From the NCBI RefSeq assembly GCF_000376945.1, contig NZ_AQXU01000025.1, forward strand, positions 248,001 to 312,000: a stretch of DNA of 64,000 bases, written 5' to 3'. Positions 1-64,000 of the stretch are shown piece after piece. A program made the translations under genes and the position numbers. The number at the start of each line of letters is the position of its first letter. The first letter of the stretch is position 1. This DNA is from Leeia oryzae DSM 17879 (lineage in GTDB: Bacteria > Pseudomonadota > Gammaproteobacteria > Burkholderiales > Leeiaceae). The notes beneath the pieces are model-generated. The model had not been told where the DNA came from. It worked only from the letters and a program-made list of their open reading frames with translations, and searched no databases.

Positions 1-142
1 CGATACCTTCCAGCAGTACAAAGATGCCGGCGGTGTACGGATTGAAGACGAAGTCCTGATTACCGATACGGGTTGCCGCGTCATCGGCAAACCGATCCCG
101 AAAACCGTGGACGAAGTCGAAGCCTTGATGGGCATTGGCTAA
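1..142 (+). CDS. M24 family metallopeptidase (Xaa-Pro aminopeptidase), C-terminal end
   Basis: Only the last 46 residues lie in the window, in the frame that begins at base 2 and stops with TAA at 140-142. The stretch GVRIEDEVLITDTG is the typical last strand of the pita-bread fold of M24B aminopeptidases (PepP/Xaa-Pro aminopeptidase), where the glutamate after RI ligates the dinuclear metal centre. The family removes N-terminal residues that precede proline. The tail GKPIPKTVDEVEALM also resembles these enzymes. The start and most of the catalytic domain are outside the window, so the exact subfamily cannot be given. A strong hairpin follows the stop codon. Confidence 0.8.
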   Translation, partial: DTFQQYKDAGGVRIEDEVLITDTGCRVIGKPIPKTVDEVEALMGIG

Positions 143-170
143 CCGGCCTGCGCTACTGCCTTAAGCCTAC

Positions 171-204
171 AAAAAAAGCCAGCACAATGTGCTGGCTTTT
201 TTTT
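171..204. terminator. Bidirectional rho-independent terminator
   Basis: An 8-bp perfect stem (GCCAGCAC at 178-185, GTGCTGGC at 189-196) with a 3-nt loop is flanked by seven A and eight T, so it can end transcription on both strands. It serves the M24 peptidase gene and the convergent gloA run. The same stem core recurs at 33936-33957. Confidence 0.9.
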
Positions 205-311
205 GCATCATATCGTTCGGTAACAGGGTTATACGGCCACCACCGCTGGGTGTATATCGCTGCGCGATACACACCAAACACGCATCCCTACCTTACAGTC
301 ACTCAACCAGC

Positions 312-692
312 TTACCGTTGAATGAACTCGATCTTGTAGCCGTCCGGGTCTTCTACAAAGGCAATCACGGTCTTGCCGTGCTTCATCGGCCCCGCCTCGC
401 GCGTCACTTTGCCGCCTTTGGCCCGCACGGCATCGCACGCGGCATAGGCATCCGGCACCTGCACGGCCAGGTGGCCAAAACCGTTCCCCAGGTCATAGCT
501 TTCCGTATCCCAGTTATGGGTCAGCTCGATCACCGTATGATCGGTCTCATCCCCATACCCCACGAATGCCAGCGTAAAACGCCCGTCCGGGTAATCATCC
601 CGGCGCAGCAGTTTCATGCCCAGCACATCGGTGTAAAAAGCGATGGATCGATCCAGATTACCCACTCGGATCATGGTATGGAGTAAACGCAT
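312..692 (-). CDS. gloA: Lactoylglutathione lyase (glyoxalase I)
   Basis: Cytosolic metalloenzyme that isomerises the hemithioacetal of methylglyoxal and glutathione to S-lactoylglutathione, the first step of glyoxal detoxification. The 126-residue product is close to the usual bacterial GloA length. All four metal ligands known from E. coli GloA are at matching positions: His5, Glu56, His74 and Glu122. The reading frame is open upstream to 725, but ATG 692 gives the conserved N-terminus [11 protein letters not shown] and has a GAAAGG Shine-Dalgarno sequence about 8 nt upstream. It is the last gene of the minus-strand run that starts at glyQ, with about 140 bp separating it from the YgjP-like gene. 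The glutathione synthesis genes lie in the same window (about 31-33 kb), so the cofactor is made by this organism. Confidence 0.95.
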
Positions 693-832
693 GGAATACC
701 TTTCTGAAGAAAACATGGCAGCCACTTTCGGCTACCTGCATACGGGGGGATAGATCACAGAATAGCAAAAAAAATCAGGCGGTAGGCAGCCAGTGCAGAC
801 CAGTGATCGGCCCAGGAAAAACATGCCCGGCC

Positions 833-1612
833 CTACCACTGCAACCACTGACGCCCTTGCAGCTTCAGCTGCTTCCGGCAGGCCAGATAATCTGGACACA
901 AGACGGCCACTTGCGCCCAAAAGCGCGGGGAGTGGTTAAACTCGACCAGGTGCGCAAGCTCATGGCAGATCACATAGTCGATCAGTTCAGGCGGTGCCTG
1001 CATCAGCCGCCAGTTCAGGCGAATGGCGCCGTCACTGCGGCAACTGCCCCACTTGCCGCGCGCAGATGACAACCCCAGCGGAGGCACTTTCTTGCAACCC
1101 ATCCGGTGCGCAAAGTGCGCCAGCCGCGGGGAGAAATACGCCAGCGCCTGCCGGGCATACCAGTCCGCAATGGCCGACGGCACCACCTCTTTGGGTTTGC
1201 CAACCGGTACGCGAACCACCAGAAATTGGGCGTCACGCTCAACATGCACAGATCGGCCGCTGCCAGGCAACAGCGCGATGGTCAGCGACTGCCCCAGCCA
1301 GTCGACCTGGGAGCCATCGGCAAAATCAGGGGCTACTGGGAGTTGTTGCTGCCGGATCAGGTGCTTTCGCAACCATGCGGCTTTGGCATCCAGAAATGCT
1401 TGGGCATCTGTCAGTGTGGCGCGTGGTGGCAGATGAATCGTCAGACCGGCATCGCGGATGGTCAGCCCTACTGTCTGCCGTTGGCCTGTGCGGACTTGCA
1501 CCGGCCAAGGGTCTTCCTCATCGTCGGCATCCGAAAAGGTCAGCCAGTAAGCACCTGCATCATCCGTGCTTAACTGGACTGACGGATGCGCGCGACTTCG
1601 CCTTCTATCCAT
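833..1612 (-). CDS. YgjP/SprT-like zinc metallopeptidase (DUF45)
   Basis: A 259-residue protein with the DUF45/YgjP metallopeptidase signature near the C-terminus: HELAH at residues 217-221 gives two zinc ligands and the catalytic glutamate, and His227 in the following FNHSPRFW is the likely third ligand. The conserved segment GKWGSC in front of it is also typical. The biological substrate of this family is not known. The ATG at 1612 lies inside the plsC gene, giving a 43-nt overlap; I found no later start with a better ribosome site, so translational coupling to plsC is likely. The N-terminal 30 residues look less conserved and the true start may differ. Confidence 0.88.
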   Translation of the reverse strand: MDRRRSRAHPSVQLSTDDAGAYWLTFSDADDEEDPWPVQVRTGQRQTVGLTIRDAGLTIHLPPRATLTDAQAFLDAKAAWLRKHLIRQQQLPVAPDFADGSQVDWLGQSLTIALLPGSGRSVHVERDAQFLVVRVPVGKPKEVVPSAIADWYARQALAYFSPRLAHFAHRMGCKKVPPLGLSSARGKWGSCRSDGAIRLNWRLMQAPPELIDYVICHELAHLVEFNHSPRFWAQVAVLCPDYLACRKQLKLQGRQWLQW

Positions 1613-2292
1613 GCGTGAGCTGCGTTGGTCATGCCGGCCAGGTCTTTGCCCTCCGGCCAGATGGGTGCGCCAATCGATACCTTGATGGTGCCCGGACGCT
1701 TTTTCCAGCTGTTCTTCGGCCAGTAATCACCGGCATTGTGGGCCACCGGCACCAGCGGTACCTCCAGCGCACGCGCCATGTCGGCCGCGCCCTTCTTGTA
1801 CTTTACCTTGGCGCCGGGTTCGGTACGTGTCCCCTCCGGGAAAATCACGATCCAGAACCCGTGCTCCAGACGGTCTTTGGAGACGGCCAGCATCTTGTTG
1901 CGGGACTCCACGCCAGCGGCACGGTCAATAAAGATGGTAGAAATCGTCGCCAGCCCCCAGCCAAAAAACGGCAGGTACAGCAGCTCTTTTTTGGCGATAT
2001 ACACTTGCGGCGGAAAAATGGACTGCAGCGCCATGGTCTCCCAGGCCGACTGGTGCTTGGCACAGATAATCGCCGGTTTCAGGCCTTTGAGGTTTTCCAG
2101 CCCTTCCACCTCATATTTGATACCGCACAGGTGCTTGATCACCCACATCATCATGCCTGTCCAGCCGTAGGTACTGACAATGCGGTAACGCACCATCGGT
2201 GGCAACGGCAGCACCAGCGTGCCAATCAGGCAATAAATCGGGGTAAGTACCAAGGCGGCAATGTAAAACAGAATCGAGCGGATAGCGTTCAT
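1570..2292 (-). CDS. plsC: 1-acyl-sn-glycerol-3-phosphate acyltransferase
   Basis: Membrane-bound enzyme that acylates lysophosphatidic acid to phosphatidic acid, the second acylation of phospholipid synthesis. The 240-residue product starts with a hydrophobic segment (residues 5-30). The catalytic block is HQSAWE (His80 to Glu85), an HX4E form of the usual HX4D box that is common in this subgroup, followed by the FPEGTR substrate-binding box at 151-156. It follows gmhB after 33 nt and overlaps the YgjP-like gene downstream, so it belongs to the glyQS-gmhB run. A second, shorter-motif acyltransferase of the OlsA type is encoded at about 45 kb. Confidence 0.93.
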   Translation of the reverse strand: MNAIRSILFYIAALVLTPIYCLIGTLVLPLPPMVRYRIVSTYGWTGMMMWVIKHLCGIKYEVEGLENLKGLKPAIICAKHQSAWETMALQSIFPPQVYIAKKELLYLPFFGWGLATISTIFIDRAAGVESRNKMLAVSKDRLEHGFWIVIFPEGTRTEPGAKVKYKKGAADMARALEVPLVPVAHNAGDYWPKNSWKKRPGTIKVSIGAPIWPEGKDLAGMTNAAHAWIEGEVARIRQSS

Positions 2293-2325
2293 GGTAACGG
2301 GCAGGTTTCCTGAATTGACGCGAAA

Positions 2326-2865
2326 TTAACGGGACAACAGATCATCAGCCACAGCGGCCAGATCATCCATGACAAGGGTACCGGCAGGCAAACCGCCTTT
2401 GGCAAGCGTGCGCTCGCCTTTACCGGTTCTGACCAGATACGGAGTCGCATGCAGCGCCAGCCCGGCTTCCAGATCCCGCAGGCTATCGCCGACTACCGGC
2501 ACCCCTTGCAAATCCGGCAAGCCGTAGTGGGCAACCAGGTTGCGGAACATGCCCGGCAGCGGTTTGCGGCAATCACAATCCACATCCGGCCCGTGCGGGC
2601 AAAATTCGATGCGATCAATCTTGCCGCCCAGCGGGGCCAGCAGATCATCCAGCTTCTGATGCATGGCGCCCAGCGTGGCCAGGTCAAAATATCCCCGGGC
2701 GATGCCGGACTGGTTGGTGGCCACCGCCACCGTCCAGCCCGCCTTGCATAGGCGTGCAATGGCTTCCAGACTACCGGGTAGCGGAATCCATTCGTCCACG
2801 GATTTCACATACTCGTCACTGTCGTGATTAATCACGCCATCGCGGTCAAGGATGATCAGTTTCAT
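2326..2865 (-). CDS. gmhB: D-glycero-beta-D-manno-heptose-1,7-bisphosphate 7-phosphatase
   Basis: HAD-superfamily phosphatase of the ADP-heptose pathway that supplies the LPS inner core. The 179-residue protein has the HAD motif DRDGVIN (residues 7-13, nucleophile Asp7) and the structural zinc site Cys89-x-His91 with Cys97-x-Cys99 that is typical of GmhB. It starts 7 nt after the glyS stop region and is clearly in the same transcript as glyQS and plsC. The product fits with the GT9 heptosyltransferase-like genes in the LPS cluster at 8-28 kb, which would use ADP-heptose. Confidence 0.95.
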   Translation of the reverse strand: MKLIILDRDGVINHDSDEYVKSVDEWIPLPGSLEAIARLCKAGWTVAVATNQSGIARGYFDLATLGAMHQKLDDLLAPLGGKIDRIEFCPHGPDVDCDCRKPLPGMFRNLVAHYGLPDLQGVPVVGDSLRDLEAGLALHATPYLVRTGKGERTLAKGGLPAGTLVMDDLAAVADDLLSR

Positions 2866-2872
2866 GCGGCGC

Positions 2873-4939
2873 TTACTCGGCCAGCAGGGCGATTTCCGCC
2901 ACCTGGTTCATCAGCGCGGCCAGTTCGGACAACAGGGCCAGACGGTTGTTCCGCACCGCCATGTCCTCAGCCATCACCATCACGTCAGCAAAGAAGGCAT
3001 CTACCGGCGCACGCAAACTGGCCAGCTGCTTCAGGCCCGCCGTGTAGTTGCCGGCTTGCAGCTCTGCATTTACCTGTGGTGCAGCTGCACGTGTCGCCTC
3101 AAACAAGGCTTTTTCAGGGGCTTCTGCCAGACGGGCAGCATCCACCGCTGGCAAGATGCCTTCCACCTTCTTCAGAATGTTACGGATACGCTTGTCAGCG
3201 GCCGCCAGTGCAGCGGCCTCTGGCAGGGCACGGAACTCGGCCACTGCCACCAGTTTGGCGCGAATGGTATCCAGCCGGGTCGGGTTCAGCGCCAGTACGG
3301 CATCCACTTCGCGGGCATCAAACTCGCCGGCCAGCAGGTTACGCAAACGGTCCTGCATAAAGCCCAGTACACCAGCCACAACGTCGCCAGACAACTTGCC
3401 CGCTTCAAAGGTGGATGCCGTCATGTTCAGCAACTGCTGCAAGTCGATTGGCAGCTCGGCCTCGACCATCATGCGCAGCACGCCAAGCGCAGCACGGCGC
3501 AAGGCAAACGGGTCTTTGTCACCAGTCGGAATCAAGCCGATACCGTAGATGCCCACCAGCGTTTCCAGCTTGTCTGCCAGCGCTACGCTCAGCGCTACAT
3601 GGCCTTGAGGCAAGGCGTCACCGGCAAAGCGCGGGTGATAATGCCCTTCGATGGCATCGGCCACCTCAGCATGTTCGCCATCAATCTGCGCATAGTAACG
3701 GCCCATGATGCCTTGCAGCTCAGGGAACTCACCCACCATGTCTGATACCAGATCGGCCTTGGCCAGATAAGCAGCACGCGCTGCCAGTGCACGGTCAGCG
3801 CCCAGCAGGGCCGCAATTTCACCGGCCAGGGTTTGCAGGCGGGCAATCCGTTCCAGCTGGGAACCCAGTTTGTTGTGGTAGACCACATCGGCCAGACGGG
3901 CGACACGGTTATCCAGCTTGGTCTTCTGGTCTTGCTCAAAGAAGAACCGCGCATCAGACAAGCGGGCACGCAACACGCGCTCGTTCCCCTGGATGATATG
4001 GCTTGGGTCGTCCGTCTTCAGGTTAGACACCACCAGGAAAGTCGGCAGCAGTTTGCCCGCAGCATCCAGCAGCGGGAAATATTTCTGGTTCTGCTGCATG
4101 GTCAGCATCAGGCACTCTTGCGGCACTTTCAGGAACTCGTCCTCGAAACGGCCCACATACACCACTGGCCACTCCACCAGTGCTGCCACTTCATCAATCA
4201 GGGCTACGTCTGCACCGATGGTGGCATTCAGGCTGGCAGCCGCCTGACTAAGTTCTTTTTCAATCAATGACTTGCGGGCGGCCACGCTGGCGACCACTTT
4301 ACCGTCTTCAAACAGCACACGCGCATAGTCGTCGGCGTGGGCAATGGTCAGTTCACCACTGGACAAGAAACGATGACCACGCGTCACACGGCCGGACGTC
4401 AAGCCCAGCAGTTCAACTGGCAGCACTTCATTACCCAGCAGGACGATCAGGCTTTTCACCGGGCGTACAAACTGCACATCGGTATCACCCCAGCGCATCA
4501 CCTTTGGAATCGGCAGTTTCTTGATGGCGGTAGTCAAAACGTCCGGCAACAGGCTGGCCAAGGCCGCACCCGGTTTGCTGCTACGGAACACAAACACATC
4601 CTGCTTGCCATCAGACATGGTCTGCAAGACCGATACGTCTACCCCGCAAGAGCGGGCAAAGCCCTGCAAGGCTGGCGTTGGCTGGCCGTCTTTCATGCCG
4701 GATGCAACGGCAGGTCCCTTGCGCTCGATTTGCTGCTCGGGCTGGATAGACGATACGGCGGGGATACGCACGGCCAGACGGCGCGGACTGGCAAATGGTT
4801 GCAGTTCGACGTCTGCCCCTACCAGTTGCAGCTTGACCAGCTCATCAAATACCGTTTGTGCAAATACCTGGCCCAAGGTGGCCAGTGCCTTGGGAGGTAG
4901 CTCTTCGGTCAACAGTTCAATCAATAAAGTTTCTTGCAT
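2873..4939 (-). CDS. glyS: Glycyl-tRNA synthetase beta subunit
   Basis: The 688-residue beta chain of the bacterial alpha2beta2 glycyl-tRNA synthetase, which binds tRNA-Gly and contains the anticodon-binding region. It begins with the family N-terminus MQETLLIELLTEELPPKAL and has the expected length of about 690 residues. The C-terminal half contains the HD-like region and the DALR-type helical domain. It lies 71 nt downstream of glyQ, as in most proteobacteria, and 7 nt upstream of gmhB, so the synthetase, LPS precursor and phospholipid genes form one run. Confidence 0.97.
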   Translation of the reverse strand: MQETLLIELLTEELPPKALATLGQVFAQTVFDELVKLQLVGADVELQPFASPRRLAVRIPAVSSIQPEQQIERKGPAVASGMKDGQPTPALQGFARSCGVDVSVLQTMSDGKQDVFVFRSSKPGAALASLLPDVLTTAIKKLPIPKVMRWGDTDVQFVRPVKSLIVLLGNEVLPVELLGLTSGRVTRGHRFLSSGELTIAHADDYARVLFEDGKVVASVAARKSLIEKELSQAAASLNATIGADVALIDEVAALVEWPVVYVGRFEDEFLKVPQECLMLTMQQNQKYFPLLDAAGKLLPTFLVVSNLKTDDPSHIIQGNERVLRARLSDARFFFEQDQKTKLDNRVARLADVVYHNKLGSQLERIARLQTLAGEIAALLGADRALAARAAYLAKADLVSDMVGEFPELQGIMGRYYAQIDGEHAEVADAIEGHYHPRFAGDALPQGHVALSVALADKLETLVGIYGIGLIPTGDKDPFALRRAALGVLRMMVEAELPIDLQQLLNMTASTFEAGKLSGDVVAGVLGFMQDRLRNLLAGEFDAREVDAVLALNPTRLDTIRAKLVAVAEFRALPEAAALAAADKRIRNILKKVEGILPAVDAARLAEAPEKALFEATRAAAPQVNAELQAGNYTAGLKQLASLRAPVDAFFADVMVMAEDMAVRNNRLALLSELAALMNQVAEIALLAE

Positions 4940-5010
4940 TGTCTTTCTCGCCCCAGACGGCAGCCTGCGGCTGCCGTTGTATTGAATTCAGTATTCCAGT
5001 CTGCAGCGCC

Positions 5011-5985
5011 TTACACTTTCGCAGGCGCTTCTCCGGCACGAATGGCCTTTACATGGTTCATCCACTCATCGCCAAACAAGGCAGCCACACGCGGGTTATC
5101 CAGCTGGCACATCGGGAAGCCCAGTGCCTCGCGGCTGTTGTAATACGCTTGCGCCACGCCACGGGCCAAGTTGCGGATACGGCCGATATAGGCGGCACGC
5201 TCGGTCACGGAAATCGCACCACGGGCATCCAGCAGGTTAAAGGTATGGGCGGCTTTCAGCACCATCTCGTACACCGGCAGCGCCAGGCCCACGTCCAGCA
5301 GACGCTTGGCTTCAGACTCGTAGTAGCCAAACAGGTGGAACAGTCCTTCCACGTTGCTGTGCTCAAAGTTGTAGGTCGATTGCTCGACTTCGTTCTGATG
5401 GTACACATCACGGTAGGTCACTTGCGTGCCATCCGGGGCAATCGACCACACCAAGTCGTAGACGTTTTCTACACCCTGGATGTACATGGCCAAACGCTCG
5501 ATACCATAAGTGATTTCACCCAGCACCGGCTTGCAATCAATGCCGCCCACCTGCTGGAAGTAGGTAAACTGCGTTACTTCCATGCCGTTCAGCCATACTT
5601 CCCAACCCAGCCCCCAGGCACCCAGCGTCGGGTTTTCCCAGTCGTCTTCCACAAAGCGGATGTCGTGCACGGTCGGGTCTACACCCAGCGCCCGCAAGCT
5701 ATCCAGATACAGCTCCTGAATATTATCCGGAGAGGGTTTCATTACAACCTGAAACTGGTAATAATGCTGTAAGCGGTTCGGGTTTTCGCCATAGCGGCCA
5801 TCTTTAGGGCGGCGGGAAGGTTGCACGTAGGCAGCGTTCCAGGGTTCCGGGCCGATTGCACGCAGGAAGGTGGCGGTATGGCTTGTACCAGCGCCCATTT
5901 CCATGTCGTAAGGTTGCAGCAGGGTGCAACCGTGCTTACCCCAAAATTGTTGCAGCGTGAGAATCATTTCCTGAAATGTGCGCAT
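5011..5985 (-). CDS. glyQ: Glycyl-tRNA synthetase alpha subunit
   Basis: The 324-residue catalytic alpha chain of heterotetrameric glycyl-tRNA synthetase, a class II enzyme that activates glycine. The protein starts [20 protein letters not shown] and contains the conserved stretches [11 protein letters not shown] and [16 protein letters not shown] found in GlyQ. It heads the minus-strand run glyQ-glyS-gmhB-plsC and is divergent from nnr across a 116-bp gap that must hold both promoters. In many betaproteobacteria glyQ follows corC and lnt; here those two genes are at 47-50 kb instead. Confidence 0.97.
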
Positions 5986-6101
5986 GCTATGCCGTACCCA
6001 ATCAAAACAGAGAAGCAGGGGCTCTACCGCACCACTGCCTCAAAAAACGGTTTTCAAAACAGTTGATTTTACTTGGAATATTCACCGACTGAAAGCTCAG
6101 C

Positions 6102-7574
6102 ATGTCAGAAACCACGCAACTGCCCCTCTGCTACCTGTCCAAAGACCTGAGAAAACTGGAATCCGACGCTCAAGCGGCCTCGCCGCAACCGTCACTGATG
6201 GAACGAGCGGGCCAGGCTGCGGCAGAATGGTTCAGCCAGCATGTGTCAGCAGACCAGCGGACATTGATCCTTGCCGGGCCGGGAAATAATGGTGGAGACG
6301 CCATCGTGATGTCCCGCCTGTTGCAGCAGCAAGGGTATCCGGTAGACACCGTCTTGCTGGGTGACCCAGCCCGGCTGCCTGCAGATGCCAGCGATGCCTG
6401 GCAAAAATACCAGCAGGCAGGATACAGTGCCAGCCATGTCTTGCCCGCCCCGCAAGCATGGGACTGGATCGTGGACGGCCTGTTCGGCATTGGCGTGAGC
6501 CGGCCTTTGGATGGCCTCTATGCCGATGCCGTAAACTACACCAATGAGTATGCAAACCACGTGTTTGCTCTGGATATCCCCAGCGGCCTGGCAGCAGATA
6601 CTGGCGTCGCCACCGGGCCAACCGTCATCGCCGACTACACGCTGACCTTTCTGGGCTGGAAACCCGGCCTGATCACCGCTGACGGCAAAGACTTTGCCGG
6701 CCATGTGCGACTGGCCGATCTGGGGATTGCCCCAGGCACCAGCCATGGTCGCCTGCTGAACGCCATGCCGGCCACCCTCGCCCCCCGCAAATACAACAGC
6801 CACAAGGGCAGTCACGGGTGCGTCGGTGTTCTGGGCGGGGACCGCGGCATGGAAGGCGCGGTACTACTGGCAGCCAGAGCAGCCCTCAAGCTAGGAGCCG
6901 GCAAAGTGTTTGCCAGCGCCTTGGGCGATGTACCTTTAGACATGAATACACTACAGCTAATGCGTGCCGCACCGGCTACCCTGCTGGAAATGGAACTGGA
7001 TGTATTGGCAGTCGGCCCCGGCATGGGCGATAGTGCCATGGCGGTCGAGCTACTGGAAAAAGCATTGGCACTGAATATGCCGCTGGTTCTGGATGCCGAT
7101 GCCCTGACGCTCCTGGGCCTTCACGCACACCTGCAAACCGCCACCGTGCTGCGCGAAGCACCCACCATCCTCACCCCCCACCCGCTGGAAGCCGCCCGGC
7201 TACTCCCCACCAGCATCGAGACACTGCAGGCCGACCGGATCACTCATGCGCTAGAGATTGCAGAACGCTACCAGGCCACCGTCGTCCTCAAAGGCTCCGG
7301 CAGTGTCATCGCCAGACCGGACGGCCACTGGTGGATCAACACAAGCGGCAACCCCGGCATGGCCGTCGCCGGCATGGGCGACGTCCTCACCGGCATCATA
7401 GCCGCCCTGCTGGCACAAGGCATGGATGCCACCGACGCAACCGCCGCTGCCGTATGGTTACACGGTGCAGCGGGGGATCATGTGGTAACGGAACAAGGGG
7501 GGATGATTGGGGTAGGGTCGGAAGAATTGATGGCTGTTGCGCGTTCGCGGATGAATATGGCGATTTACAACTAG
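6102..7574 (+). CDS. nnr: Bifunctional NAD(P)H-hydrate epimerase / ADP-dependent NAD(P)H-hydrate dehydratase
   Basis: Repairs hydrated NADH and NADPH: the N-terminal YjeF domain (about residues 1-215) epimerises the R form and the C-terminal ribokinase-like domain (about 225-490) dehydrates the S form using ADP. Visible motifs are GPGNNGGDA in the epimerase and the nucleotide-binding GNPGMAVAGMGDVLTG in the dehydratase. The length of 490 residues matches the fused bacterial enzyme. It is divergent from glyQ, and a small exported-protein gene follows after 39 nt. Confidence 0.95.
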   Translation: MSETTQLPLCYLSKDLRKLESDAQAASPQPSLMERAGQAAAEWFSQHVSADQRTLILAGPGNNGGDAIVMSRLLQQQGYPVDTVLLGDPARLPADASDAWQKYQQAGYSASHVLPAPQAWDWIVDGLFGIGVSRPLDGLYADAVNYTNEYANHVFALDIPSGLAADTGVATGPTVIADYTLTFLGWKPGLITADGKDFAGHVRLADLGIAPGTSHGRLLNAMPATLAPRKYNSHKGSHGCVGVLGGDRGMEGAVLLAARAALKLGAGKVFASALGDVPLDMNTLQLMRAAPATLLEMELDVLAVGPGMGDSAMAVELLEKALALNMPLVLDADALTLLGLHAHLQTATVLREAPTILTPHPLEAARLLPTSIETLQADRITHALEIAERYQATVVLKGSGSVIARPDGHWWINTSGNPGMAVAGMGDVLTGIIAALLAQGMDATDATAAAVWLHGAAGDHVVTEQGGMIGVGSEELMAVARSRMNMAIYN

Positions 7575-7613
7575 CAATCATTCAAATAGCATACCCATTT
7601 TAGGAGTATGCAT

Positions 7614-8027
7614 ATGTCAAAAAATATTTTGCGGTTTTTGTTAACCATCACAGGATGCACTGTAGCGCTCTCGACCCAGGCAAGCAATATGGCTAGTGAT
7701 TTGGATGGAGAATGGCGGTATACAGAAAACCAATGTACGGATTATTTCTTTTTCTCTGAAAATCACTTTAAAAGCGTCAGCAATAAAGAAACCATTGAAG
7801 CAAATGTCAGTGTACTGCCGCTACCGGACAACTCCCCTACCCAGCTACAAGTCAACCGGGAAGTCACATACGACTCATTAGGGCCAGACTGCGGTGGCGT
7901 AGATAAAAATGATACGGGAAAAAAAGACACCCGCTACATCAAATTCAATACAGCCAAAGACCAGTATGCCATTTGCCGCAATCAACAAGGTACGCAGTGC
8001 TGGGGACCCATTGTGAAAGCACAATAG
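7614..8027 (+). CDS. Small exported protein of unknown function
   Basis: I do not recognise this 137-residue protein. ATG 7614 is chosen over ATG 7608 because AGGAG at 7602-7606 is 7 nt from it and only 1 nt from the earlier one. The N-terminus has a lysine and a hydrophobic stretch like a signal peptide. It could be cut after STQA (residue 23) by signal peptidase I; Cys15 in ITGC also fits a lipobox, though it is unusually early. The mature part is polar with several cysteines (CTDYFF, DCGG, ICRN, CWG) that could form disulphides in the periplasm. It follows nnr by 39 nt and ends at a strong terminator. Base composition is already lower in GC than nnr. Confidence 0.72.
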   Translation: MSKNILRFLLTITGCTVALSTQASNMASDLDGEWRYTENQCTDYFFFSENHFKSVSNKETIEANVSVLPLPDNSPTQLQVNREVTYDSLGPDCGGVDKNDTGKKDTRYIKFNTAKDQYAICRNQQGTQCWGPIVKAQ

Positions 8028-8029
8028 AC

Positions 8030-8064
8030 ATTAATCAGGTCTCAAGTGGACAGACCTGATTAAT
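8030..8064. terminator. Bidirectional terminator between convergent genes
   Basis: A perfect 13-bp inverted repeat, ATTAATCAGGTCT at 8030-8042 and AGACCTGATTAAT at 8052-8064, with a 9-nt loop. It separates the plus-strand exported-protein gene from the minus-strand LPS cluster. The stop codon of the GT9 gene (8060-8062) lies inside the stem. The flanking T-runs are weak. Confidence 0.75.
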
Positions 8065-9127
8065 TCATATTTTCTATGCTGGGTCGCTCCATCTTAATAA
8101 ACGGCAACAATCGCTCAAAAGCCTGCAAGGCTTCTTCTGCCGAGATATCAGCCACATTGCGACTTTCCTTTTGCAGTAATTCATATGGCACGCCCCACGG
8201 ATGCCAAACTGCCGCATCCGAATTACCAAAGAAGCATACGATTGGCTTACCCAACCCAGCACCTACATGCATGGCACCTCCATCACTGCAGATCATCGCA
8301 TCACAAACTGAAATCGCTCCAATCAGCTCTTCCAGCTTTTCTGTCGGATAGGCAAGAACCGGCAAGTCTTTCACGGCCTCCATAATTTCGGCCGCCTTAC
8401 GGTCATCCCCAGGGTGGTGCGGATTGTGCTCATCTCCGGGCGACCAGAACAACAGAAACTGCGCGTTATACTTTGAGTACAAGTCACGCATTAACGTAAT
8501 AAAGTGGTTAGCCGGCCAGCGCTGAGGAGGTTTACGGGAAGATATGTGGATGGCAAGCGTAGGTACAGTCTTCTTATACCAATGCTGGATAAGGAGCTTT
8601 GCTCTAACACTCGCAACCTCAGTCTCATCAGAATGTATAGAAACAGGCAAAGGCTGATCCGTAATATCAAATACGGATAATAAGCGCTGCAGATTTTCAA
8701 CCTCATGCATACCTTCTGGTCTTGCATTATTTACTCCCAGATTTATATATTTTCCAAGCTTGTTGCCATCCTCGATAAAACCAACAATATGCTTAGGGTT
8801 TAACGCTCTTGCCAAAGCCAAAGGACGTGGCAAGCATCCTCCATTAGCCAAAATGACATAGTCGTAACTTTCGTTACGCATTTTCCAAAGCATGCACAAC
8901 CGAGAAAAGTGCACACCCAAAAAGGATTGGTCAGCTGTACGATGCTTTGCCTTGGTATAAGAAAATACGCTATCCAATTCAGGAAGGTTCCTAACAACAG
9001 GTAGGTTGTAACTATTAACCAAAGCATCAATCTGAGCATCTGGAAATTTTTGACGCAATTTTCGAATTAACGGTGTTGTACAAATCAAGTCGCCGATATT
9101 ATCGCGTCTAATAACCAATAATTTCAT
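8060..9127 (-). CDS. Glycosyltransferase family 9 (heptosyltransferase-like)
   Basis: A 355-residue cytoplasmic GT9 enzyme that would add a heptose or related sugar to the LPS core. The N-terminus MKLLVIRRDNIGDLICTTPL carries the family's acceptor-site aspartate in the IGD motif, and the C-terminal part has CSDGGAMHVGAGLGKPIVCFFG, the nucleotide-sugar pocket of the family. It is the last gene of the minus-strand polysaccharide cluster, 39 nt after the large membrane protein. It differs from the other two GT9 genes (23133 and 27189), so the three probably act on different core positions. The exact WaaC/F/Q role cannot be told from sequence alone. Confidence 0.85.
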   Translation of the reverse strand: MKLLVIRRDNIGDLICTTPLIRKLRQKFPDAQIDALVNSYNLPVVRNLPELDSVFSYTKAKHRTADQSFLGVHFSRLCMLWKMRNESYDYVILANGGCLPRPLALARALNPKHIVGFIEDGNKLGKYINLGVNNARPEGMHEVENLQRLLSVFDITDQPLPVSIHSDETEVASVRAKLLIQHWYKKTVPTLAIHISSRKPPQRWPANHFITLMRDLYSKYNAQFLLFWSPGDEHNPHHPGDDRKAAEIMEAVKDLPVLAYPTEKLEELIGAISVCDAMICSDGGAMHVGAGLGKPIVCFFGNSDAAVWHPWGVPYELLQKESRNVADISAEEALQAFERLLPFIKMERPSIENMN

Positions 9128-9166
9128 ATGTAAAATCTTCTAATGAGCAAAAAAGCTTTTTCTGGG

Positions 9167-11179
9167 TTATTCCAATTTAGAACTACCGACGCGAGGAGGA
9201 TATGGCAAAACATCTGGAAATGAAAAAACGATTCTCTTTGCAAAACAAGAATCAATATTTAACGCAGACAATTTATCATATTTAGTCGTAAGTTTAAAAT
9301 AAAAGCGAGTCAATCCATTCGATAATATTGCAGCAGGATATTCAGCATGTGTTGCACGAGGGTCTAATGATAGAAATCCTTGAGCGTCACCCACATAAAC
9401 AATATTATTCTGCGCCAGCAGCAATGTTCTTGAAGAAGTTGGTTCAAATTTATAGTTAATGCCAATTTCATAGTACCCAACAGAAGAATTGTCGAGGCTA
9501 ACATAATCACCATGTGCATCATGTCCGACTCTACACATAACTTCAGGCCACTTTTTATTCCCCGAGCGATGCCATACGATAGTCATTGGGGACATCTTAT
9601 CCGGTATATAGTTAAGTAGAATTGGCTTATAAAACCACCAGTTTGCACTCAAATTCCAAGGTTGCCAATTCTCAGAACTAGTCTTTGCAGTTGTTATAAC
9701 GACATCTGGCAAAGCAGCAACTTTGCTTGCAAACATATTACGAACATCGCCTAGCGCATGTATGACTGAATCAACTGGCACTGGCGGATGTAAGTTTCTA
9801 ATTGCACTCCACAAGCCCCAATACTCCTCAACCACAGAAATAGTAGAGCTATGGCGAATAACCGAGATATAAGATCTCCATGTTATAGGGAGAAATCCAC
9901 CCAATTCATGAACATAAAAAAAGGACTTGCTATCTTTTGCTTCATTCAATACTTTGTGATATTGATATGCTTGATAAAAAAGAACATTTAAATTTATCAG
10001 CAATACACTGCAGATAGCAATTTTGATTTTTGAATTGTGCACATATCTCAAAAATCCATCTAACGCAAGTTGACGCAAGGCAAATCTAAAGACCCAGAAA
10101 GCAAGAATAAAAATAAAAGAAAATTTTAATATTTTATACCAAAAAACAAATGCTGCCATATAACCAAGATGGCCACCTAATGATGCGACAAGACCCCCAG
10201 CATACTCAGCAAAGCCGATGTATGACAGCAAAAACAGTGAAAACTTCTTCCTTATTAGAGCGAAGAAAAAAACAGCAATCATTACTAATAATCGCTGCCC
10301 CAAATCAAGTAATAATTTGTCAAAAAAATCTGAGAAACTTAATATTCTTGCAGATTCAGACCAGCCACCAAAATACCAATATTGATCCAATCTTACCGAA
10401 AAAAAATTATAATTAAACAGATTAACAGGATGACCTAATGTCACAACATAGTACGCAAGGCAAGCAGTTACTATCGAAGTCGCGAAACAAATAACAAATA
10501 ACTTCACACTAAATTCATTATCAGAAATTGCTTTTATCAACAAAAAAATTGCCAACAAGAAACCACTCACCAAACCATAATCGTTTGACCATAACACAGA
10601 TAACCCAACCAGTACTGAAACAAAAATGGATTTTCTTGCATAGGAAATATCACATCTATCAATAAGTATCCAGAATGACACCAACAAATAAGGCAGAAAA
10701 GATCTTAGCGGCCTTAAACTATTTCCAGGACTAAATCGCTCAAGCAACAAGCCATAGACATCAGGATAGAAGATTATGAAATAGGATAGCGCAAGCGTAG
10801 CCGAAAAAATCGCAACAACATTTTTATTGCGTCCATTTGTAAGAAGGTACGAGGCAACAGCAATGCTATATGTACTTGTGAGACAAACAACAAAATTTGA
10901 AGTCGCAACAGAAGCTGAGAAATTAGCACCCAAGATATAAAATATTGGATACATAAACCAATTAAGACCAATCCCGAGATATGGATAAAAATCTTTACCA
11001 GGAAACAACCCATCCTTTATACGAAATAAACCACTTGCCGTTTGAAATGCGCCATCAAGATGAAATATTGGAACATAAACAGCCTGTGCGAGGCCAAAAA
11101 ACATCCCCGTTAACAGCATCAATGCTATTGAAGAAATAAAAAACAAATTCTTTTTGTATTTTACTAAATTTATGGACAT
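9167..11179 (-). CDS. Large polytopic membrane protein, probable GT-C-type sugar transferase
   Basis: A 670-residue protein with about ten to twelve hydrophobic segments in residues 13-400 and a soluble, probably periplasmic C-terminal domain of about 250 residues. Near the N-terminus, between the first two membrane spans, it has DGAFQTASG and GKDFYPYLG (42-69), an acidic loop of the kind used by lipid-phosphate-dependent GT-C glycosyltransferases. A WSNDYG motif (197-202) has a counterpart in the 14035 protein. Such enzymes move a sugar from undecaprenyl phosphate to a glycan outside the inner membrane. A GT2 gene and an SMR-type flippase follow upstream in the same strand. ATG 11179 has AGG about 7 nt before it. 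An O-antigen polymerase or ligase is the alternative. The gene is strongly AT-rich. Confidence 0.6.
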   Translation of the reverse strand: MSINLVKYKKNLFFISSIALMLLTGMFFGLAQAVYVPIFHLDGAFQTASGLFRIKDGLFPGKDFYPYLGIGLNWFMYPIFYILGANFSASVATSNFVVCLTSTYSIAVASYLLTNGRNKNVVAIFSATLALSYFIIFYPDVYGLLLERFSPGNSLRPLRSFLPYLLVSFWILIDRCDISYARKSIFVSVLVGLSVLWSNDYGLVSGFLLAIFLLIKAISDNEFSVKLFVICFATSIVTACLAYYVVTLGHPVNLFNYNFFSVRLDQYWYFGGWSESARILSFSDFFDKLLLDLGQRLLVMIAVFFFALIRKKFSLFLLSYIGFAEYAGGLVASLGGHLGYMAAFVFWYKILKFSFIFILAFWVFRFALRQLALDGFLRYVHNSKIKIAICSVLLINLNVLFYQAYQYHKVLNEAKDSKSFFYVHELGGFLPITWRSYISVIRHSSTISVVEEYWGLWSAIRNLHPPVPVDSVIHALGDVRNMFASKVAALPDVVITTAKTSSENWQPWNLSANWWFYKPILLNYIPDKMSPMTIVWHRSGNKKWPEVMCRVGHDAHGDYVSLDNSSVGYYEIGINYKFEPTSSRTLLLAQNNIVYVGDAQGFLSLDPRATHAEYPAAILSNGLTRFYFKLTTKYDKLSALNIDSCFAKRIVFSFPDVLPYPPRVGSSKLE

Positions 11180-11203
11180 AAACGCCTAACAAACTGCTTA
11201 AAA

Positions 11204-12025
11204 CTAGAATTTAGATGGTGGATTATATAAACCAAGACATGCCATAATTAAGGTTTTTAATACAATTAAATTCCCTTTAAAACCAGAAATTTTGGTAGGA
11301 ATCTCTCCGATTGGATACATACGTGAAGTAGGCAACTCAATGCACTTATAACCTAATCTTGGCGCTCTGTAAGAGAGATACGCTAATAGCTCATATGCGG
11401 AAAAAACCGACCTGAACGGAGCAATTCTTCCATCTAAAAGCAGGCGGCTACTATATGCACGAAAACCTTGTGTTGTATCAGTCCACTTAAACCCTGAAGC
11501 GAGACTTAGCAAGGGGGCATGAATCAAACGAATCGCTACATAACGGCTAAATGGTGTATTTTCAGAAATACCACCGGGGATAAATCTCGAGGCTTGGGCA
11601 AAGTCATAACCTTGATCTAGCGCACGCAAAAAATTAGATATAGCAACCGGGTCATCTTTATCGTTTCCATCAATCGTTACAATACCATTGTAACCTAATC
11701 CAAGCGCAAAATAATAAGCGCACTGCAGCTGAGCGCTTAACTTTCCAGGCCCAGTCTTTGTCAAAAGTGCACTTACGTTATATTTTGATAGAATATCAAC
11801 ACCCAATGAACCATCAGTAGAACCTCCATCCACGATAATAATATCTGCTTGGGAAGCAATAGCAAGCGCATGCATTTTCATCAGAAGACTTTTAATTCGC
11901 AAGCCTTCATTAATCACAGGGATTACAATACAATATTTACATTTTTTTTCAGCGAGAATAAATTTCTCAAAAAGTGGCACACAAGCCCCAGACAGGGAAT
12001 GTCCAAATTGCCCATTAATTGACAT
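11204..12025 (-). CDS. Glycosyltransferase family 2, polyprenyl-phosphate sugar synthase-like
   Basis: A 273-residue GT-A fold enzyme. Motifs in order: IPVINEG (35-41), DGGSTDGS (66-73), the metal-binding DGNDKDDP (119-126) and TTQGFRAYS (184-192), the last resembling dolichol-phosphate mannose synthase-like enzymes. I expect it to transfer a sugar from a nucleotide to undecaprenyl phosphate on the cytoplasmic face. It has no C-terminal membrane segment. ATG 12025 is taken because GGAG ends 8 nt before it; a GTG at 12028 is in frame immediately before. It is 19 nt downstream of the SMR-like gene and 24 nt upstream of the large GT-C-like gene, a setting typical for lipid-carrier sugar transfer. 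Confidence 0.8.
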   Translation of the reverse strand: MSINGQFGHSLSGACVPLFEKFILAEKKCKYCIVIPVINEGLRIKSLLMKMHALAIASQADIIIVDGGSTDGSLGVDILSKYNVSALLTKTGPGKLSAQLQCAYYFALGLGYNGIVTIDGNDKDDPVAISNFLRALDQGYDFAQASRFIPGGISENTPFSRYVAIRLIHAPLLSLASGFKWTDTTQGFRAYSSRLLLDGRIAPFRSVFSAYELLAYLSYRAPRLGYKCIELPTSRMYPIGEIPTKISGFKGNLIVLKTLIMACLGLYNPPSKF

Positions 12026-12044
12026 CACCTATACTCCATAAATA

Positions 12045-12401
12045 TTAAACTACTTTTACTGTAATAAAGAAAACGCCACAGATAACCAGCACTATTCCAA
12101 ATATTGTGGACCAATGAAATGATTCATGGAAGAATAAACTTGACAATATAGCAACCACCGCCACGGCACCAGAGGTCAATATAGGATGGGCAATATTAAG
12201 CGGCAAGCGCGCTAGCGCCGCCGAATATAACAAGAATGCAATTCCATACAAACTAAGCCCAGCCCAAAATGGCCAGTTATTTAGCAATGAGCCAGGATCC
12301 TGAATTGAGGGAAATTTCCTTGGCGCGATCATTGCTAATTTTATTAGGACACTAGCAAATGCATTTGAAAATATGCCTAATAACAAAATAAGCCATTTCA
12401 C
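12045..12401 (-). CDS. SMR/EamA-type small membrane protein, probable lipid-linked sugar flippase
   Basis: A 118-residue, four-helix membrane protein of the EmrE/ArnE-ArnF kind. The segment LPLNIAHPILTSGAVAVVAIL is the typical third-to-fourth helix region of this superfamily. Members in polysaccharide clusters move undecaprenyl-phosphate sugars across the inner membrane, while others export drugs; the neighbourhood here supports the first. The start is GTG 12401 with AAAGGG about 8 nt upstream; its GTGA overlaps the stop of the isomerase gene, so the two are translationally coupled. ArnE/F-type proteins often act as pairs, and no partner of the same family is seen nearby, so it would work as a homodimer. 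Confidence 0.78.
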   Translation of the reverse strand: MKWLILLLGIFSNAFASVLIKLAMIAPRKFPSIQDPGSLLNNWPFWAGLSLYGIAFLLYSAALARLPLNIAHPILTSGAVAVVAILSSLFFHESFHWSTIFGIVLVICGVFFITVKVV

Positions 12402-13231
12402 ATTAGCGCCCTTTGTTGGTTCGATCTGTAATTATGAATAACAATATCAAGAGCCTGCTCGATATTAGCAAGCCCATTCGCATCATTAGAATTAAGCATT
12501 TCAATTGTAGCAATATGTTCCGGCAATTTTTCTGAAATTAATTTTCCAGCAACATAATGAAAATCTGAATCTTGAATACAAATCAAGTTCGGCTCACTGA
12601 GGTGTACATGACCGATAATATCTGCATATTCCAGCAAGGTGTAGCCGACATCTTCTTTATTAATCTGCAACGCACCAGTATCAAGTTGCATTCGTATTGC
12701 AGGGTGAGCCACGCTACGCACAACAGCAGCTGTCTCCATCGAATTTCGCAGATAGTTACATCCATAAATCGCAGGATTTGGTTCAAGACAAATAATCATA
12801 TTCAAAGAATCTGCAAAATCACCGAGACGACGAAAGAAGTCAACAGCAATCGTTCTGGCTTGACTATCTGTATATGAGAGTCTATCCCTATTCTTAGGAG
12901 AACCAAATACTAAATATTTTGCCCCTAAGCCAGCCCCAACATCACATACCGATTTTAAATACTCAAGCATTTCTGCTTGTATATCTGGCACCCCAAAGAG
13001 ATTTAAATTTCCCATTCCAAACATTAGGGATTGCATCCCAATAATTTCAATGCCTCTATCCTCCCACCAGCATCTGACCACATTTAAATCATTTACTGAA
13101 ACAGCTTTCAGGGAAGGAAAATATTTTGTTGGTGCAACATCGATTGCATCTATATTCCTTTCTGCAAGAATGTCGGCAACATGCTCATCCTCAGCAGGAT
13201 TCCAAGCTATGTTAGAAATCGAAATTCTCAT
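12398..13231 (-). CDS. Sugar phosphate isomerase/epimerase family protein (TIM barrel)
   Basis: A 277-residue protein of the xylose isomerase-like TIM-barrel/AP endonuclease 2 superfamily. Supporting stretches are CLEPNP near the middle and MQLDTGAL and HVHLSEP in the second half, which carry the usual metal-binding Glu, Asp and His residues. Members isomerise or epimerise free or phosphorylated sugars or inositols; the substrate here is unknown. It overlaps the SDR gene upstream and the SMR gene downstream by 4 nt each, so these three are made together. This tight coupling suggests it prepares a sugar used by the same cluster. Confidence 0.75.
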   Translation of the reverse strand: MRISISNIAWNPAEDEHVADILAERNIDAIDVAPTKYFPSLKAVSVNDLNVVRCWWEDRGIEIIGMQSLMFGMGNLNLFGVPDIQAEMLEYLKSVCDVGAGLGAKYLVFGSPKNRDRLSYTDSQARTIAVDFFRRLGDFADSLNMIICLEPNPAIYGCNYLRNSMETAAVVRSVAHPAIRMQLDTGALQINKEDVGYTLLEYADIIGHVHLSEPNLICIQDSDFHYVAGKLISEKLPEHIATIEMLNSNDANGLANIEQALDIVIHNYRSNQQRALM

Positions 13232-14031
13232 AACTGGGGCTCCTTGGCATTACTCAGCTCTGACTGAGCATATGCACGGATTGCAAGTAATACCTCTTTC
13301 TTACTGTACTGATACAGATCATCCGTCCCAAAAATACTCGCAAATTTGGATCGGAAATCATATTTCGAAGGTGGACTATTACACTGATTTTCAAAATCTA
13401 TTCCAAAGGCATATCTAGCTACTTCCTCAACAGAAATGGGTACGGAGGTTAAATGAATAAGAGAAAGTGACGCTTTAAGTGCCGTTTCAATATCAGACCA
13501 CAGATTCACCATTGGGTAGAATTGAAATACAGATCTTGAGTCAATACTAGTAATGTTATTATTATGAAGGAAATCATAGATTATATTCTTTCTTAGACCT
13601 GGGCCAACTAGACCTGGCAATCTTACGATCAAACTCTTCTCGAAGTTCTCTTGAACAAATTTCTCAAGAAATCTACGATGCAATCCATAAGCATGCAAAC
13701 CCAGTTCATCGACACGACAAGATTCATCGACTTCAATTGGCGACTTAAAAACATCAACAGTGCTAATCAATATGAAATTATTACACTTTACTGATTTCAG
13801 ATTACCAATCAAAGCACACATATTTTCGTAATCTTGTGCGGGATTTTTATTTGCAATCCATTTCTGTGCAGGAGCAGCGGCACAAACCACAGTATCAAAT
13901 TCATTATCTGAAATATCAGCTATATTTCTCGAATTGTAGAATGCAGAAAAGCAAGTCTGTTTCCGCAAGGTTGTTCCCACAAACCCAGTCGCTCCTACCA
14001 GCGCATTCCCCATATAAATTTTAGAATTCAT
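13228..14031 (-). CDS. NAD(P)-dependent oxidoreductase (extended SDR/epimerase-like)
   Basis: A 267-residue Rossmann-fold protein with the nucleotide-binding motif GATGFVG at residues 13-19 and a Ser/Thr pair (ISTVDVF, 89-95) in the position of the catalytic serine. The active-site motif is Y115-G-L-H-R119, so arginine replaces the lysine of the normal YxxxK. The family resembles nucleotide-sugar 4-reductases and epimerases of the RfbD/RmlD kind, but the protein is short. It lies between a GT-C-like membrane protein gene (3 nt away) and the isomerase gene (4-nt overlap). A role in making a keto- or deoxysugar for the cluster is an inference. Confidence 0.72.
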   Translation of the reverse strand: MNSKIYMGNALVGATGFVGTTLRKQTCFSAFYNSRNIADISDNEFDTVVCAAAPAQKWIANKNPAQDYENMCALIGNLKSVKCNNFILISTVDVFKSPIEVDESCRVDELGLHAYGLHRRFLEKFVQENFEKSLIVRLPGLVGPGLRKNIIYDFLHNNNITSIDSRSVFQFYPMVNLWSDIETALKASLSLIHLTSVPISVEEVARYAFGIDFENQCNSPPSKYDFRSKFASIFGTDDLYQYSKKEVLLAIRAYAQSELSNAKEPQL

Positions 14032-14034
14032 AAC

Positions 14035-15633
14035 TCACCCTAAATATCTTATACAATATCCATATCGACATATTTCTCGCGAATATTTCTCAAGTATAAC
14101 TGCATTCAAATGTGGAAATCGTTTCATCATAGGTTTTTTATCAATAGAAAACGACCAATGATTTGTTGAATACAATATCACTTTTGGCTTTGAATTCAGC
14201 AGTGTACTAATGAACTCCGGCTCATACTTTTCATTTCCATAAACCAAATATGAAAACCTCCCGCATGACCCCAAATTAGTGTACCCATTCATTAATCCAT
14301 TATTTGTGAAGTCAAACAAACATGAGTTATTTAGTTTTAATATTTCGGAGGCAGCCCATACTACGCCTTCAGGAAGAACTTCCTTATTATTTAAATTCTT
14401 CACCAAAAGAAGAGCCCAATCGTAACTTCCATTTCTCACACTTTTAACAAGGCTTTTTACTTCAATGGCAATCAAAAAGAACATTATAAAAACAAGGAGC
14501 GAGCCAATAATTTTGAGAGACTTTCTTTCAAAACTCAATATTATTAAAAATGAAAGCAACGAAAGGGTAACAATCAGAACAACCTGGCTTTTACATACCC
14601 CATATACAAGAAGTAGTTGAATCACATTCAAACACACAACTAACTTATACTTCCTAAAGCCAAAAAGCTCTGGAATTTTAAAATAGCAACGAAGACCTAT
14701 TACCAGCGGCACCCAGATACCCATCAAAAAGTGCTGAACATCCATTCTGTTAGTGGATATTTTTGCAAAAAAAACAATCAGGAATACATAGAAAACATAA
14801 TCAGATATTACTTTCTCTTTCTCGAGCCTCAACTGGGTTGTTAGAAAGTATATTGCCGAGAAGGACAGACAATACACCGAGAACATCATCAAACCAACTT
14901 CCCATGAAAATGGATACCTCCATTGATCTGAGGTTTCAAATAGAATTCTTAAATTCTCAAAATAATTTCCTATAGAAAATCTATCAAAGCCAAAAGATAA
15001 AATCAAAATAACAAGCAAAAAACTTATTAATACTTTTGATTTTTTCCCACTGACAACAAGTTCAATTATTGACCAGGCAAGCATTGCACCGGCCATGGCA
15101 ATACCACGATCAAATGACCAGAAAACACCTAATGCGCATGCCACACCCAAAGCAATTTCTAGCCAAATACTTTGCTTACTTCTATCCGTATCTTTTAGCA
15201 ATAGAAAGATGTATAAATTAATGATAAATAAGAGATCACGATAACCAACAAGTTGCGTTCCCACCACCCCCCATAGTAATAATATCAAGGGACGCGCTGA
15301 GCGATCTCTCGTAACCAATACTAGCACCAGCCAGCCGAACAATACTGTAACTAAATTCAGGATCTGGTACATGACCCATGTGGGTAGCATAAAATGCTGT
15401 TCACCAAAGACTCTCAATGCGAACATACCTGGGAGGTAGTCTAGCGCCCCATGTATAACAAGCTGCCCATTGAAATCATTTGGATGTCCTTTAAACAAAG
15501 CAGAAAAAAACTCTCCATAATGAAAAACATCTTGTAATACTCCACCATCCATCCTGAAAAATGATAAGCATGCCGATATAATGACAGCAAACAGAGAGAC
15601 AATCAGTGCAAAATTATATTTATCTGATTGCAC
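14035..15633 (-). CDS. Polytopic membrane protein, probable GT-C-type sugar transferase
   Basis: A 532-residue protein with about ten membrane spans and a soluble C-terminal part from about residue 395. It shares features with the 9167 protein: an acidic first loop (QDVFHYG, 34-40, and NDFNG, 52-56), a WSFDRG motif after a membrane span (172-177) and a C-terminal domain with a PKVILYS strand. This supports a lipid-carrier-dependent glycosyltransferase acting in the periplasm. The frame is open to ATG 15669, but GTG 15633 has a GAGGAGG ribosome site 6 nt upstream and is preferred. It then overlaps the FAD oxidoreductase gene by 14 nt. AT-rich like its neighbours. No confident family name can be given. 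Confidence 0.6.
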   Translation of the reverse strand: MQSDKYNFALIVSLFAVIISACLSFFRMDGGVLQDVFHYGEFFSALFKGHPNDFNGQLVIHGALDYLPGMFALRVFGEQHFMLPTWVMYQILNLVTVLFGWLVLVLVTRDRSARPLILLLWGVVGTQLVGYRDLLFIINLYIFLLLKDTDRSKQSIWLEIALGVACALGVFWSFDRGIAMAGAMLAWSIIELVVSGKKSKVLISFLLVILILSFGFDRFSIGNYFENLRILFETSDQWRYPFSWEVGLMMFSVYCLSFSAIYFLTTQLRLEKEKVISDYVFYVFLIVFFAKISTNRMDVQHFLMGIWVPLVIGLRCYFKIPELFGFRKYKLVVCLNVIQLLLVYGVCKSQVVLIVTLSLLSFLIILSFERKSLKIIGSLLVFIMFFLIAIEVKSLVKSVRNGSYDWALLLVKNLNNKEVLPEGVVWAASEILKLNNSCLFDFTNNGLMNGYTNLGSCGRFSYLVYGNEKYEPEFISTLLNSKPKVILYSTNHWSFSIDKKPMMKRFPHLNAVILEKYSREICRYGYCIRYLG

Positions 15634-16756
15634 TAAAATCCTCCTCACCCAACTTCTCCAGCACGTCATATATATTATCTATTTTTCCACCCAATATTGA
15701 ATAACAACCGGTTAAATCATCATGCTTTTCAAACAATATTGGCCTACCGTCATCCCCTTCATTCTTTATCAAAATGGTCTTTACTTCTAGTAAAGATGAT
15801 GAATATTTAGAATCTTCTATGACAGGCAGATAACGTGCAACGTCTCGCCTTATTCTTTCCAGTCGTGAAATGAAATGATAGTCACTTAACTTCTTATATG
15901 GATCAACGCCCGCCTGATCAAACCAACTGCAATGAGGCGTATATCTTACATGTGATAACGTATGCAAACCCTGAGCTGGAAAAGGCATTACCGAGAAAAA
16001 AGGGCCATCCATGACCGTAATGCCAAGCGATCGTAATTTTACAGGCAAATCAAGCAAAACCATTTCTGTTATTTCATGTTTTAATTGATTTTTGATACCG
16101 CCAAAATCTCCTGTAAATTGATTTAAACCACTATATGTGCAATTAAATACATATTTAGATTCTACAGAAAAAACCTCATCCTCATGGCTCAGGCATCCTA
16201 TACATAAAGCACTAAAGTCTGATTTTGAAATAGATTTAACAACTGTACCAAAATTTATTTCAATTCCATTAACTTTAAGTTCACTCTCAGCCCACGAGGC
16301 AAGAATTGTCGCATCAAATGCGAACTCCTCCACAAGATAAACGTTCTCTATCAGTCTTGGGTTAAACAAATCAGTAAAATTCTTTGGTGCAATTTCAAGT
16401 TTTGCGCCAATTTCCTTACAAAAACGCTCAAATTGCTTTGCAGTTACTTTAGAGTTCCTTCTAGATATAGCATACAACTTATGAAAATCACGCTTGACAG
16501 CATCTTCCCAGTCACACACAAATTTAGGTAGGTTAATCCTGCTTCGATATGCTGTCGTGAAACTTCTTGGATAGTGATAACCATTATGAACTCTTGCCTG
16601 GTTATTATAAGAAGCACGTGAAAGCAATTTCGATTCTTTCTCTATCAGAAGAATGCGCTTAAAGCCTCTTTCTTTTGCAAGATATATCGCAATTGCTGAA
16701 CCATAAAATCCACCACCAATAATAACTGCATCATATATATCACTAGAGCAACGCAT
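15620..16756 (-). CDS. FAD-dependent oxidoreductase (DAO family)
   Basis: A 378-residue flavoprotein with the dinucleotide-binding motif IGGGFYGSAIA starting near residue 13, followed by an acidic strand end (LLIEKE), as in D-amino-acid-oxidase-like enzymes. GGKIDNIYD at the C-terminus is the usual last FAD contact. The family oxidises amines, hydroxy acids or sugars; what this one uses is unknown. It starts 4 nt after the GT2 gene stop, with AGGTGAG before ATG 16756, and overlaps the next membrane-protein gene by 14 nt. Its place among sugar-transfer genes suggests oxidation of a sugar or a sugar-bound group, which is an inference. Confidence 0.78.
   Translation of the reverse strand: MRCSSDIYDAVIIGGGFYGSAIAIYLAKERGFKRILLIEKESKLLSRASYNNQARVHNGYHYPRSFTTAYRSRINLPKFVCDWEDAVKRDFHKLYAISRRNSKVTAKQFERFCKEIGAKLEIAPKNFTDLFNPRLIENVYLVEEFAFDATILASWAESELKVNGIEINFGTVVKSISKSDFSALCIGCLSHEDEVFSVESKYVFNCTYSGLNQFTGDFGGIKNQLKHEITEMVLLDLPVKLRSLGITVMDGPFFSVMPFPAQGLHTLSHVRYTPHCSWFDQAGVDPYKKLSDYHFISRLERIRRDVARYLPVIEDSKYSSSLLEVKTILIKNEGDDGRPILFEKHDDLTGCYSILGGKIDNIYDVLEKLGEEDFSAIR
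15631..15646 (-). promoter_or_regulatory. Ribosome binding site that decides a GTG start
   Basis: On the minus strand GAGGAGG (15646-15640) is followed by six bases and GTG (15633-15631). It is one of the strongest Shine-Dalgarno sites in the cluster and lies inside the coding region of the upstream FAD oxidoreductase, where it encodes the Glu-Glu-Asp near that protein's end. It shortens the membrane protein by 12 residues compared with the first ATG. Confidence 0.7.
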
Positions 16757-16760
16757 TCAC

Positions 16761-17774
16761 TCACCTAACTTTGTCTGTAAAGCCAGATTGAATTTTGTTA
16801 ATCTCCTCAATATTTAATTTTTCTTTTCTAGTTAATTTGGCACTTGTAAATTCTTGTGCAACATGATATGGAGGACCCTCATTAGATAATGTCGCCATTT
16901 GAATAATATATTCACCCAAAACCAATAATACTAGTGATATCAAAAAGAACATGCCAGACTGCTGAAGTGAAAGACTGATCCACCCAGGTGCAATGTCTTT
17001 TTTTGTAACGGCCACCATGACCACATAAACTGAATACAAAAGATTTGAGAGAGCACCGAAAAGTGATAAATACGTCACCAACCGCATAGGCATTTGCGTT
17101 GTTGACACTAGCAATTGTATTCCCTTATCAAGACTTGCAAGTAAACTCTTATGCGAATCTGATAGCACTTCATATCTGTAACTAATTTTCGTCTTTACAA
17201 AGCCGCCTGTTACTGGTATCTGACGGTATGTAATGGCAGGCTGAGGATGCTGAATAATGAAATTTATAACCTTCTTGTTTAGAATTCTATAGGATGGAGC
17301 ATCTTTTTTTAGGCTTCCACCATTAAAAATCTGATATACTTTATCAAAAATCCTATATGCGGTTTTATATAAAAAACCATGCTTTTGTTCTACTACATTT
17401 TCAGCTAATACAATATCCACGCCACCCACAGCCTTATCAAGCATTGAAGGTAAAAACTCAAAATCATCTAAAAATGGATCCATACTTACAACAAAGTCAC
17501 CCAGCGCACTCTCCACCCCTGCCCATGTAGCAGTATCCCTATCTACAGTTTTTGTTAATCCATACACTTGCAGGTTAGGTAAGCCACCCTCAAACGTAAG
17601 CGACTTAAGAACTTCTAGACTGTTATCTGTTGAAGCGTTATCAACAATAATTAGTTCATAATCTGAAACTAGTTTGGATAATTCATCTGTTGCAAATTCT
17701 AGCAATTTCTGCAATTTATCTGATTTATTTTTAATTACTAGCACAACTGACAAAAAAATCGGATAGCATTTCAT
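16761..17774 (-). CDS. Membrane-anchored glycosyltransferase family 2 (GtrB-like)
   Basis: A 337-residue protein with an N-terminal GT-A domain and two hydrophobic helices near residues 235-260 and 273-300. Motifs: IIVDNASTDNS (42-52) for the nucleotide and SMDPFLDD (97-104) for the metal. This arrangement is that of polyprenyl-phosphate glycosyltransferases such as GtrB, which charge undecaprenyl phosphate with a sugar at the cytoplasmic face. It is followed closely by the FAD oxidoreductase and GT-C-like genes, giving a second possible charge-and-transfer pair next to the one at 9.2-12 kb. The catalytic domain is divergent, so the sugar cannot be predicted. Confidence 0.78.
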   Translation of the reverse strand: MKCYPIFLSVVLVIKNKSDKLQKLLEFATDELSKLVSDYELIIVDNASTDNSLEVLKSLTFEGGLPNLQVYGLTKTVDRDTATWAGVESALGDFVVSMDPFLDDFEFLPSMLDKAVGGVDIVLAENVVEQKHGFLYKTAYRIFDKVYQIFNGGSLKKDAPSYRILNKKVINFIIQHPQPAITYRQIPVTGGFVKTKISYRYEVLSDSHKSLLASLDKGIQLLVSTTQMPMRLVTYLSLFGALSNLLYSVYVVMVAVTKKDIAPGWISLSLQQSGMFFLISLVLLVLGEYIIQMATLSNEGPPYHVAQEFTSAKLTRKEKLNIEEINKIQSGFTDKVR

Positions 17775-17838
17775 TGTGGATTGCCTATTTTTAAATTCGA
17801 TTAAACCGTATTAAACACTTTTCAAATACAAATTTGTC

Positions 17839-18894
17839 TCACTGCTTTTCATAACCCTCAATGATTTTTCTAACAATTACATCATAAGTAAAACATGAGA
17901 TTACCTTTTCATATCCATCCGTAGCAATCTGCTGTGCCATTCTGCTATTTGATAAAATTGACTCGATATTTTCGAGGGCTTCATCCATTTCTTTAAACAT
18001 AATTAGATGCTCTCTGGATGTCATTATTTTTTCTATATCCTTTGAATAGTCTGTCAACAGTAATGACTTACAGGCAGGCACTTCCAATGTACGCATAGTA
18101 AATCCGGACCTTGTCTGTTCATTGCCCCAGCCCGTATAGTTGAAAACTATACGACTACGGTTATACAACACAACTAAATCATGCCCACCAATATATTCGC
18201 CTAGGACTTTAGACTGTAAAACAGCATTATCCGCCAAACGCTTACGCCAATGCCGCCCATAAATCACAACATTTTTAGTTAGCTGGAAAACTGATTCAAG
18301 AGCTTTCTGACGCGACGCAGACCATGAGCCAACAAAACAGATATCAATATCCTTCTTGATTCCTTCTATTGGATAAAAAGCTTCTGGATCGACAGCATGG
18401 TGCATGATCCTTGTATTGTGAATACCTCTGCTAATTGCTGCATCATGTAAGCTTGAATTCATGACATAAAAGGTCTCGTAATCTTTTGCCTGCGCCAACG
18501 CCTGATCAACACGATCATCACTTTCAATCCACCAGCCAAACAGGCGTGATGATCTTTGGAGATATTTGATGGTATCAGCCTGAATACCAAACAGTCCCCT
18601 GATCATGAAGCACAGATCGGGTTTGAATTCATCAAACTGTTGCTTTAGTACTGCTTCCCGATAATTTCTCTGCGTTAGTGGATGGGATTCAAAAAAATTT
18701 TTAGACTTTGGCAAAATCCGGAAATTATGCGCTTGCTTATTTATAAAATGAAATAATCGCTTATCAACCCAATTATTTGCATGAGCATCTGAGCAGATGA
18801 CTTGCACCCCCTGCTTAGTAAAAGCCTTTTGCAGATACGCCATGATAGGAGGTCTTGGCACGTAATAAAGTAATACTTTGCGTAATTTTGTCAT
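17839..18894 (-). CDS. CgeB-like glycosyltransferase
   Basis: A 351-residue protein resembling the CgeB/DUF3880-glycosyl transferase 1 family, GT-B proteins first named from Bacillus spore coat genes but common in Gram-negative polysaccharide clusters. Seen features are the GWWIESDD segment near residue 120, DICFVGSWSASR at the domain border and the C-terminal VFNYTGWGNEQTRSGFTMRTLEVPAC, which holds the donor-binding region with an acidic residue. It probably uses a nucleotide sugar in the cytoplasm. It overlaps the next upstream GT4 gene by 4 nt (ATGA). Base composition begins to rise again here, marking the edge of the AT-rich section. Confidence 0.78.
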   Translation of the reverse strand: MTKLRKVLLYYVPRPPIMAYLQKAFTKQGVQVICSDAHANNWVDKRLFHFINKQAHNFRILPKSKNFFESHPLTQRNYREAVLKQQFDEFKPDLCFMIRGLFGIQADTIKYLQRSSRLFGWWIESDDRVDQALAQAKDYETFYVMNSSLHDAAISRGIHNTRIMHHAVDPEAFYPIEGIKKDIDICFVGSWSASRQKALESVFQLTKNVVIYGRHWRKRLADNAVLQSKVLGEYIGGHDLVVLYNRSRIVFNYTGWGNEQTRSGFTMRTLEVPACKSLLLTDYSKDIEKIMTSREHLIMFKEMDEALENIESILSNSRMAQQIATDGYEKVISCFTYDVIVRKIIEGYEKQ

Positions 18895-20081
18895 ATCAAT
18901 GCCAGGTCATTCAAAGAGTCAAGTAACGCAAGAACACGCTGGTTACGCTTGTGCCATGTAAATTGTGCCGACTTTACTGCTGCAGCTGCACCTAATTTCT
19001 TTTGCAAATCTTGATCATTGATGAGCCAATTGATGGATTCAGCAAAGCACAAAGGATCTTCACAGCGATCAACCAGAACCCCATCTTGCCCGTGAACAAG
19101 AACTTCACGAATAGACTCATGATTTGCAACGACTATGGGCTTTCCCATCGCCATGTATTCAAACAACTTAAGCGGTGAAGTATAACGGCTAGCAATACTG
19201 CTATCAGTTAATGGCAACAAACATATATCTGCCTTCCCTATCAACTTAAACCGCTGAGCAGGTGGTATCTTTCCCAGGAAACGGACTCGAGCACCAACGC
19301 CCAGATTGTCAGCTTGTGCCTGCAGTGCTGCGATTTGCTCTGTCATACCACCCGCTATCCAAAGCATACCCCGTTTAACCGAGGGCATTGCCGCAATCAG
19401 AGTATCGACTCCCTTCCATGGGTGTAAACTGCCAATGTACAACATGACTGGCTCAGATTCTGCATGTGTTGGGGTATGTGCTTCCTTTGCAAGTGCCAGA
19501 TCTACACCATCAGGTGCCACGCATGAGGGGGTTTGTATATGGTAAGTAGTCTGAATATCCGTTAATAATGCCTGGGTAATTGTCACCAATGCATCAACTG
19601 ATTGATATACCTTCAACTCTCTGGCTGACAGTATCTCAAGTTTTTGCTGCTGTCGCTTCGTAGGTGCAGGATGATTCTCTCGATAGGTCTGAGCAAACAG
19701 CTCGTGTGTCTCAAACACAATCTTGGGACGATCTTTCAAACTTAATAGCACTTCGGCTAATTTTAAATTTCTGAGATAGACAACATCTGGTTTGTATTTT
19801 TTTACCCATGCCTTAGCTTGTTGGTAAAAGGGCCTATGGCTTGAAAATGGAAAAAACCATTTTTTCCGCCAGTCAAACAAATGAACCAATCGGACGTTAG
19901 AGGATAATGGTCTGCCAAGAAACAACGTTGGGTTAGCCCCAGCTGACGGGGTTGGTGTAACAAGACTGACATCCACACCCATATCACCGAAAGAATCTAC
20001 CACCTGCAGAACCTGTATTGCAGACGGTAAAGAATCTGGCACGGCTTGCGGGTTTATGTAAGCCATTTTCATTTCAGGCAT
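18891..20081 (-). CDS. Glycosyltransferase family 4
   Basis: A 396-residue GT-B fold enzyme of the WecH/RfaG-like GT4 family. The C-terminal domain shows YIGSLHPWKGVDTLI at its start and SPLKLFEYMAMGKPIVVAN, with the nucleotide-binding glutamate that marks retaining GT4 enzymes. It acts on the cytoplasmic face to extend the LPS core or a lipid-linked glycan. It overlaps the CgeB-like gene by 4 nt and the next GT4 gene by 8 nt, so these glycosyltransferases are translationally coupled. The sugar specificity cannot be read from the sequence. Confidence 0.88.
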   Translation of the reverse strand: MPEMKMAYINPQAVPDSLPSAIQVLQVVDSFGDMGVDVSLVTPTPSAGANPTLFLGRPLSSNVRLVHLFDWRKKWFFPFSSHRPFYQQAKAWVKKYKPDVVYLRNLKLAEVLLSLKDRPKIVFETHELFAQTYRENHPAPTKRQQQKLEILSARELKVYQSVDALVTITQALLTDIQTTYHIQTPSCVAPDGVDLALAKEAHTPTHAESEPVMLYIGSLHPWKGVDTLIAAMPSVKRGMLWIAGGMTEQIAALQAQADNLGVGARVRFLGKIPPAQRFKLIGKADICLLPLTDSSIASRYTSPLKLFEYMAMGKPIVVANHESIREVLVHGQDGVLVDRCEDPLCFAESINWLINDQDLQKKLGAAAAVKSAQFTWHKRNQRVLALLDSLNDLALI

Positions 20082-21192
20082 TCTCGAGTGTATTCAACAT
20101 GCGTAAGGCGCTTGCCTCCCATGTAAATAAATTGACAATTCTTTCCCTGGCTTGCCGTCCAAGCCGTTTTCTGAGTGCTGGATTATCAATCAGCTGCTCC
20201 ATAAAGGCAGCGCACGTATCCACGCGCTCCCTTTCAAACAAATAACCCGCATGACCTTCATTACCAACAACCTCTGGAATTCCCCCCATATGACTGGCTA
20301 CAACAGGAATTCCGCAGCTCATGGCTTCTGCAATTGTAATCCCGAATGCCTCAGCCCCAACACTAGGAAAGATGCCAACATCACTCGCGGAGTAATAGGC
20401 AGGCAAGTCACTGTGAGATACTGCGGCTTGAAAAATGACTTTATCAAGAACGCCTAGTGAGTTTGCCAAGGCTTTCAGAGATGCCTCCGCAGGTCCGCTG
20501 CCTACAATCATGAGTTTGGTATCTTTGTTGTTTAATCTGTTAGAAGCAAGTGCTCTGATCGGAATATGCAACCCCTTAAAACCAATCAAACGCCCTGCAA
20601 ATGTAAACACACAAGTTTCCGCGGCAATACCCAATTGTTGCCTTAGCTCCATGTTTTTGGCACCGGCCTTGAACTTATCAACATCGACACCGTTAAACAT
20701 CACATTGGGGTACTGGCCGTAACGCTGAAAAATCTGCCATGCATTAAAATGGCTACAAGCCAACCAGGCGCTGACATGCTTGGACAGCCACCTGTCACCT
20801 TTGAAAAAATCTGTACCCCCACTCATAAAGGCAAATTTTGTCTGCGCATGGGCAGGCATAAACAGTGGCCAGCAGAAATCGAAAGGTTTGGTCAGAACTA
20901 CCCAATCATATTTACCTTGAATAAGCGCAGATCTCGCATTTCTCGCAAAACTCACTCTCTCGGCCAACTTCCTGAATCTTGTGCCTAAATTTGGAAATTT
21001 CTCTCTTGGTGTAAACGGAAATTTCTGGACATTAACTCCATCATTGTCATTTAAAGGGCAAATATTGCCATCCCCGCCAAAGATAGTGACTTGATGACCA
21101 AGTTTGACCAGTGTTTTTGAGAGTTCCCACACAGCGGTCTGGACTCCACCAAATGTCACAGTGACTGTTACATCCACAAATGCTATTTTCAT
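20074..21192 (-). CDS. Glycosyltransferase family 4
   Basis: A 372-residue GT4 enzyme. The N-terminal acceptor domain begins FGGVQTAVWELSKTLVKLGH, the donor domain has FAGRLIGFKGLHIPI and the E-x7-E region FGITIAEAMSCGIPVVAS. It resembles LPS core and exopolysaccharide glucosyl- or mannosyltransferases. It overlaps the downstream GT4 gene by 8 nt and lies 5 nt after the polysaccharide deacetylase gene. Like the other glycosyltransferases here it presumably works at the inner face of the cytoplasmic membrane on a growing saccharide. Confidence 0.88.
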   Translation of the reverse strand: MKIAFVDVTVTVTFGGVQTAVWELSKTLVKLGHQVTIFGGDGNICPLNDNDGVNVQKFPFTPREKFPNLGTRFRKLAERVSFARNARSALIQGKYDWVVLTKPFDFCWPLFMPAHAQTKFAFMSGGTDFFKGDRWLSKHVSAWLACSHFNAWQIFQRYGQYPNVMFNGVDVDKFKAGAKNMELRQQLGIAAETCVFTFAGRLIGFKGLHIPIRALASNRLNNKDTKLMIVGSGPAEASLKALANSLGVLDKVIFQAAVSHSDLPAYYSASDVGIFPSVGAEAFGITIAEAMSCGIPVVASHMGGIPEVVGNEGHAGYLFERERVDTCAAFMEQLIDNPALRKRLGRQARERIVNLFTWEASALRMLNTLENA

Positions 21193-21197
21193 GTAGC

Positions 21198-22025
21198 TTA
21201 CTGTCCACGTAGTTGGGTATACAACTTTCCAAGTAAAGGCGAGCTAAATAGCCATAACCTCGTGGCTAGCCATGATGCAGGCTTATCTTTCACAACCACT
21301 CGAGGAATTTGCGTGGGTAAAGTCTCAGGAGTAACCATGCCTTTTTCTGTTGTATATAAGTGGGAGAAACCATGCCCTATCGCTAAATGCTGATAGTCTG
21401 ATTCATAATACCCTTGCGGCCAACACAAATGAGCAGAAGCACGACCCATATGAGTTATTAATTGCTTTCTAGAAAGCTCGCACTCTTGAATCATGCTTGC
21501 CAATTTATTTTGCGGGTCGACTTTATCCCAGCGCGTATGTGTATGCGTATGGCTGTGAAACTCAAAAGTTCCCATTTTTTGCATATACTCAATCTCAGAC
21601 CAACGCAACATCACTTCATCATGATGACCATCTGCTATGGCTCTTTTACAAGCTTTGTGGTCCGGGCAAGACACGCTTGATTGACACTTCGCAATATCGC
21701 GAGGCTCACCATCACCAATCCAGTCCGTAACAATAAAGAGTGCTGCTTTTTGCTGGTATTTCTCCAGAATAGGGTGCGCATACACATAGTTATCCAGATA
21801 ACCATCATCAAAGGTGATCAATACCGATTTTGCAGGTAATGCTTGCTTATCAGCCATGAAATCGGCCAACTGATCGCAGGTAATTGTATTCCAGCCATGT
21901 TCTGACAAGTAACGCATGTGTGCTTCGAACGAGTCAGGAGACACCGTTACCAAACCTGCTTGCGGCGTCACATGATGGTACATCAGCACTGGAATGGCTT
22001 TAGCCTGAGGGTGACGAAAATTCAT
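21198..22025 (-). CDS. Polysaccharide deacetylase family protein (CE4)
   Basis: A 275-residue NodB-like enzyme that removes N- or O-acetyl groups from a saccharide. It contains the first CE4 motif TFDDGYLDN, with the catalytic base and metal aspartates, and the second motif HSHTHTHT, which gives the zinc-binding histidines. There is no signal peptide, so it would act in the cytoplasm, as described for deacetylases that act on LPS core sugars before export. It overlaps the upstream GT4 gene by 4 nt and precedes the next GT4 gene by 5 nt, which ties it to the same product. Confidence 0.87.
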   Translation of the reverse strand: MNFRHPQAKAIPVLMYHHVTPQAGLVTVSPDSFEAHMRYLSEHGWNTITCDQLADFMADKQALPAKSVLITFDDGYLDNYVYAHPILEKYQQKAALFIVTDWIGDGEPRDIAKCQSSVSCPDHKACKRAIADGHHDEVMLRWSEIEYMQKMGTFEFHSHTHTHTRWDKVDPQNKLASMIQECELSRKQLITHMGRASAHLCWPQGYYESDYQHLAIGHGFSHLYTTEKGMVTPETLPTQIPRVVVKDKPASWLATRLWLFSSPLLGKLYTQLRGQ

Positions 22026-23128
22026 TTCTTATGATTCAGTCCATATACTTGCAAAAGCTGTTGGTACAAGTTCAACATCTGCGCAGCCATCACCTTGACA
22101 GTGAAGTTAGACAATATGAATTGTCGCCCATTTTTGCCCATATCATGCGCCCGTCCCGGTTGTTCAAGCAACGCAATTACAGCCTCAGAGATGGCCGTAG
22201 GGTTTTGTGTAGGTACCAACAACCCAGTAACGCCCTCTTGCATCGTTTCAGGAACGCCACCTGTCCGGGTACCTATAACAGCCGTCTCCATCGCCTGCGC
22301 CTCCAGGAATGCAGTACCTAAAGCTTCGTCATACGTTGGCAGAACAAATACATCCAGGGATTTCAAAATATTCGGGATATCCCGACGTAGTCCCAAAAAA
22401 TGAACACAGTGATTAAGTCCTTGTTCTTGAACAATTTTTTTCAGATTTTCAAACTGGGGACCATCCCCCGCAAGCACGAAGTGCGTTTGCGGCATACGTG
22501 CAAGTATCTCAGGAATCGCTTCCAGCAAATGGCGATGTCCCTTTCTGATCCTCAGGATAGACACAGAACCAACCAAAGGAATGTCTTCATCCAGGCCCAA
22601 CTCAGCCTTAAGATCACCAGAGACGTTATCTGGGTTGAATTTTTCAGGATCGATTCCAGTCCTGATAACGCTCACCCTTGATGTATCTACTCCTGCAGAC
22701 ACAAGATAATCTCGAACAGCATCACTGACTGCGACAACATGATGGGGCAATAAACTGTAGGTGCTCTTTGATGTAATAGGCATGATTAAATGCCGAGTAC
22801 GAATCACGACTGGTCCGCACCTCATCAAACGTGCAGCAAGCCCCGCTACAATAGTGTCACGACTACTGTGTGTGTTAAGCACATCTACATGTTGTTCACG
22901 CATCAAGCGTTGCAATTTGGGAACAGCAGAAAGCCTCAAGCCACGAAGAAAAGGGATCTCAAATACTTCAATGCCTTCTTCGGCAGCTCTGGCCAACAAC
23001 CGTGAACCTGGAGAGCATGCAATAAGTACTCGATGTCCAAGCGCTTTTAACTGAATGGATTCTTGCAATGTACGATTTTCCTGCCCCCCCCAACCTGTTG
23101 AGCTCTCGGTATGTAGCACGGTCAGCAT
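22022..23128 (-). CDS. Glycosyltransferase family 4
   Basis: A 368-residue GT4 enzyme with the N-terminal WGGQENRTLQESIQLKALGH, a typical GT4 acceptor loop, and the donor-site region GTAFLEAQAMETAVIGTRTGG containing the conserved glutamates. The segment IRKGHRHLLEAIP begins the donor domain. It starts 4 nt after the GT9 gene upstream and overlaps the deacetylase gene by 4 nt. It resembles LPS core glycosyltransferases. The acceptor is not known, but its place between a heptosyltransferase-like enzyme and a deacetylase suggests a core sugar that may carry an amino group. Confidence 0.88.
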   Translation of the reverse strand: MLTVLHTESSTGWGGQENRTLQESIQLKALGHRVLIACSPGSRLLARAAEEGIEVFEIPFLRGLRLSAVPKLQRLMREQHVDVLNTHSSRDTIVAGLAARLMRCGPVVIRTRHLIMPITSKSTYSLLPHHVVAVSDAVRDYLVSAGVDTSRVSVIRTGIDPEKFNPDNVSGDLKAELGLDEDIPLVGSVSILRIRKGHRHLLEAIPEILARMPQTHFVLAGDGPQFENLKKIVQEQGLNHCVHFLGLRRDIPNILKSLDVFVLPTYDEALGTAFLEAQAMETAVIGTRTGGVPETMQEGVTGLLVPTQNPTAISEAVIALLEQPGRAHDMGKNGRQFILSNFTVKVMAAQMLNLYQQLLQVYGLNHKK

Positions 23129-23132
23129 TGCA

Positions 23133-24161
23133 TTACTCCTGCTCGGGGTGCATAGGGTGATTAGCAGGCAGACGATGCGACAATCGCTCTACCGCATTGA
23201 TGACCAAGGATGCACTTAACTCAGCCATTGGGGCTTCACGCCTTGCAATCAAAGCTGGATGCTCCACAACTTCAAGATAGGGATGTTGAAGTGGTGCCAA
23301 AAACTCTCCTCGATGAAAGCAGTGGTACATACTTACCATAGGGATTTTCATGGCACCTGCAAGATGCGTAGGCCCCGTATCAACCCCAATATACAGTGAT
23401 AAATGTGACATGACGGCCGCCGACTTTCGCAAGCTTAATTTTCCGGCAGCACTGATGATCTTGCCTGGGTAAGCTACGGAAAGATCATGCGCCCGTTGAA
23501 CCGACTGCTTATCACCCAACACAATAAATTGAAGGTCAGGCCATCGAGTCAGCATGCCACTCACTAGTTCAGAAAACCGTTCGAAGGGCCAGTCTCGGTA
23601 GGACTTTGTTGGAAAACTGGCCATTTGCAGGCCAACCAAGCCTACTTGATGAACGCCTTGGCGCATAAGCCATTGCTCAGCCCAAGCGGTTTCTTTCGGT
23701 GTCACCACATAGGACAGTTCTAGCTTATCCGTTTGAATATCCAATGGTGCCAACAGCAAAAGCCGTTCATGAACGGCATGCATCAACTGATTCGGTTTTG
23801 GCACAGCACAATCCAGCAGACGGTTAGAACGCTCATCGTTCTGCTTGAAACCAATGGTATAGGTAGCTTTCTTTCTAGCCAGTTTAAGCAATGATTGGTC
23901 ATTACCATACACGATTGCGATATCGTACTTTTCTTTAAAGAAAATACGTTTCCACCACAGTTGCTTGGGTGTCAGACCAATGAGTTTGCGGATACCCGGT
24001 AAATGTTCAAGGACAGACTTCCGTCCAGAATGGACCACAACATCAACTGTCCCTTCTGGCAACTGTTGATGTAATGCAGTGATCACAGGGGTAGACAATA
24101 GCGTATCACCAATTCTGGCGACATTAATGACCAAGACACGCATGTTAGAAGACAAATGCAC
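23133..24161 (-). CDS. Glycosyltransferase family 9 (heptosyltransferase-like)
   Basis: A GT9 enzyme for the LPS core with the family start RVLVINVARIGDTLLSTP (acceptor loop Asp) and the donor pocket YIGVDTGPTHLAGAMKIP. GTG 24161 is taken as start because AAGGA lies 8 nt upstream and the GTG shares a base with the TAG of msbA, a common coupling layout. ATG 24143, which gives the family's usual N-terminus MRVLVIN, is the alternative and has no clear ribosome site. The protein is 342 residues with the GTG. It lies directly downstream of msbA, so core building and core-lipid A export are expressed together. Confidence 0.87.
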   Translation of the reverse strand: MHLSSNMRVLVINVARIGDTLLSTPVITALHQQLPEGTVDVVVHSGRKSVLEHLPGIRKLIGLTPKQLWWKRIFFKEKYDIAIVYGNDQSLLKLARKKATYTIGFKQNDERSNRLLDCAVPKPNQLMHAVHERLLLLAPLDIQTDKLELSYVVTPKETAWAEQWLMRQGVHQVGLVGLQMASFPTKSYRDWPFERFSELVSGMLTRWPDLQFIVLGDKQSVQRAHDLSVAYPGKIISAAGKLSLRKSAAVMSHLSLYIGVDTGPTHLAGAMKIPMVSMYHCFHRGEFLAPLQHPYLEVVEHPALIARREAPMAELSASLVINAVERLSHRLPANHPMHPEQE

Positions 24162-25996
24162 TAGTTCTTTCCTTCTTCCCTGAATTGCATCTGCCAAAGA
24201 CGTGCATAAGCACCGTCATGGGCCAACAGTTCTTTATGGCTGCCTGCTTCCACAATCTGGCCATGACTCATCACCAAAATCCGATCGGCACGTTCAATTG
24301 TTGATAAGCGGTGGGCAATAACCAGCGTGGTACGGTTTTGCATCAGACGTTCCAATGCTTTTTGAACTTGTCGCTCTGACTCTGTATCAAGTGCAGATGT
24401 TGCTTCATCCAGAATCAGGATGGGTGCATCTTTCAATAGTGCACGGGCAACAGCCAAACGTTGTTTCTGCCCCCCGGATAGCCGGGTACCACGTTCGCCG
24501 ATTTCTGTATCAAAACCTTCTGGCAAGGCTTCAATAAAATCGAGGGCATAAGCAGCCTCGGCAGCAGCCTCTATCTCTTCTCGCAACACCTCACGCGTCA
24601 TGCCATACGCAATATTTGCCGCGACCGTATCGTTAAACAACATGACATCTTGTGATACCAAGGCAATTGCTGCTCTCAGGCTACTTAAAGAGAGCTGGGT
24701 CGCCGGAACATTATTAATATAAATGCAGCCAGCAGCAGGCTCATAAAACCGAGGCAGAAGCTGTGCCAGCGTTGTTTTACCGCTACCGGATGATCCAACC
24801 AGGGCGACCGTTTCACCCGCCTTGATCTCTATATTCAGTTGGTGCAAGGCATGCTTTTCCGCCCTGTTATATTGGAAACTCAAATTCTCGAACCGTACAG
24901 ATAAGCTTTTGTTTTCAGTGGTTTGTGTCCCGATGTCTGACTCCGGCTTTTCATCCATCAAGCCAAACACACTTTCGGCGGCGGCCAAACCTTTTTGCAA
25001 AGACTCATTGACACGCGTCAGTCGCTGTACCGGCTGGGAAAGCATTAGCATAGCCGTCAGAAAAGACATAAAGTCACCGGCAGACATGGCACCTGCAGCC
25101 GAACGGATGCTGGCATAATAGATAACAATCGCCAAAGCTACAGCAATAAGGAACTGCACAAGTGCCGAGTTTGCCGAGCTAGCAGCTGTTTGCTTTACCG
25201 CTAGTTGCCTGACTCGATTTGCTGCTTTCTGGAATCGGCTCAATTCAAAGTCTTTGCCACCAAAAATCTTTACCACGCGCTGATTCTGGATACTCTCTTG
25301 CAGCACTTGAGTCAGCTCACGCATGGCATGCTGTTGGTCTCGATTCAGCCCTCTTAAACGCTTGCCAGCGGCTCTAATACTAAAACCGGTCAATGGCAAA
25401 ATTGCAAGGGTAATCAGCGTCAAGCGCCAGTCGATATAAATCATTAACCCAAGTTGGGCAATAACCGTCACACTGTCTTTTACAACAACCGTCAGAATAC
25501 TTAAGCCTGCACCAGTCACACTGGTAACATCACCTGAAATACGGGACATCAGATGGCCTGACGGGTGTTCATCGTAGTATGCAACTGGCAATGTCAAAAC
25601 ACGCTCAAACATTTTTTCACGCAAATCGGTCACCAAACGATTTGATAACCATGTTGCAAAGAAGTCCGAGAAAAACGTAGAAATACCACGAATCAGAAAC
25701 AACAGAACAATCAGGGAAGGAATCAGTAGTGGGCTCACCTTGCCAGGACTGGCAAAGGATGACAAATGCAAATGATCTGCCAGATATTGCAAAGCCCCAG
25801 GCAATGCTTTGCTTGAATGCGCACCAAAGTTGATATTGATCAGCGGGCCGAGCAGCCAGGCAAAGAGAGGCTCCGTCACCGCCGCAATCTGAGTGGCAAC
25901 AAATGCGACGACGATTACCTTCCAGTAAGGGCGTATATAGCCGAGCAATCTTCCATATAACTGCAAGCTGCCAAGTTGCGCATCTGCTTTGCTCAT
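24161..25996 (-). CDS. msbA: Lipid A-core flippase, ABC transporter MsbA
   Basis: A 611-residue half-transporter: a six-helix exporter domain in about residues 20-320, then one nucleotide-binding domain with Walker A GSSGSGKTT (about 398-406), signature LSGGQKQRLA and Walker B LILDEATSALD. MsbA flips core-lipid A across the inner membrane before further assembly in the periplasm. The length and the ATPase order match the family (about 580-620). The identification as MsbA over other exporters is supported by its place in an LPS core cluster with GT9 and GT4 genes on both sides. A 50-bp gap separates it from the GT4 gene upstream. Confidence 0.92.
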   Translation of the reverse strand: MSKADAQLGSLQLYGRLLGYIRPYWKVIVVAFVATQIAAVTEPLFAWLLGPLININFGAHSSKALPGALQYLADHLHLSSFASPGKVSPLLIPSLIVLLFLIRGISTFFSDFFATWLSNRLVTDLREKMFERVLTLPVAYYDEHPSGHLMSRISGDVTSVTGAGLSILTVVVKDSVTVIAQLGLMIYIDWRLTLITLAILPLTGFSIRAAGKRLRGLNRDQQHAMRELTQVLQESIQNQRVVKIFGGKDFELSRFQKAANRVRQLAVKQTAASSANSALVQFLIAVALAIVIYYASIRSAAGAMSAGDFMSFLTAMLMLSQPVQRLTRVNESLQKGLAAAESVFGLMDEKPESDIGTQTTENKSLSVRFENLSFQYNRAEKHALHQLNIEIKAGETVALVGSSGSGKTTLAQLLPRFYEPAAGCIYINNVPATQLSLSSLRAAIALVSQDVMLFNDTVAANIAYGMTREVLREEIEAAAEAAYALDFIEALPEGFDTEIGERGTRLSGGQKQRLAVARALLKDAPILILDEATSALDTESERQVQKALERLMQNRTTLVIAHRLSTIERADRILVMSHGQIVEAGSHKELLAHDGAYARLWQMQFREEGKN

Positions 25997-26046
25997 GCCG
26001 CTATCCGAGTGGAATTAAACCGGTAATTGTAACCGATATATGAGGG

Positions 26047-27192
26047 TTAAGGTGTCAAACCAAGGACTTGCCGATAAAGTTGCTGCATTTCAACGGCCAT
26101 TTTCTCAGGCTTTAGATGTATTACAGTACCGACGGCTGCACGCCCCATCTCTTCTAGCAGGAGTTCATCGAGTAGTAATTTGATCTTCGATGCAATGGCG
26201 TCCCCATCAAGCGCATCCACGACCCAGCCATTGAAGCCATTCTGAACAAACTCGGCCGCACCACTTCCCGGGCTCGTAATGACAGGCAGTCCGCATGCAA
26301 ATGCCTCCAATGCGGCATTTGGGAACGCATCATAAAGTGTTGGCAACACAAATACATCTGCGGCACCATAAAATGGCCGTACATCCATTTGGCCGCCAGC
26401 AAATACAACCTTGTGAGCCACCCCCAATCGTTCAGCCAGGGTTTTAAAGCGCTTTTGCTGCTTGTCCTTACCGACAATCATGCACCAGACGTTATCTGGC
26501 AAATGCTTGAGCGCATTTATCAGCGGACCGACTCCTTTCCTGGAAAAACCGGAACCCACAAACAGCGTAAGTAATGCATCTTGCGGTATGCCATAGGTTT
26601 GCCGGATTTTCTCCCGATAGCTGATCAGATCAGTATTATATTTCTCGGTATCCACCGCACTGTAAATGACGGGCAGCTTTTCCAATGGCAAACCAAATCG
26701 GGTATGGATTTCCTGTTGAACCATACGTGAGTTGCAAATCACGGCTTTTAGCCGTTTGCTATGAAAAAGCCGCTTCTCGGCTGCTAACACATAGCGGTGA
26801 TAAGGGTTTATGACATCGCCCAAGCGCCCCCAAAAGCCACTGGCACGTCCTTTATGTTCGAGCCAGACTTGATGCACCCCGTCTCCGGCCCGATAAATAT
26901 CGCACACATCAATCCGCTCATGAGACTGAACCAGATCAAATCGTTCCTTGGCAACCACACCCCTTACTGCACGCGCGAAGCTCCAATCTCGCCATGTGCG
27001 CCCAATGCTAAATGGGTTGCATTCGATGACCCGGACAATTGCCTGTCGATTTGAATCAGATGGCTTCCAACGCCGCGTAATCAAGGATAGCTCAATCGAT
27101 TCATCTTGCGACAGTGCATCTAAAGCCTTAGTCACAAAACGTTCCGCACCACCAAACGGATTATATTTCTGACGAATCAGCGCAACCCTCAT
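26047..27192 (-). CDS. Glycosyltransferase family 4 (LPS core type)
   Basis: A 381-residue GT4 enzyme of the RfaG/WaaG kind. The start MRVALIRQKYNPFGGAERF is the WaaG-type acceptor loop, and the donor domain has FVGSGFSRKGVGPLI and FPNAALEAFACGLPVITSPGSG with the catalytic E-x7-E glutamates. WaaG adds the first outer-core glucose to heptose II in enteric bacteria; an equivalent step is likely here but not proven. It overlaps the GT9 gene upstream by 4 nt and is followed by msbA. This block looks less AT-rich than the region from 9 to 18.9 kb and may be the older, native core part. Confidence 0.88.
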   Translation of the reverse strand: MRVALIRQKYNPFGGAERFVTKALDALSQDESIELSLITRRWKPSDSNRQAIVRVIECNPFSIGRTWRDWSFARAVRGVVAKERFDLVQSHERIDVCDIYRAGDGVHQVWLEHKGRASGFWGRLGDVINPYHRYVLAAEKRLFHSKRLKAVICNSRMVQQEIHTRFGLPLEKLPVIYSAVDTEKYNTDLISYREKIRQTYGIPQDALLTLFVGSGFSRKGVGPLINALKHLPDNVWCMIVGKDKQQKRFKTLAERLGVAHKVVFAGGQMDVRPFYGAADVFVLPTLYDAFPNAALEAFACGLPVITSPGSGAAEFVQNGFNGWVVDALDGDAIASKIKLLLDELLLEEMGRAAVGTVIHLKPEKMAVEMQQLYRQVLGLTP

Positions 27193-28313
27193 ACAGCCCC
27201 GACCTCCACCAGCAACTCCTGCACAGCCTTAAAGGCCTCTTCAACCGAAATAGTTGTGAGACATTCAGAAAGCTTACCTCCGCCGCAGCCATCCCAGCCG
27301 CAAGGGCGGCAGCGATGTTGCGATTTGAGGATGCGGTGCGATATTTGCCACGGCGCCCACTCCACGTCGCCGGAGGGACCGAAAAAGGTGACCACCGGTG
27401 TCTGCATGGCGGCAGCGATATGCATCGGGGCAGAATCCACACCAATGAACAGCGTGGCCTCATCACTGAGCGCAGCAAGCTCTTGCAGGTTCAATTGCCC
27501 TGTCAGGTCGTGTATTGGTCTGGACAGCTTGCTGACAATGGCTGCATTCATGGCTCGTTCGGTCGGCGTGGGTGCGCCTGTCATGACAATCGGCCAACCG
27601 TTAGCTGTCAGACGGTCGATTAATGCGGACATTTTCTCGACAGGCCAGCATTTGAAAAACCAGCGTGACGGCGGGTGTATATGAATAAACGGTTTGCCGA
27701 CCAAGCCTGCGTGCTGCAAACGGGCATGGATGGTTTCTCGTGCAATGGCTCCAGGCTCCAACACCAGTTGCCGATCAGCCCCGGGCTGGACCCCAAGCCT
27801 GCGCAACGCATCCAGATGATATTCAACTGTATGACGGGAATTACCTTGCCTTGGAATGGCAAACAGATGGGTAAAATGCCTGTCCCAGCCACGTTTCTTG
27901 ACCTTGGGTGCAACACTGACCTTCACGCCCAGCTGTCGGGCAAGGGTTGCTCCGCGTCGGCCATCCGTCAGATGTATCAAGACATCATAGCGCCGGGCTT
28001 TCAAGGTGCGTAGCAAACGCCATTCGTTAAGCAACTGTTGCAGCCAGCCCGACTGACGCCATTTGCGTCCTACCATATGCATCTGGGCAATATCCGGGTG
28101 ATTGGCCAGCATCGGGGCGGTATCGTCATACACCAGCACGTCGACTTCAAGATGAGGAAACTGCTGCTTTAATATGCGTGGTAGTGGACTCGCCAGCAAC
28201 ACATCGCCATGATGGCGCAACTTGGTGATCAAGACACGTTTCACACTGGCAAAGTCGACTGCATCTGGCGGGGCAATGCGGAAATCCGTGCTTGCACTTA
28301 CCGGTTCAAACAT
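27189..28313 (-). CDS. Glycosyltransferase family 9 (RfaQ/heptosyltransferase III-like)
   Basis: A 374-residue GT9 protein. After a 24-residue leader it has KRVLITKLRHHGDVLLASP, the acceptor loop, and later FIGVDSAPMHIAAAMQTPVVTFFGPSG, the donor site. The C-terminal CRPCGWDGCGGGKLSECL is a cysteine-rich segment common to RfaQ-type heptosyltransferase III proteins. Its ATG at 28313 lies within the end of ptsI, overlapping by 8 nt, with GGA 8 nt upstream. A shorter start inside the leader is possible. This overlap joins the PTS operon to the LPS cluster. Confidence 0.88.
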   Translation of the reverse strand: MFEPVSASTDFRIAPPDAVDFASVKRVLITKLRHHGDVLLASPLPRILKQQFPHLEVDVLVYDDTAPMLANHPDIAQMHMVGRKWRQSGWLQQLLNEWRLLRTLKARRYDVLIHLTDGRRGATLARQLGVKVSVAPKVKKRGWDRHFTHLFAIPRQGNSRHTVEYHLDALRRLGVQPGADRQLVLEPGAIARETIHARLQHAGLVGKPFIHIHPPSRWFFKCWPVEKMSALIDRLTANGWPIVMTGAPTPTERAMNAAIVSKLSRPIHDLTGQLNLQELAALSDEATLFIGVDSAPMHIAAAMQTPVVTFFGPSGDVEWAPWQISHRILKSQHRCRPCGWDGCGGGKLSECLTTISVEEAFKAVQELLVEVGAV

Positions 28314-30036
28314 TCAATGTATCCAACAAGGGTAATACCTGATCTTCATCGTCAATCGCCAGAATCTGGTCCGCAGAGGCTTCCAGCGTACCGGTATCGG
28401 TCGTTCTGACCACTTCTTTGACAGCCAGCAGGCTAGACGGGTGCATGGAGAAACGTTTCAGTCCCAGGCCCAATAGTAAACGGGTAAAGCGCGGGTCGCC
28501 GGCGAGCTCGCCGCAAACGGACACTTCTTTCCCCATCCGGTTAGCGGTACGTATCACGTGTGCCAGCAAATGCAGGACCGCCGGGTGGGCAGGATTATAC
28601 AGGTGTGCGACCTGATCATCACCACGATCCACGCCCAGCGTGTACTGCACCAGATCATTGGTACCGATGGACACAAAAGACAAGTGCTTGAGGAATCCGG
28701 CTACGTTGATTGCGGCAGCCGGGATTTCTACCATGCCACCAATCTTGATGTCTTCATCAAAGGCGATATTTTCTTCCCGCAGCGACTGCTTGGCGAGTTC
28801 GACGTGCTGCAGGCACTGGCGAATCTGCCGGGTCTCGGACAGTAACGGGAACATGATCTGGATTTTGCCAAAGGCAGAGGCGCGTAACAACGCACGCAGC
28901 TGGGTCTGGAAAATATGCGGCTGGGCCAGGGTCAGGCGAACGCCACACAACCCAAGTGCAGGGTTGATACCGGTGCCGCGCTCAAACCAGCGGGGAATCT
29001 TGTCGGTGCCGATGTCCAGCGTACGAATGGTCACTGGCTGGCCTTTCAGGGCTTCGGCGACAGCCTTGTAGGCTTCCAGCTGTTCTTCTTCGGTTGGTAG
29101 GTCATCGCGGGACAGGAACAGGAATTCGCTCCGGAACAGGCCAACAGCCGAGCCACCGTTTTCGTGAACTTCGGCCACATCCTGCGGCAGTTCGATATTT
29201 CCCATCAGCTCGATAGCAACCCCGTCCATCGTCACCGCAGCTTCGGTACGAATCTTGGTCAGGGAGATTTTCTTTTGCGCCCAGTCGGCATGCAACTGGC
29301 GGTAATGGGCCAGCTCTGTCTCGTCTGGCTCAACGATGACAATCCCTTGCGTGCCATCCACAATGACCAGCTCGCCCTCTTTGAGCATTTCACGGGCATT
29401 GTGCATGGCCACTACGGAAGGGATGCCAAGGCTCCTGGCGAGAATCGCCGTATGGGAGGTGGCGCCACCTGCATCGGTAACAAAGGCAGCAAATTCGATG
29501 TCTTTGTACTGCACCATATCTGCCGGACTGAGATCATGAGCGACCAGAATCGTATCGACATCCGTCGCCAGCTGCGCATGGCTATGAACTACTGAATGGC
29601 CGGCCAGCACTTTCAGAATCCGGTCCGCCACCTGGATCACGTCGGCACGACGCTCCCGCAGGTAGTCTTCTTCAATCTCGTCAAATTGTGCCAGCAAGAC
29701 TTCCAGCTGCTGCATCAGCGCCCATTCGGCATTGCAGCGCTGTTCCTCGATCAGGGTACGCGGGTCCCGCGACAAGGCAGGGTCATTGAGCAGCATGATG
29801 TGCAGGCTCAGAAACGAGCCAAGCTCGGCTGGCGCATTGTCCGGAATCGAGCCCCACAGCATTTCCAGCTGGGTACGTGTCTCGCGGATGGCAGAATCAA
29901 AACGGTTGATTTCGGAGAAAATCTCCTCTTCAGGCAATACAAGGTGCACCACATCGACAGTGGTTTCAGAGACCAAATGCACATGGCCTATCGCGATACC
30001 GCCAGCTCCGGCTACGCCGCGTAACGTGATACTCAT
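28306..30036 (-). CDS. ptsI: Phosphoenolpyruvate-protein phosphotransferase, PTS enzyme I
   Basis: Takes phosphate from phosphoenolpyruvate and passes it to HPr, the first step of the PTS. The 576-residue protein has the phosphohistidine motif GGATSHTAILARSLG (active His near residue 190) and the C-terminal PEP-binding barrel with LVQYTLGVDRGDDQVAHLY and the conserved Cys in VSVCGELAGD. It lies in the order EIIA-ptsH-ptsI, which is common in betaproteobacteria. No sugar-specific EIIB or EIIC gene is in the window. Its stop codon overlaps the first LPS glycosyltransferase by 8 nt. Confidence 0.97.
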   Translation of the reverse strand: MSITLRGVAGAGGIAIGHVHLVSETTVDVVHLVLPEEEIFSEINRFDSAIRETRTQLEMLWGSIPDNAPAELGSFLSLHIMLLNDPALSRDPRTLIEEQRCNAEWALMQQLEVLLAQFDEIEEDYLRERRADVIQVADRILKVLAGHSVVHSHAQLATDVDTILVAHDLSPADMVQYKDIEFAAFVTDAGGATSHTAILARSLGIPSVVAMHNAREMLKEGELVIVDGTQGIVIVEPDETELAHYRQLHADWAQKKISLTKIRTEAAVTMDGVAIELMGNIELPQDVAEVHENGGSAVGLFRSEFLFLSRDDLPTEEEQLEAYKAVAEALKGQPVTIRTLDIGTDKIPRWFERGTGINPALGLCGVRLTLAQPHIFQTQLRALLRASAFGKIQIMFPLLSETRQIRQCLQHVELAKQSLREENIAFDEDIKIGGMVEIPAAAINVAGFLKHLSFVSIGTNDLVQYTLGVDRGDDQVAHLYNPAHPAVLHLLAHVIRTANRMGKEVSVCGELAGDPRFTRLLLGLGLKRFSMHPSSLLAVKEVVRTTDTGTLEASADQILAIDDEDQVLPLLDTLNV

Positions 30037-30114
30037 GCTTTGCCCTTTCAGAATACGGTAAAACCTACGTCATGCCGCAAACGACCGGCACAGGGTGACG
30101 TATCAATATCCAAC

Positions 30115-30149
30115 ACCTTCTTGCTACCACACGATGGTAGCGTCAAGGT
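30115..30149 (-). other. RNA hairpin between ptsH and ptsI
   Basis: A two-part stem lies 1 nt after the ptsH stop codon: GCTACCA (30123-30129) pairs with TGGTAGC (30135-30141) around a 5-nt loop, and beyond a 3 x 3 internal loop ACCTT (30115-30119) pairs with AAGGT (30145-30149). There is no T-run after it, so it is not a normal terminator. It may protect or process the mRNA and set HPr above enzyme I levels, which is an inference. Confidence 0.5.
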
Positions 30150-30150
30150 A

Positions 30151-30420
30151 TTACTCCCCTTCGCCAAAACGGTCGGCGATCAACTTGGTCAAAGCATTAC
30201 CTGCCGCTTCTTCGTCCTCTCCTATGGTTTCGATCTTGACTTTGCTGCCCTTGCCGGCAGCCAGCATCATGACACCCATGATGCTTTTGGCATTCACGCG
30301 CTTGCTATTGCGGCTAAGCCATACTTCACACTTGAATGAGGTAGCCAGTTGGGTGAGTTTGCTGCTTGCCCGTGCATGCAAGCCCAGTTTATTGATGATT
30401 TCGACTTCTTGTTCAAACAT
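30151..30420 (-). CDS. ptsH: HPr phosphocarrier protein
   Basis: Small cytosolic carrier of the PTS that receives phosphate from enzyme I on His15. The 89-residue protein shows the active-site motif LGLHARAS (His15) and the regulatory-site region KSIMGV with Ser46, the residue phosphorylated by HPr kinase in organisms that have it. It lies 44 nt after the EIIA gene and 114 nt before ptsI, with a stable hairpin in the second gap. Together with EIIA and enzyme I it forms a chain that in many betaproteobacteria seems regulatory rather than for sugar import. Confidence 0.96.
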   Translation of the reverse strand: MFEQEVEIINKLGLHARASSKLTQLATSFKCEVWLSRNSKRVNAKSIMGVMMLAAGKGSKVKIETIGEDEEAAGNALTKLIADRFGEGE

Positions 30421-30464
30421 GTCCTGCCTCGGTAGATTTATTATTTTATTCTATTTGATGCCAC

Positions 30465-30845
30465 TTACATTTCGATGATGCCGTCTTTCCCGCCAGTCAT
30501 CGCTTTTTCTACAACCTCTGCCAGCGGCAAATGCCGATAAGTCACAGACCGGACCAGCATCGGCAAGTTCACACCAGACAAACAGGCAACGTCGGTTTTT
30601 TTGGCCAACGCAGCTGCTATATTGGCTGGTGTTGCGCCAAAAAGATCAGTAAACACAATAACGCCTGTGCCGTTATTGAGTAAAGTCAGCATTTGTTCGG
30701 CTTCCTGCAGCTTTTGCTCAGGTACATCGTCGCGTTCGATGGCCAGGGTGGCAAACCGCTCGATATCCGGTCCGAATATGTGCTCGACACATGCCTTAAA
30801 ACTCTCACCCAACTGATAATGGGTGATCAATAATATTCCAACCAT
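30465..30845 (-). CDS. PTS EIIA component, mannose family
   Basis: A 126-residue EIIA of the mannose/sorbose family. His9 in GILLITHYQLGES is the predicted phosphorylation site, and FTDLFGATPANIAA is the conserved loop of the fold. ATG 30845 has ACAGG about 6 nt upstream; the longer frame would need a TTG at 30869. No mannose-type IIB, IIC or IID subunits are encoded nearby, so it likely takes part in regulation through its phosphorylation state. It is 182 bp downstream of gshB; this gap holds a 9-bp hairpin. Confidence 0.9.
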   Translation of the reverse strand: MVGILLITHYQLGESFKACVEHIFGPDIERFATLAIERDDVPEQKLQEAEQMLTLLNNGTGVIVFTDLFGATPANIAAALAKKTDVACLSGVNLPMLVRSVTYRHLPLAEVVEKAMTGGKDGIIEM

Positions 30846-30974
30846 AATAGCCTGTCGCGAAGGATTCAAACCTGCTCGTCAATCTCTGTAAACATATCCA
30901 TTGACGGGTAGGCGATGGAGGCTGCCCCAACGGTTCATTTCCGTTGGCAGACAGATAGGAAGATAGCCTGTATT

Positions 30975-31001
30975 GCACGTCAGCGCTAGTGTCTGACGTG
31001 C
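30975..31001 (-). terminator. Hairpin after gshB, possible attenuator or weak terminator
   Basis: GCACGTCAG (30975-30983) and CTGACGTGC (30993-31001) form a perfect 9-bp stem with a 9-nt loop, about 27 nt after the gshB stop codon. No T-run follows on the minus strand, so any termination would be partial or need Rho. It sits between gshAB and the PTS genes. Confidence 0.4.
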
Positions 31002-31027
31002 TGCAGTGCAACGATAAATGCCAGATA

Positions 31028-31978
31028 TCAGGCCAACCGCTCCAGCGCCTGAACAAACAGGTCCGCGGGCCGGCAATCGGTCTGGGTAGCAATCTCGACC
31101 ATGCATGTCGGGCTGGTCACGTTAACTTCGGTGAGATAGTCACCAATCACATCCAGTCCTACGAGCAACAATCCCTGCGCCTTCACAAAAGGCCCGACAG
31201 CTTTGGCAATGGCCAGATCCCGCGCAGACAGCGGTTGAGCAACGCCTCGCCCGCCTGCGGCCAAATTGCCACGGGTTTCTCCCTGCTGAGGAATACGTGC
31301 CAGAGCATATGGCAAGGGCTCGCCATCAATCAGGAGAATGCGCTTATCCCCTTTGACAATGTCCGGAATATAACGCTGCGCCATCACGGTAGTGGTTTCA
31401 TTGCGAGTGATGGATTCCAGAATCACGCTCAGGTTGGGGTCTGATGGCGTCACCCGGAAAATGCCCATTCCGCCCATGCCATCCAGCGGTTTCAGAATCA
31501 CATCCTGATGCAAGTCGATAAACTCGCGCAATTTTGCCGACTCGCGGGTCACACGGGTCGGTGAAATCCAGTCCGGAAACCGGAGAATCGCCAGTTTTTC
31601 ATTAAAGTCGCGCAAGGCCCTGGCGGCATTGAAGACCTTGGCCCCGGCCCGCTCGGCAATTTCCAGCAAATGGGTGGCGTACAGATATTCGGCATCAAAG
31701 GGCGGGTCTTTGCGCATGACCACCGCATCAAAGGCGGCCAGCCGTTGCTGCTGCATCTCGCCGGCTACATACCAGTCATGGTTGTCATCAGATACTGTCA
31801 AGGGCAGCGCCTGACACAGGACATCCACCTGACCATCGCGCCCGTCAACAAACAGGCTTTCCGGCATGATGGCAAAACATACGTGACCACGTGCTTGCGC
31901 CGCCCTCATCATGGCGATACTGCTGTCCTTGTAGGCTTTCAATAGCGGTAGCGGGTCCAGGATGAAGGCGATCTGCAT
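31028..31978 (-). CDS. gshB: Glutathione synthetase
   Basis: ATP-grasp ligase that adds glycine to gamma-glutamylcysteine, the second step of glutathione synthesis. The 316-residue protein starts [20 protein letters not shown], the normal GshB N-terminus. [13 protein letters not shown] is the ATP-binding glycine-rich region and [19 protein letters not shown] the C-terminal metal and ligand site. The open frame extends upstream to 32161, but that part is the shadow of gshA; ATG 31978 follows the gshA TGA by one base. The pair is therefore translationally coupled. Confidence 0.96.
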
Positions 31979-31979
31979 C

Positions 31980-33269
31980 TCAGTTATCTCCAAATTCTTC
32001 GTCCATGGCTTCCAGCTCGCGCGAAGCCGCCAGCAGTGCCAGACGGGCAACAACACCATACGAGTAGAAGCGGTTAGGTGCGCAATCCGGCGTACCGTCA
32101 CAGTCCGGTGCATTACATGGCTTTTCAAACGCCAGCGGCACAAAGTGCATGCCTGGCGCATTCAGGTTCTCATCGACACCGCGTCCGGTGTGCACACGAT
32201 AAAAGCCGCCCACAACGAAGTGATCCATCATGTATACCACCGGCTCGGCCACGGCCTCATTGACGGTTTCGAAGGTATGCACGCCTTCCTGAATGATCAC
32301 GTCATTCACCTCCAGGCCTTCCTTGACCACCGACATCTTGTTGCGCTGCTTGCGGTTAAGGCCTTTGACTTCGGCTGCATCCTTGACCGTCATCACCCCC
32401 ATGCCATAGGTACCGGCATCGGCCTTGACCACCACGTACGGGTCATGGGTAATGCCATACTCGTTGTATTTGACGCGGATCCGGGCCAACAGGTCAGACA
32501 CGGTATCGGCCAGTACATCCTCGCCCTGGCGTGCCTGGAAGTCCAGTTCGCCCACGTGCGAGAAGTACGGGTTAATCAGCCACGGGTCGATGCTGATCAG
32601 CTCGGAGAAATCTTGTGCCACCTCATCATAGGCTGCAAAGTGACGGGTTTTGCGGCGGGTCGCCCAACCGGCATAAGGCGGAGGCAACAGGTTCTGCTCG
32701 ATGTTTTTCAGGATATCCGGAATGCCGCCAGACAAATCGTTATTCAGCAAGACCACGCACGGGTTGAATTCCTCCCCCACAAACAGGCGATTGCCACGAC
32801 GGGTGATTGGCTCCAGTGTCAGCTGCTTGCCGTTTGGCAAATCCAGTACCGTGGCGGACGTAATTTCCGGCAGCAACGAACCGACTCGCACATTCAGTCC
32901 GGCCTGACGCAAGATGCCGTGAATGGCCGCCACGTTCTGCAGATAGAAGGTATTGCGGGTGTGGTTTTCCGGGATCAGCAAAATGCCGCGAGCGTCCGGA
33001 CAGGCTTTTTCCACCGCGACCGTCGCCGCCTGTACCGCCAGGGGCAGAAAATCACCGCTCAGGTTGTTAAAGCCGCCCGGGAAGAGGTTGGTATCAACCG
33101 GCGCCAGTTTGAAACCGGCATTTCTCAGGTCGACAGACGCATAAAATGGAGCCGCGTGATCGACCCACTGGCTACGAAACCAGTGCTCAATCTGAGGCTG
33201 AGCCTTGATAATACGGGACTCGAGTTCTTTAAGGGGGCCATTTAATGCGGTGGTCAAATGAGGAACCAT
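31980..33269 (-). CDS. gshA: Glutamate-cysteine ligase (proteobacterial ATP-grasp-like type)
   Basis: First enzyme of glutathione synthesis. The 429-residue protein is unlike E. coli GshA and matches the family known from acidithiobacilli and many betaproteobacteria (TIGR02049 type, named from memory), with [24 protein letters not shown] and the C-terminal [21 protein letters not shown] 33269 has GGAG 6 nt upstream. An unusual feature is a cysteine-rich insert [12 protein letters not shown] at residues 385-396. The gene heads the run gshA-gshB-EIIA-ptsH-ptsI-LPS cluster and is divergent from a lipoprotein gene across 253 bp. Confidence 0.93.
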
Positions 33270-33522
33270 GGACTACTCCAATATGTCATTCTTGTGGAGA
33301 CATAAGCGGGTTATTCGGGACGTGAAAAAACGATATCCTGTCTACATGGGGCAGAATTGCAAATATTCAACCCCTGCAACATGTCAGGATCATGTCACGC
33401 TGCCAGAAAAAAGGCTTGCACAGAGCCGACATTTTCCTGCGATACCCATCGCGGTACTGTTCAGGAATGATTCACTTCCTTCATGATACGCTATGGACTA
33501 TGAAAACGCAGGCAGGCTCGGC

Positions 33523-33894
33523 ATGAAAATCAAGCAATGGTACTTTCTTGTGCTTGCATCCGTCGTATTGACGGGGTGTGCGCACTACCAGTGGCAACAG
33601 TCAGGCAAAGACGAAGAAACGCGCAAGCAGGACAGCTATGCCTGCGAGAAAGAAGCCGCGCAGCTGTATCCCGTCATACTGGCACGCCAGTTCATTGACG
33701 ATGGCTTCTACAGCGAACCCTTTACCCGCTGCACCACGCTTGCCAATAAAACCACCTGCACCACCACGCCCGGTTTCTGGCATCGGCCGATTACTGCATT
33801 GAAAGACGTGAATGAAGACAACCGCGATCGTGCGTTCAGAAAATGCATGGAAGCCAGGGGCTGGACATGGCAGAAAATGGATGACCCCAGATAG
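33523..33894 (+). CDS. Small lipoprotein of unknown function
   Basis: A 123-residue protein. MKIKQWYFLVLASVVLTGC is a lipoprotein signal peptide with lipobox LTGC and the acylated cysteine at residue 19. The mature part is polar with cysteine pairs (SYACEKEA, TRCTTLANKTTC, RKCMEARGW), and the end RAFRKCMEARGWTWQ resembles a C-terminal segment seen in several small proteobacterial lipoproteins. ATG 33523 is chosen over the earlier in-frame ATG 33493 because it gives the signal peptide directly, with AGG upstream. A bidirectional terminator lies 38 nt after the stop. Function unknown. Confidence 0.82.
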   Translation: MKIKQWYFLVLASVVLTGCAHYQWQQSGKDEETRKQDSYACEKEAAQLYPVILARQFIDDGFYSEPFTRCTTLANKTTCTTTPGFWHRPITALKDVNEDNRDRAFRKCMEARGWTWQKMDDPR

Positions 33895-33932
33895 ACGACC
33901 GAGGGCGCGCCTGCATGCATCCCCTAAAAAAC

Positions 33933-33961
33933 AAAAGCCAGCACATGCCGTGCTGGCTTTT
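33933..33961. terminator. Bidirectional rho-independent terminator
   Basis: A 12-bp stem made of AAAAGCCAGCAC (33933-33944) and GTGCTGGCTTTT (33950-33961) with a 5-nt loop separates the lipoprotein gene from the convergent purC. The stem core is the same eight bases as in the terminator at 171-204. Confidence 0.88.
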
Positions 33962-33983
33962 GACACGATACTGAACCGGTTGC

Positions 33984-34865
33984 TTAGGCGGTCAGTTTTT
34001 CCAGAGCTTCGCGATATTTGGCCGCGGTTTTCTCTGCTACCTCAGCCGGCAAGGCCGGCGCTGGTGGCGTTTTGTCCCAACCGGTAGATTCCAGCCAGTC
34101 ACGCACAAACTGTTTGTCAAAGCTTGGCGGGTTGGTACCGGGCTGGTATTGGTCTGCGGGCCAGAAACGGCTGGAATCCGGCGTCAGGGCTTCATCCATC
34201 AGATGCAGCACACCATGTTCATCCAGACCAAACTCGAACTTGGTATCGGCAATGATGATGCCACGGGTAGCGGCGTATTCTGCGGCTGTTTTATACAGCT
34301 TGATTGCAGCAGCGCTGACCTGGGCGGCCAGTTCGGCCCCCAGAATCTCTTCGCACTGGGCAAAGGTGATGTTCTCGTCGTGATCGCCCACGGCAGCCTT
34401 GGTGCTAGGGGTAAAAATCGGCTCTGGCAGTTTGTCTGCCTCACGCAACCCGGCCGGCAACTGGATGCCGCAAATCGTGCCGGACTTTTGATACTCTTTC
34501 CAGCCAGAACCCGCCACATAGCCACGGACAATGGCCTCGACCGGCAGTCCCTTGAGTTTTTTGCTGACGACAGCGCGTCCTGCAACCTGGGCACGGTCGG
34601 CTTCGTTGCTGACCACGTCTTCCGGTTGTTCACCGGTCAGGTGGTTTGGCATCACGTCTTTCAGCTTGTCAAACCAGAAGTTGGAGATCGCGGTCAGGAT
34701 CTTGCCCTTTTCCGGAATCGGCTCTGCCAGAATCACGTCAAATGCAGACAGGCGATCGGTTGCTACCATCAGCAAACGTCCGCCTTCCACATCGTACAAG
34801 TCACGCACTTTGCCAGCGTAGATTTTTTTCAGGCTGGTCAGGTTAGAAGTCAGCAAGCTACTCAT
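33984..34865 (-). CDS. purC: Phosphoribosylaminoimidazole-succinocarboxamide synthase (SAICAR synthase)
   Basis: Joins aspartate to CAIR in purine synthesis. The 293-residue protein starts [16 protein letters not shown] after a short leader, and has the SAICAR synthase signatures [17 protein letters not shown] and [10 protein letters not shown]. The length fits the longer proteobacterial and yeast-like PurC rather than the 237-residue E. coli form. It follows purK by 30 nt in the run purE-purK-purC, so three successive or near-successive steps of the pathway are made together. Confidence 0.96.
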
Positions 34866-34895
34866 AAAGGTCTCTTTATCGAGGTCAGTATCAAA

Positions 34896-36089
34896 TCATT
34901 CAACGGGACGGGCACGGCCGGCACTGGCCAGCAACTGGTCGCGCAGTTGTCCTGCACGGCGGGCAACAGTATTCGCATCATCGCCCAGCAGGTTGTAATG
35001 CCCCATTTTGCGCGCCACACGAGCTTCTTTCTTGCCATATAAATGCAGAAACCCGGCAGGCTCTTGCTGCATGGCCGACCAGTCCGGCTCAACACAATCA
35101 GCGGTACCAGCACCCGGCCAGACATCGCCCAGCAAATTTACCATGGCGACCGGCTTGAGCAGGGACGCGTCCCCCGGCGTCAGGCCGCACATGGCACGTA
35201 CCTGCTGCTGAAACTGGCTGACGGTGGTGGCGTCCAGCGTGTAGTGCCCGGAATTATGCGGACGTGGCGCCATTTCGTTGACGACCAGAGAGTCATCCGC
35301 CAGCACAAAAAATTCGATGGCCAGCACGCCCACATACCCTAGCGATGAGGCAACGGTTTTGGCCGCCGCGGCAGCACGGGTAGCTACATCTTGCGTTACA
35401 TTAGCCGGCACAATCGAAACATCCAGAATGCCTTGGTAATGGTGGTTTTCAGCTACCGGAAAAACCGCTGTATTGCCGTCTACTCCGCGAGTCACAATGG
35501 CCGACACTTCGGTTTTGAGCGGCATCATTTTTTCCAGCACGCAGGCCTGTTGCTTGAGGTCATGCCAGGCAGTCACCAGTTCGTCGCGTGTCTTGACGCG
35601 CACCTGCCCTTTGCCGTCGTAACCCAGACGGGCCGTTTTCAGAATACCGGGCAGGTAGGCAGAGACATCAGCATCCAGATCCGACGGTTTCTCCAGTGCC
35701 AGGAACGGCGCAGTCGGCAAGCCGGCATCGCGGAAGAAGGTTTTCTCGCGGATGCGATCCTGCGCAATGGCAACACATTCGCCTCTGGGAGACACAAACG
35801 TGTGCTGGGCCAGCCAGATCATGGAGTTGGCATTCACATTCTCGAATTCGGTCGTGATGGCAGCACACGTATTGGCCATATCGGCCAGGGCTGCAGCATC
35901 ATCAAAGGCGGCACATAAATGCCGGTCGGCAAAGCGCGCAGCTGGTGCATTGGCATCCGGATCCAGCACCGTCACGCCATAGCCCATGGTTTTGGCGGCT
36001 GTGGCAAACATGCTACCCAGCTGGCCACCGCCCAGGATACCCAGCATGGCTGGCGGCAAAATCGGTGATGTAGGTGTATGGTCAGGCAT
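34896..36089 (-). CDS. purK: N5-carboxyaminoimidazole ribonucleotide synthase
   Basis: ATP-grasp enzyme that makes N5-CAIR from AIR, bicarbonate and ATP. The 397-residue protein has the N-terminal ILGGGQLGSMFA, KTARLGYDGKGQ in the ATP-grasp loop, EFFVLADDSLVVNEMAPRPHNSGHYT with the metal-binding residues, and the C-terminal HLYGKKEARVARKMGHYNLLG. These are the PurK signatures. It lies 11 nt after purE and 30 nt before purC. The product is the substrate of PurE. Confidence 0.97.
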   Translation of the reverse strand: MPDHTPTSPILPPAMLGILGGGQLGSMFATAAKTMGYGVTVLDPDANAPAARFADRHLCAAFDDAAALADMANTCAAITTEFENVNANSMIWLAQHTFVSPRGECVAIAQDRIREKTFFRDAGLPTAPFLALEKPSDLDADVSAYLPGILKTARLGYDGKGQVRVKTRDELVTAWHDLKQQACVLEKMMPLKTEVSAIVTRGVDGNTAVFPVAENHHYQGILDVSIVPANVTQDVATRAAAAAKTVASSLGYVGVLAIEFFVLADDSLVVNEMAPRPHNSGHYTLDATTVSQFQQQVRAMCGLTPGDASLLKPVAMVNLLGDVWPGAGTADCVEPDWSAMQQEPAGFLHLYGKKEARVARKMGHYNLLGDDANTVARRAGQLRDQLLASAGRARPVE

Positions 36090-36100
36090 GATTAAACCCG

Positions 36101-36604
36101 TTATTCAACGTCAGGTAGGCTCATCGCCAGGACGGTTTCTTCCTGCTGCTTGCGGAATGCAGCCAGTTTGTCTGCCAGTACCGGATCGGTATTGGCCAGC
36201 ATGGCAACCGCATACAGACCGGCATTGGCAGCACCAGCTTCGCCAATGGCAAAGGTAGCGACCGGGATGCCTTTTGGCATTTGCACGATGGACAACAGGG
36301 AGTCCTCGCCGCGCAGGTATTTGCTAGGAACAGGCACGCCCAGAATTGGCACAATGGTCTTGGACGCCAGCATGCCCGGCAAGTGAGCCGCGCCGCCTGC
36401 GCCGGCAATGATGGCCTTCAGGCCACGGGCTTGTGAGGTAGCGGCGTATTCAAACAACAGGTCTGGTGTGCGATGCGCAGAAACCACGCGCGCTTCGTAA
36501 GGAATACCAAAGGCTTTGAGCTGTTGAACGGCGTTTTGCATGACGTCCCAGTCACTGGAACTACCCATCACGACGCCAACTAAAGGAGCAGGAGAAGCGG
36601 TCAT
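36101..36604 (-). CDS. purE: N5-carboxyaminoimidazole ribonucleotide mutase (class I PurE)
   Basis: Moves the carboxyl group of N5-CAIR to give CAIR. The 167-residue protein has [13 protein letters not shown], with the substrate-binding serines, VVSAHRTPD with the catalytic histidine, and [11 protein letters not shown]. It is the first gene of purEKC. No PurR or riboswitch element is apparent upstream. The DNA before it is the longest gene-poor stretch of the window. Confidence 0.97.
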
Positions 36605-36790
36605 TTTTTATTGGGCCAAAAAGGCCTACCCGTTTAAAAACGAGATTGTACAGAAAATGAGCAGGATTGGGGAACTTTGTACCGATGCCAGCAATTTCGT
36701 TTTGAAAGGACTGTGGAAATACCATTTGTTTCGTATATAAGAATATACCCATTAAATTAAACAAGAATATTCACCACACACATAATAAAC

Positions 36791-36894
36791 ATGTCTATCG
36801 TTTGCTTACTTGAGAAGCGTTTGCGAAGAATTCCATGTATTCATAGATGCTTGCCACACGACTTAATACCTTAATCGCTCTGCTCGATAGACAT
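36791..36894. repeat. Inverted repeat pair of 10 bp
   Basis: ATGTCTATCG (36791-36800) and CGATAGACAT (36885-36894) are perfect inverted copies 84 bp apart. They could be the ends of a tiny miniature element or pairing arms of a structure. I see no target-site duplication, so the nature is open and chance cannot be excluded. Confidence 0.35.
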
Positions 36895-36999
36895 TACCCA
36901 AAACCGCAAGATGATTTAAGGCCCTAAGCAATATCACGGCAGTAAGACTGGCTATCTAGGCACAGAGCATCTTTTGGGGGATGGCCAAGCAACTGGTGA

Positions 37000-37098
37000 C
37001 GCACTGACACATTGAGCCGGATCGCTGATTGGCAAAAACGTTACGGACACCCGCAATATGCGGTCGAGAACTAACTACTTGATAATTTTGGAGAAGCA
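37000..37098 (+). pseudogene. Remnant of a DUF4338/DruA-like mobile gene
   Basis: In one frame the bases 37000-37071 read RTDTLSRIADWQKRYGHPQY followed by AVEN and an in-frame TAA at 37072. The core DWQ-x-RYGHP-x-Y-x-x-E is, from memory, the conserved block of DUF4338 proteins, which are found fused to or beside transposases and in Druantia defence loci as DruA. The frame is closed by a stop on both sides, and there is no start or complete domain, so this is a fragment. It ends about 13 bp from the 3' end of tRNA-Arg. Homology rests on about 20 residues and needs a search. Confidence 0.45.
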
Positions 37099-37110
37099 GG
37101 CTGAAGAGAT

Positions 37111-37187
37111 TGGCGCACCCGAGTGGAATCGAACCACTGACCTTCAGCTTCGGAAACTGACACTCTATCCAACTGAGCTACGGGTGC
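37111..37187 (-). tRNA. tRNA-Arg (anticodon CCG)
   Basis: A complete 77-nt cloverleaf with encoded CCA. The acceptor stem is GCACCCG/CGGGTGC, the D arm has GCTC/GAGT, the anticodon stem TCAGT/GCTGA holds the loop TTCCGAA with anticodon CCG (reads CGG), and the T arm AGTGG/CCACT holds TTCGATT. It lies alone between the gene-poor region and the cytochrome c gene. Its 3' end faces the mobile-gene remnant, the usual side for integration of islands. Confidence 0.97.
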
Positions 37188-37291
37188 ATGCACGAGGAAA
37201 ATCTGTCGCAACTAAGCTAACAGGCCGCTAAGGATAGCGATTTTCTGGTCAAACGTCCACGAATTTCTATCGCTAACCTGATTTTTGGCGC

Positions 37292-37342
37292 TATAATTCG
37301 CAAGATTTTTATTATTTCACCCTTTGGACAAGGTTGGACAAG
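37292..37342 (+). promoter_or_regulatory. Probable -10 box and tandem repeat before the cytochrome c gene
   Basis: A perfect TATAAT at 37292-37297 lies 46 bp before the cytochrome start; no good -35 box is at the right distance. Just before the ATG the 9-mer TTGGACAAG occurs twice in tandem (37324-37332 and 37334-37342) with a 10-bp period, covering the place of the ribosome binding site. The repeat could affect translation initiation. Confidence 0.5.
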
Positions 37343-37343
37343 C

Positions 37344-37889
37344 ATGAGCACAGAAAAAAGCAGCACAAGCCCGAAGCAGTTGCTAGGCTTGGTCATTGCC
37401 GGTGTAGTTGTTCCGGTTGTGGCCATTGTCCTGGTCGCCAAGCTGATTCACTCTTTTAACGCAAGCCAGGTCAATCCGGATGCAATGACCAACGAGGCAA
37501 TCGCTGCTCGTGTCAAGCCAGTCGGCGAACTGGACGCTGGTGAAGTCGTCGCGGCTGGTGCCATGAGCGGCCAAATGGTGTACGAACAGGTTTGTTTCTC
37601 CTGTCACAAAGATGGTCTGATTGGCGCACCGAAATTCGGTGACTCTGCCGCTTGGGCACCACGCATTGCACAAGGTTATGACACCCTGATCAAGCATGCC
37701 GTGGAAGGCTTTAATGGCAAAATGCCGGCCAAAGGCGGCAATGCCAGCCTGACCGACAAAGAAGTTGCCCGTGCAGTGGCCTACATGGCTAACAAGGCCG
37801 GTGCAAACTTCAAGGAGCCAGAAGTAGAAGGTTCTGCCTCTGACAAAGAGGGTGCAGCAAGCGGTAAAGAAGGCGCTGCCAGCAAGTAA
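37344..37889 (+). CDS. Membrane-anchored c5-type cytochrome c
   Basis: A 181-residue electron carrier. Residues 12-34 form an uncleaved N-terminal membrane anchor, so the haem domain faces the periplasm. The haem is attached at CFSCH (Cys84, Cys87, His88) and the axial Met is probably Met127 in GKMPAKGG, which is the c5 family pattern. The C-terminal tail repeats DKEGAAS, GKEGAAS, a low-complexity end of about 20 residues. It is a single gene with its own -10 box and terminator. A role in respiratory electron transfer to a terminal oxidase is likely. Confidence 0.9.
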   Translation: MSTEKSSTSPKQLLGLVIAGVVVPVVAIVLVAKLIHSFNASQVNPDAMTNEAIAARVKPVGELDAGEVVAAGAMSGQMVYEQVCFSCHKDGLIGAPKFGDSAAWAPRIAQGYDTLIKHAVEGFNGKMPAKGGNASLTDKEVARAVAYMANKAGANFKEPEVEGSASDKEGAASGKEGAASK

Positions 37890-37910
37890 TCTTGCCAACG
37901 CATTGCCCTA

Positions 37911-37940
37911 AAAAATGGCGCACCATGGTGCGCCATTTTT
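37911..37940. terminator. Bidirectional rho-independent terminator
   Basis: A 30-bp perfect palindrome, AAAAATGGCGCACC (37911-37924) with GGTGCGCCATTTTT (37927-37940), ends the cytochrome c gene 21 nt after its stop and can also end the convergent acetyltransferase-rep transcript. Confidence 0.9.
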
Positions 37941-37962
37941 ATTGGCGTTTGTGCGCCTAGCT

Positions 37963-38403
37963 TTACAGGGATTTATGCATGAACGATGCAGTGGCAGGAC
38001 ACAGCCCGCTAAACTCCGGCGTCTGCCCAATAGGCAACGGTGCCTGAGCGCGGTCTGCTTCCTGATACCCATGACGCAAGAAAAACGGTTTTGCGGTTGT
38101 TGTCAGCAAATACAGCTGACGTACCCCCTGTGCCACCGCATGCTGCTCTATCTGTTTTAGCAACTGTTGCCCGATGCCTTGCTGGCGAAGGGTTGACGCC
38201 ACGGCGAGGGATCGTACCAACCCGACAGTCCCGAATAGTTGCAGGCCAGCAACACCAGATAAAGTGCCTGATGGTGTGCGGTAGCCGATAAAGTGATCCA
38301 TGCTGCAGAGGTGGATGTCCTCAACAGGCAATCCGGCGGCTGATAACAAGCCTTCTACTGCGTGATGGTCTGGCCCTGCAAAGAAAATACCCTTTTCCGT
38401 CAT
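37963..38403 (-). CDS. GNAT acetyltransferase of the ArsN2 type
   Basis: A 146-residue GNAT protein. The order LLSAAGLPVEDI, LVRSLAVASTLRQQGIGQQLL (acetyl-CoA loop QQGIG) and LYLLTTTAKPFFLRHGY, with a C-terminal FSGLCPATASFM, matches ArsN2-like acetyltransferases, which are often found in arsenic resistance operons and are thought to acetylate organoarsenicals. No ars gene is nearby, so an arsenic role is doubtful. Its ATGA overlaps the rep stop by 4 nt, so it is translated after the helicase. Confidence 0.82.
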   Translation of the reverse strand: MTEKGIFFAGPDHHAVEGLLSAAGLPVEDIHLCSMDHFIGYRTPSGTLSGVAGLQLFGTVGLVRSLAVASTLRQQGIGQQLLKQIEQHAVAQGVRQLYLLTTTAKPFFLRHGYQEADRAQAPLPIGQTPEFSGLCPATASFMHKSL

Positions 38404-40427
38404 CCGTTATCCTCTGGTTCGTCCGGTTTTTTCAGCATGGCTTTTAGCCCTGCCAAGCGCTCGCTCCCCCTGGCCTTCGCTGCCACTTTGTCTGCCACGG
38501 GACGGCCACTAAACCAGAGATCATCCACACCCATTTCATTGATGAAACGGGAAGGCTCTACCACATGCCATTCTCCGCCACGGCGACGCTTCAAGGCGTG
38601 GGTGAGTGTCAGGCTGCGCTGGGCCCGGGTGATACCCACATACATCAGCCGGCGTTCTTCTTCCAGTTTGCCGGTGTCCACACTTTCCCGGTGCGGCAAA
38701 ATGTCTTCTTCTACCCCGATCAGGAACACGTGCGGATATTCCAGACCTTTGCTGGCATGCAGGGTGGATAGCTTGACGGCGTCTACTTCTTCTTCGTTCC
38801 GGCCTTCAAGCATGGTAATCAGCGCAATGCGTTGCGCCAGCTCAATCAGGTTGGGTGGCGGACCGTCGTCGTCCTGATTATCGCTTTTGCGGGTAATCCA
38901 ACCGACAAACTCCAGCACGTTCTTCCACTTGGCCTCTGCGGGTTTGACATCCTCGCTATCAAACAACCAGGTTTCGTAGTCGATGGCGGTCAGCAAGTCT
39001 TGCAGCACCACGGCGGCGGGCTCACGCTCGGCCCTGGACTGCATGCGGTTGATGAATTCACAGAACATTTTCAGCAATTCGTACTGCTTGACGGGCATTT
39101 GGTGTTCCAGACCGCTTTCAAACACCGCATCAAACAAACTGATATGCCGCTCTGCCGCGTAAGCACCCAGCCGTTCCAGTGTCTGGTTGCCGATGCCGCG
39201 CTTAGGGGTTGTTACCGCACGGATAAACGCAGGGTCATCATCCGGATTAGCCAGCAGTCTCAGATAACCGAGAATGTCTTTGATCTCGGCCTTGTCAAAA
39301 AAGCTCTGCCCGCCACTCATGGCGTAGGGGATTTTCTGACTGCGTAATGCCTGCTCGATAATGCGGGCCTGATGATTACCCCGGTACAAAATGGCGTAAT
39401 CAGAAAACTTGGTCCGGTGCTCGAACTTGTGCGCCATCAGCCGCTGCGCCACCGTATTGGCTTCGCTTTCCTCGTCACGGGTCGCCACAATCTGGATTTG
39501 CTCACCCAGGCCGTGCTCACTCCACAACGTCTTTTCAAACAGTTTGGGGTTATTGGCAATCAGGGTGTTGGCGGCTTTCAGAACCCGGGAGGTCGAGCGG
39601 TAATTCTGTTCCAGCTTGATGACCTTCAGTTTCGGGAAGTCCCGCTGCAGGTTCTTCAGGTTTTCGATATCCGCGCCGCGCCAGGCATAAATGGCCTGGT
39701 CATCGTCCCCCACTGCGGTGAATTGGGCGCGCATGCCCGCCAGTTGCTTGAGCAAGGTGTATTGGCAGGCATTGGTATCCTGATACTCATCCACCAGTAG
39801 GTAGCGTAGCTTGTCCTGCCATTTGTCCAGAATATCGGCATGCTCGCTAAACAGGCGCACTGGCAAACGGATCAGATCATCAAAATCCAGTGCCTGATAG
39901 GCAAACAGTGTGTCCTGATACACCCGATAAATGCGTGCCGCCACCATCTCTGCCTCATCCGTTACCATCGAAATGGCTTCGTCGGGGCTCAAAAGCGCGT
40001 TCTTCCACATGGATATCTGGCTTTGGACCGAGCGGATCAGCTGTTTGTCGGTGGTGGCCAGATTATCCGAGACAATCTTGGCGGCATCCGCAGAATCCAG
40101 AATCGAGAAGTTGGGCTTATAGCCCAGCACTTTGCACTCTTGCCGCAGCATCATCAGCCCCAGCGAGTGGAAAGTCGAAATGGTCAGCCCTTTGGCAGCC
40201 TTGCCGGGCAGCAGGGTGCCCACCCGCTCTTGCATCTCGCGGGCGGCTTTGTTGGTAAAGGTAATGGCGGCAATATTTTTTGCAGAAATACCACACTGTT
40301 CGACCAGATAGGCAATCTTCTGGGTAATCACGCGTGTTTTGCCACTACCGGCACCAGCCAGTACCAGTAACGGGCCATCGAGATATTTAACCGCTTCGCG
40401 CTGCGGGACATTGAGATGAGACAGCAT
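38400..40427 (-). CDS. rep: ATP-dependent DNA helicase Rep
   Basis: A 675-residue superfamily 1A 3'-5' helicase that works with the replisome to clear protein blocks. Walker A is AGAGSGKT at residues 24-31, followed by ITFTNKAAREM (motif Ia), VDEYQDTN (Walker B), GDDDQAIYAWRGA (motif III), LEQNYRS (motif IV) and the late LSTLHASKGLEYPHV. The length matches E. coli Rep (673) better than UvrD (720). ATG 40427 is chosen because it gives the family N-terminus MLSHLNVPQREAV; the frame upstream only offers TTG. It is divergent from the GGDEF-EAL gene. Confidence 0.93.
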   Translation of the reverse strand: MLSHLNVPQREAVKYLDGPLLVLAGAGSGKTRVITQKIAYLVEQCGISAKNIAAITFTNKAAREMQERVGTLLPGKAAKGLTISTFHSLGLMMLRQECKVLGYKPNFSILDSADAAKIVSDNLATTDKQLIRSVQSQISMWKNALLSPDEAISMVTDEAEMVAARIYRVYQDTLFAYQALDFDDLIRLPVRLFSEHADILDKWQDKLRYLLVDEYQDTNACQYTLLKQLAGMRAQFTAVGDDDQAIYAWRGADIENLKNLQRDFPKLKVIKLEQNYRSTSRVLKAANTLIANNPKLFEKTLWSEHGLGEQIQIVATRDEESEANTVAQRLMAHKFEHRTKFSDYAILYRGNHQARIIEQALRSQKIPYAMSGGQSFFDKAEIKDILGYLRLLANPDDDPAFIRAVTTPKRGIGNQTLERLGAYAAERHISLFDAVFESGLEHQMPVKQYELLKMFCEFINRMQSRAEREPAAVVLQDLLTAIDYETWLFDSEDVKPAEAKWKNVLEFVGWITRKSDNQDDDGPPPNLIELAQRIALITMLEGRNEEEVDAVKLSTLHASKGLEYPHVFLIGVEEDILPHRESVDTGKLEEERRLMYVGITRAQRSLTLTHALKRRRGGEWHVVEPSRFINEMGVDDLWFSGRPVADKVAAKARGSERLAGLKAMLKKPDEPEDNG

Positions 40428-40535
40428 GACGACAATCTGCACTAGAACCAAATTGATTGTACCACGTTGAAAACCTCTTCCGGTTCTGGCAGAACAGGGC
40501 TATAGTCACGCCTGCATTTCTTAGATTACGGCGTG

Positions 40536-43500
40536 ATGAAAACCGGCCCTTCCTCCCTTGCAAGACAAGTACTTAGCGTTGTTCTGGCGTTTGCCAGCAG
40601 TGCCCTGTTTGCGCAACTGGGGATGCTGACTACGCCTTTCTTCGGTGTACACACCAGCCTGAACCTGATCCCGGGTCTGGCGTTTGTCCTGATGTGGCGC
40701 CTGGGCATGCTGGCCTGGCCATTTGTGCTGCTGGGATGCTGGCTGGCCCTCCCCCCGCTGACACTGGCCGGTTTGGGGTATGCGCTGATCAGCACCTTGC
40801 CAAGTGCCCTGACCGTATTTGTGCTGCGGCACAAGGATTTTGATGCCAGTCTGCGGCGTAGCAAAGATTTTGTCCTGTTGCTGTGCTGGCCTGTGCTGTT
40901 TGCTGCACTGGCATCCATCTCCCGGTTATTGCTGATCCCGGGTTTCTCCCTGTTCAAGCCCGACGAAGCTTATGTATGGCAACTGGTGGAGGTTTGTGTT
41001 GCACATACGCTTGGCACCTTGCTGGTGACCGTTCCCTTACTGATGTTCTCGGTAAAACGGCTCAAGCGTACCTTGCAGACACCGGAGTTCTGGATCATCT
41101 CGTTCGTGTGCTCGCTATTCATCGTGAACCCGGGTGGCAAGGTCAGTGCAGAAGCTCAGAATCCGGCCATTTATCTGTTTATCCCGGTCATGGTCTGGTC
41201 GGCGTTGCGCTTGCGCCGCTTTGCCCACTCACTGATCATGCTACAACTGGCGATTGCCATTTTTTCTTTACCCGGCACGGTAACGGTGGCGGTCTCTCCG
41301 CTGACCGGACATTTGCTGCCCTTGCAGATATTTTTGCTGGTCGGCGCGTTGATCGGCCTGTTTTTGTCTGCCCGTCAGGGTGAGCGGCGTTACCAGCAAA
41401 ACCTGCTGGTTCAGCGCAGTGAAATCTACCGCTGGCTGGCGGGCGTAAAACATCAGATCACCGTCAGCGACAATATCCCGGATTTGCTGCAACGACTGTG
41501 CGAAGACGTGAAAATCATCAGTGCGGCCAGCAATACCGGGGTTATCAAGGAAACCAATCATGGCTATGAATGGCTGTATTACTATGATTTCAGCCAGCCA
41601 GAAGCCCCTACGCCGTCACTGAGAAATCAGGAGCAGGCTTGTCGTTCTGCCGTCAGCCTTCATCGCTGGCATGATCGTCCGTACAGCGTGTTGTCCATTC
41701 CCCTCAAAGAAAACTGCAAAGGGGATTTGTGCATCCTGATTACCTTTAGCAACGTCAACCTCATCAACGAAGACATGCTGAGCTTTTTTGATGATCAGCG
41801 ACAGCTGTTGCAGACCGAGCTGGAAAAGCGCCAGCTGGATGCCGAGCGCCAGCGACTGGGCGTTGCGCTACGTGATGCCGAGGCTATGTGGCGCTACGCC
41901 ATGGAAAGCAGCGGCGAAGGCATTTGGGACTGGCACATCACGGCAGGCATCGAATATTACTCGCCCAGATGCCAGGAACTGATGGGGCTGAAAGAAGCCT
42001 CCTCCCACGATCCATTGAATACCTGGCAGAAGTGTTTGCATCCGGAAGACCAGGAACGCTGGCAAACCAGCCTGCAGCAGCATGTAGATGGCAAAAGCGA
42101 CCGTTACCAGAGCGAGTTTCGCATTCAGGACGGTAATGGCAAAGTACGTTGGGTATTTTCTCGCGGCAAGATCATCTCCTGGGATGAACAAGGTCAACCG
42201 CTACGGATGATTGGTAGCGTGCTGGACGTTTCCAGTTTGCGCCAGGCCGATGAAGAACGACTGCTGGCAGCGCAAGTATTTGAAGCCAGTCATGAGGGCA
42301 TCCTGATTATTGACGCGGAGAAGAAGATTCTCTCGGCCAACCGGGCATTCATGCACATGACCGGTTACGACCAGGCACATCTGCTGCAAAAGCCAGCCCT
42401 GTTTTTCAGCGCGCCGCCGTCCATCCAGGATACCCAGCATGTCTGGGAACAACTGGATACCAGCCTGCACTGGCAGGGTGACTGGGTTGGTGTGCGCCAG
42501 AATGGCTCCACCTTCCCGATGTGGCTGTCGGTCTCCTGTGTCCCCGGTACCGACGAATCCACCGCCAGCCAGTATGTGATGCTGGCCAGCGACATGACCC
42601 AGCGCAAGGCAGATAGCGACCGGATTCAATATCTGGCGCATCATGACCTGCTCACCGGCCTGCCCAACCGCGCCCTGCTGAACGACCGGCTGGAACAGCT
42701 GCTGCTGGCGGCCGACCGCACCCAGAGCCAGTTTGCCTGCATCTTTATTGACCTGGACCACTTCAAGCACATCAATGACTCGCTGGGACACGCCATTGGC
42801 GACCTGCTATTGCAGGAAGTGGCACGCTGCCTGCTGGCCAGTGTCCGCAAAGGCGACACGGTGTCCCGCCTGGGCGGTGACGAGTTCATCCTGCTGCTGC
42901 CCAATGCCGGCGCCAACGAATCTGACAAAGTGGCTCAGCACTTGCTGACCAGTCTGTCCTCGCCGTTCACGATCCATGGCCATACCCTGCACATTACACC
43001 GAGTATCGGTATCAGCCTGTTCCCGGGTGACGGCCATTCTGCCGAAGAGCTGATCAAGCACGCCGACATTGCCATGTACCACGCCAAACAGCTGGGACGT
43101 AACAACGTGCAGCTGTTCCAGCAAAACCTGCTGGAAGCCTCGCGCGAGCGCATGGTCATTGAATCCGGCTTGCGCTCTGCGCTGAAAAACCAGCGTCTGA
43201 GCCTGAATTACCAGCCGCAGTACAATGTAGCCTCGGGTGAAATCGAGGGTATGGAAGCACTACTGCGCTGGCGGGATCCGCACTTGGGTCAGGTATCGCC
43301 CGGCCAGTTTATTCCGATTGCCGAAGAGAGCCATCTGATTCTGGATCTGGGCAATTTTGTGCTGAATGAAAGCTGTCGCCAGCTGGCCAGCTGGATCAAG
43401 CAGGGGCTGACACCGCCCACGCTGGCCATTAATGTGTCGTTGCGCCAGCTGATGCAGGAAGGTTTTGCCGAGCAGGTGCTCAGCACGCTGGCACACCACC

Positions 43501-43937
43501 GGATTCCGCCTCGCTTGCTGGAGGTTGAGCTCACAGAAACCATGCTCATGCATGATCCGCAGCATGCCCAGCATGTACTGGAAACCCTGACCAATGCTGG
43601 CGTCAGCGTGGCCATTGATGACTTTGGCACCGGTTACTCGTCGCTGAGCTACCTCAAGCGACTGAGCGTGACCCGCATCAAGATTGACCAGTCTTTTGTC
43701 AAAGACCTGACCAAAGACAGTGATGATGAAGCCATCGTGCGGGCCATTCTGGGGCTGGCACAAAACCTGAAAATGGCGGTCACGGCCGAAGGCGTGGAAA
43801 CCGCCCAGCAACTGGCATTTCTGAAAGAAGCCGGCTGTGACAGTTTTCAGGGCTATTACTACGCGCCACCGCTGCCGGCAGATACACTGCAAGAAATGCT
43901 TTATGATCGTGTTAACGAACCAGCTTTCTTAAACTAG
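40536..43937 (+). CDS. MASE1-PAS-PAS-GGDEF-EAL signalling protein
   Basis: A 1133-residue membrane protein that makes or breaks down cyclic di-GMP. The first 290 residues form an eight-helix MASE1-like sensor; PAS domains lie near 455-570 and 575-690, GGDEF near 700-860 with RLGGDEF intact, and EAL near 875-1120 with EALLRW, NVSLRQL and DDFGTGYSSLSYLKRL. Both active sites look complete, so either activity, or GTP-regulated phosphodiesterase activity, is possible. ATG 40536 is used; a GTG directly before it is in frame. It is divergent from rep, and apaH follows after 23 nt. Confidence 0.92.
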   Translation: MKTGPSSLARQVLSVVLAFASSALFAQLGMLTTPFFGVHTSLNLIPGLAFVLMWRLGMLAWPFVLLGCWLALPPLTLAGLGYALISTLPSALTVFVLRHKDFDASLRRSKDFVLLLCWPVLFAALASISRLLLIPGFSLFKPDEAYVWQLVEVCVAHTLGTLLVTVPLLMFSVKRLKRTLQTPEFWIISFVCSLFIVNPGGKVSAEAQNPAIYLFIPVMVWSALRLRRFAHSLIMLQLAIAIFSLPGTVTVAVSPLTGHLLPLQIFLLVGALIGLFLSARQGERRYQQNLLVQRSEIYRWLAGVKHQITVSDNIPDLLQRLCEDVKIISAASNTGVIKETNHGYEWLYYYDFSQPEAPTPSLRNQEQACRSAVSLHRWHDRPYSVLSIPLKENCKGDLCILITFSNVNLINEDMLSFFDDQRQLLQTELEKRQLDAERQRLGVALRDAEAMWRYAMESSGEGIWDWHITAGIEYYSPRCQELMGLKEASSHDPLNTWQKCLHPEDQERWQTSLQQHVDGKSDRYQSEFRIQDGNGKVRWVFSRGKIISWDEQGQPLRMIGSVLDVSSLRQADEERLLAAQVFEASHEGILIIDAEKKILSANRAFMHMTGYDQAHLLQKPALFFSAPPSIQDTQHVWEQLDTSLHWQGDWVGVRQNGSTFPMWLSVSCVPGTDESTASQYVMLASDMTQRKADSDRIQYLAHHDLLTGLPNRALLNDRLEQLLLAADRTQSQFACIFIDLDHFKHINDSLGHAIGDLLLQEVARCLLASVRKGDTVSRLGGDEFILLLPNAGANESDKVAQHLLTSLSSPFTIHGHTLHITPSIGISLFPGDGHSAEELIKHADIAMYHAKQLGRNNVQLFQQNLLEASRERMVIESGLRSALKNQRLSLNYQPQYNVASGEIEGMEALLRWRDPHLGQVSPGQFIPIAEESHLILDLGNFVLNESCRQLASWIKQGLTPPTLAINVSLRQLMQEGFAEQVLSTLAHHRIPPRLLEVELTETMLMHDPQHAQHVLETLTNAGVSVAIDDFGTGYSSLSYLKRLSVTRIKIDQSFVKDLTKDSDDEAIVRAILGLAQNLKMAVTAEGVETAQQLAFLKEAGCDSFQGYYYAPPLPADTLQEMLYDRVNEPAFLN

Positions 43938-43960
43938 ACCCACCTTCCTGAAGTTTTTAC

Positions 43961-44797
43961 ATGTCTACTTACGTCATTGGCGACCTGCAAGGTTGTTATA
44001 GCGCCCTGACCCAACTGCTCGACGTCATCCGCTGGACCCCCGGCAAAGATCGACTGGTATTTGTCGGGGATCTGGTCAACCGCGGGCTGGGCTCGCTGGA
44101 GACCTTGCGCTTTATCAAGCAGCTAGGGCCGGACGCAGGCATCGTACTGGGTAACCACGACCTGTTTCTGCTGGCCGCTGCGCACGGTTATGCCAAAATC
44201 AACCCGTCGGACACCATTCAGCCGGTACTGGACGCGCCGGATCGCGATGAGTTGCTGGACTGGTTGCGTCAGCAGCCGCTGGCCAGAGAAGAGTCCGGCT
44301 ATCTGATCGTGCATGCAGGCCTGATGCCGGCATGGGACAAAAAAACGGCCCTCAAATTATCCCGGGAAGTCGAAAAGGAATTACAAGGCAAGCGCTGGAA
44401 GAAATTTCTGTCACAACTCTGGGGCAACAAACCAGGCCACTGGGATGACCGCCTTGAAGGCATTGACCGTCTGCGGGTTATTGTCAACGCCATGACACGG
44501 CTGCGATTCATTAACGCGTCAGGCGATATCGACTTCAAATACAAAGGCGAAATCGACGGTGCACCAGCCGGGCTGACACCATGGTTTGAAGTGCCCAACC
44601 GGAAGTCCGCCACAGAACGCCTGATCTTTGGGCACTGGTCGGCACTGGGGTTACGACAGACAGATTATTTACAGGCACTGGACACCGGCTGTGTCTGGGG
44701 CGGACAGCTGACCGCCTTGCGGCTGGAAGACCTGCAGATTTTCCAGGTAGATTGCAAAGACCTGCCGGACGCCCTGGCCATTGACACCAGTCTGTAA
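43961..44797 (+). CDS. apaH: Bis(5'-nucleosyl)-tetraphosphatase, symmetrical
   Basis: Hydrolyses Ap4A to two ADP and also acts on capped RNA ends in E. coli. The 278-residue calcineurin-like protein has the motifs GDLQG, GDLVNRG and LGNHD for the two metals, followed by HAGLMPAWD. The length fits ApaH (about 280). It lies 23 nt after the GGDEF-EAL gene in the same direction, with convergent olsA after only 18 nt. No terminator hairpin is visible in that gap. Confidence 0.96.
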   Translation: MSTYVIGDLQGCYSALTQLLDVIRWTPGKDRLVFVGDLVNRGLGSLETLRFIKQLGPDAGIVLGNHDLFLLAAAHGYAKINPSDTIQPVLDAPDRDELLDWLRQQPLAREESGYLIVHAGLMPAWDKKTALKLSREVEKELQGKRWKKFLSQLWGNKPGHWDDRLEGIDRLRVIVNAMTRLRFINASGDIDFKYKGEIDGAPAGLTPWFEVPNRKSATERLIFGHWSALGLRQTDYLQALDTGCVWGGQLTALRLEDLQIFQVDCKDLPDALAIDTSL

Positions 44798-44815
44798 CGA
44801 CCTTTTTCGCCACGC

Positions 44816-45589
44816 CTAATGGTCTTTGGTAATGACACCTGCAATGTGGCGATGCGCCTCGGCCGCCAGCTCCCGGCGGTTGATGTGTGCGGCGTTCAGG
44901 ACGGGTAACAGGGTAAGCCTGGCAACCGTGGTGTTGGCACCCGCGATATTCCACATGGATTGCATCAGCGACATGTCATCAATATAAGCCGGCTTGTCCG
45001 ACCATTGCCCGGCAGCATCCAGATACTGAAGCGCAACCGGACGAACATCGCCCTGACTTGCAGAAGCTGCATGAAACAATGAAGCGGCAAAACTGCCTAG
45101 CCGGCGCCCGTCTGTGGTTGTGCCTTCCGGAAAGAAGGCAACCGATCCGCCTTCCCGCAGGGCCTGCTCAACCCCTGCGTTGACCCTCAGCAGATCCCGA
45201 CGATTTTCCCGTTCGATAAACAGCGTACCGGTATGACGGCATAGCCAGCCGACCAGCGGCCAGCCCGATACTTCTGATTTGGCCACAAACTGGCATGGCA
45301 TCATGGCATTGATGACAAACACGTCCAGCCAGGAAATATGGTTGGCCACCCACAGGCTATTGCCAGGCACGTGGGCCGGCACATTACCGATAATATCGAG
45401 GCGGATACCCAGTACATTCAGCATACGGCTAGACCAGCGCTGCACCCTGAAGCGTCGCTCATCCAGACTGGCGCCGGCAAAATGCAGTTTTACTTCCAGC
45501 ATGCCTGACAGCAGATGAAGAAACAGACGGGAGAGTCGCCAGATGCGTCGCCACCCGGGCAAGGAAACAGGTTGAGGTGAAGTTGTCAT
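44816..45589 (-). CDS. olsA: Lysophospholipid acyltransferase, OlsA-like
   Basis: A 257-residue PlsC-family enzyme. ANHISWLD is the HX4D catalytic box and FFPEGTTTDG the substrate box. The gene directly follows an OlsB-type acyltransferase gene, and such pairs make ornithine lipids: OlsB adds a 3-hydroxy fatty acid to ornithine and OlsA adds the second acyl chain. A role as a second phosphatidic acid synthase is the alternative. ATG 45589 gives MTTSPQPVSLPGWRRIWRL; the frame is open to GTG 45625, and neither start has a good ribosome site. Confidence 0.85.
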   Translation of the reverse strand: MTTSPQPVSLPGWRRIWRLSRLFLHLLSGMLEVKLHFAGASLDERRFRVQRWSSRMLNVLGIRLDIIGNVPAHVPGNSLWVANHISWLDVFVINAMMPCQFVAKSEVSGWPLVGWLCRHTGTLFIERENRRDLLRVNAGVEQALREGGSVAFFPEGTTTDGRRLGSFAASLFHAASASQGDVRPVALQYLDAAGQWSDKPAYIDDMSLMQSMWNIAGANTTVARLTLLPVLNAAHINRRELAAEAHRHIAGVITKDH

Positions 45590-45701
45590 GCAGCGGATTA
45601 TAAATAGGCCAGGACGGCGGGTCACCAGAAATCATAAGTACCTGTCCGCCCGAACCGCCTCCACTGGGAGGATAGTTCGGCCGGAGACATCATTTTGTGT
45701 A

Positions 45702-46463
45702 TCAGTTGCTTGCCTGGAAGTGCCGCGCGTAACGCGGGTTCAGGCGGGACATTGGCAACAGCAACGGCAGATCGGCAGTATTGAAATCCGGGTCCCAGGC
45801 GGGGTCGCCACATACCATGGCACCGGCGCGCATATAGCCTTTGATCAGCGGCGGCACATCCGTCAGGACATGCTGGTTGAGCGCATGCAGCGGCAGCGGG
45901 CAACGCGGGGATACGCGCCATTCGGCAGGCGCCATGTGCTTTTCTTTCAGTTGGCGGTACAAGGTGGCCGCGGCATGACCGCCGTCCCCCATGCTGATAC
46001 TGGCACAACCAATCAGGTAATCGTAATGATAGCGGGACATGTAATCGGCAAGGCCAGCCCATAACAAGGTAATGACCCCGCCAGAGCGATAGTCACGGTG
46101 CACGCAAGAGCGGCCCAGCTCGACAAGCCGGCTACGGATATGCTGCAGGCGGGTCAGGTCAAACTCGGTTTCCGAGTAATAGCCGCCAATCCGCTTGGCC
46201 GCTTCCGGCCGCAGAATCCGGTACGTCCCCACGACACGGCCAATGCGCTCATCACGTACCAGCAGGTGGTCGCAGTAGGGGTCGAAAATATCCTGATCCA
46301 GCCCTGACGCAGGGTTGGGCAAATGGGCGCCCATTTCTTCGGCAAATACCTTGAAACGCAAGCGCTGTGCGTCTTCAATGTCGCTTTCGCTATCTGCAAA
46401 TACCAGTCGCAATTCGGATTTGGGGGCTTCGTTTTTTAGCAGCTGCTCTTCTGCAACGTACAT
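45702..46463 (-). CDS. olsB: L-ornithine N-alpha-acyltransferase-like protein (GNAT fold)
   Basis: A 253-residue OlsB/hemolysin-like acyltransferase that makes lyso-ornithine lipid from ornithine and 3-hydroxyacyl-ACP. Supporting stretches are RFKVFAEEMGA, DIFDPYCDHLLVRD, ELGRSCVHRDYRSGGVITLLWAGL and GCASISMGDGGHAAATLY, the usual order in this family. Ornithine lipids are phosphorus-free membrane lipids, often raised under phosphate limitation; no Pho box was recognised in the 201-bp promoter region shared with the PilZ gene. olsA follows after about 110 bp. Confidence 0.88.
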   Translation of the reverse strand: MYVAEEQLLKNEAPKSELRLVFADSESDIEDAQRLRFKVFAEEMGAHLPNPASGLDQDIFDPYCDHLLVRDERIGRVVGTYRILRPEAAKRIGGYYSETEFDLTRLQHIRSRLVELGRSCVHRDYRSGGVITLLWAGLADYMSRYHYDYLIGCASISMGDGGHAAATLYRQLKEKHMAPAEWRVSPRCPLPLHALNQHVLTDVPPLIKGYMRAGAMVCGDPAWDPDFNTADLPLLLPMSRLNPRYARHFQASN

Positions 46464-46664
46464 GTTCTTATCTCCTGATGGGTTTCAGGAGAGATTAATG
46501 GGCTGACATGACAAATACGTGAAAGAGTTTTTACGGCTTGATGACAGTGACGTCGCTGAAATTCTAGAAAACGCACAAGGATCTTTACACAGATTGTCAC
46601 CAACAATCCCTGCGCTTGTGCCATAATTCCGGCCAGATTCCCCCTGCCGACCCTTCAGGATTTA

Positions 46665-47432
46665 GTGCTGCACATGATGGATACACAAGAAAGTCCGACA
46701 CCCCTGCCTTCAGATGATGAATTTGGACGTTTTACGCTGCAAACCCAGGTCGAGATTGTCTATGTGCTGCGTGGCCTGATCAAATCCAAGCAACCCATTG
46801 CCATTTACTTCCGCCAGGGTCAGACCTCCATGCTGACAACGTTGCTAGAGGTCAATACGGACGCTGGTACGCTGGTTTTTGACTGGGGTGGCAGTGAAAC
46901 GGTGAACCAGCAATTGCTGAACAGTGAACGCAATGTCTTTGTCACCTCGCCGGAAGGGGTCAAAATCCAGTTTGCGGTCGGCAAGGCAACTGCCATTCAA
47001 CACCAGGGCAAACCGGCCTTCTCGGTCGCGCTGCCGGATGCATTGGTCAAAATGCAGCGCCGTGAATACTTCCGGCTGCAAACCCCCATTGCCAACCCGT
47101 ACTGGCTGACCGTACGCAATACGGCCACAGGCACCCAGCGTCTGGCGCTGTGTGACATCAGTCTGGGGGGCATCGGGCTGATCGTACCGGACAGAGAACA
47201 GTTCAAGCCTTTTGAAACCTACGACAGCTGCCTGCTGGATCTGCGGGATGCCGGCGTATTTGATGTCTCCATGCAAGTCAGAAACCTGGTCAGCCTGAAA
47301 CAGAAAAATGACGCCATCCAGCACCGGATGGGCTGCATGTTTACCGGGAATGTCGCAGCCTTGCAGAACCGTCTGCAACGGTTCATTGCCCAGCTGGAAA
47401 GAGAACGCAACACGCTACTTAAGCGGGAATAA
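46665..47432 (+). CDS. Flagellar brake protein YcgR-like, PilZ domain
   Basis: A 255-residue protein with a YcgR N-terminal domain (about residues 20-125) and a PilZ domain (about 130-245). The cyclic di-GMP binding residues are in QRREYFR and DISLGGIG. Such proteins slow the flagellar motor when cyclic di-GMP rises. The start is GTG 46665, with AGGA 4 nt before it; ATG 46674 or 46677 are alternatives. Two cyclic di-GMP metabolic proteins are encoded in the same window (40.5 and 55.3 kb). It is divergent from olsB. Confidence 0.88.
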   Translation: MLHMMDTQESPTPLPSDDEFGRFTLQTQVEIVYVLRGLIKSKQPIAIYFRQGQTSMLTTLLEVNTDAGTLVFDWGGSETVNQQLLNSERNVFVTSPEGVKIQFAVGKATAIQHQGKPAFSVALPDALVKMQRREYFRLQTPIANPYWLTVRNTATGTQRLALCDISLGGIGLIVPDREQFKPFETYDSCLLDLRDAGVFDVSMQVRNLVSLKQKNDAIQHRMGCMFTGNVAALQNRLQRFIAQLERERNTLLKRE

Positions 47433-47442
47433 CGCACCAGCC

Positions 47443-47637
47443 ATGCTGGAACTGACGTTATTGCTTGTCATCCCGGCGCTGGTCTGGGGCCTTGCCCGGT
47501 TACCACTGGGCGAAAACACTGTCATACGTCTGACCATTGCAGCCATGGTGTGCATATTGGCGGGGTTGATCACCGCCTGGGTCATGTTTCCGCCGGGCCA
47601 GCCGCTGCACGACCAACGGCCGTCCGCATTACGCTGA
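47443..47637 (+). CDS. Possible small membrane protein
   Basis: A 64-residue frame that starts 11 nt after the ycgR-like stop. It has two hydrophobic helices (residues 2-20 and 27-49) and a short polar tail, so it looks like a two-span membrane protein. There is no clear Shine-Dalgarno sequence. It overlaps the end of the convergent lnt gene by 9 nt. It might be translated by coupling to the PilZ gene. I do not recognise a family, and it could be a chance frame. Confidence 0.42.
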   Translation: MLELTLLLVIPALVWGLARLPLGENTVIRLTIAAMVCILAGLITAWVMFPPGQPLHDQRPSALR

Positions 47638-49137
47638 GCGTTGCCGCCAGCACATTCCACCAGCCAATGCCAACAACAGCCAGATCCACGCCGCCCCAAA
47701 CCGCTGGTATGGCGTTTCCCCTTGCATGCCCTGCACCTGAACCTCCAGTGAATTTGCCGTGAAATACGGTAGCATACCAATCAAGCGGCCATCGGCCGCG
47801 ATTGCAGCGGTCGCCCCCGTATTGGTCGAGCGAATCATGGGCCGGCCATTTTCCAGCGCCCGGACACGGGCAATCTGCAAATGCTGGTCCAGCGCCACGG
47901 TGTGCCCGAACCACGCCAGATTACTCATGTTCACCAGAATGGAGGCCTTACCGCCTGCCCTGGTCAGCTCTCCGCCGAAAACATCCTCATAACAGATATT
48001 GACTGCCAGCGTTTGCTCGCCCAATGTCATGAGTGGTTGCCGTGGCAAGCCGGATGCCATCTCGCCCAGAGGGATATGCAGCATGTCCAGCAACCAGGTG
48101 CTAAAGGGTTTGCCGGGCAAATACTCTCCCAAAGGCACCAGATGTACCTTGCGATACCACTGGTCCGGCTTGCTGCCCTGCATCAGGACGGCGCTGTTGT
48201 AGTAAATGTCCCAGCGAGCCCCCTGCTCTGGCGTTCCCAGCAGCAAACCGGCCTGCCGCTCGCGAGCCTCCTGCCTTAAACCGGCCAGAAAACCGGGGAT
48301 ATTGCGTTCCGCCTGCTGATAAATCAGCGGCAGGGCCGTTTCCGGCAGGACGATCAGTTTGCCTCGCGATGCCTGCACCAGCGTAGCGTAGGTATCCAGC
48401 GACTGTCTGGCAAACGCAGGGTTCCATTTAAGGTCTTGAGGAATATTACCTTGCAGCAAGGATACCGGGAGCGGCTTACCCAGCGCTTCTGTCCAGGCAA
48501 TCTGTTTCAAGCCCAGCCCGGATAGAAAAACCAGACCGATCACCACCAGCTGGGTACGAAGATTGCCATGGCGCAGGCACATCAGCAGCAAACAGCCAGC
48601 CAGAACGCCAACCCACCAGGATGCCAGAAATACGCCGCCCACCGGCGTCCAGCCGGCAATCGGCGTATCTGTCTGAGTGTAGCCTACCGCCAGCCACGGA
48701 AACCCGGTAAAGAGATAGCCACGCAACCATTCGGTCATGACCCAGGCGAGCGGCATGAAGAAACACACCCTTAACCATCGGGGCAATTTCACGTGATAAC
48801 TGAGCACCCCGGCGAGCGCAGGGAAAAGGGCCAGATACGCTGCCAGCAGGATGGTGCCGATCACGGCCAAGGGCGCCGGCATGCCGCCATAAACAGACAG
48901 ACTGACGTAAATCCAGTGCACACCGGCCAGAAAGGCGCCTAGCCCGTAACACCAGCCAAGCCAGAAGGCCTGCTTACGGCCAGGCGCAGTCAGCCACGCA
49001 TAAAACAGAAAGGCCAGCGGCACAGGGGCCAGCCAGCCAAGCGACATATCAGCAACCGCAAACGGCGCATACGTAAAAACAGACAGCGCACCCACGATGA
49101 GCGCCAGTGCGCTTTTATGACGGACGGACAAGATCAT
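47629..49137 (-). CDS. lnt: Apolipoprotein N-acyltransferase
   Basis: Inner-membrane enzyme that adds the third acyl chain to lipoproteins. The 502-residue protein has six or so N-terminal membrane spans and a periplasmic nitrilase-like domain. The catalytic residues are visible as Glu in LPETALPL, Lys in YRKVHLVPLGEYLP and Cys in NICYEDVFG. It overlaps corC upstream by 4 nt, which is the standard proteobacterial order. Lipoprotein substrates include the gene product at 33.5 kb. Confidence 0.95.
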   Translation of the reverse strand: MILSVRHKSALALIVGALSVFTYAPFAVADMSLGWLAPVPLAFLFYAWLTAPGRKQAFWLGWCYGLGAFLAGVHWIYVSLSVYGGMPAPLAVIGTILLAAYLALFPALAGVLSYHVKLPRWLRVCFFMPLAWVMTEWLRGYLFTGFPWLAVGYTQTDTPIAGWTPVGGVFLASWWVGVLAGCLLLMCLRHGNLRTQLVVIGLVFLSGLGLKQIAWTEALGKPLPVSLLQGNIPQDLKWNPAFARQSLDTYATLVQASRGKLIVLPETALPLIYQQAERNIPGFLAGLRQEARERQAGLLLGTPEQGARWDIYYNSAVLMQGSKPDQWYRKVHLVPLGEYLPGKPFSTWLLDMLHIPLGEMASGLPRQPLMTLGEQTLAVNICYEDVFGGELTRAGGKASILVNMSNLAWFGHTVALDQHLQIARVRALENGRPMIRSTNTGATAAIAADGRLIGMLPYFTANSLEVQVQGMQGETPYQRFGAAWIWLLLALAGGMCWRQRSA

Positions 49138-50000
49138 TCGCCGGACTGGCCAGTCGTATCTGCCTGCTGACGTGTCACCAGTAGCGTATGCACCCGCCGG
49201 CTATCGGCTCTTACCACCTCGAACAACAGGCCAAAGGCGGATACGGTTTCCCCCCGCTTCGGTACGTGTCCGAACTGGTTCACCACCAGACCGCCGATGG
49301 TATCGAATTCGTCATCCGGCAAATTCAGGGACAAGGTCTCGTTGAAGTCTTCGATCTCGGTCACGGCCTTGACGCGCCAGCTGCCATCGCGCTCCTGCAC
49401 CAGATTGTCCTCGGTCTCGTCAAAGTCGTATTCGTCTTCGATGTCGCCGACAATCTGTTCGATTACGTCTTCAATGGTCACCAGACCGGCCACCCCACCA
49501 TACTCGTCAACGACCACCGCCATATGGTTACGGTTGCTGCGAAATTCTTTCAGCAGGACGTTAAGACGTTTGGATTCGGGAATAAACACCACCGGCCGCA
49601 GCATGTCCCGCAAGTCAAAGTTGTCCGGGTCGACAAAATACCGGAGCAGGTCTTTGGCCAGCAGGATGCCTTGCACCTGGTCACGGTCACCTTCAAAGAC
49701 CGGGAAGCGCGAATGGGCGGTTTCCAGCACCATGGGCATGAATTCACTGATCGGGTCATCGATGTCGATTGCATCGATCTGGGAGCGCGGCACCATGATG
49801 TCGCCGGCACGGAGATCAGACACCTGCAAAACGCCTTCAATCATGGCGAGTGCATCGGCATCCATCAAATTGCGTTCATAAGCAGAGTGGAGCAGTTCTA
49901 CCAGCTGCTCCCGGTCTTCCGGCTCTCGCATCAACAGGGCCGAAATACGCTCTAACCAGCTTGGTTTGCTTGCTGACTTGCTACTGGGGGAACCTTCCAT
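49134..50000 (-). CDS. corC: CorC/HlyC family protein with CBS domains
   Basis: A 288-residue cytosolic protein with two CBS domains (about 65-190; IMVPRSQIDAID and VDEYGGVAGLVTIED) and a C-terminal CorC_HlyC domain. The family is linked to magnesium and cobalt resistance, and in several bacteria to membrane integrity, but its reaction is not settled. It lacks the membrane DUF21 domain of the longer relatives. ATG 50000 is used; GTG 50006 is in frame just before it. It is coupled to lnt. Confidence 0.9.
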   Translation of the reverse strand: MEGSPSSKSASKPSWLERISALLMREPEDREQLVELLHSAYERNLMDADALAMIEGVLQVSDLRAGDIMVPRSQIDAIDIDDPISEFMPMVLETAHSRFPVFEGDRDQVQGILLAKDLLRYFVDPDNFDLRDMLRPVVFIPESKRLNVLLKEFRSNRNHMAVVVDEYGGVAGLVTIEDVIEQIVGDIEDEYDFDETEDNLVQERDGSWRVKAVTEIEDFNETLSLNLPDDEFDTIGGLVVNQFGHVPKRGETVSAFGLLFEVVRADSRRVHTLLVTRQQADTTGQSGE

Positions 50001-50285
50001 GATCACAGTACGGTAATAAACATAGCCCGATTATAGCCAGTAAACATGACAAAAAGACATCGTTGCGCGAAAAACCCCTGTCAGCATGACGGTTTTTTGA
50101 CTCAGGCCAGAAGACAGCGGGTCAGTTGTCGGAGATTCATCACACTTGTCGGGAAAATACGCAATTTCATCGGCTTCTTGCCGGATTACCCCGTGACCGT
50201 GAAAGTGAAATTGTGGGATAATGCGGGATAAATTTTTTATCTTGTCCGGTTTGCCGGGCGAGTCCTAACAACACGGAGTATGGCA

Positions 50286-50939
50286 ATGGATTTGGCACAA
50301 GCCCGGTTCAACATGGTAGAACAACAGATTCGTCCATGTGAGGTTCTAGACGAACAGGTTCTGGATCTGCTGTTTGAAGTTAAGCGTGAAGAGTTCATCC
50401 CGCAACCATGGCGTGAATTTGCATTTGTCGATATGGAAACCCCGATCAAAGACAATGTCCGCACATTTCAGCCCAAGCTGGAAGCCCGTCTGTTGCAAGA
50501 ACTGAAAATCCGCCCGACCGACAAGATTCTGGAAGTGGGTACCGGCTGCGGTTACCTGACCGCCCTGCTGGCCAAACTGGGACGTCACGTCTACAGCGTG
50601 GACATTGATCCGGAGCTGACCGAACTGGCCCGCAACAATCTGGACGCTGCCGGCATCCGCAATGTCACACTGGAAACCGGTGATGCCGCTCAGGGCTGGA
50701 GTGCACATGCACCGTACGACGTGATCGTTGTGGGTGGCTCGCTGCCTTACCTGTCAGAAGGCTTTACCAAAGCGCTGAACCGTAACGGCCGCATTTTTGC
50801 CGTGATTGGTGATGCACCGGTGATGTACGCCACGCTGTTCACCCGTCAGGATGATGGCTCTTTCAGCGAGCGTCGTTTCCTGGAAACCATGAACACCCCG
50901 CTGAAGAATGCTGCACAGCCTAACCGGTTCAGCTTCTGA
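50286..50939 (+). CDS. pcm: Protein-L-isoaspartate O-methyltransferase family protein
   Basis: A 217-residue SAM-dependent methyltransferase of the PCMT family, which repairs isoaspartyl residues. LEVGTGCGYLTALLAKLG is the SAM-binding motif I and VYSVDIDPELTELAR motif post-I. ATG 50286 is chosen over ATG 50280 because GGAG at 50275-50278 is 7 nt from it and only 1 nt from the other. The family includes enzymes without proven repair activity, so the exact role is not certain. A direct repeat GGGATAA-TGC-GGGATAA lies in the promoter region near 50215-50231. Confidence 0.86.
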   Translation: MDLAQARFNMVEQQIRPCEVLDEQVLDLLFEVKREEFIPQPWREFAFVDMETPIKDNVRTFQPKLEARLLQELKIRPTDKILEVGTGCGYLTALLAKLGRHVYSVDIDPELTELARNNLDAAGIRNVTLETGDAAQGWSAHAPYDVIVVGGSLPYLSEGFTKALNRNGRIFAVIGDAPVMYATLFTRQDDGSFSERRFLETMNTPLKNAAQPNRFSF

Positions 50940-50992
50940 TAGCAGATTTCAAAGCGTAGCGGTTCTCTGCAGCCCGCGCTTCTGATACGATC

Positions 50993-51032
50993 AAATGCCA
51001 GCCCAGTGCTTACCACTGTGCTGGCATTTTTT
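50993..51032 (+). terminator. Rho-independent terminator after pcm
   Basis: AAATGCCAGC (50993-51002) pairs with GCTGGCATTT (51020-51029), and the stem continues inward with one mismatch; a T-run follows to 51032. It carries the same CCAGC/GCTGG core as the two other hairpins in the window. It lies 54 nt after the pcm stop. Confidence 0.82.
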
Positions 51033-51052
51033 ATCTTGGCGAGACCCATACC

Positions 51053-51367
51053 ATGCAAACGATTACCGCATCCCAACTGTCCGAATGGCTGGGCAAAGAG
51101 CAGAAACCCCAGTTGATCGATGTGCGCGAACCCTGGGAGTACGCGCTATGCGCCATTCCTGGCAGCATCAATATCCCGATGCAGACCATTCCGTCCCGCT
51201 TGAATGACATTGAAGAGGGTGACGTGATTACCATCTGCCATCATGGCATGCGCAGTTATCAGGTCGCTTTGTATCTGGAGGCCGCAGGTCTCGGACCGGT
51301 TCATAACCTGAGCGGTGGCGTGGAAGCCTGGGCAACGGACGTTGACCCGTCCATGGCGCACTACTAA
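51053..51367 (+). CDS. Single-domain rhodanese (sulfurtransferase)
   Basis: A 104-residue rhodanese of the GlpE/PspE type. LIDVREPWEY is the first rhodanese motif and CHHGMRS is the active-site loop with the sulfur-carrying cysteine. It probably moves sulfane sulfur in the cytoplasm. It starts 21 nt after the pcm terminator, and DinB follows after 52 nt in the same direction. The physiological acceptor is unknown. Confidence 0.92.
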   Translation: MQTITASQLSEWLGKEQKPQLIDVREPWEYALCAIPGSINIPMQTIPSRLNDIEEGDVITICHHGMRSYQVALYLEAAGLGPVHNLSGGVEAWATDVDPSMAHY

Positions 51368-51418
51368 TCCGGATTTTTCACCCGAATCCCAGCCCCCACG
51401 ATATACAGAGGACACGCC

Positions 51419-51961
51419 ATGCCAGACATGACTGAGCACCTGAAACGCTTTTGTGTGTATAACCGGGACATGAACCAGAAGGTATACGCCGCCGCCGCGG
51501 CGTTGCCGCAGTCTGAGCTCATGCAAGATCGCGGGGCATTTTTCGGATCCATCTTCGGGACGCTCAACCATCTGGTGGTGGCAGACCGAATCTGGCTGGG
51601 CCGCTTTGCCGGAGATCCCCGCTTTGCAGCACTGGCAGAGGTCGTGACCGCGATTCCCGCACCCGACAGCCTCACCCGCCAGATGGCGGCTAACCTGCCG
51701 GACTTGCTGGCGCTTCGCCAGCAACTGGATGATGTGCTTGCCCGGTTAGCCGACCTGCTGACCGACGCGCATCTGGATAGCCAATTGGCTTATCGCAACA
51801 TCCAGGGTGTACCGATGCGCAAGCCGGTATTTGCGGTCCTGTCCCACATGTTCAATCACCAAACCCATCACCGGGGCCAGATCAGCACCCTGCTGTTCCA
51901 GGCCGGGCAGGATATCGGCGTGACCGACCTGATTGCCTGGGTGCAGGACATCGAGGCATAA
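51419..51961 (+). CDS. DinB/YfiT-like metal-dependent family protein
   Basis: A 180-residue four-helix-bundle protein of the DinB superfamily. The three metal-binding histidines are probably in LNHLVVADRIW and in HMFNHQTHHRGQ. Members include thiol-dependent transferases and DNA-damage-induced proteins; the reaction of this one is unknown. It is convergent with the MocR gene, with 7 nt between the stop codons. It may be cotranscribed with the rhodanese gene. Confidence 0.88.
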   Translation: MPDMTEHLKRFCVYNRDMNQKVYAAAAALPQSELMQDRGAFFGSIFGTLNHLVVADRIWLGRFAGDPRFAALAEVVTAIPAPDSLTRQMAANLPDLLALRQQLDDVLARLADLLTDAHLDSQLAYRNIQGVPMRKPVFAVLSHMFNHQTHHRGQISTLLFQAGQDIGVTDLIAWVQDIEA

Positions 51962-51968
51962 ACCGCCA

Positions 51969-53498
51969 TCAGACGTTTGCGCGCGTACCTGCCGCGGTCC
52001 ATTCCTCGGCCAGTATCCGCGCGGCGGTTTCAATGTCGGCTTCCTTGACCCCGGCATACCCCAGCATCAAGCCCTGACGGGCATGTGCGCCGCCATAATG
52101 CAGCGACAGTGCCGGTGCAATGATGCGCCGTTGCAGCAGGCGCTGGCTGAGCTGAACGTCATCTATACCCTCCGGCAGCAAGGTCACCAGATGCAGACCC
52201 GCACTGCCGCCACACCACATTGGGGCCTCCCCTAGTGCATCTGCCAGCGAGTGCCGCAGCACCTGTTGTCGTTGCCAGTACAGGCTGCGCATTTTGCGGA
52301 TATGACTGGCAAACTGGCCACTGCCGAGAAACTCGGCCAGTGCGGCTTGCAGCGGGTACTGCCCTTCTCGGTACAGTCTGGCCTGCAAACGGATCAGCGG
52401 CATCGCCAGGCCATCCGGCACCACGATATACGCCAGATGCAAACCGGGATACATCACCTTGCTGAACGTCCCCATGTAAATGGTGCGCCCGGCATCATCC
52501 AGCCCCTGCAACGCCGCTAGCGGCGGGCCGTGGTAACGGAACTCGCTGTCGTAGTCATCTTCCAGAATCCAGCTATCGTGTGCGCGGGCATAGGCCAGCA
52601 AGGCCCGACGTCTGGGCAGGCTCATCACGCATCCCATCGGGTATTGGTGCGAGGGGGTGATATAGATCAGCCGGGGGGCTGGCAACGTGGGGGAGGCCTC
52701 CCAGTTGAGCCCCTCGTCATCCACCGGGATCGGGTGCAGGGTCGATCCGGCGGCCAGCAAAGCCGAGCGGGCGCCGTTATAACCCGGGTCTTCCAACCAG
52801 ACATCGTCACCATGGTCGGTCAGCCCTCTGGCCAGCAAGTCCAGGGATTGCTGCGTACCGGAGGTGATGATGACCTGTTCCGGCCGACATTGCAGCGCAC
52901 GTGTCAGCCGCAGATGCTGGCTTAGCGCCACCTTGAGTTCATGCACGCCCCCCTCTCTAGGGTAAGACAGCCAGGTTCTGTCGGGCAGGCGATGCATCTG
53001 CTGTACCAGGCGCTGCCATTTGAGCAGCGGGAAATCATCGATGGCCGGCACACCGGGCATAAAGGCGCCCGTACCACCACTGATCCGCGGGCTCATGAAC
53101 TGCTGCCCGAGGACATCATGCGCCCTGCGGGACAACACTGGTGCAACAGGGTCTGGCAAGCGCTCGGCCACTTTGCGCTGTGCCTTGCCGGCAGCGCTCC
53201 CGGCGGGCATACGGGTAGTAGCGATATAGGTACCATCACCGGTGCGGGTTTCGACAAACCCCTCGACCTGCAGCTGTTCAAACGCAAACAGCACGGTATT
53301 GCGGGCGATATTCAATGCATCGGCCAATTGTCGGGTGGCGGGCAGTTTGGCCCCTGCCGGCAAATCCCCCAGCAAGATGCGCTGACGCAGCAGCCGGTAC
53401 AAGCGCTTGTTCATGGGCATGCCCGGGTTCTGCTGGAGATCCAGCACCAGCCCCGCCTGCAAGGCCTCGACAGCTACTTTCATCTCACCCATCACCAT
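51969..53498 (-). CDS. MocR/PdxR-type transcriptional regulator
   Basis: A 509-residue GntR-family regulator joined to a fold-type I aminotransferase domain. The winged helix lies at about residues 30-95 (GAKLPATRQLADAL, NTVLFAFEQLQVEGFV) and the aminotransferase-like domain from about 120 on, with the PLP lysine in GTFSKVMYPGLHLAY. MocR proteins sense an amino compound through PLP and bind direct repeats. The open frame extends to 53633, but the first 45 residues overlap the divergent gene; ATG 53498, 53492 and 53483 are all possible and none has a strong ribosome site. Confidence 0.88.
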   Translation of the reverse strand: MVMGEMKVAVEALQAGLVLDLQQNPGMPMNKRLYRLLRQRILLGDLPAGAKLPATRQLADALNIARNTVLFAFEQLQVEGFVETRTGDGTYIATTRMPAGSAAGKAQRKVAERLPDPVAPVLSRRAHDVLGQQFMSPRISGGTGAFMPGVPAIDDFPLLKWQRLVQQMHRLPDRTWLSYPREGGVHELKVALSQHLRLTRALQCRPEQVIITSGTQQSLDLLARGLTDHGDDVWLEDPGYNGARSALLAAGSTLHPIPVDDEGLNWEASPTLPAPRLIYITPSHQYPMGCVMSLPRRRALLAYARAHDSWILEDDYDSEFRYHGPPLAALQGLDDAGRTIYMGTFSKVMYPGLHLAYIVVPDGLAMPLIRLQARLYREGQYPLQAALAEFLGSGQFASHIRKMRSLYWQRQQVLRHSLADALGEAPMWCGGSAGLHLVTLLPEGIDDVQLSQRLLQRRIIAPALSLHYGGAHARQGLMLGYAGVKEADIETAARILAEEWTAAGTRANV

Positions 53499-53530
53499 AT
53501 TGGCACCATCAACAAAATAAAAATTGGCAC
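53499..53530. promoter_or_regulatory. Direct repeat, candidate MocR operator
   Basis: ATTGGCAC occurs at 53499-53506 and again at 53523-53530, a 24-bp spacing (a little over two helical turns), in the short region between the divergent MocR and fused monooxygenase-rhodanese genes. MocR regulators such as GabR and PdxR bind direct repeats in their own divergent promoters. That this one is the operator is an inference. Confidence 0.55.
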
Positions 53531-53586
53531 TACAAACAGAACCATTATGACGATATTGTGTAGAGAATCCAGACAAAAGGCAAATC

Positions 53587-54315
53587 ATGTACGCGGCGAC
53601 ATTCATCTTCCGGAAAAAGCAGTTTGATGACACATTTCATCAGCTCGATGCACAAATCGCCACCATGGCAAAACAGATCGAGGGGTATATCGGTGAGGAA
53701 TCCTGGGAGAACCCGAGCAACGGACACATTGCCAATACCTATTACTGGGAAACCATGGAGGCCTTGCAACTGCTGATTCGCCACCCCCTGCATCAGCAGG
53801 CCAAAGCACAACAGGCTGCCTGGCTGGATGGTTATGAGGTGGTGATTTATCAAGTACTGCAACGCTATGGTGACAATCAGCTGGACCACCCGCTACACAA
53901 CTGGAAAGGACCCAAGATGGATACGACACGCGACGCCCAGATAGCGCATTATGAACACAAACTGGCCTATGAAATGGACTCGGCCGATGTCAAGGTCGCG
54001 TTAGACAAAGGGGAAAAACTGGTGATTGTGGATGCCAGAAGCAGCGATGCCTTTGCTGCCGAGCACATTCCGGGCGCCATCAGCCTGCCCCATCGCCTGA
54101 TGGACGAATCCAGCACCCAAGAACTGGACAAAAACACACTGTACGTCACCTACTGTGACGGCATCGGCTGCAATGCATCGACCAAAGGTGCGCTGAAACT
54201 GGCAAAGCTTGGATTTAATGTCAAAGAGCTGATCGGTGGCATCGACTGGTGGAAACGGGATGGTTATGCCGTCGAAACCGGCGCGGCCTGCCGCATCGGC
54301 TGCGGTTGTAACTAG
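53587..54315 (+). CDS. Fused antibiotic biosynthesis monooxygenase-like and rhodanese protein
   Basis: A 242-residue protein with two parts. Residues 1-105 look like the ferredoxin-like ABM fold (IEGYIGEESWENP, YYWETMEALQLLIRHPLH). Residues 111-242 form a rhodanese domain with VIVDARSSDAFAAEHIPGA and the active loop YCDGIGCNAST. ATG 53587 has AAAGG about 6 nt upstream. At the junction ATG 53917 has AAAGGA 6 nt before it, so the rhodanese can also be made alone. I recall both parts as separate proteins in other bacteria. The gene is divergent from the MocR gene and followed by the AhpD-like gene after 12 nt. The substrate is unknown. Confidence 0.82.
   Translation: MYAATFIFRKKQFDDTFHQLDAQIATMAKQIEGYIGEESWENPSNGHIANTYYWETMEALQLLIRHPLHQQAKAQQAAWLDGYEVVIYQVLQRYGDNQLDHPLHNWKGPKMDTTRDAQIAHYEHKLAYEMDSADVKVALDKGEKLVIVDARSSDAFAAEHIPGAISLPHRLMDESSTQELDKNTLYVTYCDGIGCNASTKGALKLAKLGFNVKELIGGIDWWKRDGYAVETGAACRIGCGCN
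53905..53919 (+). promoter_or_regulatory. Internal ribosome binding site and start for the rhodanese part
   Basis: AAAGGA (53905-53910), a 6-nt spacer and ATG (53917-53919) lie in frame inside the fused gene, exactly at the domain junction. The site would give a 132-residue free rhodanese starting MDTTRDAQIAHYEHKLAYE. It is probably a remnant of two formerly overlapping genes, and may still be used. Confidence 0.6.
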
Positions 54316-54327
54316 GCGGAACACCTC

Positions 54328-54759
54328 ATGAGCAACTTGCGCCTTCCCTATCACGAATTATCGGAAGCGGCCTTGCAAGGCTTGCGGTCGGTCAAGAAAT
54401 ATCTGGAGCAATCCAGCCTTGACCGTCGCCTGCTGGAACTGGTGTATTTGCGTGTCTCGCAGATCAACGGCTGCGCCTTTTGTCTGGACATGCACAGCAA
54501 AGCCCTGCGGGCACACAACGAGTCCCAGCAACGTCTGGATGCGCTGGCGGGCTGGCATGCCAGCAGCTTGTTCAGCGCGCGGGAACGGGCGGCGTTGCAA
54601 TGGGCAGAATCCCTGACGCACGTCAGCCAGACCCATGCGCCAGACGCCGACTACCTGCCATTGACCCAGCATTTTAGCGACCAGGAAATCTCCGACCTGA
54701 CCTTTGCCATTGCCAACATGAATGCGCTCAACCGTCTCGCCATCGGCATGCGGCAATAA
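54328..54759 (+). CDS. Carboxymuconolactone decarboxylase family protein (AhpD-like)
   Basis: A 143-residue helical protein with the AhpD-like redox motif CAFCLDMHSK (Cys-x2-Cys with His four residues later). Such proteins act as alkylhydroperoxidases that accept electrons from lipoyl or thioredoxin-like partners, though many have no tested substrate. It lies 12 nt after the fused monooxygenase-rhodanese gene and 30 nt before a GNAT gene, so the three appear to be one unit controlled from the MocR divergent promoter. The grouping suggests a thiol or small-molecule detoxification role, which is an inference. Confidence 0.9.
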   Translation: MSNLRLPYHELSEAALQGLRSVKKYLEQSSLDRRLLELVYLRVSQINGCAFCLDMHSKALRAHNESQQRLDALAGWHASSLFSARERAALQWAESLTHVSQTHAPDADYLPLTQHFSDQEISDLTFAIANMNALNRLAIGMRQ

Positions 54760-54789
54760 GCCCGTCCATCCGCCAACAGGAAACACCTT

Positions 54790-55239
54790 ATGACAATTCA
54801 TATCCGCCTCGCCACCCTGCAGGATATCCCGGCACTGGCGCCGCTTTTTGATGCCTACCGGCAATTTTACGAGCAGCCTTCGGATATCGGTTTGGCGACA
54901 GATTATCTGCGCACCAGACTTACCAACCAGGAGTCCGTGATTCTGGTGGCCAGCAACGCCGAACAGCAACTGACCGGGTTTTGCCAGCTTTATCCCAGCT
55001 TCTGTTCTGTCATCGCCGCCCCGATTTATGTCTTGTATGACTTGTTTGTCAGCCCGGGCGCCCGGCAAACCGGCACAGGAAAACGGTTGATGCAGGCAGC
55101 CGAAGCGGAAGGCATCCGGGCGGGTAAACGCCGGCTGGACTTGACCACGGCCAAAACCAACCTGACGGCACAGGCACTTTATGAAGGATGTGGCTGGGAA
55201 CGGGATAAAGTCTTTCTCACCTACAACAAGAACCTGTAA
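54790..55239 (+). CDS. GNAT family N-acetyltransferase
   Basis: A 149-residue GNAT protein. YVLYDLFVSPGARQTGTGKRLM is the usual beta4-alpha3 region, with Q-T-G-T-G as the acetyl-CoA pyrophosphate loop, and ALYEGCGWERDKVFLTYNK is the C-terminal strand region. The substrate is unknown. It is the last gene of the plus-strand unit that starts at 53587 and converges on the CHASE-GGDEF gene after 26 nt. AGGA lies upstream of the start. Confidence 0.88.
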   Translation: MTIHIRLATLQDIPALAPLFDAYRQFYEQPSDIGLATDYLRTRLTNQESVILVASNAEQQLTGFCQLYPSFCSVIAAPIYVLYDLFVSPGARQTGTGKRLMQAAEAEGIRAGKRRLDLTTAKTNLTAQALYEGCGWERDKVFLTYNKNL

Positions 55240-55265
55240 GTCATTCGCTGATACCCGAGGGATCT

Positions 55266-57701
55266 TCACGACTCATTGTGCGCCGGCTGGTCCTCCTGCC
55301 GGATATCACCGGCAAAGCAGATGTGCGGGCTTGGCAACTGTTTGGCAATATACATGGCTGAATCAGCCTGCTGGATCACCTCACTGATGGTGGCGCCATC
55401 GTCCGGATAAATCGAAATTCCCAGACTGCCAGAGACGGACAGGGTGACGCCGTTAAAACTACAGGGGGTCTCTACAGCATGCAGCAAGCGCTCGGCCAGA
55501 TCCCGCAAGCTGCCATGCGGCTGCAGTTCGGATAACAGGATCACGAACTCGTCCCCACCCTGCCGGCATACCGTATCAGCCGCCCGGACAATGGTTTGCA
55601 ACTGCCCGGCAACGGCTTGCAAGACGGCGTCCCCCGCTTCATGACCATACTGGTCATTGATCGGCTTGAATTTGTCCAGATCCAGAAACAGAATGGCAAA
55701 CCGCCGATTGTAGCGTTTGGCCTGTTCCAGCAATTGCTCCGCCCGCTCGATCAGCGCCGCCCGGTTTGGCAAACCGGTCAGATAGTCATGCAGGGCCAGA
55801 AAACGGATTCTCTCTTCTGCCTGATGTCGCTCGGTCACATCCTGGAACATGCCCAGATAATTCACCACCTCCCCCTGATCGTTCAGAATCTGGGTAATCT
55901 GCAAGCGTTCGGTATACACACTGCCGTCCTTGCGGCGGTTCACCAGCTCGCCTTCCCATGACCCCTTGCTGGCAAGCTGTTGCCACATGTCCTGATAAAA
56001 CGCATCGCCCTGCCCCGGCCCTTTCAGGAAGCGGGGATTGCGACCCAGCGCCTCCTCCTCGGAATACCCGGTCAACCGGGTAAAACCGGGATTCACCGCA
56101 ATCAGATTATTGTGGCTGTCTGTCACCATGATACCGTTGGGACTGGCTTTGAACACGTTATCCGACAGGCGCATGGTCTCGGCGATGGCCCGCTGCTCGG
56201 TGATGTCTTCCAGCGCAAAGACCACCCCGCTGACATTGCCTTCCATGCTCCACATGGGGCGACCAGTGAGTTTGCCCCAGAACAGGCGGCCATCCCGGCG
56301 CACGCATTGCAGTTCCAGCGAGAAATTGGTTTTGTCTTTCTGATACAGCAGTTTCAAATGAGACAACACCTTGCCCTGATCTTCAGGTTTGATCATCTCG
56401 ATAAAGGCAGCCCCCTTGGGTTCATCGCCGGCGGGTATCAGCATAATGTCCGAGAGCCGCTTGTTGGCATGCTGGATCACCCCTTGCGGGTCCACCAGAA
56501 AAATGGCCACACTGGAACTGTCATAAATCGCCAGCAGCAAGCTGCCCTGCTCGGCCAAAGCCCGGTTACCCTGCGCCACTCTGGCAAGGGAGGCAGCGGC
56601 AAACTGGTGCCGGGAGGCCGACATCCAGGCCAGGGTCGCCAGCAAAAAGGACAAGATGATGCCGGAAACGCCAAAAACATAGCTGTCCCGGTTAATCGAT
56701 ACCCCCAGCCAGTCGGACAATCTTGACTGAAACACATAGGTCCAGCGCCCCTCAAACAGATCCGAATGGACAACAAAGGTAACCTTGTCACCTTCGGTTT
56801 CCGGCTCGCCCAGCACGTCCGAAAACATCAGGGCATCCGGTTTGACCGTATCACCGTCATAAACCTGCAAATGCATTTTCAAGGCATGCTCTTCCGCCTC
56901 TGTATGCCAGAAACCTTGCAACAACACCTGAATGTTCAGTGCAGCAAATGTCCATCCCTGCAATGCTTTTTGCCGTAATGCCGGCGTGGCAGGCTGGTTG
57001 CCTGAGGTGTATACCGGCAATATCAGAATGGTTTTACGGGCATCCTTCTGGCCGAACATATCCTCGCCGACCAGTCGTCCCGACAAAACGGGCTCGGCAC
57101 TATCCCTGGATTGCAAGGCCGCCCAGCGGCGTGCCGGGTCCATCAGAAAGTCTTCGCCCAGGCGGGTCGTAGAAAAGTGGGCAAACGAGGTGAGATACAC
57201 CACCGGGGCATATTCCCGGCGGACACCGCGCGGCGTAATTTCAAACCAGGGGGCCCCATCGGCATGAATGGCGTCCAGCATGGACGGCACCTGGTCGTGC
57301 GGCATCATTTGCACATAACCGATGCTTTCGATGCCAGGGTAATGGCTGGACAGCTCAAGACGGCTCACGTAGGACTGGAATTCATCACGGGAAACCTGAT
57401 TGCTCCCGTTGAACAAACCGCGTACCCCGCGCAATATCTGTGCATTGGCATACAAAGACTGCCTGACCCCCGTGACCAGATCCATTGCATGGTCCCGGAA
57501 GGCCTGATTGGCTGCAGCCTGTGCCTGCCCTCTGGCATACATGACCAGCGTAGCGGTCAACAGCATGCCAACCACCAGGATCAGGGCGGGGATGATAAGC
57601 ATGCGATAACCGGAGGGTAAAGCGTTACGCAAATGAGAGCGCATCTGGCATACCAGTCTGGATTTGTAATTGATGCCCGGACAAGCCGGTGAATCAGGCA
57701 T
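55266..57701 (-). CDS. CHASE-PAS-PAS-GGDEF diguanylate cyclase
   Basis: An 811-residue membrane sensor. A transmembrane helix at about 33-54 is followed by a periplasmic CHASE domain (about 80-300; YPGIESIGYVQMMP), a second helix near 343-362, PAS domains at about 390-505 and 515-640, and a C-terminal GGDEF domain with QGGDEF intact. It should make cyclic di-GMP in answer to an extracellular small molecule. There is no EAL domain. ATG 57701 is the first start; ATG 57644 is a shorter choice, and neither has a clear ribosome site. Confidence 0.92.
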   Translation of the reverse strand: MPDSPACPGINYKSRLVCQMRSHLRNALPSGYRMLIIPALILVVGMLLTATLVMYARGQAQAAANQAFRDHAMDLVTGVRQSLYANAQILRGVRGLFNGSNQVSRDEFQSYVSRLELSSHYPGIESIGYVQMMPHDQVPSMLDAIHADGAPWFEITPRGVRREYAPVVYLTSFAHFSTTRLGEDFLMDPARRWAALQSRDSAEPVLSGRLVGEDMFGQKDARKTILILPVYTSGNQPATPALRQKALQGWTFAALNIQVLLQGFWHTEAEEHALKMHLQVYDGDTVKPDALMFSDVLGEPETEGDKVTFVVHSDLFEGRWTYVFQSRLSDWLGVSINRDSYVFGVSGIILSFLLATLAWMSASRHQFAAASLARVAQGNRALAEQGSLLLAIYDSSSVAIFLVDPQGVIQHANKRLSDIMLIPAGDEPKGAAFIEMIKPEDQGKVLSHLKLLYQKDKTNFSLELQCVRRDGRLFWGKLTGRPMWSMEGNVSGVVFALEDITEQRAIAETMRLSDNVFKASPNGIMVTDSHNNLIAVNPGFTRLTGYSEEEALGRNPRFLKGPGQGDAFYQDMWQQLASKGSWEGELVNRRKDGSVYTERLQITQILNDQGEVVNYLGMFQDVTERHQAEERIRFLALHDYLTGLPNRAALIERAEQLLEQAKRYNRRFAILFLDLDKFKPINDQYGHEAGDAVLQAVAGQLQTIVRAADTVCRQGGDEFVILLSELQPHGSLRDLAERLLHAVETPCSFNGVTLSVSGSLGISIYPDDGATISEVIQQADSAMYIAKQLPSPHICFAGDIRQEDQPAHNES

Positions 57702-57860
57702 CTAGCGTTTCTGAAGTCGCATCCCTGATATTAGCATAGCAAACAGCACGTCAATGTCAGCCAGAATTTTAAATACAATCACGCCCGACACTTCCATCCT
57801 GCCTCAAAATGTCCTACTCTGTAAGGCCAGAAACCGTTCCTTGATGAATCTTTTAAAATC

Positions 57861-58463
57861 ATGAGTTTACCCCCCCCAGTAGAACGCACCCTGTTTCACA
57901 CCCGGCAAGTTGTCTGCCACGGCTACTCCAGAGCGGATGGTTTGTGGGATATCGAAGGCCGGATTGTCGATACCAAATCCTACGAACTGGTGTTTTATGA
58001 TGGCCGCTACCGCCCGCCGGGCGAACCGCTCCACGACATGACGGTACGCATCACCATCAATGAAGACTTCCTGATTGTCGACGCAGAAGCCTTTACGGCA
58101 TATGGTCCGTTTATTCCTTGCCCCGAAGTCGCGGTGATGTACAAGAAGCTGATCGGCCTGACCATCGGCCCTGGCTTTACCCGAAAACTGAAAGCCTTGT
58201 TTCGCGGTCGTGATGGTTGCACCCATATCACCGAGCTGATGGGGCCCATTGCCACCACGGCCTATCAGACGGTGTCATCCGGGCAGCGCAAACGTCAGCG
58301 TGACCAAGGTCTGGATGTACCGTCTACCTCTCCGATCAACATTGCACCGCTGATCAATACCTGTCACGGCTGGCGCAGCGATGGGGACGCCGTCAAAGTG
58401 CAATACCCGGATTTTTACCGGGAATCAGAAGCAGACGAAGAGGCGGAAGAAACCAAAGACTAA
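57861..58463 (+). CDS. DUF2889 domain protein
   Basis: A 200-residue protein matching the DUF2889 family, which has no known function. Typical parts are the early DGLWDIEGRIVDTKSY, the middle GPGFTRKLKALFRGRDGCTHITELMGPIATTAYQT, and a C-terminal NTCHGWRSDG with a conserved cysteine and histidine. The GCTH and NTCHG segments may bind a metal. The end is acidic. It overlaps the convergent DUF3025 gene by 4 nt. Confidence 0.85.
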   Translation: MSLPPPVERTLFHTRQVVCHGYSRADGLWDIEGRIVDTKSYELVFYDGRYRPPGEPLHDMTVRITINEDFLIVDAEAFTAYGPFIPCPEVAVMYKKLIGLTIGPGFTRKLKALFRGRDGCTHITELMGPIATTAYQTVSSGQRKRQRDQGLDVPSTSPINIAPLINTCHGWRSDGDAVKVQYPDFYRESEADEEAEETKD

Positions 58464-59260
58464 GCGCTATCTGGCGCCAGGTTTTCTGACGGAATACGCT
58501 TGGGGCGGAAATAACCGCTATCGGCATAAAAACCGGCATCCTGCTCCGGATGCCAGCCTGGCACACCCAACACCGGTAGCGGACTGAGATCGCGCGGGTG
58601 TTGCAACTGGTCTGATGCCAGGACTGCCGCCAGCCTTGCATCCAGGGTGTCTGCCGTGCCGCATGGCAAAAACAGCGCCTTGGCTGTCCAGCCCCGGAAC
58701 GGTTGCAAGCCTTTTTCAAACTCGGAATGACCAAACAGGGTGTACGTCAGTGCAGACTGCCCCTGCTCACGTTCTTCCAGCCAGACCCCTTGCCAGTCAT
58801 GCTGACGCAGCCGGTGGCACCAGCTGTCATCCGTATACTCAACAATCACGCCGCACTCGTCAAACAGCGTCAGGGCATCCCGCATGCGTCCACGACTGGA
58901 CACCTCGTCCCCGCTGTCGGCATGGCGGGCATTCAGCACCGCCTTGGTTGCCGGAAACCTAAGCCAGCAAAGGGCATTGAACAGGTCGTGCCAGTTCCCG
59001 GGTCGGGTCGGCACCAGTCCGCTCTGGAAAATCTGCAGCTCATACGGAAGCGCCTTGAGCGGCGCATCCTGAACCAGAAAACGGATCGGCTGATGCTGTG
59101 CGTTCACCACCCCTGCCTCGGCCGCCTGTGCATTCAGCCACGCCAGCGTCGGCCAATCGGCAAACTGCCGGAAGTCTCGCTGCCATCTGGCAAATACTTT
59201 GCACCACGGACTCCTGTCCAGCACGTCGGATTGCCAGGCTTGTGGCGAAAATTTACTCAT
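58460..59260 (-). CDS. DUF3025 domain protein
   Basis: A 266-residue protein of the DUF3025 family, function unknown, found mainly in beta- and gammaproteobacteria. Characteristic parts are IRFLVQDAPLKALPYELQIFQ, the short HDLFNALCWLRFPATKAVLNARH, LFDECGV and the end VLGVPGWHPEQDAGFYADSGYFRP. No membrane segment or signal peptide is present, so it is probably cytoplasmic. It is convergent with the DUF2889 gene and 109 bp downstream of tpx. Confidence 0.85.
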   Translation of the reverse strand: MSKFSPQAWQSDVLDRSPWCKVFARWQRDFRQFADWPTLAWLNAQAAEAGVVNAQHQPIRFLVQDAPLKALPYELQIFQSGLVPTRPGNWHDLFNALCWLRFPATKAVLNARHADSGDEVSSRGRMRDALTLFDECGVIVEYTDDSWCHRLRQHDWQGVWLEEREQGQSALTYTLFGHSEFEKGLQPFRGWTAKALFLPCGTADTLDARLAAVLASDQLQHPRDLSPLPVLGVPGWHPEQDAGFYADSGYFRPKRIPSENLAPDSA

Positions 59261-59293
59261 GCATCAACACCAGAAGGGAATGGATAAACAGAA

Positions 59294-59334
59294 ATAGCCA
59301 ATCTGCCGCTACAGCGATCGGCAGGATTGGCTAT
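59294..59334 (-). terminator. Probable terminator after tpx
   Basis: ATAGCCAATCTGCCG (59294-59308) pairs with CGGCAGGATTGGCTAT (59319-59334) with one bulged G and a 10-nt loop. On the minus strand it is followed by a T-rich stretch. It lies about 36 nt after the tpx stop codon. Confidence 0.6.
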
Positions 59335-59369
59335 CTGGCGGCGCAGGGTCAGGCCTGCGTCCACGATAC

Positions 59370-59888
59370 TCAGGCAGCAGGTTCTGGCGGCAACAAGGCC
59401 TTCAGTGCAGCCTGGTAGTTAGGCTCGCTGGTAATTTCATTCACCAGTTCGGCATGCAATACCTTGTCTTCTTCATCCAGCACAATCACGGCTCTCGCCA
59501 TCAACCCGGACAACGGTACATCGGTAATCATCACGCCATAATCTTTGTAAAAATCACGGCCGCGCATGGACGACAGGGTCATCACATTTTCCAGGCCTTC
59601 TGCTGCGCAGGCACGGGCCTGGGCAAATGGCAGATCCGCCGAAATCACCAGTACCACCGTGTTGTCGATCTGGCTGGCAAGCTCATTGAATTTGCGGGCA
59701 GATGCCAGACATACCGCAGTATCCAGGCTCGGTACAATGTTCAGTACCTTGCGTTTGCCATAAAAGCTGGATAGCGATACATCGTTCAGATTCTTATCAA
59801 CCAGCATGAAACTTTTAGCGATATCACCTACGCGCGGGAAAGTTCCCCCCACGTTAACCGGTTCGCCTTTCAGCAATACGGTAGACAT
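59370..59888 (-). CDS. tpx: Thiol peroxidase (Tpx, atypical 2-Cys peroxiredoxin)
   Basis: A 172-residue peroxiredoxin that reduces hydrogen peroxide and lipid peroxides with thioredoxin. The peroxidatic Cys60 lies in SLDTAVC (Thr57-x-x-Cys60) and the resolving Cys94 in ARACAAEG, spaced 34 residues apart as in E. coli Tpx (Cys61 and Cys95). Its own terminator lies downstream. It follows gcvH by 166 bp and seems to have its own promoter. Confidence 0.94.
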
Positions 59889-60054
59889 TTACTGGTCTCC
59901 TTATTCATGGCTCATCAAGCCTTATTGAATCGCCTTGGCCAACATGCCAAGTCATTGTCTAAGCATGGTCGAGAAAGTCAAAAATGGCAAGGCGTCATGA
60001 CAATCTTTATCCAGTTCACCCGCACTCCGGGTGAATGTACTGCGCCTGGGCAGC

Positions 60055-60432
60055 TTAACCGATTTCTGCAGCGTAACCGTCGGCATCCAGCAGGCCGGAC
60101 AAGTCCGCCACATTGGCAGGTTTGATCCGGAACAACCAGGTATGGTACGGGTCACGGTTAACCGCTTCAGGCTCATCCACGGCAGCCGGGTTGATTTCCA
60201 GCACTTCACCGGCAATCGGCGCGTACACGTCAGACGCGGCCTTGACGGACTCGACCACGGCACATGCCTCGCCGGCGGCCACTACACGTCCGGTGTCCGG
60301 CAATTCAATGTAGACCAGATCCCCGAGCAGCTCCTGGGCATGATCCGAAATACCGACAGTGACCACGCCATTGTCTTCCAGCTTGCACCATTCGTGAGAG
60401 GTGGCAAAACGTAACTCTGCAGGGATACTCAT
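60055..60432 (-). CDS. gcvH: Glycine cleavage system H protein
   Basis: The lipoyl carrier of the glycine cleavage complex. The 125-residue protein has the lipoylated Lys64 in ESVKAASD and the family pattern [27 protein letters not shown] and [17 protein letters not shown]. It is 67 bp downstream of the DUF3426 gene. The usual partners gcvT and gcvP are not adjacent, so in this genome gcvH stands alone here or serves also in lipoyl transfer. Confidence 0.95.
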
Positions 60433-60498
60433 ATCAGACTCCTGTTTCAGATCAGTGAATAAGGCAACAGCGCCACCCGTCAGGGTGACTGAAACCTG

Positions 60499-61596
60499 TT
60501 ACCGGTAAATGGCTTGAACTCTGTATCCAGCCGGGTTCAAGTTATCCAGCAATAAAGGCACATGGATCATCAGCACCGACTTTGCCGCCAGCGTTCCTTT
60601 GGCAGCGTCAACCGCCGCCAGATAGTCGTGCGGTGCAAAGTATTTACGCGCGACCGACAGGTCAGCCGTATCGGTCAATGTCAGTTGCAGGTCAGGCAGC
60701 GCGACCGGGTAACTGGCCTGATTACGCAGTTCCAGCGACCACATGACAATGCGTGGCGAGGCACTTTTCTCCTCCAGCTCCACATTATCGACTTCCAGCG
60801 CCGTGGCGTCCTGTATGCTGGGCAGGCGGCATTTCAGCAGCGGGCAGACGGTCTGCCAGATGCCCATGCTTTCTGGCGCGGCCTTGTACAAGGGCACCCG
60901 CCAGATCCAGAGACACTGCATCACAAGCATCAGCGATGCCAATATTGCCAGTATGCGCCATAACCAGCGAAAACGTGGTGGCGGCGGATGAATATCCAGC
61001 AAGGCACTCAGATCCAGCTGCGGGGAGGGCAGCTCATCCACTACGCCAACCACAGACTTTGGGGCGTCATGTGCTTTTTGGGCTTGCGTATCCACAATGG
61101 CCGCCAAGGCGGGCCGCTGCAAAAACGGGGCCAGATCCAGCTTGGCAGGTGCTTCCGGCTCATCCACATGCTTCCCGGCTGGCGTCGCCACAGCGGTTGC
61201 TTCACCTACCGGCACGGCTTCTGCATGATCCACCGCATCGGCCTGCTGCGCCGCTTCTTCAAGTGCATCCACCTGCTGCATGCTTTGCACTTCCAGCGCT
61301 TCGATCTTGCCTTTCAGACCATCAGACACCGGTTTGGGTGGCGATGCATCCGTCGGCATTACAGGCGTGACAGCAGGCGTTTCCACCAACGTCCGGGGTG
61401 CACCGGGAGAGCGTGGCACGGCCAATTCGGCCGGGAACTCGGTTCTCGGTCCTTCGGCTGGCGGTAACAAGTGGTCCAGCGCGTTAAAGACATAGGCACA
61501 ACGCCCGCAGCGCACCTTACCGGCCATGGCTGCCAGCTGGTCAGCCTTGACGCGGAATGCCGTTCTGCAGTTGGGGCAGCGTGTCGCGTAATGCAT
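60499..61596 (-). CDS. Zinc-ribbon and DUF3426 protein
   Basis: A 365-residue protein. The N-terminus has an MJ0042-type zinc ribbon with two CxxC pairs (RCPNCRTAF and RCGRCAYVF), followed by a long low-complexity Pro/Ala/Glu linker, one membrane helix around residues 224-244 and a C-terminal DUF3426 domain. Function is unknown; in betaproteobacteria it often lies next to prmA. ATG 61596 follows GGA at 6 nt, and the frame upstream to 61713 is the shadow of prmA. It begins 10 nt after the prmA stop. Confidence 0.86.
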   Translation of the reverse strand: MHYATRCPNCRTAFRVKADQLAAMAGKVRCGRCAYVFNALDHLLPPAEGPRTEFPAELAVPRSPGAPRTLVETPAVTPVMPTDASPPKPVSDGLKGKIEALEVQSMQQVDALEEAAQQADAVDHAEAVPVGEATAVATPAGKHVDEPEAPAKLDLAPFLQRPALAAIVDTQAQKAHDAPKSVVGVVDELPSPQLDLSALLDIHPPPPRFRWLWRILAILASLMLVMQCLWIWRVPLYKAAPESMGIWQTVCPLLKCRLPSIQDATALEVDNVELEEKSASPRIVMWSLELRNQASYPVALPDLQLTLTDTADLSVARKYFAPHDYLAAVDAAKGTLAAKSVLMIHVPLLLDNLNPAGYRVQAIYR

Positions 61597-61606
61597 GCTA
61601 ATCCGG

Positions 61607-62500
61607 TCAGCGAACCCGAACCGCAGACAAACAGGCCCAGCCTTCTCGGCTATCGGCCAGTTCCAGATCAAACCATGGGGCATAGGCTTCTTGCACCAGG
61701 CTGACTTGTTCAACCAGAATGCCAGACAACACGATGTGCCCGCCAGGCTTGACCGATCCGGCCAGTAACGGCGCCAGCGTGCGCAACGGATTGGTCAGAA
61801 TATTGGCAACCACCACATCGTACGTGCCTACCGGCGCTGCGTCCGGCAGATAAAAGGCGACCTCAACCTGATTCTGCGAGGCATTGTCATGACTGGCCTG
61901 CATGGCTTGCGGATCAATATCCACCCCGACAACCGGACCAGCACCCAGTTTCTTGGCGGCAATGGCCAGAATCCCGGAGCCACAACCGTAATCCAGTACG
62001 GTCACGCCTTTTGGCAGATGACGATCTAGCCATTCCAGACACAAGCGGGTGGTCGGGTGACTGCCGGTCCCAAATGCCAGGCCCGGGTCCAGCCACAGAT
62101 TGACGGTTCCCTCGCCCGGGGCATCATGCCAGGTCGGGGTAATCCAGAGACGGTCAGAAATCCGGATCGGGTCAAACTGGCTCTGGGTCAGACGTACCCA
62201 GTCCTGCTCGGCCACCACTTCGGCGGTGTAGGGAGGCAACTCTGCCCAGCCAAGGCCTTCTTGCAGCGCAGCCAGCCATTCCGTCGGCTCGCTGTCTTCC
62301 GGCAACAGGGCCACCACCCGGCTGTCATGCCACAGTGTATCTACGGCCTCGCCGGGCTCGTTGAACAGCGGCTGTTCCTGATCCGTGCCTGCGTGCGCAT
62401 CTTCGATGCTGACCGACAGGGCACCCAGTTCAAACAAGGCATCCGACAATGTTTCTGCCTCACGACTGGAAGACAGGATAGCTAATGAAACCCAACTCAT
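61607..62500 (-). CDS. prmA: Ribosomal protein L11 methyltransferase
   Basis: SAM-dependent enzyme that methylates ribosomal protein L11 at several lysines and the N-terminus. The 297-residue protein starts MSWVSLAILSSSREAETLSD, as in the PrmA substrate-recognition domain. The SAM site is VLDYGCGSGILAIAAKKLGA, followed by VVGVDIDPQAM and the NILTNPL motif. ATG 62500 has GGAA about 7 nt upstream. In many relatives accB-accC lies beside prmA; here the next gene upstream is metC. Confidence 0.95.
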   Translation of the reverse strand: MSWVSLAILSSSREAETLSDALFELGALSVSIEDAHAGTDQEQPLFNEPGEAVDTLWHDSRVVALLPEDSEPTEWLAALQEGLGWAELPPYTAEVVAEQDWVRLTQSQFDPIRISDRLWITPTWHDAPGEGTVNLWLDPGLAFGTGSHPTTRLCLEWLDRHLPKGVTVLDYGCGSGILAIAAKKLGAGPVVGVDIDPQAMQASHDNASQNQVEVAFYLPDAAPVGTYDVVVANILTNPLRTLAPLLAGSVKPGGHIVLSGILVEQVSLVQEAYAPWFDLELADSREGWACLSAVRVR

Positions 62501-62612
62501 GGCAAATTCCAATTCATAACAGGCACCATAATGCCATGCACAATTCAATAAGTAAAAACGCCGTACAGCTTAGTAATACGCCATTCGGATGATTGCGGGC
62601 CTTCGATGGCGC

Positions 62613-63800
62613 TCAGTCGTGCTGACGCAAGGCCTGAAAACCGACTTCCAGATCCGCCATCAGATCATCTACCGACTCCAGCCCGACATGAATCCGGGCC
62701 ATGGCCGACGACCAGTCTGCCGCGGTCACAGTGCGGGTCCGGGCGGGCCGTGAAGCCAGAATCAGGCTTTCATAACCACCCCAGCTATAGCCGATACCAA
62801 ACAGGCGTACCGAGTCCACCAGGGCTTCTACTGCCTCATGGCTCACGCCCGGCTTGAACACGACGCCCATCAGGCTGGCGGCAAACTGCGGGTTAAAGTC
62901 CCGCTTCCAGAGATCGTGCCCGGGACTGCCAGGCAGTGGCGGATACAAGACCTCAGCCACTTCTGGCTGGTTCTTGAGCCAGCGCGCAACGACCAGCCCC
63001 GCTTGCGCATGTGCCGCCATACGGGTAGTCAAGGTTCTGAGCCCGCGCAAAGCGAGAGACGCTTCGTCTGCACTGACCGCAATCCCCAGCAAGGTGTGTA
63101 CGCGCCGGATCTGTTTGAATGTTTCACCAGACCCCAGAATGGCACCCAGCATCACGTCTGAATGCCCGCCAATATATTTGGTGGCTGCGTGCAGGCTGAC
63201 ATCAACACCCAGCTCGGTCGCATGCCAGCCAATCGGCGTAGCCCAGGTACTGTCGGACACCACCAGCACGCCACGTTCGTGTGCAACCTCTGCAATGGCA
63301 GGAATATCCTGCACCTCGAAGGTATGCGAACCTGGCGACTCGACAAAGATCACCTTGGTTGTCGGCAAGATCAGCGACTCAATGTCGGCGCCCATGGTCG
63401 GCCGGTAATATGTGGTCACAATCCCCAGCGGCTTTAGCAGGTTTTCGCAGCAGTTCCGGGTGGGGTCATAGACACTGTCTGGCATCAGCAGATGGTCACC
63501 GGGCTGTAGCAACCCCAGCAACGTGGTCGTCACGGCAGAAAGGCCGGATGGCGTCAGCAGACAGCTTTCCATGCCTTCGAGTTCACACAGGACTTGTTCC
63601 AGCGCCGCATGGGTTTCGGTGCCATAACGGCCATACGACTTGCGCGACCCGGCCGCTGCATGCAGTGCGCGGGTATCCGGAAACAATTGCGTTGATGCCC
63701 GTATCACGCCCGGATTGACCGGTCCCTGAACGGTTTTATCTGCACGTCCCGCGTGAGTTACCGTGGTGGCGGGTTGGTACTTGCGTGTCGAATCTGACAT
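62613..63800 (-). CDS. metC: Cystathionine beta-lyase (trans-sulfuration PLP enzyme)
   Basis: Splits cystathionine to homocysteine, pyruvate and ammonia in methionine synthesis. The 395-residue protein has SLHAATKYIGGHSDVMLGAI with the PLP lysine, SYGRYGTETHAALEQVLCELEG near the N-terminus, and YSWGGYESLI near the end, which is typical for the MetC group. Close relatives include cystathionine gamma-synthases and lyases, so the reaction is not fully certain. It lies 29 nt downstream of uppP. Confidence 0.9.
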   Translation of the reverse strand: MSDSTRKYQPATTVTHAGRADKTVQGPVNPGVIRASTQLFPDTRALHAAAGSRKSYGRYGTETHAALEQVLCELEGMESCLLTPSGLSAVTTTLLGLLQPGDHLLMPDSVYDPTRNCCENLLKPLGIVTTYYRPTMGADIESLILPTTKVIFVESPGSHTFEVQDIPAIAEVAHERGVLVVSDSTWATPIGWHATELGVDVSLHAATKYIGGHSDVMLGAILGSGETFKQIRRVHTLLGIAVSADEASLALRGLRTLTTRMAAHAQAGLVVARWLKNQPEVAEVLYPPLPGSPGHDLWKRDFNPQFAASLMGVVFKPGVSHEAVEALVDSVRLFGIGYSWGGYESLILASRPARTRTVTAADWSSAMARIHVGLESVDDLMADLEVGFQALRQHD

Positions 63801-63829
63801 GTCTGCTACTTTCTATGTTGATGCCCCCG

Positions 63830-64000
63830 TCAGGAAGCCCAGCTCACCATGCCCCAGTACCACGTGGCCAGAATCACACCGCCAAACAGCATACGGTACC
63901 AGGCAAACACGCCAAAATCGTGCCGGGCCACAAACCGCAACAAGCCACGAACCGCCGCAAATGCGCTGATAAAGGCCACCAGCGAGCCAACGGCAAACAC
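63830..64000 (-). CDS. uppP: Undecaprenyl-diphosphatase, C-terminal end
   Basis: The last 56 residues of a membrane protein, read from the window edge: [20 protein letters not shown] and then [19 protein letters not shown], the last helices of UppP (BacA). The enzyme recycles undecaprenyl diphosphate to the phosphate carrier used for peptidoglycan and O-antigen, which links it to the lipid-carrier genes at 9-17 kb. The stop is TGA at 63830-63832. The start is outside the window. Confidence 0.88.

Follow-up and report, generated by a model that had tools for sequence, protein, structure and literature searches.

A probable ABM-like/rhodanese gene fusion in Leeia oryzae DSM 17879 with a start-like internal site

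Introduction

The TrhO/YceA proteins (UPF0176) are tRNA uridine hydroxylases. We know of no activity for the YqjZ-like ABM proteins. YqjZ is described as a non-heme protein of the ABM family with type-2 barrel packing (PMC4835899). The loop of TrhO is given as CTGGIR (PMC6599085). The Rpn genes are presented as genes within genes, in which translation also starts internally and a short product is reported to be made (PMC10327210).

In this study, a gene of Leeia oryzae DSM 17879 that joins an ABM-like and a rhodanese part was compared with these systems. It lies in a stretch of 64,000 nucleotides, which as a whole is called the window here. The gene offers a natural experiment in which two operon genes would have become one, and it raises the question of whether an old translation start outlives a fusion. 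A sister species (G002) keeps a comparison locus without the fusion. By title and abstract, no ABM-rhodanese fusion protein and nothing relevant to MocR together with rhodanese were found in searches of an open-licence library.

Results

Fused Gene and Its Two Halves

An initial annotation had placed both parts in one frame without an intervening stop and had noted, at their junction, the string AAAGGA and, 6 nt further on, an in-frame ATG. The ORF translation and the coordinates confirmed both points (Table 1): from ATG 53587 to TAG 54313–54315, no stop codon lies between the two halves. The gene is present in a single copy in its own genome, which otherwise contains only two distant rhodanese matches (E ≤ 0.001).

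Table 1. Features of the fused gene and its operon (positions in the window).
Feature	Position	Strand	Remarks
MocR/PdxR-type regulator	51969..53633	-	longest ORF; overlaps the start of the fused gene and is divergent from it
AAAAGG ahead of the first start 53587	53575..53580	+	string also upstream of abm in the sister species G002
Fused ABM-like/rhodanese gene	53587..54315	+	single open frame, 242 aa, 27.3 kDa
ABM-like half, residues 1–110, YqjZ type	53587..53916	+	family models, free homologues, YqjZ match
Internal Shine-Dalgarno-like AAAGGA	53905..53910	+	6 nt (53911–53916) before ATG 53917
Internal in-frame ATG, Met111	53917..53919	+	start region of free rhodaneses, end of free ABM
Rhodanese half, residues 111–242	53917..54315	+	132 aa, 14.3 kDa if started at 53917
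AhpD/carboxymuconolactone-decarboxylase-like gene	54328..54759	+	12 nt after the fused gene
GNAT acetyltransferase gene	54790..55239	+	operon member

The nearest solved structure to the first half by sequence was YqjZ (PDB 2go8, E 2.6e-6, residues 2–104). Searched alone against Pfam, this half reached PF13826 with E 0.0013 and PF03992 with E 0.04, both below Pfam's cut-off (for PF03992, the ABM family, 14.5 bits vs 23.1). The ABM relation of residues 1–110 is therefore taken from the YqjZ match and the fold, and "monooxygenase" is used as a family-level name that implies no activity. Eighteen free ABM genes were recovered, with lengths of 105–116 aa and 42–68% identity to the fused protein over the tblastn match. 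In an alignment, 22 invariant columns were common to the fused protein and 17 of these 18. Alignment A4 misplaces the last ABM residues; the mixed alignment A1, in which the C-terminal third of the ABM part is misplaced, was unused. The ABM tree resolves nothing, with 0 of its 16 inner branches starred. Family models thus support the ABM label weakly, whereas the sequences of relatives make it firm.

The second half matched the rhodanese family PF00581 with E 5e-17 and 61.2 bits, against a cut-off of 22.2. Its active-site loop, YCDGIGC, carries Cys190 and Cys195, and its tail contains Cys. By sequence, it also matched BH2092 (PDB 3nhv, E 4.4e-30). By sequence, residues 111–242 clearly read as a complete single-domain rhodanese.

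The AlphaFold model of the fused protein (29 rows) had a mean pLDDT of 85.2 and showed two confident domains, and linker residues 95–107 were below 50. The pTM was 0.56, so the arrangement of the domains in the model is not fixed. When this model was searched with Foldseek, the BH2092 rhodanese ranked first; ABM-type chains, which presumably match the non-rhodanese part, appeared from rank 31.

A sequencing or assembly error might conceal a stop or a frameshift, so that the genes are really separate and abut or overlap. The gene is known from a single assembly, with one genome per species, and after a one-base slip at the junction, abm would end at 53942 or 53952 and so overlap the rhodanese gene slightly, as genes in operons often do. 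However, with an end no earlier than 53942, the ABM protein would exceed the length of all 18 free ABM found (maximum 116 aa). The frame also passes without a break from the end of the ABM part to where the rhodanese starts, and the assembly, in 25 contigs, has a completeness of 99.97%. An error of this kind is improbable.

Free Homologues and Search for Other Fusions

Among the 399 genomes of the order, 64 (the window's genome, G000, included) gave a match at E ≤ 1e-15 to one half or to both, and residues 1–242 were matched without a stop in G000 only. A second fusion was not found in the class (11 of 369 genomes matching, G000 counted) or in the phylum (39 of 359, G000 counted), and the fused form was not found in the family of G176 (37 of 43 matching) or the family of G111 (9 of 10); these five genome sets overlap. 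Matches occurred in 85 of 72,556 plasmid records, none over 80% of the query. Viral contigs gave two loci, both rhodanese only. Genome contigs contained at least 585 relatives; 80 were retained, all matching the rhodanese half. The initial annotation had held that fused homologues as the rule, with the internal site not conserved, would speak against its reading; fused homologues were not the rule in the sets searched, where the fused form was confined to G000. Judged by sequence, the ABM-rhodanese combination was met nowhere else in these sets, and the event is of a type already known.

Several candidates were rejected as further fusions. At L071 (tblastn residues 36–242), a stop precedes the rhodanese start. 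L062 offers no MocR-rhodanese fusion: its MocR match does not share a frame with the rhodanese, and its long frame looks accidental. Matches in G218, G237, G314, and G387 extend past one half only across stop codons. At L079 (about 3740–4423, Pantoea sp. Cy-639) and L130 (about 3782–4471, Streptomyces sp. CC208A), the N-terminal domain is another one. The same rhodanese family stands there behind a seemingly acyl-carrier-protein domain; the PP-binding match is below the cut-off in L079, and L130 has no such Pfam match. On the Xenorhabdus plasmid pXT29 (L195), a free rhodanese lies among genes for an adenylation-domain protein, pvdA, and ectB, in what looks like a nonribosomal-peptide cluster.

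Separate full-length genes for each half are present in relatives, the free rhodaneses in several phyla among the matches listed. A search for separate homologues next to each other had been proposed as a check. The separate halves were found (18 free ABM and 117 free rhodaneses), but not as neighbours: by eye, no adjacent unfused abm-rhodanese pair occurred among the matches listed (399, 369, 359, 43, and 10 overlapping genomes; E ≤ 1e-15). Among them, the smallest distance between an unfused abm and an unfused rhodanese gene was about 13 kb (genus g134). The free rhodaneses were 122–138 aa long in 106 of the 117 cases. In a tree of 77 rows, from which 2 of every 3 loci between L072 and L139 were dropped and which had few columns and a long-branch warning, the rhodanese half fell into a different subfamily from the rhodanese of G002 (splits 94/83 and 94/93, narrowly short of a star from the tool).

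Locus in Related Species and Fusion Point

G002 is collinear with the window on both flanks over about 17 kb (about 46.7–63.8 kb), and neighbouring genes are up to 93% identical. The gene order is MocR, abm, GNAT in G002 and MocR, abm-rhodanese, ahpD-like, GNAT in the window. The free abm of G002 encodes 111 residues and is 62% identical to that of the window. The acetyltransferase ORF of G002 begins directly after it, with no room for a rhodanese remnant, and the rhodanese of this species is at another locus (L153), beside another MocR gene and a GNAT gene. In a third species (G001), the regulator is at the same place with 54% identity, and no abm, rhodanese, or AhpD-like match was found at this locus. 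The simplest reading of these sequences is that the rhodanese and AhpD-like genes arrived beside abm in the lineage of the window. In the alternative direction, the rhodanese may have been lost in G002.

Apart from the genes discussed above, the window ORFs 51419–51961 and 55266–57701 have no match in the collinear G002 block; the latter, on the minus strand, is a GGDEF-type gene by motifs. By sequence, a small rhodanese-like gene lies 2.2 kb upstream (51053–51367); it is 87.5% identical and collinear in G002 and 69% identical in G001. By inspection, the true start of the MocR/PdxR-type regulator is probably lower than that of its longest ORF, near 53500. Between the regulator and the fused gene, ATTGGCAC forms a direct repeat at 53499–53506 and 53523–53530, 24 bp apart. 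Its second copy and a downstream CCATTATGnCGnTAT are kept in G002, and the repeat region is a possible MocR operator.

With its 111 residues, the free ABM of G002 ends within one codon of the internal Met111. The last ABM residue fell at query position 108–114 in 10 other ABM loci, at 108–111 in 8 of them, and at 111 in G002. On the rhodanese side, 61 free genes have a single in-frame ATG in the interval from the upstream stop to a HYxxKL-type motif, and in 57 of them this ATG is 5–7 residues before the motif. Met111 is 10 residues before it, a distance shared by the nearest ATG of 2 among the 95 motif-bearing genes; the motif as written is absent from 22 of the 117 free rhodaneses. The usual start of a free rhodanese thus lies 3–5 codons after the position of Met111. 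Since free ABM proteins end and free rhodaneses start near the junction, both proteins are complete, and the old rhodanese leader would now serve as the linker.

A genuine gene fusion, originating from separate genes, is likely. The initial annotation had proposed formerly adjacent or overlapping genes fused by loss of a stop codon. The separate genes were borne out by the free halves and by the abm still in place in G002, but adjacency and stop loss were not. Because no adjacent unfused pair was seen, the loss of a stop between former neighbours may have been the last step but was not observed; synteny with G002 suggests instead that the rhodanese and AhpD-like genes entered next to abm.

It could also be supposed that the fused gene is old and was split in relatives by fission. 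In its favour, abm or rhodanese is found at MocR-linked loci within the order, at some of them with a related acetyltransferase gene. Against this, free rhodaneses are spread over several phyla and the fused form was found once in the sets searched, and the abutting abm and acetyltransferase genes of G002 leave no space for a remnant. Fission is very unlikely.

For the fusion of separate genes, the following course is proposed. In a MocR-linked operon, the rhodanese gene and the ahpD-like gene would have been inserted after abm and ahead of the acetyltransferase gene. Stop replacement or a small deletion would have put the rhodanese leader in one continuous frame with the end of abm. The old ribosome-binding site of the rhodanese, AAAGGA, would now be read as Lys-Gly in the linker.

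Internal Start Site

Internal in-frame ATGs were surveyed in 194 mechanically chosen ORFs of at least 150 aa in 264 kb (the window and ten 20-kb stretches of the same genome). At usable spacing, 6 or more bases identical to AAAGGAGGT preceded 3 of 1479 such ATGs, and 53917 was one of the three. The other two are at codons 59–60 of long ORFs, whose true starts may simply lie there. Among the gene starts, 11 of 194 reached a 6-base match, the best candidate in the first 30 codons being taken. Within the fused ORF, the internal start codon GTG 54022 had a 5-base match, and the remaining eight had none of at least 4.

With what we take to be the anti-Shine-Dalgarno end, the computed pairing was -5.6 kcal/mol for the internal site vs -3.4 kcal/mol for the first start. 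For the downstream genes of the operon, it was -5.7 kcal/mol (AhpD-like) and -4.3 kcal/mol (GNAT). In a 121-nt fold, the AAAGGA bases were unpaired with a probability of 0.74–1.0, and ATG 53917 was less open (0.84, 0.27, and 0.23). As in a gene within a gene, an in-frame Shine-Dalgarno sequence and start codon beyond chance are present at 53917. The internal site is start-like and exceeds chance.

Free rhodaneses were compared at starts assigned by a script favouring the expected place. A Shine-Dalgarno match of at least 5 was present at only 40 of the 117 starts, and 63 of the 117, many from Bacteroidota, had none of at least 4. A strong Shine-Dalgarno sequence is therefore not a trait of the family.

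Discussion

Predicted Products

Ribosomes that start at 53587 would make the 27.3-kDa protein, modelled as two domains with a flexible linker. Ribosomes may also start at 53917, and a free 14.3-kDa rhodanese made beside the fusion is a plausible prediction, though one with somewhat less than an even chance. The fusion may equally be real with the long protein alone made from it and AAAGGA left as a useless remnant of the rhodanese leader, which we consider a serious prospect at slightly under even odds. The site is known from one genome, its start codon is partly paired, and AAAGGA encodes Lys-Gly in 15 of the 173 such dipeptides of the 194 ORFs regardless; elongating ribosomes may also mask ATG 53917. 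Against a useless remnant, such a strong match is rare at internal ATGs (3 in 1479, 53917 included), AAAGGA and ATG lie in the native start region of a rhodanese, and the Shine-Dalgarno pairing is stronger than that of the first start.

MocR Context and Possible Function

In a set of loci with about 1.5-kb flanks, chosen by best match, many closely related and not random, a divergent MocR relative was in the flank of 20 of 43 rhodanese, 2 of 14 abm, and 2 of 12 AhpD-like loci. On an Ideonella plasmid, abm stands together with a MocR relative and the gene for an FMN-binding regulator. Next to MocR regulators, the parts of the operon thus reappear singly in most cases. The occurrence of both YqjZ-like ABM and BH2092-like rhodanese genes there is a hint of a functional link between these uncharacterised families. 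At a MocR-rhodanese locus of another family (L160, 5129–6316), the downstream gene encodes a pair of acetyltransferase domains, of which the second is a relative of the GNAT of the window; this is a further fusion in an operon of this type.

As a guess, the operon could respond to a reactive small molecule under the control of MocR: the rhodanese would move sulfane sulfur, and the ABM-like domain would bind or oxidise a substrate. If so, the fusion would keep both domains in equal amounts, and the internal start would add extra rhodanese. The whole reading is offered tentatively: one ORF may give a bifunctional ABM-rhodanese and, through a kept start, a free rhodanese, and the fusion would mark both enzymes as partners in an undescribed MocR-linked reaction.

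Comparison with Known Systems

The YqjZ-like ABM proteins resemble the fused protein in sequence over residues 2–104, but they are free-standing, whereas the ABM part here bears a C-terminal rhodanese. The BH2092-type rhodanese (PDB 3nhv, 3o3w) shares 44% identity with the fused protein and fits its model with an rmsd of 1.2 Å over 117 columns. It is also free-standing, and its loop is CWGPAC, whereas that of the fused protein is CDGIGC.

TrhO/YceA (PDB 4f67) was a whole-length fold match at rank 36, with 259 alignment columns and the same order of an N-terminal domain and then a rhodanese domain; its rmsd to the model was 14.7 Å. Membership in this family was rejected. The fused protein lacks the TrhO loop, and it has no match at E ≤ 1 to the family's models, UPF0176 N-terminal and Rhodanese_C.

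The Rpn-type genes within genes are the model for the fused gene's single ORF, in which the C-terminal part alone has a candidate start of its own in the same frame. The short product has been reported for Rpn, whereas for the fused gene it is predicted.
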